Shown here: one piece after another, positions 1 through 37,382 of the stretch
Position numbering within the stretch: position 1 is the stretch's first letter
Layout: each line of letters begins with the position of its first letter
Source of the DNA: an uncultured bacterium
Lineage (GTDB): Bacteria; Armatimonadota; JACIXR01
Assembly: GCA_938041455.1 (NCBI GenBank)
Contig: CALITO010000040.1
Location: 1-37,382 of the forward strand
DNA: 37,382 nt
Direction: 5' to 3'
Notes under the pieces: model-generated
Databases searched by the model: none
What the model was told of the DNA's origin: nothing
The model's input: the letters and a program-made list of their open reading frames with translations, nothing else
Made by a program: the position numbers and the translations under genes

Positions 1-151
1 AAAGTGAAAAGAAACCATCTTTTATTAGCCATTTAACTTGAGAATCTCCTTCTAAAAATTTCTAAATGCTATATTTCTACAAACTTCGTCATCCCTTCAA
101 GGTGGAAGTTGAACGTTCTTTGAATTATTCAACAAAACTGATAGAAATCCT
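1..151. other. Noncoding flank with inverted repeats
   Basis: No gene is visible here. On the minus strand this is the region just downstream of the GH5-like gene. It holds an 8-bp CG-centred palindrome GAACGTTC (111-118), a 13-bp near-palindrome TTGAATTATTCAA (120-132), a 6-bp inverted pair GTTGAA (108-113)/TTCAAC (128-133), and one copy of a 13-nt repeat (126-138). The CG-centred palindrome is the kind of core LacI-family proteins bind, but it is short and no regulated gene is visible to its left. No clear U-tract terminator was seen. Confidence 0.5.
126..138 (-). repeat. 13-nt repeat GTTTTGTTGAATA, copy A
   Basis: This is an exact copy of GTTTTGTTGAATA on the minus strand, 13 nt beyond the stop codon of the GH5-like gene. 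Further copies lie at 2880-2892 (minus) and 35487-35499 (plus). Copies A and B agree over 17 positions with one mismatch (GTTTTGTTGAATArTTC). No -10 box follows at the right distance here, so this copy does not look like a promoter. Confidence 0.8.
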
Positions 152-2833
152 TCAGAGTTTCCCCGAGGGGGAGATGATGTAATATAGGGTGCTATGGCGG
201 AGGGCGAGAGGAGCTACTCCTTTAATTTCTTCAAGGGGATACCCATTCTCGTCCAGCAGGGTAACGCTGAGACGAGAGGCATCTGGACGATGGAGTTGGA
301 TGCTTCCGGAGAAGCGCTTCACCATAATTGGGGGGGTGCCGATGCTCTTAATTTCTCGCACACCCTCGCCTGGGGCAGACCAACCCCTGTTCTGCTCTTC
401 CGACATAACCTGGAGCAGAAGCTTGCGGGAAGTGCTGATGGGGCGATCGTCCAGTGAAAGTAGAAGTATGGCGCCATATTCCATAGGGCTTTCAATGGTA
501 ACATCTTCCAATTTGACCTTTCCAGCCTTGCTTAGGAATCCAAATACTCCTTGCACCTTGGGACTGTTGACTATAACCAAACCCCTTTGGCAATCCCAGA
601 GGAGCTCCTCCGTAGCACTTTTGACGGTGCCTGCGTTTCGGTCGATGAAATTCGCCAGGTTCGCCATTGAAATGGAGGACTTATTTTGGGTGAAATTCAT
701 TGTCACTCGGCCCACGAGAAACGCTAAGGGATCTATGGCATCAATTTTTTCAAAAGCAACGAGGCGGTCTTGAGGTATATCCTTCTTCCGAAGTTCGTCC
801 AGGTTAATGGGAGAGCGGACGGGAGCACCTTTTAAGGCGAAAAGGTCGGAGAGTTTTAAGTTTACCTCCACAACCGTGGGAGCGGTCTTAAGTAAGCCCT
901 TGCGGTAGACGAGGGCAGCTGCGGGGAACTGACCAAATACCGTGGGGGTCTGTAGGGCGAATTTCGTGAGAGAACGAGCCCAAAAAGGACCACTTAGAGC
1001 GAAGAATAAGACGCCATCACCTCCTTGAAGGCTGGTATAGAAGGAAAAAAGAAGAGGGAAATCTGCTCGGAAACGGTTGGGAGGAGTCCAATTCACCTCG
1101 CTAATTATGGAGGGTTTACCGTCGTAGGTTATGTCCATTAAGGGGAGGGAAAAATTCTTGTCCTTGGGTATGAGGAGGGCGCATTGGTCGTCGTAGCGAT
1201 GTCCAACCCTTATGGACCAACCTGCTCCTTCCCCTTCGTGGGGTCCCCCGAAATAACCATGCCTATCCATAACCTCCCCCACTGTATTGCTCCATTTATC
1301 AAGGGGACCAAGACGCACCTCATCAGCAGTAATCCAATTGGAGCAGATGACAAGCCCCTTATAACCTATTTCTTCTTTGAGAAAGCGAACCGTTTCTTCA
1401 AAGAACCTTCTCTGGCGAAGGGCAAGGAAAGTGGCGGTATCCTGAGACCTCTGATCCCTTTCGTTAAAGATGTTCCAAAGATGGAGGAACCCCAATCGTT
1501 TCTCGGCGGGGTTATCTCGTTCGTGCCTCCTCCCTCCCCAAGCGTCCATAGCCTTATCCAAAGAGCCGTATTTCTCCTCCACCCACTGGTAGAATTCATG
1601 TTCAAGAATAGCCATCTGAGGAGTGGGAATGCTATCGTAATTGAAGGTCCAAAAAAGAAGGGAATCCTCGTTGATTAACTCAAAGAGTGCAAGAGCCGGT
1701 TCATCCTTGAGGGTGACCTTAGTATAGGGGTTGATAGTTGTAAGGAGTTCCCTCAGCCACCCACGGTAGATCTCCTGGAACTCGGGATTGAAAAAGAGGA
1801 GGGCGAATGGATTCTGCCCCTTGTAGCCGAGGAAGCCGTCGCCCTCGCTTAGGCGAAGCCAGAGGGGAAAATAAAGGGAAATTTCGGTATAGATACCCTC
1901 TCGCTTCATCGAATAAATGAAGTAGCAGAGCTTATCCAGGTAATCCTTATCCACCTCACGGAAGTTATCCTCCTTCCAGATGGGACCGTGTACCCTTACC
2001 AAATTAACGCCGTATTTAGCGAGGAAGCGGGCAAGATAGTCCACATGTGGCTGAGGCAACCTCACTATATCTGGTCCAGCGTTCACTCCCCAAAACCGTA
2101 TCACTTCTCCAGTCTTACTGTGGATAAAGGAACCATTTTTCACTCTGATAAATCCCTTTTCCCCGGCGAACTTCTCATTGAGGGGGCGGAGGTCTATGGG
2201 CGATGACTTGAAGTCATCCAAGGAAGGGGTGAAGGCAAACCATTGAGGCTCCTCCATTGGCGGAGGGGCTTGGTTCGGTTTAAGCTTACCCATAGGCATC
2301 CAAAACCGAGATATTAAAAGGAAGCAGTCAAAGCAAGCTGCTCCTTCCTTAGCGGTTAATTCAAGCCTAAATCTATGCTCCCCAGCGGTGAGGTGGACTC
2401 GCCCAGCGTAAATCCAGTTGGCAACTACGAAGAGCCTTAATTGCTCCTCATCAAGAAGGGATATATCCCTACCTATATAATGCCATTCTCCATCGTCGAA
2501 GCGCCAGCGGAATGGACCGTGCTTCCAAAACTTGCGGATATAAAAATGATAATCGGAAGTTCGAGGAACCTTAACGATGTATTCAGCAAATTTAGTCTCC
2601 CCACCATAATCGCCGGTGATGCCCAGCCATTGCCCATTGGAAAGAACGGAGGCTTCATCCGGGTTAGCAGGTGCAAAGAAATTTTGCTGAGGGGGAGGGA
2701 AATTGGTTGCCACGGTTTCCTCCCCTTCCCACCAGACCCAAACCGCATCTGTGGATACCACTCCGCATTTGATAGACGATGAGTTCATAACAATCGCCCA
2801 AGCGAAGACCAAATTCCATAACCACTTCTTCAT
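152..2833 (-). CDS. Secreted GH5-like glycoside hydrolase with N-terminal jelly-roll domain
   Basis: The 893-residue product has an N-terminal signal peptide (MKKWLWNLVFAWAIVM). Next comes a region of about 150 residues starting WWEGEE that reads like a carbohydrate-binding jelly roll (about 30-180). A clan GH-A TIM barrel follows from about 225. Typical landmarks are IRFWGVNAG (245-253) and GVNLVRVHGP (275-284), the acid/base Glu389 in ELINED, and the likely nucleophile Glu579 in IISEVNW. A C-terminal beta region of about 200 residues follows. The start at 2833 is chosen because CACCTCC (2840-2846, read as GGAGGTG on the minus strand) sits 6 nt upstream. An upstream in-frame start at 2860 would fall inside the predicted -10 box. 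It probably hydrolyses a polysaccharide outside the cytoplasm. Exact GH family and substrate are uncertain; other GH-A families such as GH39 are possible. Confidence 0.8.
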   Translation of the reverse strand: MKKWLWNLVFAWAIVMNSSSIKCGVVSTDAVWVWWEGEETVATNFPPPQQNFFAPANPDEASVLSNGQWLGITGDYGGETKFAEYIVKVPRTSDYHFYIRKFWKHGPFRWRFDDGEWHYIGRDISLLDEEQLRLFVVANWIYAGRVHLTAGEHRFRLELTAKEGAACFDCFLLISRFWMPMGKLKPNQAPPPMEEPQWFAFTPSLDDFKSSPIDLRPLNEKFAGEKGFIRVKNGSFIHSKTGEVIRFWGVNAGPDIVRLPQPHVDYLARFLAKYGVNLVRVHGPIWKEDNFREVDKDYLDKLCYFIYSMKREGIYTEISLYFPLWLRLSEGDGFLGYKGQNPFALLFFNPEFQEIYRGWLRELLTTINPYTKVTLKDEPALALFELINEDSLLFWTFNYDSIPTPQMAILEHEFYQWVEEKYGSLDKAMDAWGGRRHERDNPAEKRLGFLHLWNIFNERDQRSQDTATFLALRQRRFFEETVRFLKEEIGYKGLVICSNWITADEVRLGPLDKWSNTVGEVMDRHGYFGGPHEGEGAGWSIRVGHRYDDQCALLIPKDKNFSLPLMDITYDGKPSIISEVNWTPPNRFRADFPLLFSFYTSLQGGDGVLFFALSGPFWARSLTKFALQTPTVFGQFPAAALVYRKGLLKTAPTVVEVNLKLSDLFALKGAPVRSPINLDELRKKDIPQDRLVAFEKIDAIDPLAFLVGRVTMNFTQNKSSISMANLANFIDRNAGTVKSATEELLWDCQRGLVIVNSPKVQGVFGFLSKAGKVKLEDVTIESPMEYGAILLLSLDDRPISTSRKLLLQVMSEEQNRGWSAPGEGVREIKSIGTPPIMVKRFSGSIQLHRPDASRLSVTLLDENGYPLEEIKGVAPLALRHSTLYYIISPSGKL

Positions 2834-2858
2834 ACCTTTCACCTCCACTTCTTCCAAC

Positions 2859-2886
2859 ATTATAAATCCTGTCTCGAACTATTCAA
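2859..2886 (-). promoter_or_regulatory. Sigma70-type promoter of the GH5-like gene
   Basis: On the minus strand, -35 TTGAAT (2881-2886) and a perfect -10 TATAAT (2859-2864) are separated by 16 nt. Transcription would begin near 2852, about 20 nt before the start codon. The -35 box is the inner part of the 13-nt repeat copy B, so this promoter may derive from a repeated element. Confidence 0.7.
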
Positions 2887-2892
2887 CAAAAC
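2880..2892 (-). repeat. 13-nt repeat GTTTTGTTGAATA, copy B
   Basis: This second exact copy lies upstream of the GH5-like gene in the same orientation as copy A, so the gene is bracketed by direct repeats about 2.75 kb apart. It provides the -35 hexamer TTGAAT. Confidence 0.8.
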
Positions 2893-2902
2893 CATTTTAA
2901 AA

Positions 2903-2931
2903 TTTACAATCACTCAGGGTAAAAATATAAT
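2903..2931 (+). promoter_or_regulatory. Sigma70-type promoter of the carbohydrate operon
   Basis: TTTACA (2903-2908) and a perfect TATAAT (2926-2931) have the ideal 17-nt spacing. This places the start of transcription about 25 nt before the ATG at 2964. It is back to back with the promoter of the GH5-like gene, so one regulator binding here could control both units. Confidence 0.75.
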
Positions 2932-2963
2932 TACAGGTAAAACCAATTAGGGGGTCTACTTTT

Positions 2964-5648
2964 ATGAGAAATTTCTTATTGCTTTTGTTTTTTATAAGTT
3001 GGGCTTTCTGCCAAACCCAATATGGTGCTTTGTCCCTTGAAACTCCGCCTACCATAGATGGAGATCTATCCGAGTATCAGGATAAGATGTTCATCTTCCT
3101 TCCCCATAGCGATATTCCCGAGACCCTGTGGCGGGGACCGCAGGATGCAGAGGCTAAGATTTGGATGTGCTGGGACAAGGGCAATCTATATATCGCAAGC
3201 GAGGTATGGGATGATTTCCTCGCCCAGAAAGGTGAGCCTTGGCAGGAAAGCCTCCAACTATGTCTCGCTCCTGACTTGGAGATAACTTGCTCCGCCCTAC
3301 AAAATAAGCTCTTCGCTTTCAAAAATGGCGTTCCCCTTGAAGTGTCTTTCCCTTACGCTATGAAATCAACCAACGCCTCCTACCAAGTAGAGATCGCTAT
3401 CCCTTGGAGCCTCCTCGAAATAACTCCTCCAGCAACCGCGTCAGAAGAAGTAGTAAAGGAACTATCTTTGAAGTTCAACGCAGTCTTATATGACACTGAT
3501 ATGGGTAGCTACCGTGGCTACCTCTCCTGGGCACCGGTAAAGGATTGGAAAGAGGGAATGGGGATAGTCAGAGATACTTCCCAATTCGGCGATGTAAGGG
3601 TTTCCACCCAACCCATCGCCACCCTGCAAATCGCCTTCTTCTTCGCTCCTTCCCCCCTCTATGTCAGCGATGAGGATGTAGATATCGTGCCCTGGCTTAT
3701 GTTCAATAGTGATTTCAAAGGGAAGTTTAGATTTACTTTGAAGAGAGGCGAGGAAACGCTTTTGGAGAAAGAAGAACAGTTGGAGAAACCGGCGGGCTTT
3801 TCTCCCTTCACCATTCGTTGGGATGCGAGGGGAAAACCAGAGGGTTCATACATAGCTGAGGCAGAGTTGACCATAGAGGGAATGGAAATAACGCCGAGCG
3901 CTACTTTAACTATAAATAAATACGACGCCCAAAGGCTCGCTAACTCGCTTCAAGAAGAACTCAACAATATGGCACAGTCTATTGCCCAAATTCAACCTCC
4001 CAAGAACTGGCGGGATGCGGTTATCGTCTTACAAGGGAACGCTTGGCAATCACGAGCATCCCCCCTTCTGGAACTTATTCACAAAAAGATAAAGGAAACA
4101 GCCCAAGCCGACCCTGATGCTTGTGTCTTGGCGAAGGCTTTCCTTTGGAATAGTAGGGAAGATGTGGCGATGTTAAAAGGGAGCTCGGCTCTTATAAGGA
4201 GAGAGTTCCAATCCCCTGCCCTTCAACCTTTTCCCACCCTTAAGTTGCCCGCATCCAAAGAGCTAACCTATGTTTGGAATTGGGAAAGATGGCAGGAAGG
4301 CGGTTCCTATGAACGACTGAGTTTGCTTTATGCTAATCTGCCGATAGCCAGCGCCGCGCTTTGGACCCATCAGAACCCGGCGGTTCTTTCCCTCCAAATG
4401 GATTCTCTTCTTGGGGATCTGGGGGACTCTTTCATCTCCTCAGAAAAGATAGGAGGTGCCGACTGGCAGGGATTGATAGTAGTGTCTCCGCAGGGTGGGG
4501 CTCGGCTAATAACCCTCCAAGGAAATAATCTTTGGCTCTTTGAGGCATTGAGCAGAGAGGCTTGTCTTTTCCTCTTGAATTCCGCCCTCTCAGGTAAGCC
4601 CATTTCAAAGATTGATAGCCTCCTTCCCCCCTTACAGCCCGACATATTCGTTGAGGATGTGGGTAATGCTATAGGTTTTAATTTCTCCACTGCTTGCTTC
4701 TTCGCTGCGAAGGATGATAGGGAATCCCTTCTCCTTGCCCAAGCACTGAGGGATAAGGTTGGGGGTAAAATGGCGAGGTTGGAGGAGGTGAACCGCTATA
4801 AGGATGTGGTGATAGTGGGCTCCACCGCCCTCCATCAATTGATAAGCGGTTTTAAACTGCCCGCCCCCGAACGAACCGCTTACATCCTCTCCCGCTACCT
4901 TTGGGGGAAGAACTTGTTGATTCTGGTAGGCAAGGAGCCCGAGGGAACCCGTCTTGCGGTGGAGGTTCTGGGAGATTTGATAGATTATATAAAGGATAGG
5001 AAGATGCTGGTAGGTGATGTGCAATCCTTCACAGCGTTTTCATCCGGCGAGCTGTCCCCTCTCCAGCTTTGTCTCTCCGCAATGGGGGGACTTTGCGATT
5101 TTCTTGGAATAGCGGATAAGGGGACAAGAGAGGGAGCAAAGGACGCCCTCTGGCTCTCCGCTGAGAAAAGTTGGAAATTGACCATCCTCCCAGGAGAAAC
5201 TTTCTCCTTCTCAAAAGGAAATATAGTGAGCCTTGGAACTATTGAGAGGGTTGACCCGGAGCAGGAGATAAGGGACCTTCTTTCTTCTATACATCAGGCA
5301 GGAGGTATAGCTATATTAGGAGGAAAGGACGAGAGCCTTCGGGGGCTCCCTTTTGACGCCTGGCTTATGGGGCGGGTGGGAAGCAGGTGGAAGGGAAAGC
5401 CGTTCGTTGCCGGAACAATGGGAGATTTTTCCTCCTCTTCAAGGACGATTGTCTGCAGTAAGGGAGAAGGTATTTACGACATCTTATCAGCGATAAGAAG
5501 GGGAGATTGCCTTGCCTTTTCCCCCTATCAAAGACTGGGGAGCGAGAAGGTTAATAGAATATTGAATATTTTGATAGATGAAAGGGCCCAACTTTCAAGA
5601 ATGTTCGAGGAAAGGGTGAGGGAAAAAGCTGGTGCTTTCTCATATTGA
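2964..5648 (+). CDS. Exported CBM9-like protein with degenerate C-terminal PHP (CehA/McbA-like) domain
   Basis: The 894-residue product begins with a signal peptide (MRNFLLLLFFISWAFC; the Cys may be a lipobox-like residue but this is weak). A CBM9-like domain follows (about 21-215: IDGDLSEY, then KIWMCWDKGNLYIASEVWDD). The middle (about 230-680) is unassigned beta/alpha sequence; around 625-675 it has a GKNLLILVGKEPEGTRLA segment reminiscent of domains preceding GH catalytic cores. The C-terminus (684-880) follows the order of a PHP domain, but its metal ligands are replaced: GDVQSFT for GDLHxHT, SSG for SDG, ADK for TDH, GNI for GHV, and GGK for AHP. AGGGGG-type ribosome site upstream. It is the first gene of a three-gene operon with overlapping or 2-nt junctions. 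A surface sugar-binding role is inferred; hydrolase activity is unlikely. Confidence 0.7.
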   Translation: MRNFLLLLFFISWAFCQTQYGALSLETPPTIDGDLSEYQDKMFIFLPHSDIPETLWRGPQDAEAKIWMCWDKGNLYIASEVWDDFLAQKGEPWQESLQLCLAPDLEITCSALQNKLFAFKNGVPLEVSFPYAMKSTNASYQVEIAIPWSLLEITPPATASEEVVKELSLKFNAVLYDTDMGSYRGYLSWAPVKDWKEGMGIVRDTSQFGDVRVSTQPIATLQIAFFFAPSPLYVSDEDVDIVPWLMFNSDFKGKFRFTLKRGEETLLEKEEQLEKPAGFSPFTIRWDARGKPEGSYIAEAELTIEGMEITPSATLTINKYDAQRLANSLQEELNNMAQSIAQIQPPKNWRDAVIVLQGNAWQSRASPLLELIHKKIKETAQADPDACVLAKAFLWNSREDVAMLKGSSALIRREFQSPALQPFPTLKLPASKELTYVWNWERWQEGGSYERLSLLYANLPIASAALWTHQNPAVLSLQMDSLLGDLGDSFISSEKIGGADWQGLIVVSPQGGARLITLQGNNLWLFEALSREACLFLLNSALSGKPISKIDSLLPPLQPDIFVEDVGNAIGFNFSTACFFAAKDDRESLLLAQALRDKVGGKMARLEEVNRYKDVVIVGSTALHQLISGFKLPAPERTAYILSRYLWGKNLLILVGKEPEGTRLAVEVLGDLIDYIKDRKMLVGDVQSFTAFSSGELSPLQLCLSAMGGLCDFLGIADKGTREGAKDALWLSAEKSWKLTILPGETFSFSKGNIVSLGTIERVDPEQEIRDLLSSIHQAGGIAILGGKDESLRGLPFDAWLMGRVGSRWKGKPFVAGTMGDFSSSSRTIVCSKGEGIYDILSAIRRGDCLAFSPYQRLGSEKVNRILNILIDERAQLSRMFEERVREKAGAFSY

Positions 5649-5668
5649 CCCCTCCTGAGGTAATGCCC

Positions 5669-7240
5669 ATGGAGAAACTACCCTGGTATTCCCCAGATCT
5701 AATTAAAAGACTGGAACTTGCCACCCAATATCTATCGGGAATGATAGACAAAGACAGGGACGATGAACCCTATTTTTACATTGCCCGTAGGGATGACGGA
5801 ACCGCTTTTGCGGGGCACGCTATAGAGATAGGTATTCCCCATGTCACGGGAAGAGCTATAGACGCTCTCTTCTTTACGGAGGAAGTTGTTGGCCGCCCTG
5901 TTCCAGAGCACGCTGAGGAGATATATACACGGTATCTTCTCCAGTGCTACGACAACGAGGATTCACTTCCTTCCTTCTATCACCCTGAGACGGGAAAGCG
6001 CGGTGTCGAATTTCACAATATGAGGGAAGGATTGGAAGGCTTAACCTGGCTGATCAAAAGGAGAAACAACCAAAAAGCAAAGGATTTTGCCGATAAAATG
6101 CTGCGCACACTTGCTAGTATAACCGACGAAAAAGGAATGCTTTCCCTTGAACTGGTAAAGAAGATAGGGCGTGAGGGGGTATTCCAGGGTATAGGTGATG
6201 TACAGACAACCACAGCTGGACGCCTTGTTGGTCCGCTGGTATGGTATTACAAAGTTACTGGCGACCCTTTGGCTTTAGAGTTAGCCGATAAATACGCCCG
6301 AAATGTTATGGAACGCTCGTTCACTAAAGAGGGTTTACTGACAGACTTTGCGGGAAACCATATCCACTCCATAACCTCATCCCTCAGTGGCATATTGGAA
6401 TACGCCCTGGTGATGAAGGACGAGGAACTAACAGAAAAGGTGTGGAAGGTCTATGAGGTAGGATTAAGGGAATTCTACAGTAGTTATGGCTGGTGTAAAG
6501 AGATAGCTTGGACGGAATCAGATCAAGGTGAGGTCAACCAGATAGGCGACCTCGTCCAAATTCAGCTTCTCTTAGCGAAAGAAAAGGACACAAGATATTA
6601 TTCTCAAGCGGAGATATTTATGCGCTCTGCTCTCCTTCCCAGCCAGGTCTTAGAGAACGATTTCATAAAGGAGAATCCAAGCCCCAAGGGCGATTTTGAG
6701 AGAAATATGAAGGGGAGAATAATAGGGGGATTTGGGTTCCCTACACCCAGCGCTCATCTCCAAGCGCCTGATTCCCCCATCAATACCATTGATATAACCC
6801 AAGGGGCAGTCCAAGCAATTTGCAGGTTCACCCAACATATCATCACCCAAACCCCCCTTGGTATTCAGGTTAACCTTCTATTTAGCTGGGAGAACGAGTT
6901 AGCAAAGGTCGAAAGCTTCTTGCCCAAAGAGGGAAAGCTCGTAATCCATCCTAAAAAGCCAACGAACCTATTGGTGCGAATACCAAGGTGTATAGTTCCC
7001 AGCTCCCTTAGGGCAAGAGCGAACGGTGTAGAGATAGAAGGCAAGCGGTTTAGTGAATATCTTCTCCTACCAAATAGTTCCACAAAGACTGAATTTCTGG
7101 TAACCTTTGCTCCTGAACGGTATGAAACATTTGAATTTATTAACCACAAACCCTATAAGATAAATTGGTTTGGTGAACAGGTCATCGGCATATCCCCAGT
7201 AAGTGGTATTTATCCACTCTTCGGAGAAGGGAGGTTTTAA
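5669..7240 (+). CDS. GH127-like (alpha/alpha)6 glycosidase (DUF1680-related)
   Basis: The 523-residue product has no signal peptide, so it is probably cytoplasmic. The N-terminal 380 residues are helical and Trp/Tyr-rich, with HVTGRAIDALFF, EFHNMREGLEGLTWL and HIHSITSSLSG segments. The C-terminus is a beta domain with LLVRIPRCIV and RARANGVEI, similar in layout to the end of beta-L-arabinofuranosidase (GH127) proteins, whose function is to release arabinose. A possible catalytic Cys-Glu neighbourhood is YGWCKEIAWTESDQGE, but it cannot be aligned with confidence. An in-frame TTG at 5645 overlaps the upstream stop but has no ribosome site, whereas GAGGT (5657-5661) lies 7 nt before the ATG at 5669, so the later start is preferred. 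The family is moderately sure, the substrate unknown; GH88/105-type proteins share the fold. Confidence 0.6.
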   Translation: MEKLPWYSPDLIKRLELATQYLSGMIDKDRDDEPYFYIARRDDGTAFAGHAIEIGIPHVTGRAIDALFFTEEVVGRPVPEHAEEIYTRYLLQCYDNEDSLPSFYHPETGKRGVEFHNMREGLEGLTWLIKRRNNQKAKDFADKMLRTLASITDEKGMLSLELVKKIGREGVFQGIGDVQTTTAGRLVGPLVWYYKVTGDPLALELADKYARNVMERSFTKEGLLTDFAGNHIHSITSSLSGILEYALVMKDEELTEKVWKVYEVGLREFYSSYGWCKEIAWTESDQGEVNQIGDLVQIQLLLAKEKDTRYYSQAEIFMRSALLPSQVLENDFIKENPSPKGDFERNMKGRIIGGFGFPTPSAHLQAPDSPINTIDITQGAVQAICRFTQHIITQTPLGIQVNLLFSWENELAKVESFLPKEGKLVIHPKKPTNLLVRIPRCIVPSSLRARANGVEIEGKRFSEYLLLPNSSTKTEFLVTFAPERYETFEFINHKPYKINWFGEQVIGISPVSGIYPLFGEGRF

Positions 7241-7242
7241 CA

Positions 7243-8760
7243 ATGTTGATAATTCTTTTAGCATTAGGAGTAGTTGGGGGCACTTTCGGTGAGGATTTGC
7301 TCGTTTGGACCGAGCCCGCTACATTGAAGGTCTTCAAGGATAGCGAGCCCAAAATTGGGCGTTCCCGACTGATACTGCACTGCGCTCGCAACGAATATGA
7401 ATCAGGGCAGATAGTTTTACGAGCGGAAGAGAAACCCCTCAGGATAACAAATGTCAAGGCATATCCTCTAAAAGGACCAAGAGGTAGCACAATCGGAGCG
7501 GAAAATATCCAAATCCGCTTAGTTGGTTATGTGTTAGTAAGACATGAAAACAAGTTTTATCCTGACCCCCTACCCCCCTTCCGCCCCTTTGAGATACAAC
7601 CTGGGGAGAATCAACCCCTCTTGGTAACTGTATATGTGCCAAAAGAAGCAATAGCAGGAAGATATACTGGGAACATAGAGATAAGTTTGGAGGATAAGAG
7701 GAGGATAGAAGTTCCGATATCCTTAGAAGTATGGGATTTCGTTTTGCCTGACAAGCCTTCAAGCGAAACAGCCTTTGGGTTGTGGGAAGATTCAATTAGT
7801 AAGTTTGAGGTAGTCCAACCAGGGAGTCCTGAGGCGAAAGCTATGTATGAAAAGTATTATTGGCTTCTGGTGGAGCACCGCATCAGTCCCTATTCCATGC
7901 CGGTGGACATATTATCTCCCGAAGCGGATAGATATCTAAACGATCCTCGTGTGACGACCTTCCTCATACCCTACAGCGACGATGTGGAAGAAATGAGGAA
8001 GAGAGTGGAATATGCTCGTAAGAAAGGATGGTTGGACAAGGCGTACTTCTATCCTCTTGATGAGCCCGTCACCAAGGAGCATTATGAGGAGCTAAAGAGA
8101 AGGGTGGAGAAAATAAAGAGCATAGACCCGAATTTGCGTATTGTTTCCCCCTTCTACCGGGGTCCCGATTTCAGTGAGGAGACCGCTTACGAAGCGTTAG
8201 ATGGCATAATCAATATATGGTGTGCGGTGAGCAGTTATTTTGACCCCCAAAAACAGTTAGCCAAGAAGGAGAGGGGGGAATCCTCTTGGTGGTATGTTTG
8301 CTGTGGGCCCGGTTCTCCTTATGCGAATTTTCACATCACGATGGACGCTATTGACCATCGCATCCTGATGTGGCAGCAGAAGAAGTATCGGGTGGATGGG
8401 CTTCTTTATTGGGGCGTTAACTATTGGCTCGGAACCACTGACCCCTGGGAGGATATGGCAACGGTTAAGGGTATAAACCCCGATCTCTATGGTGATGGTT
8501 CACTGCTCTACCCAGGGAAGAAGATAGGGGTCGACGGACCTATTGCCTCCCTAAGGCTGGAAATGATAAGGAATGGCTTTGAAGACTACGAGTATCTCAC
8601 CTTGCTAGAGAAAATGGTGGGCAGGGAAGCAGTGGAGAAAGCAATAGACGAGGTGGTTACAGATATGACCCACTTCACAAAGGACCCTGCCCTTTTGGAA
8701 AAGGTAAGGGCTAAGATAGCGAAGGAAATAGAAAAAAGAAAAGGACGTTTGGGGAAGTAA
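7243..8760 (+). CDS. Secreted DUF4091 (GH123-like) protein
   Basis: The 505-residue product has a short signal peptide (MLIILLALGVVGGTFG). The N-terminal beta domain carries the family phrase ARNEYESGQIVLRA (about 44-57). A TIM-barrel region follows with the adjacent Asp-Glu pair in FYPLDEPVTKEH (about 270-281), equivalent to the paired acidic residues used by GH123 N-acetylgalactosaminidases. The C-terminal SLRLEMIRNGFEDYEYL is the signature of DUF4091. It begins 2 nt after the upstream stop, and its AGGGAGG ribosome site lies inside the end of that gene, so it is translated as part of the operon. The retained acidic pair suggests an active enzyme on amino-sugar or other glycans, but the substrate is not predictable. 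Confidence 0.8.
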   Translation: MLIILLALGVVGGTFGEDLLVWTEPATLKVFKDSEPKIGRSRLILHCARNEYESGQIVLRAEEKPLRITNVKAYPLKGPRGSTIGAENIQIRLVGYVLVRHENKFYPDPLPPFRPFEIQPGENQPLLVTVYVPKEAIAGRYTGNIEISLEDKRRIEVPISLEVWDFVLPDKPSSETAFGLWEDSISKFEVVQPGSPEAKAMYEKYYWLLVEHRISPYSMPVDILSPEADRYLNDPRVTTFLIPYSDDVEEMRKRVEYARKKGWLDKAYFYPLDEPVTKEHYEELKRRVEKIKSIDPNLRIVSPFYRGPDFSEETAYEALDGIINIWCAVSSYFDPQKQLAKKERGESSWWYVCCGPGSPYANFHITMDAIDHRILMWQQKKYRVDGLLYWGVNYWLGTTDPWEDMATVKGINPDLYGDGSLLYPGKKIGVDGPIASLRLEMIRNGFEDYEYLTLLEKMVGREAVEKAIDEVVTDMTHFTKDPALLEKVRAKIAKEIEKRKGRLGK

Positions 8761-8771
8761 TTCTCTAACGG

Positions 8772-9494
8772 CTACATCTTCTCCAAAGGAGGGCGGTTGC
8801 CAAATCGAGGAGTTGGTCCCTCCGTAGATGCTGCCCAGCGCACCGCGTTCTCTATCACCTTTAATATCTCGGGATGGTGAAAGATAGGATATGTCTCATG
8901 TCCCGGACGGAAATAGAAAATTTTCCCCTTCCCCCTATAAAAGCAGCAACCGCTGCGGAAGACCTCCCCTCCAGCGAACCAACTTATGAACACCAATTCA
9001 TCGGGAGCAGGGATGTCGAACCTTTCCCCATACATCTCAGTATGCTCGAGCTCTATATATTCGTTTAATCCCTCGGCGATGGGATGGCCAGGTTCAACCA
9101 CCCATATCCTTTCCTTCTCTCCTATCTCCCGCCATTTTAGGTCGCAGGAGGTCCCCATCAGCTTTCGGAATATCTTAGAGAAATGTCCAGAGTGGAGGAC
9201 GATTAAGCCCATACCGTTTAGCACCCTATTGTAAATCCGTTCGACGATATCGTCTCTTACCTCGTGATGCGCCATATGACCCCACCAGATGAGGACATCG
9301 GTGTTGCTGATGACTTCCTCAGTTAACCCGTGGTCGGGCTCATCAAGGGTAGCAGTGCGCACCTCCATATCGGCAGATTTTCGCAGGTGGTTAGCTATTG
9401 CCCCATGGATACCATCGGGGTAAATCTCAGCAACTCTCTTATCCAGCTTCTCATGCCTACCTTCGTTCCAGACAGTCACTCTTATCTTCTTCAT
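8772..9494 (-). CDS. ThuA-like protein
   Basis: The 240-residue product belongs to the ThuA (trehalose utilisation) family, a class I glutamine amidotransferase-like fold. Visible family phrases are [13 protein letters not shown] at the start, [33 protein letters not shown], and [16 protein letters not shown] near the end. ThuA proteins are linked to sugar oxidation and degradation but their reaction is poorly defined. An in-frame TTG lies 33 nt upstream (9527), but the ATG at 9494 matches the family start and has AGGGGG (9507-9511 region) 12 nt before it. The gene ends 11 nt from the convergent DUF4091 gene and sits 40 nt after lysS on the same strand; functionally it fits the carbohydrate genes it faces. 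Confidence 0.8.
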
Positions 9495-9534
9495 TTTTAA
9501 GTAAGACCCCCTTTTGTAAAGAGTCAAAAGATAT

Positions 9535-11001
9535 CTATTCCTCTTCCTTTGGACGGAGGAGGGGGAAGAGGATTACTTCTCTGATGGAGGGGGAATCAGT
9601 AAAGAGCATAACCAACCTGTCAATTCCTATCCCCAGTCCCCCCGCCGGTGGCATCCCATATTCAAGGGCGAGGAGGAAATCCTCGTCCATCCTCTGCGCC
9701 TCCTCATCCCCTTCCTCCCACCTCCTCATCTGCTCCTTAAACCTCTCCCTCTGGTCGAAGGGGTCGTTAAGCTCGGAGAAGGCGTTTGCTATTTCCTCTC
9801 CTCCGATGAAAAGCTCAAATCGGCGGGTCAGGTAAGGGTTTTCCCTCCTCCGCTTGGCTAAAGGCGAAACCTCAACGGGGAAATCCTCCACGAATATGGG
9901 CTGAATTAGCCTCGGCTCCACTATTTTTTCAAGCACTTTTAAAAGCACTTCCCCTCTTGTCCTAACAGTGTCCCCCTCAACCCCCAGCGACTTCGCCAGC
10001 CTTCTCGCTTCCTCCACATCTTCAATCTTTTCCCAATCCGTTCCCGTCTCCTTCTTTAGCACCTCATAAAGGGAGAGGCACCGAAAGGGTGGTTTAAGGG
10101 AGATCTTTTGCCCCCGATACTCTATCTCCTCGCTTCCAAGAATTGCAGTTGCAAGATGATAGAGCATATCCTCCGTTAATCTCTTTATATCCTCCAGATC
10201 GCCATAAGCAAGATATACCTCCAAGAGGGTAAACTCGGGATTATGACGAGTGGAAATTCCCTCGTTGCGAAAGCATCTGCCGAGCTCGAATATTTTCTCC
10301 ATTCCTCCCACCAATAGCCTCTTCAGATAAAGTTCAGGAGCTATCCGAAGATAGAGGTCCATATCAAGGGCGTTATGATGAGTTATGAAGGGGTGAGCTG
10401 ACGCTCCACCGGGGATGGTCTGCATCATCGGGGTATCCACTTCAACATAACCTCTCTGAGTAAGGAAATCCCTTATCCCTTGAAGGATTCTCGCCCTTTT
10501 ATAGAAGATATCTTTTGTCCTCTCGTTGACGATGAGATCCAAGTAGCGGAAGCGGTATCTGAGTTCTGGTTCTCTTAAACCATGCCACTTCTCAGGGAAA
10601 GGTTGTAGCGCCTTAGCGAGGAAGAGGAAATCGTTCGCCTCAACAGTTATTTCCCCTGTCTTGGTCTTTATAACCTCCCCGTTAATGCCGAGGATATCAC
10701 CTATATCAAGGAATTCCAGAAGAGCATAACGCTCTTCCCCTACTTTGTCTTGTCTGAGGAGAATCTGGATTTTCCCTGAGGAATCTTGGAGGTCAAGAAA
10801 GGTGCTCCTGCCGTGGCTTCTTATAGCGAGGACTCTGCCCGCCACCTTGCAGTTATTCCCCTCCAAAGAGGGGAAATTATCCTTTATCTCCTGAGCGAGG
10901 TGGGTGCGGGGAAATTTCTCCTCAGCAAAGGGATTAATACCCCTTCTTTGAAGTTCCAAAAGCTTTTGGATGCGGTGCTGGACGAGGCTTTCTCCAGCCA
11001 T
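9535..11001 (-). CDS. lysS: Lysyl-tRNA synthetase, class II
   Basis: The 488-residue enzyme charges tRNA-Lys. The N-terminal OB fold ([20 protein letters not shown], about 52-71) binds the anticodon. The class II catalytic core shows motif 2 ([18 protein letters not shown]) and motif 3 ([14 protein letters not shown]) near the C-terminus. The length is normal for bacterial LysS. The start codon is only 4 nt beyond the greA stop and lacks a strong ribosome site, so translation probably depends on coupling to greA. This greA-lysS order is common in bacteria. Confidence 0.97.
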
Positions 11002-11005
11002 TGGT

Positions 11006-11479
11006 TTATTTGGAGATATCCAGGATTTTTAGCCTGCGTGTACCAGCGGGAACTTTCACCACCGTTTCGTCTCCCCTCTTCTTATTGAGAAGGGCAGCAC
11101 CCACGGGGGATTCTAAGGAGAGATACCCTCGACGGGGGTCAGCTTCAATAGGGTCAACTATTGTGAACTGAATTATCTGCTGTGTGTCAAGGTCTAAGAG
11201 GGTGACCTTTGAGCCTATATCAACGCTCTCCGTATTTATGCTTTCCTCGTCAAGCACACGGGCAAAACCGAGGATTGTCTCCAGTTCTTCTATCCTACCC
11301 TCTACCATTGCCTGCTCCCTTTTTAAAGCTTCATATTCGGGATTTTCTCCTACTTCGCCGAAATCCAGCGATTCCTTCAAGCGGTCCCTTATTTCATTCC
11401 TCCGCACTGATTTAAGGTAATCCAGTTCCTCCTTCAATTTTTTATAGCCTTGGGGGGTTAAAACGACTTCCCTTCTCAT
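11006..11479 (-). CDS. greA: Transcription elongation factor GreA
   Basis: The 157-residue protein rescues backtracked RNA polymerase by stimulating transcript cleavage. It has the N-terminal coiled coil (about 1-75), with the tip sequence DFGEVGENPEYEALKREQ, and the C-terminal FKBP-like domain (GSKVTLLDLDTQ to RRLKIL). The tip carries Glu-x-x-Glu where E. coli GreA has Asp41-x-x-Glu44, a conservative change. The start at 11479 is set by AGGGAGGA (11488-11495) 8 nt upstream and by the family length; an upstream in-frame start would run through the hairpin at 11501-11536. It lies between ppdK and lysS on the same strand. Confidence 0.95.
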   Translation of the reverse strand: MRREVVLTPQGYKKLKEELDYLKSVRRNEIRDRLKESLDFGEVGENPEYEALKREQAMVEGRIEELETILGFARVLDEESINTESVDIGSKVTLLDLDTQQIIQFTIVDPIEADPRRGYLSLESPVGAALLNKKRGDETVVKVPAGTRRLKILDISK

Positions 11480-11500
11480 TAGAATTGTCCTCCCTAATGT

Positions 11501-11536
11501 CTTTGGTGGGGAGGACTGAGGTCCTCCCCACCAAAG
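11501..11536. repeat. Perfect 16-bp inverted repeat between ppdK and greA
   Basis: CTTTGGTGGGGAGGAC (11501-11516), a 4-nt TGAG loop, and its exact reverse complement (11521-11536) form a very stable hairpin. On the transcribed minus strand it starts about 8 nt after the ppdK stop codon and ends 5 nt before the greA ribosome site. No run of U follows on either strand, so it is not a standard terminator. An mRNA stabiliser, processing site or translation control of greA are options. Confidence 0.85.
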
Positions 11537-11543
11537 AAACCAA

Positions 11544-14198
11544 TTATTTGTCTTCAAACACCTCCGTCTTCAGGTTAGCCTGAGCAGCGGCCAACCTCGC
11601 TATCGGTACCCTCATAGGGGAGCAGGAAACATAGTCAAGCCCTATCTCGTGGCAGAGCTTCACAGATTCCGGTTCCCCTCCATGTTCTCCGCAGATGCCT
11701 ATGACTATATTTGGATTGACCTTCCTGGCATCGTCCACGCACATCTTCATAAGTTTACCCACACCTTCCCTGTCCAAGACCTCAAAGGGATTGTGGGGTA
11801 GTATCCCCTTGTCCAGATAGGGAGCGATGAACTTACCTTCCGCATCATCACGGGAGAAACCGAAGACGGTCTGAGTTAGGTCGTTCGTGCCGAAGGAGTA
11901 GAAGTCCGCCTCCTTAGCTATCTCATCTGAAGTTAGAGCAGCTCGGGGCACTTCTATCATCGTGCCGAAATGATACTCTATATCCACTCCCTCCCGCTCA
12001 AGCACCTCCTTAGCCACCTCTTCAAGGATGGAACGGAGATATCTCAACTCGTTCACATGACCAACAAGGGGAATCATAACCTCGGGATGGACGGGGAAAT
12101 TTTGCTTAGCCAGACGAGCAGCAGCTTCGAATATTGCCCTAACCTGCATTTTCACTATCTCGGGGTAGAGGATGCCCAACCTGCAACCTCGTAAGCCAAG
12201 CATGGGGTTGAGTTCCCTCAGTTGGTTGACCCTCTGGAGGAGTCTCTCTTTTTCCGCCAACTGAGGCGAGTCGGGATCGCTGAGGCGGAGAGTGAGGACC
12301 TCCTCCAAAAGCATCTCGTAGCGAGGTAGGAACTCGTGGAGGGGTGGGTCAATGAGCCTTATTACTACAGGCTTACCCTGCATAGCCTTGAAGATGCCTA
12401 TGAAATCCTCCCTCTGGAAGGGGAGGAGCTTCTCCAAAGCTTCTTCCCTTTCCTCTGTAGTTTCGGCAAGTATCATCTTCTGCACATAAGGCACCCTTTC
12501 CTCACCGAAGAACATATGCTCTGTTCTACAAAGACCCACGCCCTCAGCACCGAAGTCAAACGCTTTCTGAGCATCGGCGGGAGTATCGGCGTTTGCTCTC
12601 ACTCCCAGCTTGCGGAAGCTATCAGCCCAGGATAGAAGTTCTCTCACCTCATCGGTGAGGCGGGGCTCGATGAGGGGCGCTTCACCTAATATCACCCTGC
12701 CAGTTGAACCATCTATGGTGATGACATCCCCCTCTTTAACTACCGACTCGTTGACGCTGAAGAGATTCCTTTCCTCGTCTATGCGTATAGCCTCACAACC
12801 AACAACCGCTGGTATGCCGAAACCTCTCGCCACGACCGCGGCATGAGAAGTCATTCCTCCCCTCGCAGTAAGGATCCCCTGAGAAGCGAGCATCCCCACT
12901 ATGTCATCAGGATTGGTTTCGGGCCTCACAAGGATCACCTTCTCCCCGTTTTTCCCCCACTCTGCCGCCTTATGGGCTTCAAACACCACTTTCCCTACTG
13001 CTGCGCCCGGCGAGGCGGCTACACCTTTAGCCAAAACCTTTACCTCTGCCCTGGGGTCTATCTGACGATGTAGGAGTTGGTCTAAGTCTGCAGGGTCCAC
13101 CCTCATAACCGCCTCCTCTTTTGAGATAAGTCCTTCCTTCGCCATATCCACCGCTATTTTGATAGCTGCCTGCGCCGTCCTCTTACCCACACGGCACTGC
13201 AGGATATAAAGCTTTCCCCTCTCAATTGTGAACTCTATATCCATAACATCCCGGTAGTGATTCTCCAGTATCTCGCAGATGCGGACGAACTGGTCGTGTA
13301 TTTCCGGCATCCTTTCTTCCAAGTCCTCTATCTTTAAAGGGGTGCGGATTCCCGCCACAACATCTTCTCCTTGAGCGTTGAAGAGGAACTCCCCATAGAT
13401 CCTCTTCTCGCCCGTGGCCACATCCCTTGTGAAAGCCACCCCCGTGCCCGAGTCCTCTCCCATATTACCGAAAACCATAGATTGAACATTAACCGCCGTG
13501 CCCAAGTTGTGGGGAATCTTCTCCTTTTCTCTATAAGCGATGGCTCGGGGGTTATTCCAGGATTTGAACACCGCCTCAATAGCCATCCTCAATTGCTCAA
13601 GAGGTTCCTGGGGAAAGTCAAAACCCTTTTCCCCTTTGACGAGCTCCTTATATTGTTGGGTTAATTTCTCAAGGTCCTCCGCGGTGAGTTCTATATCCTG
13701 GGTTACACCCTTCTCCTCCTTCATCTTATCCATCAGATCTTCAAATTTGCGTCTCTCTATGCCCAAGACGATGTTGCCAAACATCATAACGAAGCGCCTG
13801 TAGGCGTCCCAGGCGAAGCGGGGATTGTTCGTCTGTTCAATCAACCCCTTGATGGATTCGTCATTGAGGCCGAGGTTAAGGACGGTATCCATCATCCCCG
13901 GCATAGAGAACTTGGCGCCCGAGCGGACGGAAACGAGGAGCGGGTTCTTGGGGTCTCCCAGTTTCTTTCCCATGCGTTCCTCCACCTTCCCCAGAGCTTC
14001 CAGCGTTTGTTCCCACATACCCGTGGGGAATCCACCCTTCTCCATATAATAGACACATGCCCTCGTAGTGATGGTGAAGCCAGGGGGAACGGGCAGACCG
14101 ATATTCGTCATCTCGGCGAGATTGGCGCCCTTCCCGCCCAATAAATCGCGCATCTGGGCATTGCCCTCTTCAAATAAGTAAACCCACTTCTCAGACAT
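11544..14198 (-). CDS. ppdK: Pyruvate, phosphate dikinase
   Basis: The 884-residue enzyme interconverts pyruvate, ATP and phosphate with PEP, AMP and pyrophosphate. In order it has the N-terminal nucleotide-binding domain (LLGGKGANLAEM, about 19-30, and VSVRSGAKFSMPGMMDT, 89-104), the swivelling domain with the phospho-carrier His452 in GGMTSHAAVVARGFGIP, and the C-terminal PEP barrel (GLCRTEHMFF; GTNDLTQTVFGFSRDDAE; ICGEHGGEP). The length and all landmarks are normal. AAGGAGG lies 10 nt upstream of the ATG. It follows rtcB by 56 nt with no obvious promoter between. It probably links glycolysis and gluconeogenesis in this organism. Confidence 0.97.
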   Translation of the reverse strand: MSEKWVYLFEEGNAQMRDLLGGKGANLAEMTNIGLPVPPGFTITTRACVYYMEKGGFPTGMWEQTLEALGKVEERMGKKLGDPKNPLLVSVRSGAKFSMPGMMDTVLNLGLNDESIKGLIEQTNNPRFAWDAYRRFVMMFGNIVLGIERRKFEDLMDKMKEEKGVTQDIELTAEDLEKLTQQYKELVKGEKGFDFPQEPLEQLRMAIEAVFKSWNNPRAIAYREKEKIPHNLGTAVNVQSMVFGNMGEDSGTGVAFTRDVATGEKRIYGEFLFNAQGEDVVAGIRTPLKIEDLEERMPEIHDQFVRICEILENHYRDVMDIEFTIERGKLYILQCRVGKRTAQAAIKIAVDMAKEGLISKEEAVMRVDPADLDQLLHRQIDPRAEVKVLAKGVAASPGAAVGKVVFEAHKAAEWGKNGEKVILVRPETNPDDIVGMLASQGILTARGGMTSHAAVVARGFGIPAVVGCEAIRIDEERNLFSVNESVVKEGDVITIDGSTGRVILGEAPLIEPRLTDEVRELLSWADSFRKLGVRANADTPADAQKAFDFGAEGVGLCRTEHMFFGEERVPYVQKMILAETTEEREEALEKLLPFQREDFIGIFKAMQGKPVVIRLIDPPLHEFLPRYEMLLEEVLTLRLSDPDSPQLAEKERLLQRVNQLRELNPMLGLRGCRLGILYPEIVKMQVRAIFEAAARLAKQNFPVHPEVMIPLVGHVNELRYLRSILEEVAKEVLEREGVDIEYHFGTMIEVPRAALTSDEIAKEADFYSFGTNDLTQTVFGFSRDDAEGKFIAPYLDKGILPHNPFEVLDREGVGKLMKMCVDDARKVNPNIVIGICGEHGGEPESVKLCHEIGLDYVSCSPMRVPIARLAAAQANLKTEVFEDK

Positions 14199-14254
14199 TA
14201 TAAAACGCCTCCTTTGTAGGAATTTGCCTTCTGCATAAGGGTTAGTTATAGGAC

Positions 14255-15715
14255 TTACCCTTTGATTACTGCGAGTGGACGGAGCTTCGCCACCTTCTTA
14301 GATATCCCCGCTCCATCGCAGGTCGCTACTACTTCGCTTACATCTTTATAGGCCTCGGGGATCTCCTCTGTCAAGGTAGCAAAGCTTGCCGCTTTCACCA
14401 AAATGCCCTGCTCCTCCATCCTTCGCTTCACCTCTTGCCCCCGCACACTGCGTGATGCTTGCGCTCTGCTCATTAACCTGCCCGCTCCATGACAGGTAGA
14501 GCCAAAAGTCTCCTCCATTGCCCTCTCCGTTCCCACGAGGAGGTAGGATGCCCTCCCCATATCCCCCGGGACTATCACCGGCTGCCCTATCTCCCTATAA
14601 TCCCTGGGAATTAAGGGATGCTCCGGCGCGAAAGCCCTTGTGGCTCCTTTCCTATGGACAACAACCTTCAATTTCTTGCCATTTATTGTGTGCTCCTCCA
14701 CCTTGGCTATGTTGTGGGCTACATCATATATCAGTTCCAACCCCAATTCCTCGGCGGATTTCTTGAACACTTTCTCAAAGGCTTCCCTCACCCAGTGGGT
14801 GATTATCTGCCTATTCGCCCAAGCATAGTTCGCTGCGCAAACCATAGCGGAGAAGTAAGCCTTCCCCTCTGGAGAGGAGAAGGGGGCACAGGCGAGTTGC
14901 CTATCAGGGAGGTGGATATTGTAGTGTTGGGCGCTCTGGAGAAGTTTTTTCACATACTCATCGCAGATTTGATGCCCAAAACCTCGTGAACCGGTATGTA
15001 TCATAACCGTTATCTGTCCCTCTTTATCTATCCCCATTACCTGGGCGGATTTCCTATCGTATATTTCGCTCACCGCTTGGATTTCTAAGAAATGGTTGCC
15101 GGAGCCGAGTGTCCCCAATTGGCTTCTTCCCCTCTCCATAGCTCGCGGGCTTACCTTCTGGGGGTCAGCTCCCTCCATCTCTCCGTTCTCCTCCGTGTGT
15201 TCCAAATCCTTCTCCCCCCCATATCCCTTCCTAACCGCCCACCTCGCTCCCTGAATCATAACCTGCCTGAGTTCCTCATTGCTCAGGCGAAGCTTACCTT
15301 CCGAGCCAACACCAGAAGGAACATTGTGGAATATCTCGTCCAAAAGGGAAGGAAGGTAGGGTTTGATCTCCTCTAATGTGAGATTAGTGCGGAGTATACG
15401 GACCCCACAATTTATATCATAGCCAACGCCACCGGGCGAGATAACACCCTCCCTAATATCAAAGGCAGCAACACCCCCTATAGGGAAACCGTAGCCCCAA
15501 TGGATGTCGGGCATAGCCATTGAATAGCCGACGATGCCGGGAAGAAAGGCAACATTGGCCACTTGCTCGGGAGCCATATCCTCCTTAATCTTCGCCAGCA
15601 TCTTCTCCCGAGCGAAAATCAAACCATCGGTCCTCATACCGGGTTTGTATCTTCTGGGTATGAGCCAACGGTAGTCATCTATCTTCTCTATAGGACCACT
15701 CCAGGCAGAAGCCAT
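14255..15715 (-). CDS. rtcB: RNA-splicing ligase RtcB
   Basis: The 486-residue GTP- and manganese-dependent ligase joins 2',3'-cyclic-phosphate (3'-phosphate) and 5'-OH RNA ends, as in tRNA splicing or repair. It contains PDIHWGYGFPIGGVAA (69-84), GGVGYDINCGVR with metal-binding Cys103, GSGNHFLEIQ (204-213), HTGSRGFGHQ, and CHGAGR with the guanylylated His409. No intein interrupts it. No archease gene is adjacent. A good promoter lies upstream (15739-15766); the ribosome site is weak (GAGGT, 11 nt). It heads the minus-strand run that continues into ppdK. Confidence 0.96.
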   Translation of the reverse strand: MASAWSGPIEKIDDYRWLIPRRYKPGMRTDGLIFAREKMLAKIKEDMAPEQVANVAFLPGIVGYSMAMPDIHWGYGFPIGGVAAFDIREGVISPGGVGYDINCGVRILRTNLTLEEIKPYLPSLLDEIFHNVPSGVGSEGKLRLSNEELRQVMIQGARWAVRKGYGGEKDLEHTEENGEMEGADPQKVSPRAMERGRSQLGTLGSGNHFLEIQAVSEIYDRKSAQVMGIDKEGQITVMIHTGSRGFGHQICDEYVKKLLQSAQHYNIHLPDRQLACAPFSSPEGKAYFSAMVCAANYAWANRQIITHWVREAFEKVFKKSAEELGLELIYDVAHNIAKVEEHTINGKKLKVVVHRKGATRAFAPEHPLIPRDYREIGQPVIVPGDMGRASYLLVGTERAMEETFGSTCHGAGRLMSRAQASRSVRGQEVKRRMEEQGILVKAASFATLTEEIPEAYKDVSEVVATCDGAGISKKVAKLRPLAVIKG

Positions 15716-15738
15716 TGGGATTCAAAACCTCATATTTT

Positions 15739-15766
15739 ATTTTATATATAAAACGTAAAATGTCAA
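15739..15766 (-). promoter_or_regulatory. Sigma70-type promoter of rtcB
   Basis: On the minus strand a perfect -35 TTGACA (15761-15766) and -10 TAAAAT (15739-15744) are 16 nt apart, about 25 nt before the rtcB start. It probably serves rtcB, ppdK, greA and lysS, since no comparable promoter was seen further along. Confidence 0.7.
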
Positions 15767-15803
15767 ATCAATAGGTTAAATGCAATATTCGTCTCCATTC
15801 AAC

Positions 15804-15831
15804 TTGCATATTTCCCCTATTCTCTTATAAT
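15804..15831 (+). promoter_or_regulatory. Sigma70-type promoter of the small-protein/M48/LacI unit
   Basis: TTGCAT (15804-15809) and a perfect TATAAT (15826-15831) are 16 nt apart. The predicted start is about 20 nt before the ATG at 15858, leaving a very short leader. It is divergent from the rtcB promoter. Confidence 0.65.
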
Positions 15832-15857
15832 TTTAAAGGACAAAGCGTGAAGTTCCG

Positions 15858-16187
15858 ATGCTCAGATTAATTTCTGGTCTTTTGTTAATCGCCGCCTTAA
15901 TGCTCTCCATACTCGCCTACGAGAGGACGAAGAGCTTGGAAAGAAAGATAGCGGTATCACAGCCGGGTATAACCAATCTCCTCATCAAAAAGGAACTCCG
16001 CGACGCTCTGAAGGCGCTTGATAAGGGAGACAAAGAGGAAGCGAGAAAGTGTATAGAAAGGGCATTGGATAGAATGAAGGAGGAGGGGAGCACCACCCTT
16101 TGGGACGAACTCAACAAGAAGATAGATAATATGGGCAAAAGCATTCAACAAATTTGGAAATATATCTACAAAGGAGAGGAGAAATGA
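15858..16187 (+). CDS. Small membrane-anchored helical protein, unknown function
   Basis: I do not recognise this 109-residue protein. It has one N-terminal membrane segment (LISGLLLIAALMLSILAY, about 4-21), then charged helices with a heptad-like pattern and a TPR-like stretch (LRDALKALDKGDKEEARKCIERAL, given here only as positions 47-70 in effect). The likely topology is an anchored coiled coil. Its stop codon overlaps the ATG of the M48 protease (ATGA), so the two are translationally coupled and it may be a partner or scaffold of that protease. The usual ribosome site is poor: AAAGGA lies 17 nt away. Confidence 0.65.
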   Translation: MLRLISGLLLIAALMLSILAYERTKSLERKIAVSQPGITNLLIKKELRDALKALDKGDKEEARKCIERALDRMKEEGSTTLWDELNKKIDNMGKSIQQIWKYIYKGEEK

Positions 16188-16933
16188 TGTTTTTCTTGGC
16201 AATTGAAACAAAGGATATCCTCGCTGGGCTCCTTGTCCTCTTTCTGCTCTTTGGGAAAGTGGGGGGGAAGAGCGTCCTTTCCCTGAGCACGGAGCAGGAA
16301 GTTGAATTGGGCAAGGAGGTAGCAGCTGAGGTGGAAGAACGCTACGGTGTCCTTCAGGAGCCAAAATATACTGACCTCGTCCAGGAGGTAGGGAAGAAGA
16401 TCGCAGAAGTGGCTCCTCGCAAGGATGTGCAGTATAGCTTTACGGTGCTGAAGACAGAGGATGTGAATGCTATGGCGGCGCCCGGGGGCTTCATATTCGT
16501 CAATAAGGGGTTGGTTGATTATATAGGTTTTGATAAAGAGGCCTTAGCGTTCGTTTTGGGGCACGAGGCAGGGCATATCGTGGCTAGGCACGCAGCGAGG
16601 ATGATAGAGAGAATGCTGAAGACGGATATCATCATAGCCATCATAAGCAGAAGTGAAAGGTGGTCGAGGATGCTATCCCTCGCTCGGGACCTGATGTTCC
16701 TGGGTTACGGAAGGGATAACGAGTTTGAAGCGGATAGATGGGGAGTGGAACTCGCCTATAAAGCCGGCTATGACCCTCAGGGGGCGGTGAGGTTCTTCCA
16801 AAAACTTGTGAAGGACGAAAAGGGCAAGCCTTCAAAATTGGCAGTCTTCTTCAGCACACATCCACCCACCGTAGATAGACTAAATAGAGTAGAAGCCCAG
16901 ATAAGGAGGTTAGAGCAAAATGCCCACCATTAA
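16184..16933 (+). CDS. M48-family zinc metalloprotease, exported
   Basis: The 249-residue product has an N-terminal hydrophobic export or anchor segment (ILAGLLVLFLLFG). The M48 catalytic domain follows: AMAAPGGFIFVNKGLVD, the zinc motif HEAGH in FVLGHEAGHIVARHAARM, and the third ligand Glu in NEFEADRWGV. This is the BepA/LoiP type of periplasmic quality-control protease. The ATG at 16184 is preferred over one at 16154 because it has AAGGAGAGG just upstream, starts directly before the hydrophobic segment, and overlaps the previous stop. The 3' end overlaps the LacI-family gene by 14 nt. Confidence 0.88.
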   Translation: MMFFLAIETKDILAGLLVLFLLFGKVGGKSVLSLSTEQEVELGKEVAAEVEERYGVLQEPKYTDLVQEVGKKIAEVAPRKDVQYSFTVLKTEDVNAMAAPGGFIFVNKGLVDYIGFDKEALAFVLGHEAGHIVARHAARMIERMLKTDIIIAIISRSERWSRMLSLARDLMFLGYGRDNEFEADRWGVELAYKAGYDPQGAVRFFQKLVKDEKGKPSKLAVFFSTHPPTVDRLNRVEAQIRRLEQNAHH

Positions 16934-17936
16934 GGATGTGGCTAAGAAGGCGGGGGTATCAGTGACCGCCGTATCCTTTGTGATAAACAATGTGCCTGTT
17001 CCTCTTAGGGAACAAACAAAGGAGAGGATTTGGGCAGCTATAAAGGAGTTGGGTTACTTACCTAACCGAGCTGCCCAAAGCCTCGCCAGAAGAAGGGCAG
17101 AGACAATAGCCATCCTCTTCCTCCAACCTGTGTCCAATCTCTTTTCCGATATACCCTATTCCCAGATTCTCTTCGGGGTTGGTAGCAAGATAGCGGGGAG
17201 CGGGCTGAGGCTCCTTTTGATTCCACCCTTGGAGGTTAGCGAGGATAAGCCGTTCGGAAGAAAGTTACACAAAGGAGAGGCTGACGGGGTTATAGTGGCA
17301 GGTCCCATCCGTCAGGATGACAAAAGGATCAAGGAACTTGAAGCGAGCGATTTGCCCGTTATCCTCATAGGTAATTATAAGGAAGCGAAGAAAATGAGTT
17401 GTATAGATATAGATAACTTCTCCGTTGGCTATAAGGCTGTGGATTATCTGGCAAAAATAGGGCATAAAAGCATCGCTTTTCTCGGTGGCCCCATTTATTA
17501 CAGTTACGGTGAGGAGCGATTCCAAGGATATAAAAGGGCACTTTCAGACAATGACTTACCCTACCAGGAGAGAAATGTATTTCTTAGAGAGGCAACGGTA
17601 GAAGAGGGGTATAAAGCTACACTTGAAATATTGGGGAGAAAAGATAGACCAACAGCTATCTTTGCTTCCACGGGGCTTATGGGTGTGGGTGCGATAAGGG
17701 CTATAAGGGAGAAGGGGCTGGCTGTGCCGGATGACATCTCCCTTATAACCCTGCAGGAGTATCCTTCAAGCTGGATGGAACTACAACCAACAGCGATAAT
17801 TCCTCCCTTTTCCCGGTTAGGTCTCGTCGCAGCAATTGCCCTCCTCACACTGATAAAGGGGGAAAGGAAACCTCCCCTCAATAAACGCATTCCCGTTAGG
17901 CTAAAAATAGGGACAACAACGAAGCCCCTTTCTTAG
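16920..17936 (+). CDS. LacI-family transcriptional regulator
   Basis: The 338-residue protein has the N-terminal helix-turn-helix and hinge (TIKDVAKKAGVSVTAVSFVI, residues 3-22; YLPNRAAQSLARRRAETIAI) followed by a periplasmic-binding-protein-like sensor domain (GVIVAGPI, DNFSVGYKAVDYLAKIGHKS, AFLGGP, TAIFASTGLMGVGAIRAI). AGGAGG lies 10 nt before the ATG, inside the M48 gene. Family members usually sense sugars or nucleotides; the glycosidase genes in this window are natural but unproven targets, and no matching operator was found. The stop codon overlaps the stop of the convergent aminotransferase gene. Confidence 0.92.
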   Translation: MPTIKDVAKKAGVSVTAVSFVINNVPVPLREQTKERIWAAIKELGYLPNRAAQSLARRRAETIAILFLQPVSNLFSDIPYSQILFGVGSKIAGSGLRLLLIPPLEVSEDKPFGRKLHKGEADGVIVAGPIRQDDKRIKELEASDLPVILIGNYKEAKKMSCIDIDNFSVGYKAVDYLAKIGHKSIAFLGGPIYYSYGEERFQGYKRALSDNDLPYQERNVFLREATVEEGYKATLEILGRKDRPTAIFASTGLMGVGAIRAIREKGLAVPDDISLITLQEYPSSWMELQPTAIIPPFSRLGLVAAIALLTLIKGERKPPLNKRIPVRLKIGTTTKPLS

Positions 17937-19204
17937 GTTGGCAACACTGCCTCTACATCTTTAAGAGCACTTTCTAAAATCTCTACAACACGGGCGAGGA
18001 GCTCCTTGCTTATTATAAGAGGAGGTTCCAATCGTATAACCTTTGGATTATTAAGGGCATAGGCTACAAGCACTCCCCTTTGTATTAAAAAAGAGACAAC
18101 CAAGAGCCCTACATCCTCCTCCCAGAATTCAATACCCAAAAGCAAACCTTTTCCCCTTACATCTTTGATCAAATTAGCATGCTTTTCTTTCAGGATTTGT
18201 AATTCAGCGAGGAGATAATTCCCCAATTCCTCGGCTCTCTCGGGGAGCTTCTCTTCCTCAAGGACATCAAGTGTGGCAAGAGCTGCTGAGCAGGCGAGGG
18301 GATTGCCTCCGAATGTAGAGGAGTGGATGAGGGGATTCTCCTGAAATATGGTCCAGATTTTCGGGCGGGCTATCGTCGCACCTATGGGCATAATCCCACC
18401 ACCGAGGGCTTTTGCAAGACAAAGGATGTCGGGAACAACATCCCATAACTGGCAAGCAAAAATCCTCCCACAACGCCCCAATCCCGTCTGGACTTCGTCC
18501 AGAATAAGAAGCGCTCCCCTCTCATCGCAAATCGCCCTTGCCCTCCTCAGATAATCCTCAGGAGGGACATTTACTCCCCCCTCCCCCTGTATCGGTTCTA
18601 ATATCACCGCAGCGGTGGAATCGTCTACCGCTTTTTCCAAAGCTTCCCCATCACCGAATGGCACCTGCTCGCAATGCCCAAGTAACGGTTCAAAAGGCTT
18701 CTTATATATATCTCTTCCGGAAACGGAAAGCGAACCAAAGGTCTTTCCGTGAAATGAGCCGAGTGCTGATACGAATTTCTTTCTCCCCGTGAACATTCTG
18801 GCAAATTTCAAGCTTGCTTCCACGGCCTCGGCCCCACTGTTGGAGAAGAAAACATATTGCAAGTCCCCCGGCGCAAGCTGGGCGAGCCTCTCCGCCAGCT
18901 TAGCCTGGGGTGAGTTGAGGAAAATCTTGGAGGATAAGGGCATCCTGTGTAATTGTTCCTCCACCGCCTTCACCACTTTGGGATGACGATGCCCCAGGGA
19001 AAATACGCCGTATCCCCCAAGGCAGTCTATATACTCTTTCCCTTCGCTGTCCTTGATGATACAGCCCTCAGCTTCCCATTCCACCCTATCGCATCCGGCG
19101 AATCGCAAAAGATCCGCTAAATAAGGGTTAATGTAGCGTTTATAAAGCGAGAAAACATCTGGAAGCTCCTCTCTCTTCAATTCTCTCTCCTCCTTATATC
19201 TCAA
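17933..19204 (-). CDS. Class III PLP-dependent aminotransferase (putrescine/ornithine type)
   Basis: The 423-residue enzyme belongs to the acetylornithine/putrescine/4-aminobutyrate group. Landmarks are YIDCLGGYGVFSLGHRHP (58-75), the cofactor phosphate site SNSGAEAVEAS (121-131), LLILDEVQTGLGR with PLP-binding Asp236, and the Schiff-base Lys265 in CLAKALGGGIMPIGA. The N-terminal LYKRYINPYLADLLRF stretch, preceding the usual family start, resembles putrescine:2-oxoglutarate aminotransferases (PatA). The exact substrate cannot be fixed. It overlaps the upstream FHA gene by 11 nt, ending the nnr-FHA-FHA-aminotransferase run. Confidence 0.85.
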   Translation of the reverse strand: MRYKEERELKREELPDVFSLYKRYINPYLADLLRFAGCDRVEWEAEGCIIKDSEGKEYIDCLGGYGVFSLGHRHPKVVKAVEEQLHRMPLSSKIFLNSPQAKLAERLAQLAPGDLQYVFFSNSGAEAVEASLKFARMFTGRKKFVSALGSFHGKTFGSLSVSGRDIYKKPFEPLLGHCEQVPFGDGEALEKAVDDSTAAVILEPIQGEGGVNVPPEDYLRRARAICDERGALLILDEVQTGLGRCGRIFACQLWDVVPDILCLAKALGGGIMPIGATIARPKIWTIFQENPLIHSSTFGGNPLACSAALATLDVLEEEKLPERAEELGNYLLAELQILKEKHANLIKDVRGKGLLLGIEFWEEDVGLLVVSFLIQRGVLVAYALNNPKVIRLEPPLIISKELLARVVEILESALKDVEAVLPT

Positions 19205-20564
19205 ATCTTATCCTGCTTTCCCCAATCTGAATTATATCTCCGCTCTTCAACTTCTCTCTTGCTATTCGCATCCCTCCTACGAATGTGCCATTTGTTGAAC
19301 CTTCATCAACTATGTAATAGCCATCCTCTTCCAAAACTATCTTGCAGTGCTTGCGGGATACCGCCCTATCCAATATAACGAGGTCTCTATCATCAGTTCT
19401 TCCGATTGTGAACTCCTCCTTGGTTAGGGGGAAAACCTCACCCTCTAAGGGTCCTTTGATGACTACCAATCTCGGCATCCTGGTTGCGGATGGGATAGCG
19501 GGCTTGGAAGGTGCTACCGGTGCCCTTTGAGGGGGGCTGGGCTGTGCTTCCGCGGGAGGAGTTGGCAGGGGTGTGCAGGCGCAGGCCCCTGTTAGGGGAT
19601 CCTTCCTCTGCCCACAATAGGGGCAGATATCGGCTGGCGTAGGGGGCTGAGGAAGGGGAACTGCGACATCCCTCCTTTGCACCTTCTCCTTCATTTGGAA
19701 GAGAAGGGTATAACCCCCTATTTGTAATCTATCCCCATCCCTTAATATTGCTGAAGAGACAGTTTGTCCATTTAATATCACTCCACCACCCAAATCCCTT
19801 ATCTCATAGGCACCATTCCTTCGGATTAGGAGGGCATGTTTAGGGAGAACGGTCCTATCTCCGAAGAGCCCTAAATCGCAGAGTTCGTCCCTTCCTATAT
19901 AGAACTCGTCCTTATCCACGATATATTCCCTCCCTTCTTTACGCCCCGTTAAGACCTTTAGCCAGGCTCTCTTTGTAAACTCCTCCACTAAGGCGCTGGT
20001 GAAGCCCACCAGTCCCCCAATTGATGTCAAAGCGACCATCCTGCTTAAGGCATCTGTATAAAATATAAAGGGAAGGAAATCAAATAATAAACCTCCGATG
20101 AAACCCCCTATTGCTCCCCCTATGGCGCCCTTCTTTGCCCTCCACCTTGAGCGAGTTAAGAGCCCCATTGAGCATCCCACCACCCCACCCACTGCTAACC
20201 ATCCTATGCTTCTCGCCACCACTAGTTGAAGCGTAGGTAACAGGGAGTAAAAATCCTCTCCTGAGGGAATTAACATTTGGAACACTCTTTCCCCTATAAC
20301 CAATCCTCCTGCTCCCCCTAATATACCTACACAACTCCCCCAAAAGGCGAAATGTAAAAATCTTCCCTCTTGCCAAAAGGCGAGGGCAACTCCCATAGCT
20401 CCCCCTATGAAAAACCCCATTACCGCACCGAAAATGGCGTCATTCCCGTAAAGCTCTACGAGTGTCTTTTCCCTGATATGGGTAAGGGGTGTGGGCTCCA
20501 AGACCACCCAACCGATGAATCCTCCCACTGCACCAAAAATCAAGAAGACAATCGTCCTCTTCAT
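19194..20564 (-). CDS. Polytopic membrane protein with zinc ribbon and two FHA domains
   Basis: The 456-residue product starts with a glycine-rich membrane domain of several segments (about 1-195; GAVGGFIGWV, GAIGGAIGGFIGG). A first FHA-like domain follows (about 211-290); it keeps GR (224-225) and NG but has PKHA instead of SxxH, so it may not bind phosphothreonine. Next come a Pro-rich linker with a CPYC...CAC zinc ribbon (314-330) and a canonical FHA domain (about 365-456: IGR 387-389, Ser403, His406, NGT 425-427). FHA domains bind pThr peptides, usually made by Ser/Thr kinases; none is visible in the window. The zinc-ribbon/FHA tail is nearly the same as in the neighbour upstream, evidence of duplication. 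Confidence 0.85.
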   Translation of the reverse strand: MKRTIVFLIFGAVGGFIGWVVLEPTPLTHIREKTLVELYGNDAIFGAVMGFFIGGAMGVALAFWQEGRFLHFAFWGSCVGILGGAGGLVIGERVFQMLIPSGEDFYSLLPTLQLVVARSIGWLAVGGVVGCSMGLLTRSRWRAKKGAIGGAIGGFIGGLLFDFLPFIFYTDALSRMVALTSIGGLVGFTSALVEEFTKRAWLKVLTGRKEGREYIVDKDEFYIGRDELCDLGLFGDRTVLPKHALLIRRNGAYEIRDLGGGVILNGQTVSSAILRDGDRLQIGGYTLLFQMKEKVQRRDVAVPLPQPPTPADICPYCGQRKDPLTGACACTPLPTPPAEAQPSPPQRAPVAPSKPAIPSATRMPRLVVIKGPLEGEVFPLTKEEFTIGRTDDRDLVILDRAVSRKHCKIVLEEDGYYIVDEGSTNGTFVGGMRIAREKLKSGDIIQIGESRIRFEI

Positions 20565-20584
20565 AGTTTCCCCCCTCTTAAATT

Positions 20585-21751
20585 TTACATCTCGAATCTC
20601 ATTTTACTTTCCCCTATCTGGATTATATCCCCGTTCTTCAACTTTTCTCTCGTTATCCTCACCCCACCCACAAAGGTCCCATTTGTCGAGCCCTCATCCA
20701 CTATATAGTAGCCATCCTCTTCCAAGGTTATCCTACAATGCCTTCGGGAAACAGCGTTATCGGGCACCACTATATCCCTATCCTCACCTCTTCCAATGGT
20801 AACTTCCTTTTCGATAGGGAAAACGCTGCCCAGAAGTGCCCCCTCCAGCCCAACCAATCTCACTTGCCCGGCGGGTCCAACAGGTGAGACGCCTGGAGAA
20901 GGCACAGTTGTGGGTGTGCAGGCACAGGCTCCCGTTAGGGGGTCCTTCCTCTGTCCACAGTAGGGACAGATATCAGGAGAGGTAGGGACGGGGGAAGGAG
21001 GTGGAGCGGATGGTGCTTGAGCCCTCTGTTGTCTAATCATCGCTACTATGTCTATCCCTTTTCGCTTGAGGAGAAGATAAACTATGTAAAGGATTATTAA
21101 GATAATAAGAAGGGAAAGGAAAGCGCTCAGGAAAGGGTTGATGGCGCCTTTAGGAACTGGTTTTTCCTCGGGTTTCTCCATAGTTTTTTCCGCTGGAGGC
21201 TTCTCCTTAGGAGGCAGGGTAAGGGAAGCAAATGAGAGGTTGAATAGGAGGGGTTCAGTTTTCGGGGCAAGTTCCAAGTCCTGACTTACCCCAAGATCGC
21301 CCCTCCTCGCTTCAAGGAAAGCTTTCCCCTGGGGAAGAAAGTAGAAGAAGCAAGCGCCCTTGTCCTCCTCCCTCACTATATAAGTATGCTTATTTCCCAA
21401 GGGGTCCCTCAGGGTTACCACCGCATAATCTATGGGAGTGCCCCGGGAATCGGTGAGGTTGATGCCCACCTTGTATATGAGGGAGAAATCGCTCTCAGAA
21501 AAGGACAAGGAACTCTCTTGCCCTCCGAGGGACTTCTCAGCTCCCCTATTCTCTTCATCGCATATAGCCAATTTAAATTCCCCCTCGGGGACATCCACGA
21601 CGACATCCTTTCCCTCAACTGTATAGACATTTTCCCCACCATCCCTAAGGAAAAGGACGAACTTCCCCTCTTTGGGAAGGTGGAGGGTAACCTCTCTGGG
21701 GAGGGCGAGAAGGGAAATTAGGGGGATAACCAATCCAATAATTTTCCGCAT
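20585..21751 (-). CDS. Single-pass membrane protein with cytoplasmic zinc ribbon and FHA domain
   Basis: The 388-residue product has a signal peptide (MRKIIGLVIPLISLLALP), an extracytoplasmic beta-rich region (about 20-175), a Pro/Lys/Glu-rich stalk, one membrane segment (about 206-228, FLSLLIILIILYIVYLLL), then a basic stretch, a CPYC...CAC zinc ribbon (262-278) and a canonical FHA domain (about 297-388: IGR 319-321, Ser335, His338, NGT 357-359). The layout, sensor-like outside and pThr reader inside, suggests signal transfer or assembly at the membrane. It has a GGAGGCGAAGG ribosome site, and its start overlaps the end of nnr by 34 nt. Confidence 0.85.
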   Translation of the reverse strand: MRKIIGLVIPLISLLALPREVTLHLPKEGKFVLFLRDGGENVYTVEGKDVVVDVPEGEFKLAICDEENRGAEKSLGGQESSLSFSESDFSLIYKVGINLTDSRGTPIDYAVVTLRDPLGNKHTYIVREEDKGACFFYFLPQGKAFLEARRGDLGVSQDLELAPKTEPLLFNLSFASLTLPPKEKPPAEKTMEKPEEKPVPKGAINPFLSAFLSLLIILIILYIVYLLLKRKGIDIVAMIRQQRAQAPSAPPPSPVPTSPDICPYCGQRKDPLTGACACTPTTVPSPGVSPVGPAGQVRLVGLEGALLGSVFPIEKEVTIGRGEDRDIVVPDNAVSRRHCRITLEEDGYYIVDEGSTNGTFVGGVRITREKLKNGDIIQIGESKMRFEM

Positions 21752-23289
21752 CTCTTCCTTCGCCTCCTATAGGAGCGTATTATATCGAAAGCTCGGGGGA
21801 AGAAGCGGGGTAGATCCCCTGCGACCATCGCTTCCTCACCCATTTCTTCCCGAGCTAAATCACCACATAGACCGTGGAGGAAGACTCCTAAAAGTGCGGA
21901 ATTGAGGGGGGGAATTCTCTGAGCCAAAAAGCCCCCGATCATCCCCGTGAGAATATCCCCCATTCCCCCACTCGCCATTCCCGCGTTCCCCGTGGGGTTG
22001 ACGAAGCAATCCCCTTCAGGGCCAGCGACAACCGTCCTCGCCCCCTTTAGCACAACAACGCATTTTGTCTCCTGAGCCATTCTCATAGCCCAACCTACCC
22101 TATCAGCCTGTATTACTTGCACTTCCTCACCTACAAGACGAGCCATCTCCCCCGGATGGGGAGTGAGAATGAACTGCTTTCCCGAGAAATTGAACCTGCT
22201 TCCAGCAAGGCAATTCAGGGCATCAGCATCTATAACGGCGGGTATCTCCACCTCCTCCAGCAGGGTTCTTACTAACTGGCAAGTGTTAGGATTAGTTGAT
22301 AAGCCGGGACCGATGGCGAGGGCGCTACACCTTTGAAGTTTATCCCTAAGGAGGGGCAACGCTTGAGACGAAACCGTGTGCTCCTCCGTCTCAGGTAAAG
22401 GGAAAGTCATAGCCTCCGTCAGTTTTACCTCCATTATGTCATTCAAGGAGGCGGGAATGCCGAGCGTAACCAATCCTGTGCCAACCCTTAGGGCACCTTC
22501 GCAACACATCGCAGCGGCGCCCGTGAAGCCCAAAGAGCCGGCGAGGACAAAGAGGTGTCCGAAGGTTCCCTTGTGGGCATCAGGTGGTCTTTGAGGGAGT
22601 ATCTCCTTGAGAAGCGAGGGTGTGATGAGGGTAAGGGAGGGGGTGGAAAGGAGTTGGTGGGGAATTCCTATATCCGCTACGATGATTTCTCCCGCATAGG
22701 AAGCACCTGGATAAAGGATTATACCTCGTTTTGGAAGGGCAAGGGTGACGGTCTTATCAGCTTTCACCGCCACGCCCAGCACCTCGCCGTTGTCACCAAT
22801 TCCCGAGGGTATATCAACGGAGAGAACGGGTTTTCCTGAAGCGTTTATCGCCTCAATGGCTTCCTTAAAGGGAGAGGATACCTCCCCTTTCAAGCCCGTC
22901 CCGAATATTGCGTCTATTACGAGGTCCGCTTCCCTCAAATAGTTTAGCGGATTGCTTGGTAATTCCACTATTTCTATCCCCATTTTCTCCGCTATCTCCA
23001 AGTTCACCCGGGCATCTCCACTTATGTCCTCCTTTTTCCCCAACAGCAACACTTTGACATCCAATCCCGAGTTGAAGAGATGTCTCGCTGAGGCTATTCC
23101 ATCGCCTCCGTTGTTTCCCTTCCCCGCCACAATGACCACTTTTTCACCCCTTAACATCTCCAATGCTACCTCCGCTACCCTTTCCCCAGCGTTCTCCATA
23201 AGAAGGAGGGTGGGGAGGGCGAACTCCTCCCTCGCCCTCCTGTCTATCTCTCTCATCTCTTGGGAAGAAGGGAGTTTCATCACTTCCAT
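21718..23289 (-). CDS. nnr: Bifunctional NAD(P)H-hydrate repair enzyme (epimerase + dehydratase)
   Basis: The 523-residue enzyme repairs damaged NADH and NADPH hydrates. The N-terminal epimerase (YjeF_N) shows VVIVAGKGNNGGDGIASARH and DAIFGTGLKG. The C-terminal ADP-dependent dehydratase (ribokinase-like) shows AIGPGLSTN, IDADALNCLAG, LTPHPGEMARL, KGARTVVAGP and GNAGMASGGMGDILTGMI. The ATG at 23289 is chosen because AAGGTGGGGG lies 8 nt before it; a GTG at 23304 is inside that ribosome site. It heads the overlapping operon with the FHA genes. Confidence 0.95.
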   Translation of the reverse strand: MEVMKLPSSQEMREIDRRAREEFALPTLLLMENAGERVAEVALEMLRGEKVVIVAGKGNNGGDGIASARHLFNSGLDVKVLLLGKKEDISGDARVNLEIAEKMGIEIVELPSNPLNYLREADLVIDAIFGTGLKGEVSSPFKEAIEAINASGKPVLSVDIPSGIGDNGEVLGVAVKADKTVTLALPKRGIILYPGASYAGEIIVADIGIPHQLLSTPSLTLITPSLLKEILPQRPPDAHKGTFGHLFVLAGSLGFTGAAAMCCEGALRVGTGLVTLGIPASLNDIMEVKLTEAMTFPLPETEEHTVSSQALPLLRDKLQRCSALAIGPGLSTNPNTCQLVRTLLEEVEIPAVIDADALNCLAGSRFNFSGKQFILTPHPGEMARLVGEEVQVIQADRVGWAMRMAQETKCVVVLKGARTVVAGPEGDCFVNPTGNAGMASGGMGDILTGMIGGFLAQRIPPLNSALLGVFLHGLCGDLAREEMGEEAMVAGDLPRFFPRAFDIIRSYRRRRKRCGKLLDWLSP

Positions 23290-23350
23290 TATACTATCCC
23301 CCACCTTCTAAGTCTACGATACGATAAAAAGGAACCCCTCCTAAGTTTGG

Positions 23351-25810
23351 TCACCTCGTTCCGCTTTGCTTCTTCTCCTTTTTGAACTCTATCAAACTGC
23401 CAAGCGCTTCCACATTGTGGAGTTTACCCATAATGGGTATTCTCCCCTGCCAATCGGATTGAGGGAGTAAAAATACGAGCAATCGTTCATTCTTTTTGAA
23501 AGGTATCAAAGTCACGCCCTTGGTAGCGTTAGTTGGTTGTGTTAACACTGTCACGCCTGCTTTTTCCAAGGTATTGAGCACCTCTTCTATTTCGGGCAGG
23601 TCTAAATTGGGAAAGATGTCTTTGCAGATGAGGCGGGGTGGGGTATTTCCCTTATCCCTTAACCGATGGGTTTCTCCCAGTATCCGCTTCCCTATAGGTT
23701 CTTTGAAGCAATAGGTAAGAGAGGGCAAAGCCCCTTTGGATATCGGCCGTCCCCCCATATCGTAGAGCCCGAATCTTCCTGAACCTATCAACTTCACGCC
23801 TAAGCGCGCAGCTTTCCTAAGAGTTTCCAATGCTTCCCTTGGTATATAGGCGCAATCGGGCACAATGAGAACTTTATAACGGGAAAGGTCTGCGGATTTT
23901 AGAGAGTGGAATGTATATACATCGGGACAAATACCTGCCCGCACGAGAAACTTATACCAGCCCATAAAGTCAGCCCAGTCATTGGGTGGTTGGGGAAGGA
24001 AGGGGTATAAAGGCATCCGAGGTTGGAGGAGGGCAACTTCACAAACGGGTTCGTATCCCCTTAATAACTCAGCGACATTTTTGACCCGGCTAATCATACG
24101 CTTCAGCGTTTCCCCACCCAGCTCCGCGTAATTGTAATCAGGGGTTCCATACCAGCAATAATACTGGATTCCGCTATTAGAGCCCATATGTTGAAGGACG
24201 GAAAGGGAGGTGCGAGTCAACCCCGCTTCGCCCAAATAAATTCCCTTTGTGAAGTCCAAGAGGTCTATAGCCCAGACTGGTTTGCCAAATTGTCTTACTA
24301 AGTCAATAGCACAGGTGAGGGAGTCAAAATCGCCCTCTGCGGAGTTTATCTGCATTCCTATTATCTGCTGGTTGTGAGCATTCACTGCGAAATAATCAAG
24401 GGCTATTGCCACATCTTGCATATAATCCCATTCAAATGGATTGGCGAAGGAGAATGTGAGATAACTGATAACTGGACGGGAGGGGTCTGCGGAGCGACAT
24501 TCGCTAGCCATCCAATCTATGAATTTAGCGAAACTCTCAAAACGATAGTTGAACCAGTCGTCAACCACTGCGAGCGGATACTGAGGATTGCCTTCCAAAT
24601 GGATATCAGGCTGATAGGTAATGCTCGCTTTCCCTGTTTCCTGCCATAAATGAGATACCCGCTCATTTTGGCCAGCAGACCAAGCAATGAACTGCCAGCC
24701 GCCCTTCGCTGGGTCAAAATTGGGATTGAGAACGAGGTTTTCTCCCGCTTCGTTGAGCACTCTTATAGATTTGAAAGTCACCTTACCGATGCCATGTAAT
24801 TTCAAAAGAAGCCAAGCTCTATTCGCTTCAGGGGGCACGGTTAAAGAGAAATTGATAGCACCATTTCCTTTGAACTCCCTGAAGGGAGGACCCCATTCTA
24901 TCTTAAATGGTCTTGGGTCATCGGCTGTAAGCCAGGCTACTTCTAATAAAGCTGCGCCAGCGGTTAAATTTTCCGTTTCCAACTCGAGGTGGAAGGACAG
25001 TTTTTCACCCGGCTTGACGGATAGATGGCCTTCCTCATTTGTGCACCAAGCAAGGTCACAGATAGCACTTTCGGGTAAGAATACGCCTTGTGACCAATGC
25101 CCTACACCAACTGGATATAATACAGGCGGTTCTATTGCTTCCCAGTTTTCCCATTTTGTTCCCCACTGGTAATTCAGTTCCTGAAGAGAACCATATTTCT
25201 GTTTCAGCCATTCCCTGAAGCCTTCCTTATCTAACTTGGAATAGGAATAAATCAAAGGGTGCCACCATTCACAACCGTTGTTGTAGCCGTAAATGCGGTT
25301 GGCGTGTTTATGTTGAATGAGATAGGAGATTGTCTGCCGGATAAAACGAGAGAGATAAAAGCGGTAGGTTTGAGATTGATAGCAAGGGTCATCTATTATA
25401 TCTCCTTTAGGAGAACACATCGTTTCCCCCTGTGCTTTGAGCTTCTCAACAAGCCATCTTACCCCCGCTGCGTGGGCAGGTCCGGCCTCCAGCAATACGA
25501 TGAGTTTTATATCGGTCTTGTCCGCCCATTCCAATTGCTGGTCAAGAAGGGAGAAATCCCATTTGCCCTCTTCTTTTTCTATCAACGGCCAGGGAGCGCG
25601 GACTATGCAGACATTCGCGCCTGTCTGCGATATCCCTTCGTCATTGTAAGTAATCAGGGGATAGTGAGAAATGAACCCGATGGGATAATCACGCATATCC
25701 ACGCTTTTGTCCCTTGGGGATTCACCAACCTCCTCCATAGGAAACGCGGTTAAAAGAATCAATATGAGCATCAGCCAACCCATCAAGGATATGGACCAAT
25801 TATAGCGCAT
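23351..25810 (-). CDS. Secreted GH42-like (beta-galactosidase family) protein with inserted beta-sandwich
   Basis: The 819-residue product has an N-terminal hydrophobic export signal (about 10-24). The GH42 barrel begins at about 45 (GANVCIVRAPWPLIEKEEGKWDFS is the family opening, 64 onward) and includes LDKEGFREWLKQKYGSLQEL and LNYQWGTKWENWEAI. The acid/base region reads YNNGCEWWHP (Glu181, two residues later than the usual NE). A beta-sandwich of about 170 residues (about 232-405, VKPGEKLSFHLELE, LNPNF) interrupts the barrel. The expected nucleophile in GKPVWAIDLLDF is Asp516, where GH42 has Glu. A Rossmann-like trimerisation domain follows (YKVLIVPDCAYIPREALETL). Ribosome site GGAGGTGAG. 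Activity is doubtful or altered. Confidence 0.75.
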   Translation of the reverse strand: MRYNWSISLMGWLMLILILLTAFPMEEVGESPRDKSVDMRDYPIGFISHYPLITYNDEGISQTGANVCIVRAPWPLIEKEEGKWDFSLLDQQLEWADKTDIKLIVLLEAGPAHAAGVRWLVEKLKAQGETMCSPKGDIIDDPCYQSQTYRFYLSRFIRQTISYLIQHKHANRIYGYNNGCEWWHPLIYSYSKLDKEGFREWLKQKYGSLQELNYQWGTKWENWEAIEPPVLYPVGVGHWSQGVFLPESAICDLAWCTNEEGHLSVKPGEKLSFHLELETENLTAGAALLEVAWLTADDPRPFKIEWGPPFREFKGNGAINFSLTVPPEANRAWLLLKLHGIGKVTFKSIRVLNEAGENLVLNPNFDPAKGGWQFIAWSAGQNERVSHLWQETGKASITYQPDIHLEGNPQYPLAVVDDWFNYRFESFAKFIDWMASECRSADPSRPVISYLTFSFANPFEWDYMQDVAIALDYFAVNAHNQQIIGMQINSAEGDFDSLTCAIDLVRQFGKPVWAIDLLDFTKGIYLGEAGLTRTSLSVLQHMGSNSGIQYYCWYGTPDYNYAELGGETLKRMISRVKNVAELLRGYEPVCEVALLQPRMPLYPFLPQPPNDWADFMGWYKFLVRAGICPDVYTFHSLKSADLSRYKVLIVPDCAYIPREALETLRKAARLGVKLIGSGRFGLYDMGGRPISKGALPSLTYCFKEPIGKRILGETHRLRDKGNTPPRLICKDIFPNLDLPEIEEVLNTLEKAGVTVLTQPTNATKGVTLIPFKKNERLLVFLLPQSDWQGRIPIMGKLHNVEALGSLIEFKKEKKQSGTR

Positions 25811-25848
25811 TAAAGCGTCTCACCTCCTTTCATCAATTTCTATATAGT

Positions 25849-25877
25849 AGCATACCCATATTTGAGAGGTAAGCCAA
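25849..25877 (-). promoter_or_regulatory. Candidate promoter of the GH42-like gene
   Basis: On the minus strand TTGGCT (25872-25877) and TATGCT (25849-25854) are 17 nt apart, about 40 nt before the start codon. Each box matches consensus at 4 of 6 positions, so this is a moderate call. Confidence 0.4.
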
Positions 25878-25986
25878 AACATTATATCCCCCCTTCTTGA
25901 AAGAGAAGAGAGTGGATTTAGGGGACAGAGAGAGGATATTTATAGGCATCTCACTCAATTGTCCTGTGCCCTCTTAACATCGCTGT

Positions 25987-26015
25987 TTGCTAAAGGGGGC
26001 TATTCGCGGTATAAT
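25987..26015 (+). promoter_or_regulatory. Sigma70-type promoter of pyrG
   Basis: TTGCTA (25987-25992) and a perfect TATAAT (26010-26015) have 17-nt spacing. Transcription would start near 26022, about 40 nt before the pyrG ATG, and probably continues through the AEC transporter and helicase genes, which overlap. Confidence 0.7.
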
Positions 26016-26017
26016 AA

Positions 26018-27711
<1,694 letters not shown>

Positions 27712-27712
<1 letters not shown>

Positions 27713-28632
27713 TGGCATGTTGCTTTGAGATAATCCTTTCCATATTTCTTATGGCGGGCGTGGGCTATATTTTGAGAAAAGTGGGCTTTTGGGGACCAAG
27801 GGAGGGAGCGGTCTTCAGCAGGACGGTTCTTTATGTTACGCTACCTTGCTTCATCTTCCTCGCCCTGGCGGGCGCCAAACTAACATGGGAGGCAATAATT
27901 ATCCCCTTGTTATTCCTTCTCGGCTCCCTCCTTTGCGGGATTATAAGCTTTCTCATAGCCCGCTTTCTTGGACTGCCCAAGCCATCAGCAGGCACCTTCA
28001 TATTAGCTTCCTCGGTGGGAAACACCGGCTTTCTCGGTTATCCGGTCATCTTGGGAGTTTTCGGCGAAAAGGGGCTTCCTTGGGCCGCCATAATAGACCA
28101 GTTCGGCATGGCACTCCCCCTAAATACTTTGGGGATTGCGGTTGCCTCCTCCTATGGGAATGCGAAGGGAAAGGAAAGCAAGACAATGACATTGTTAAAG
28201 AGCCCCCCATTCATAGCCAGTCTGGTCGCTTTGCTCCTCATAAATAGACAAATTCCCCATTTCCTTGGACCACTTTGGCACTCAATGGCACTACTAAGAG
28301 ATGCCACTGTCCCCCTAATTATGCTCTTCCTGGGTATATCCCTCCGCCCTACCAGCCTGAATAGAAGATGGGCACCCATTGTTATAGCCACTACTTTGAA
28401 ACTTTTCCTTCAACCGATTTTGATATATGCTTTAGCCTTGAGAGCTGGCTTGAGCTCCCTCCCCTTCCAGATTCTCGTTATGCAGGCTTGTATGCCTACC
28501 GCTCTTTTGACGGTGGTTTTCTCCCAGAATTACAAACTTGATTTGGAGCTTGCCACAGGAATCGTTTTCTTGACAACCCTCGCCTCAATCTTCACTATAC
28601 CTTTTATGAGCCAGGTGTTATCAGCGAAATGA
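27712..28632 (+). CDS. AEC-family (auxin efflux carrier-like) membrane transporter
   Basis: The 306-residue protein has about ten hydrophobic segments in the two-times-five arrangement of the AEC family. Typical phrases are FLMAGVGYILRKVGFW, ILASSVGNTGFLGYPVI (about 97-113) and MLFLGISLRP, with a final MQACMPTALLTVVFSQNY segment. Bacterial members move malonate, malate or related anions, or are unassigned; the substrate is not known here. The GTG start is preceded by GGGGAAGGA and overlaps the pyrG stop by one base; the stop overlaps the helicase ATG (ATGA). Co-transcription with pyrG and pcrA is likely. Confidence 0.88.
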
Positions 28633-30791
28633 GAGAAGTTAAAGAACTTTTGGAGGAATTGAATCCCGAACAGAGGGAGGCGGTGCTTTTTAATTCCGCT
28701 CCCTTGGTGATATTCGCCGGGGCAGGCTCTGGTAAGACAAAGGTTCTTACCTATAAAGCAGCTTACCTCATCAGCCAGGGAGTATCGCCCCGCAACATAC
28801 TCGCCGTTACCTTCACGAACAAGGCAGCGGAGGAGATGCGCACCCGCATCATAGACCTAGTGGGGGAGTCAGCAGAAGAGATGTGGGCTGGCACATTCCA
28901 CGCCACCTGCGCCCGAATACTGAGGATAGATGGAGAGGCTATAGGTCTTGCCCCAAACTTCGTCATACTTGACGAGGATGACCAACTCACACTTATAAAG
29001 GAGGTAATTTCCCAACTCTCTTTGAGCGACGAATATTTCCAGCCGAAGCTCGTGCAGAGCGTTATCTCGAGGGCGAAAGAGAACCTCATAGGGGTTCTTG
29101 AGTTCATTCAAAATGCAACGGGGTTTTTGGAGAAGAAAGTGGCTACCGTTTATAAGCTTTATGAAGATAAGAAGAAACTCAGCAAGGCGCTTGACTTTGA
29201 CGACCTCCTCTTCTACTGCGTGAGGCTTCTTAGGGAAAGAGCGGATGTAAGGGAGAAATGGCAGGATAAGTTCCGCTATATTCTGGTTGACGAGTTCCAG
29301 GATGTCAATTATGCCCAGTATGAACTGGTGAGGATTTTGGGGGAGAAATACAACAATATCTCCATTGTGGGGGACGATGACCAATCCATTTACGGATGGC
29401 GGGGGGCGGATTTCCGCCTCCTCCTTCAGTTTGAGAAGGATTTCCCCAACGCAAAGGTTCTAAAACTGGAAAGAAACTACCGCTCCCCTCAGACAATTCT
29501 TGACGCAGCCTGGTCTGTAATAAGAAATAACAAGATGCGAAAGGCCAAGAGACTTTGGACAGATAAGAAGGGTGGGGAAAAGATACGCTTCTATGAGGCT
29601 GAGAGCCCACAGGATGAAGCGAGGTTTGTCGCTCTTACAATAAGGGATTTGGTGGAAAAGGAGAAGAGGCGATACGGGGACTTCGTAATCCTTTACAGGA
29701 TTAACGCTCAATCAAGGGCTTTTGAGGAAATATTTATGTCTCTGGGGATACCTTATAAGATAGTGGGAGGGCTTCGTTTCTTTGAGCGTAAGGAGATAAA
29801 GGACATAGTGGCTTATCTGCGGGTAATCGCTAACCCCGATGACAGCTTCTCCTTCCGAAGGATAATAGATGTTCCCCCAAGGGGGATTGGACCTGTGACC
29901 ATAGGAAAGGGGGAAGCCCTCGCCTTGGAAGAGGAGATTTCCCTTTACCAAGCACTCAAAAGATTGGTGGAGGAGCAAGCCATAGCCTCAACTCAGTTGA
30001 GAAGGGTTCAACAATTCTTGGAAATTATCGAGGGGTTGAAAGAAGAGGCTTTATCCCAGCCTCCCTCCCGCTTAATTAGGGAAGTATTGGATAGAACGGG
30101 CTATTGGAAATATGTGGATAACGGGACGCTTGAGGGGGAGACGAGAAAGGAGAACCTACAGGAATTCATCACCTTCGCGAGGGAATTGGAGGATAAGAAT
30201 CCTTCCGCCGACCTCCTCGCCCTCTTGGAGAGGATCTCCCTCCTCACGGATATAGATACATATCAAGAAACACCCGATACAGTGACATTGATGACCCTTC
30301 ACTCGGCAAAGGGATTGGAATTTCCTATAGTCTTCATCGTGGGATTAGAGGAAGGACTTCTACCTCATTCCCGTTCTTTGCTGAGCGAGATGGAGATAGA
30401 GGAAGAAAGGAGACTCCTTTATGTGGGGATGACGAGGACCAAGGAGAAGCTTTTTCTATCCCGTTCCTGGAACAGGTCTGCTTATGGAGGGGGGCGTCCC
30501 TCTCGCTTTATAGAGGAGATACCAGAAGAATTGCTTGAAGAGGTTGTCATATCGGTGGGACCCTCAGTCCCTCGCACTCCCTTAACCGAGGTGGGGGAAA
30601 TTATTAAAAGAAAGGCAACTCCAGAAAAACTTCGTTTGAAGGTGGGTGATAAAGTGAAACATACTACCTTTGGCGAGGGGATAGTCATCCAAGTGGAGCC
30701 CATAGAACACGATACAATGGTAACAGTTTTCTTCACCGGGGTGGGAAGCAAAAGACTTCTCCTGAGCTTGGCTCCCTTGCAGAAGCTCTAA
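28629..30791 (+). CDS. pcrA: ATP-dependent DNA helicase, UvrD/PcrA type
   Basis: The 720-residue SF1A helicase unwinds DNA 3' to 5' in repair and plasmid replication. Motifs in order are the Q motif LNPEQREAV (12-20), Walker A GAGSGKT (31-37), TFTNKAAEEM, Walker B VDEFQDVN, GDDDQSIYGWRGAD, LERNYRSP, TLMTLHSAKGLEFPIVF and YVGMTRTKEKL. The C-terminal segment GDKVKHTTFGEGIVIQVE is the Tudor-like polymerase-interaction domain of PcrA. The ATG overlaps the transporter stop. The length is normal. PcrA and UvrD cannot be told apart with certainty. Confidence 0.95.
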   Translation: MREVKELLEELNPEQREAVLFNSAPLVIFAGAGSGKTKVLTYKAAYLISQGVSPRNILAVTFTNKAAEEMRTRIIDLVGESAEEMWAGTFHATCARILRIDGEAIGLAPNFVILDEDDQLTLIKEVISQLSLSDEYFQPKLVQSVISRAKENLIGVLEFIQNATGFLEKKVATVYKLYEDKKKLSKALDFDDLLFYCVRLLRERADVREKWQDKFRYILVDEFQDVNYAQYELVRILGEKYNNISIVGDDDQSIYGWRGADFRLLLQFEKDFPNAKVLKLERNYRSPQTILDAAWSVIRNNKMRKAKRLWTDKKGGEKIRFYEAESPQDEARFVALTIRDLVEKEKRRYGDFVILYRINAQSRAFEEIFMSLGIPYKIVGGLRFFERKEIKDIVAYLRVIANPDDSFSFRRIIDVPPRGIGPVTIGKGEALALEEEISLYQALKRLVEEQAIASTQLRRVQQFLEIIEGLKEEALSQPPSRLIREVLDRTGYWKYVDNGTLEGETRKENLQEFITFARELEDKNPSADLLALLERISLLTDIDTYQETPDTVTLMTLHSAKGLEFPIVFIVGLEEGLLPHSRSLLSEMEIEEERRLLYVGMTRTKEKLFLSRSWNRSAYGGGRPSRFIEEIPEELLEEVVISVGPSVPRTPLTEVGEIIKRKATPEKLRLKVGDKVKHTTFGEGIVIQVEPIEHDTMVTVFFTGVGSKRLLLSLAPLQKL

Positions 30792-30795
30792 TACT

Positions 30796-30824
30796 GGGGG
30801 CGTTAGAAACTCTAAGCTTTCCCC
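30796..30824 (+). other. Imperfect hairpin after the helicase gene
   Basis: Nested complementarity GGGG...CCCC (30797-30800/30821-30824) encloses TTAGA (30803-30807) and TCTAA (30811-30815) with a 3-nt loop. No T-run follows, so a terminator is possible but weak. Confidence 0.3.
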
Positions 30825-30831
30825 TCTCCTC

Positions 30832-30865
30832 TTGACTAAACCCGTGATGATGTAAAATTTATAAT
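30832..30865 (+). promoter_or_regulatory. Candidate promoter of ligA
   Basis: TTGACT (30832-30837) is followed by TAAAAT (30853-30858, 15-nt spacer) and by a better TATAAT (30860-30865, 22-nt spacer). Neither spacing is ideal, so the exact -10 is unclear, but the combination 20-50 nt before the ligA ATG suggests independent transcription. Confidence 0.4.
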
Positions 30866-30869
30866 ATAG

Positions 30870-32912
<2,043 letters not shown>

Positions 32913-32918
32913 TGGAGA

Positions 32919-33272
32919 ATGCCCATTTATGAATATCTATGCTTGAGTTGTAGAAGAAGGTTCAGTTATCTTGTGGGAGTAGTTGCGGACCCAGGACCTC
33001 TTAAGTGCCCGAACTGCGGGGAGGAGAAGAACCTCAAAAGACTCTTTTCAAAGGTTGCTCGTTTAAGGGACGAGGACGAGGTTTTCGAATCCCTCGCCGA
33101 CGAAGCTTCCTTTGCCGGAATTGACGAGAACGACCCCCGCTCAATCGCTTCTTTTATGAGAAAAATGAGCAAGGAGATGGGAGAAGAGGGAGAGGATATG
33201 GAGGAATTGATAGAGGCGATGGAGAGAGGCGAGGATTGGGAGGGAGAGGAGGAATTACCAACCGAAACTTAA
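32919..33272 (+). CDS. FmdB-family zinc-ribbon protein
   Basis: The 117-residue protein starts with the FmdB zinc ribbon (MPIYEYLCLSCRRRFSYLVG; CPNCGEEKNLKRLFSKV; two CxxC pairs at about 8-11 and 30-33). A strongly acidic tail follows (EEGEDMEELIEAMERGED), longer than the minimal family. The family may act as small regulators or metal-binding adaptors; the role is unknown. It follows ligA by 6 nt with GGAGGT inside the ligA end, so it is co-transcribed. Its last 18 bases overlap the convergent phosphoesterase gene. Confidence 0.85.
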   Translation: MPIYEYLCLSCRRRFSYLVGVVADPGPLKCPNCGEEKNLKRLFSKVARLRDEDEVFESLADEASFAGIDENDPRSIASFMRKMSKEMGEEGEDMEELIEAMERGEDWEGEEELPTET

Positions 33273-33989
33273 CCTCTCCGCAAGTATCCGGGGTAAGCCA
33301 GCGGATATTATCAGCCTTTGAGCCTCCTGAAGGGGATACTCATATCGTTTTATCCTTACCTCCAGCTTCTCACTATCAAAAACCGCAGCGCTAGCTAACG
33401 GATTGTTATCCCTTGGTTGACCTACCGAGCCAGGATTAATCAAATAGCTGTAGCCTTCCTCTATAGCAATTGTGGCTTCTCCTCTTAACTCACTTGCAAA
33501 CACGGATAACCGCTCTTTCTGTTTGAGGAAAAGGGAGGGTATATGGGTGTGCCCGAAGAAGAGGATGGGAGTTTTAAGAAGGGAAAAGGTGGCTCTGGCT
33601 TGAGAGGTAAAGAGAAGATACTCTTCTATGGGGTCGGAGAGGGAACCGTGAACCAAGGTGAAAAGGGGGGTTTCCTGGATTTTGGGTAGAGAGAGGAGAA
33701 ATTCCCGATTTTCCCTTGTCAATTTTTCCCCTGTCCACAGGAGGGCTTCTTCAGCGTAGGGATTGAAATGATGGGAAGGGATTTTCCCCACTGCTCCCCA
33801 ATCGTGGTTGCCGGCGATGGTGAACGCCTCCAATTCCTTGATCAGTTCACAGCACTCGTTGGGCTGAGCACCATAGCCCACGATATCCCCCAAGCAGAGG
33901 AAGGCATCAACTTCTTTTCTCAATTGGGAGACGACCGTCTCCAAAGCGGGCAGGTTGCTATGGATATCCGATATTATCGCATATCTCAT
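33255..33989 (-). CDS. Calcineurin-like metallophosphoesterase (YfcE/YvnB-like)
   Basis: The 244-residue protein has all five phosphoesterase blocks: SDIHSNLPAL (7-16), CLGDIVGYGAQPNEC, AGNHDWGAVG, LVHGSLSDP and FFGHTHIPSL. These bind two metal ions and hydrolyse phosphodiesters or monoesters; the substrate is unknown. The AAGGATG ribosome site lies just before the ATG. It is divergent from the flavodoxin gene with a shared AT-rich promoter region. Confidence 0.9.
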   Translation of the reverse strand: MRYAIISDIHSNLPALETVVSQLRKEVDAFLCLGDIVGYGAQPNECCELIKELEAFTIAGNHDWGAVGKIPSHHFNPYAEEALLWTGEKLTRENREFLLSLPKIQETPLFTLVHGSLSDPIEEYLLFTSQARATFSLLKTPILFFGHTHIPSLFLKQKERLSVFASELRGEATIAIEEGYSYLINPGSVGQPRDNNPLASAAVFDSEKLEVRIKRYEYPLQEAQRLIISAGLPRILAERLSFGW

Positions 33990-34018
33990 TGCTCACATCC
34001 TTGCGTATTCATTATAAT
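33989..34018 (+). promoter_or_regulatory. Promoter of flavodoxin-kdsD, possibly bidirectional
   Basis: TTGCTC (33989-33994) and TATAAT (34013-34018) are 18 nt apart on the plus strand. ATTATAAT (34011-34018) is self-complementary, so the same site also offers a -10 (34011-34016) for the divergent phosphoesterase gene, about 20 nt before its start; no clear minus-strand -35 was found. Confidence 0.5.
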
Positions 34019-34049
34019 ATATGGGAAACTATTTTGGGAGGATTAAAAG

Positions 34050-34487
34050 ATGAAGATACTCGTGGTTTATCATAGTCAAACCGGCAATACCGAGAGAATG
34101 GCGCAGGCGATAGGTAAGGGTGCCGAGGAAGCGGGCGGCTCCGTGATCGTCTCGCCGGTGGACGATGTCTCCCCTGATATATTGAAAACCGCCCAAGCGG
34201 TTATCCTCGGTTCCCCCTGCTATTTCGGCAACATCTGCTGGAAAATGAAAAAGCTCATAGATGAAACAGTGGATCTTATGGGAGAATTTAAGAACAAGAT
34301 CGGGGGATATTTCGTCTCCTCCGGCACCAAGAAGGACGGAGAGAAGACTATGTACTTTTTGGAGAGAGCCCTCGCCATCCATCAGATGAGGATAGTGCCG
34401 GGAATCCTTTCCGTCGGCGCTACCTCCGAGGGAATATTAGAGGAGTGCAAGCGCTACGGCGCCAGAATAGCCCAAATGGAGCTATGA
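34050..34487 (+). CDS. Flavodoxin-like protein
   Basis: The 145-residue protein has the FMN-phosphate loop HSQTGNTERMAQAI (9-22), ILGSPCYFGNICWKMKKLID (about 52-71) and GGYFVSSGTKKDGEKT. It resembles small WrbA/flavodoxin-type electron carriers or NAD(P)H:quinone reductases. The partner is unknown. The GGGAGGA ribosome site is well placed. Its stop overlaps the kdsD ATG (ATGA), so the two are translationally coupled, although no metabolic link is obvious. Confidence 0.85.
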   Translation: MKILVVYHSQTGNTERMAQAIGKGAEEAGGSVIVSPVDDVSPDILKTAQAVILGSPCYFGNICWKMKKLIDETVDLMGEFKNKIGGYFVSSGTKKDGEKTMYFLERALAIHQMRIVPGILSVGATSEGILEECKRYGARIAQMEL

Positions 34488-35464
34488 AGGAGAACGATAA
34501 AAAAGATATCAAAGAAATCCTCGCTGAAGTTCTCCAAATAGAGGGTGAGGCTGTGCTATCCCTTAAGGAAAAAATCGGGGATGCAATTTGCCGAGCGGTG
34601 GAAGAAATCCTCTCTTGTAAAGGAAAAGTAGTGGTAACGGGAATAGGTAAGTCGGGAGCAGTGGGGAGGAAGATAGCCAGCACATTCGCCTCAACCGGCA
34701 CCCCCGCTGTCTTCCTCCACCCCGGGGAAGCTATACATGGCGAGCTCGGACTCCTATCTTCCGATGATATAGTCATCCTCATCTCCTATAACGGCGAAAC
34801 GGAAGAGTTGATTAATATAATCCCCTTCTTCAAGCGGTTGGGAATAAGGACAATCACCTTTACTGGTAATCCCTTATCCACCATCGCTAAAGCCTGTGAT
34901 ATAGTTATAGATGTGGGAGTAGAAAGGGAAGCCTGTCCCTTCGGTATCGCTCCCACCTCCTCAACCACCGCCACTATGGCGATGGGGGATGCTCTGGCAA
35001 TCGCGGTTATGAGGGCGAGGAAATTGACCAGGGAGGACCTGGCGAAGCTCCATCCGGGGGGCACGCTGGGAAGAAGATTGCTGTTGAAAGTGGAGGATGT
35101 TATGCGCACGGGAAAGCGCCACGCTATCGTAAAGGAGGAAACGCTCGTGAGAGATGTCCTTTTCACTATAACCAAAGCGAGGGGCGGGGCAGCAAGCGTG
35201 GTAGATGAAGAGGGAAAGTTGGTGGGCATCGTCACGGATGGGGACATAAGACGCCACCTCATCCTGGACGAGAAAACCCTTAATAAACCTGCAAAGGAGA
35301 TAATGACGGAGACGCCAATAACTATAAAGGAAGGAAGACTCGCCGTAGAAGCTTTGAAGATTATGCAGGAGAAAAACATAGACGACCTCCCCGTAGTGGA
35401 TGAGGAGGGAAAAGTTTTAGGTATGATAGATATCGTCGACCTCGTGAAGGTGGGCTTGGTGTAG
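34484..35464 (+). CDS. kdsD: Arabinose-5-phosphate isomerase (KdsD/KpsF family)
   Basis: The 326-residue enzyme converts ribulose-5-phosphate to arabinose-5-phosphate, the first step to Kdo of lipopolysaccharide. It has the SIS domain (GIGKSGAVGRKIASTFASTG; FLHPGEAIHGELGLL; ISYNGETEELI; FGIAPTSSTTATMAMGDALA) and a C-terminal CBS pair (VEDVMRTG... GIVTDGDIRRHLI; ... MQEKNIDDLPVVDEEGKVLG). The start at 34484 gives the family length and an ATGA overlap with the flavodoxin stop, with GGAG just before. It implies a diderm envelope, unless it has been recruited to another sugar pathway. No other Kdo genes are nearby. Confidence 0.92.
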   Translation: MKENDKKDIKEILAEVLQIEGEAVLSLKEKIGDAICRAVEEILSCKGKVVVTGIGKSGAVGRKIASTFASTGTPAVFLHPGEAIHGELGLLSSDDIVILISYNGETEELINIIPFFKRLGIRTITFTGNPLSTIAKACDIVIDVGVEREACPFGIAPTSSTTATMAMGDALAIAVMRARKLTREDLAKLHPGGTLGRRLLLKVEDVMRTGKRHAIVKEETLVRDVLFTITKARGGAASVVDEEGKLVGIVTDGDIRRHLILDEKTLNKPAKEIMTETPITIKEGRLAVEALKIMQEKNIDDLPVVDEEGKVLGMIDIVDLVKVGLV

Positions 35465-35486
35465 TTTCTCAGATCATAAATTTTCG

Positions 35487-35499
35487 GTTTTGTTGAATA
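35487..35499 (+). repeat. 13-nt repeat GTTTTGTTGAATA, copy C
   Basis: This third exact copy is on the plus strand, 22 nt after the kdsD stop. With copy B it shares one more base on the 5' side (GGTTTTGTTGAATA). A -10 at the right spacing is poor (AACATT), so promoter function is unlikely. Confidence 0.8.
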
Positions 35500-35553
35500 A
35501 GGGGAAAAGGGAAACAACATTCTCCTCTTAAAGGGATTCGCTAAGGGAGGTAT

Positions 35554-35581
35554 GAAAAATTCCCCCAAAATTTTTCTTTTT
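35554..35581 (+). terminator. Candidate terminator of flavodoxin-kdsD
   Basis: GAAAAATT (35554-35561) and AATTTTTC (35569-35576) form a perfect 8-bp, AT-only stem with a 7-nt loop, followed by TTTTT. An overlapping GGGA/TCCC pairing is also possible. The lack of GC pairs makes it weaker than a typical intrinsic terminator, especially at high temperature. Confidence 0.4.
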
Positions 35582-35640
35582 GGCTTCTACCCCTTGCCAA
35601 AAAATAAATATATATTAAATTTTTGAAGACCAATTCTCGG

Positions 35641-35812
35641 AGAAGAGGGTTGGCTTCGCATCCTCTTAAAAGGCGGTGATGTCCTGTGAGGGGATTCAGT
35701 TAAGCAGGAGGTGCCCACTCCTCCTGCAGGAGATTGAGGAGGGGTTTGTCCCTGGCTCTTCCTGAAAGGTGGGCGTTTCAGGGGCGAAAACTCGCTGAAA
35801 GGAGGAGAAAGA
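35641..35812 (+). promoter_or_regulatory. Hairpin-rich 5' leader of the prepilin-like gene
   Basis: Four perfect stems occur in series: AAGAGG (35643-35648)/CCTCTT (35662-35667); GCAGGAGG (35704-35711)/CCTCCTGC (35720-35727); CCTGAAA (35761-35767)/TTTCAGG (35776-35782); and GCGA (35784-35787)/TCGC (35792-35795). The last ends 4 nt before the AAGGAGGAG ribosome site. The region may control translation or stability. It does not match the riboswitch cores I know, including c-di-GMP-I, which often precedes pilin genes. Confidence 0.45.
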
Positions 35813-35815
35813 ATA

Positions 35816-36541
35816 ATGAAGGTGAAAAAAGGGTTTACCTTGATAGAACTGTTGGTAGTGATAGCCATCATCTCTATTCTCGCCGCGATACTCTTCCCAG
35901 TGTTCAGCCGAGCAAGGGAACAAGCACGGAAAGCGGTTTGTATGTCCAATGCGAGGCAGATGGGACAAGCTATAATGATGTATGTTCAAGACTGGGATGA
36001 GTGCTATCCCTTCGCCCATGTTGGTTGGGGGTCTCCTTGCACCGGTCCCGAAAATACATATTTTTATACTTGGAGGATGTTGATCTACCCCTATGTCAAA
36101 AACTTGGGGGTATATGATTGCCCTTCTATACCCCACCTGTGGTGGTATGAGGAAACAATGACCCAGCCTGGTGCGAGCTGGATACCACGCACCGTCGACC
36201 TTGACTACCAAATGTCTGGTGATGCCTTCTGCGGCTGTTGGTATTGTGGCCTGAACACGCCAGGCTATCCAAGGAGAACGGCAGATTTCCAGCGGCCCAG
36301 TCAACTCATAATGGTCAAGGAGCTCTATTCCACTGTCGCTGCCCAGCCCTCGTATTGCGTGGACAACTTCAACAAGGAGAATAACTACCATAGTGGTGGG
36401 AGAGTCTATGTTTTTGCCGATGGGCATGTGAAATGGCTCAAACCTTCGCAGACCACCTCTCCCGTTAATTTGTGGCACGAAAAACTACCACCCCTCACAC
36501 CCTACGACCACACCTGTAACGACGACTACGAGTATGAGTAA
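35816..36541 (+). CDS. Prepilin-like exported protein with DUF1559 H-x9-DG tail
   Basis: The 241-residue protein starts with a type IV prepilin leader (MKVKKG, cleavage before FTLIELLVVIAIISILAAIL) and the neck FPVFSRAREQARKAVCMSNA. The body is Cys/Trp/Tyr-rich (CPSIPHLWWYEE; CGCWYCGLNTPGYP). The tail YHSGGRVYVFADGHVKW has the exact H-x9-DG motif that defines this family. A prepilin peptidase would cut and methylate it and a type II/IV-type machine would assemble it; neither is in the window. Armatimonadota and Planctomycetota genomes carry many such genes. It has a strong AGGAGG ribosome site and a structured leader. Confidence 0.92.
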   Translation: MKVKKGFTLIELLVVIAIISILAAILFPVFSRAREQARKAVCMSNARQMGQAIMMYVQDWDECYPFAHVGWGSPCTGPENTYFYTWRMLIYPYVKNLGVYDCPSIPHLWWYEETMTQPGASWIPRTVDLDYQMSGDAFCGCWYCGLNTPGYPRRTADFQRPSQLIMVKELYSTVAAQPSYCVDNFNKENNYHSGGRVYVFADGHVKWLKPSQTTSPVNLWHEKLPPLTPYDHTCNDDYEYE

Positions 36542-36551
36542 GGTAATTTAG

Positions 36552-36691
36552 GGAAATTGCTAAATATTTCCGCTTCCACCTACCGCTGAGGGAATCGGTA
36601 GTAAGGACATCCCGCCTTATTGGGGAGAGCCAAGACTCGTCGCTCTGAAACCCGGGTGGCCCGTCCTACCATTTTTCCCAAGGGCGTGGGA
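36552..36691 (+). ncRNA. Possible structured RNA between the prepilin-like gene and the next gene
   Basis: The 208 bases between genes hold a dense set of perfect stems: GGAAAT (36552-36557)/ATTTCC (36566-36571), CTACCG (36580-36585)/CGGTAG (36596-36601), TAAGG (36602-36606)/CCTTA (36615-36619), AGAGC (36626-36630)/GCTCT (36642-36646), and TCCCA (36676-36680)/TGGGA (36687-36691). GGTA...GGAC (36597-36607) can also pair with GTCCTACC (36663-36670), closing a multi-branch fold that ends in ATTTTT. It could be a leader of the downstream gene or a separate small RNA. It matches no RNA class I recognise. Confidence 0.35.
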
Positions 36692-36749
36692 GTGCTATAT
36701 CATTAAGAGACAGCATAAACCTATTTGTATTAGCAAGAGGTGAGTGATA

Positions 36750-37382
36750 ATGTGCCGACAGCAGTTATTGCAACTCTTAGCATTATGGATGTGTGCAGGT
36801 TTGAATATAGAAGGTATTAGGGCAGGAAACATCCGCAAAGCATGGATCGGTGGCTATATGGTTGCCGGGACCGAGAGAGTAGAGCCCTCCTATAATGCTG
36901 GTTTCTCTTTTTACTCGGCAGCTTGGCCCTTGCTGAAGGATTACCCCGGACCCGAATTTCAATCTGGACTATTTGGAACCTGGATGTTTCCACTTCGAGA
37001 GAAACAACCGGAAGACGGAATGTATTCGGATATTGAGGGAGGACTTGGCTGGTGGGTTGGCGTCTATTCCCCTATGGTTTTCCCAAGTACACGCTTCCCA
37101 ACCATCTTTCCAAAATTCATCGTGGGAGCAGTGCAAATGGATTTCCTCGCGATGGCCAATACACCCGGTACCGGAGAAGGTAATTCTAAATACGGACTTG
37201 TCCAGCTTAGTCCCTGGCTACTCTTCCCTCCTGATGCTATTAATTTGAAGCAAGGAACATGCGGTGAATTGCTCGGCTATGGATATCTGCCCCTCCCACT
37301 TACCGAGATAAAACAGAAAACCGCTGGTGAAGATTTCCCCACGGGAAACCAATGGTGGACATTGTTCATCAATGCAGGTAAT
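36750..37382 (+). CDS. Exported protein of unknown function, cut by the window end
   Basis: The frame is open from the ATG at 36750 to the last base (211 codons) and no stop is reached. The ribosome site AAGAGGTGAG lies upstream. The start MCRQQLLQLLALWMCAG looks like a short export signal. The body is aromatic- and Pro/Gly-rich (GMYSDIEGGLGWWVGVYSPM; YGLVQLSPWLLFPPDAINL), as in extracellular beta-rich proteins. I do not recognise the family; no catalytic motif is visible in this part. Confidence 0.65.
   Translation, partial: MCRQQLLQLLALWMCAGLNIEGIRAGNIRKAWIGGYMVAGTERVEPSYNAGFSFYSAAWPLLKDYPGPEFQSGLFGTWMFPLREKQPEDGMYSDIEGGLGWWVGVYSPMVFPSTRFPTIFPKFIVGAVQMDFLAMANTPGTGEGNSKYGLVQLSPWLLFPPDAINLKQGTCGELLGYGYLPLPLTEIKQKTAGEDFPTGNQWWTLFINAGN

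Follow-up and report, generated by a model that had tools for sequence, protein, structure and literature searches.

A PHP-type domain without its canonical metal ligands in a probably exported CBM9-like protein of the Armatimonadota

The window analysed here, a 37,382-nucleotide stretch of DNA from an uncultured bacterium of the Armatimonadota, encodes an 894-residue product whose C-terminal ~200 residues are shown by sequence comparison to be homologous to PHP metallohydrolases, and in which each of the nine canonical metal-ligand sites is substituted or gapped. We consider it fairly probable that this ligand-stripped domain is kept as a non-catalytic, mainly structural or docking module of an exported multidomain protein. 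Degenerate PHP domains are best known from bacterial replicases; the present case concerns a probably exported multidomain protein in which every ligand is gone, and the occurrence of forms with and without the metal site in one phylum offers a tractable pair for asking what the PHP fold is kept for after catalysis.

Domain layout and homology to PHP metallohydrolases

From N- to C-terminus the product comprises a signal-peptide-like start, called by eye, a CBM9-like domain, a middle region, an alpha/beta region, the degenerate PHP domain and a C-terminal helix (Table 1). The initial annotation, which covered residues 681-894 of the product, had described a PHP pattern at the C-terminus with its hydrophobic framework kept and a fusion to a CBM9-like N-terminus, and our analysis bears out these descriptions. 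The motifs GDVQSFT, SSG, ADK, GNI and GGK are all found in the product, in place and in order, and the framework is indeed retained. The N-terminal domain is the only Pfam domain found in the protein, scoring 33.3 bits against PF06452 (CBM9_1) where the gathering cut-off is 23.4, and the N-terminal part used alone as a query retrieves the CBM9 structure 1i82 from the PDB. Sugar binding by the domain is putative. Residue W94 aligns with a Trp in the CBM9 of the Thermotoga xylanase (1i82), a position occupied by Thr in the congener G002. In the orthologue from that genome (L057:3244-6030 (+)) the CBM9-like domain is followed by a Pro-rich repeated linker of TQPSTP/TQPSAP units, which is missing in the other two species of the genus. 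A PDB search with the alpha/beta region gave no clear match.

In order to compare the C-terminal domain with PHP proteins, a profile of the three congeneric degenerate domains (A9) was aligned by hhalign with a profile of five ligand-keeping PHP domains (A10), giving a probability of 99.4%, an E-value of 3.7e-21 and a score of 138.8 over 207 columns. Forty column-shuffled versions of A10 used as a control scored at most 17.6 and the reversed profile scored 14.1. The C-terminal half of the protein is also collinear over 442 columns with a ligand-keeping protein from Hebobacteria (E 1.7e-21). When the isolated window domain was searched against NCBIfam it matched the RNase RNM model NF047791, of the PHP family, at E 2.5e-4, with segment residues 4-68 falling on model positions 3-67. 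Searched against the PDB, the degenerate profile alone returned PHP enzymes as its top two matches (E 0.012 for 9etk and 0.13 for the second), and the A10 profile recovered structures of PHP proteins, 3e0f and 3e38 among them, with E-values of 1e-13 to 1e-12. The window protein has no match to the Pfam PHP family PF02811; neither does it match the CehA/McbA model NF038032, which has a curated cut-off of 80 bits. AlphaFold models built from three-row alignments had a pLDDT of 46.6 for residues 425-894 and 40.1 for the PHP part alone, and a Foldseek search with the first of these poor models placed six chains of TM0559 (PHP, 2anu) among the first 11 hits, at E-values of about 0.01 and a low TM-score, which we regard as too weak to argue for an intact (beta/alpha)7 barrel. 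A scan of viral contigs for further PHP sequences returned none.

Table 1 Features of the PHP-bearing gene, its product and the gene that follows it, in window positions
Feature	Position	Strand	Basis and remarks
894-aa gene	2964..5648	+	ORF; two congeneric genomes have orthologues 53-60% identical along their whole length
CBM9-like domain, residues ~18-215	3015..3608	+	PF06452, 33.3 bits; PDB 1i82 CBM9, E 0.001
Alpha/beta region, residues 425-678	4236..4997	+	common to ligand-keeping relatives; alignment A7
Degenerate PHP domain, residues 679-879	4998..5600	+	hhalign, shuffle control, NF047791, PDB 9etk
Site 1, His to Gln687	5022..5024	+	alignment; Q/Q/Q in three species
Site 2, His to Phe689	5028..5030	+	alignment; F/F/F in three species
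Site 3, Asp to Ser694	5043..5045	+	alignment; S/T/A in three species
Site 4, His to Lys719	5118..5120	+	alignment; K/K/V in three species
Site 5, Glu of GxE to Thr746	5199..5201	+	T/T/T in three species; E68 invariant in A10
Site 6, Asn753	5220..5222	+	N/E/E in three species; Glu in G024 ligand-keeping relatives
Site 7, His to Gly787	5322..5324	+	G/gap/G in three species; followed by a shortening of ~20-25 residues
Site 8, Asp to Gly820; site 9, gap	5421..5423	+	G/G/G in three species
Next gene, GH127-like (weak)	5669..7240	+	PF07944, 18 bits, below cut-off; probable start ATG 5669

The metal site and its distribution among relatives

The nine sites were numbered as in the study of the Pol III PHP domain (PMC3666897), the canonical ligands being HxH, D, H, E, H, H/C and D-x-H. 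None of the residues found at these positions in the window protein is canonical (Table 1), in agreement with the earlier claim that all metal ligands have been lost, and the changes extend beyond those first described to site 5 (Thr746) and to the D-x-H pair of sites 8 and 9 (G820 and a gap). The Glu of the PGETF motif was considered as a retained ligand at site 5 and rejected, as it lies one residue early and the GEEV/GAEV motifs of relatives align on the Thr that follows. The change at site 6, the His of the GHV motif, says little by itself because the nearest ligand-keeping relatives, both paralogues of genome G024, have Glu there. Between sites 7 and 8 the domain has been shortened, this segment measuring 24-30 residues in the genus versus 47-50 in ligand-keeping relatives of the same architecture, and the barrel may as a result be incomplete.

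Full-length orthologues are present in both other genomes of the genus (G001 and G002), and the metal site is lost in all three sampled species, with no stop or frameshift in any of them. More distant relatives were found through the C-terminal half, namely two paralogues in G024, one protein in G288 and one in G013, and the alpha/beta region used as a query recovered only these four and the three proteins of the genus, 7 in all, in 291 Armatimonadota genomes. A pattern search of a public genome collection, of limited reach, returned only one congener and the Candidatus Hebobacteria protein. The search for homologues that keep the ligands, proposed in the initial annotation, was successful, with proteins of the same architecture in two other Armatimonadota genomes: the G024 pair (L058, L022) and the G288 protein (L067) have the complete series H,H,D,H,E,H,D,H over eight sites. 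These ligand-keeping relatives score 45.8-58.8 bits against NF038032, under its cut-off. In the G013 relative (L024:4607-6613 (-)) all ligands are changed and 164 residues remain between the domain start and the C-terminus. This remnant, the most reduced form that we observed, is without the segment from about site 6 to site 8. A tree built on the alpha/beta region left G013 unplaced and did not separate shared from independent ligand loss.

Sequence constraint and gene neighbourhood

When the PHP part was compared with that of G001, the first, second and third codon positions were identical at fractions of 0.65, 0.82 and 0.36; the comparison with G002 gave 0.67, 0.73 and 0.33. With the third position near saturation and the first two held, we conclude that the protein sequence is being maintained. 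Amino-acid identity in this part is 57% and 53% to G001 and G002 respectively, values within the 45-66% obtained for the remaining regions of the protein. Residues invariant in the three species make up 16 of 41 positions flanking the old metal site and 65 of 167 elsewhere (p = 1). As the invariant residues are not centred on the old site, a structural role is favoured over a reused pocket, with the reservation that a comparison of three sequences is a weak test. The diffuse pattern is what a structural role would predict, and it does not speak for the proposal, made when the domain was first described, that the fold had been reused for binding.

The GH127-like gene has its probable start 20 bases past the stop codon of the PHP-bearing gene and is followed by a GH123 gene; the PHP-bearing and GH127-like genes are likely to be co-transcribed in the window. 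In both congeners the orthologue of the GH127-like gene (79-82% identical) is found at another locus, in G002 alongside the GH123 orthologue. Since neither congener has the PHP-bearing gene beside the GH127-like and GH123 orthologues, which occupy other loci there, the link to glycosidases is not a conserved one. The placing of the gene in a glycosidase operon proved weak, and we have therefore dropped operon context. The GH127-like/GH123 pair of the window (5669-8760) occurs in G002 (L071) apart from the PHP-bearing gene, which in that genome is preceded by another, different GH127 gene. Downstream of the PHP-bearing gene both congeners have a convergent gene for a sodium/bile-acid symporter (PF01758; L025:13679-14851 (-) and L057:6963-7748 (-)), which is not found in the window. 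Genes for DUF1559/N-methylation (prepilin-like) proteins are present in the window (35816-36541) and near both congener orthologues (L025:3446-4291 (-) and L057:230-778).

Possible roles of the domain and comparison with known systems

In E. coli Pol III, five of the nine PHP ligands are replaced, and the domain, which does not bind metal, contributes to the stability and activity of the polymerase (PMC3666897). This variant domain of DnaE (2hnh, PMC3666897) is likewise a ligand-losing PHP kept inside a larger protein, and a structural role is established there. It differs from the window domain in belonging to a cytoplasmic replicase and in having a remarkably conserved structure with five of nine ligands changed, whereas the window protein is probably exported, has all nine changed and has lost part of the domain. 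In our partial coverage of the literature on inactive or carbohydrate-associated PHP domains we found nothing nearer than the Pol III case. Under the explanation we prefer, the C-terminal ~200 residues would descend from a metal-dependent hydrolase that is extant with its ligands in Armatimonadota proteins of the same architecture. Within the genus the metal site would have been dismantled and the domain shortened between sites 7 and 8, and what was left would have been retained, without catalytic function, as one module of a multidomain protein that is exported. Such a degenerate domain would have neither metal binding nor hydrolase activity, and by analogy with the variant PHP of Pol III it would stabilise the neighbouring alpha/beta region and the C-terminal helix.

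The old active-site cleft may instead have become a metal-free pocket for a sugar, a sugar phosphate or a cell-wall polymer, acting with the CBM9-like domain on the same chain. The same replacement is fixed in the three species at four of eight aligned ligand positions (Q687, F689, T746 and G820), which could also fit a reused pocket, and glycosidase genes (GH127-like and GH123) adjoin the gene in the window, as does a different GH127 gene in G002. The comparison of invariant residues has low power with the form known from three species only; even so, conservation round the old site does not exceed that in the remainder of the domain, the loop joining sites 7 and 8 has been cut, the gene neighbourhood is not conserved and one congener has Thr where the CBM9 tryptophan aligns, and we judge a reused pocket to be rather unlikely. 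A broader version, in which PHP hydrolase domains of exported proteins were converted more than once within the Armatimonadota into non-enzymatic modules for extracellular recognition, with the cleft as the ligand site and the window protein as one case, appears to us unlikely.

The truncated G013 relative, with all its ligands changed and its mid-domain missing, would be in keeping with a functionless vestige in the process of being lost and kept only because truncation would harm the protein. Against this stand the strong asymmetry between codon positions, the domain identity of 53-57% within the genus and three species without stop or frameshift, so that a vestige seems distinctly improbable. 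PHP families vary at single sites and several acidic residues are left in the segment, which would be in keeping with a domain that still binds metal or catalyses through new residues; with all nine sites substituted or deleted, and with the Glu at site 6 of the congeners as the sole good ligand replacement, we regard continued metal chemistry as very improbable. That the segment belongs to another alpha/beta fold and resembles PHP motifs by chance is hardly credible: while the window protein has no Pfam PHP match and its AlphaFold models have low pLDDT, the profile-profile match withstands the shuffle control, the alignment with the ligand-keeping protein is collinear over its whole length and there is an independent single-sequence match to RNase RNM. 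A non-catalytic, mainly structural or docking module is the account we retain as probable.

Two other PHP systems bear on the comparison. The first ~65 residues of the window domain are in register with RNase RNM/RNase AM (NF047791, 7ug9, 9etk), which are active metal-dependent nucleases, whereas the window domain is without a metal site. The CehA/McbA model (NF038032) is matched below its cut-off by the ligand-keeping relatives and not by the window protein, which has no ligands.

A separate family of proteins of ~520-740 residues (L081-L104, L041, L046), distributed over the Armatimonadota families f10, f26, f29, f41, f42, f44 and f45, has a degenerate PHP domain of its own. Its usual losses are His to Arg at site 1 (DLRV) and at site 4 (ADR), with sites 8 and 9 changed to N/S and P or others, and the Asp of site 3 and His of site 7 are mostly kept; L100, L102 and L103 are less uniform and L103 keeps five of the nine ligands. 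This family is larger, has a different set of lost ligands and comes from the same phylum, which suggests that such losses recur. A partial PHP variant was also observed in L021, L033, L035, L042 and L054, in which sites 1, 2, 5 and 7 are kept and sites 3 and 4 are lost (HHxxEH).
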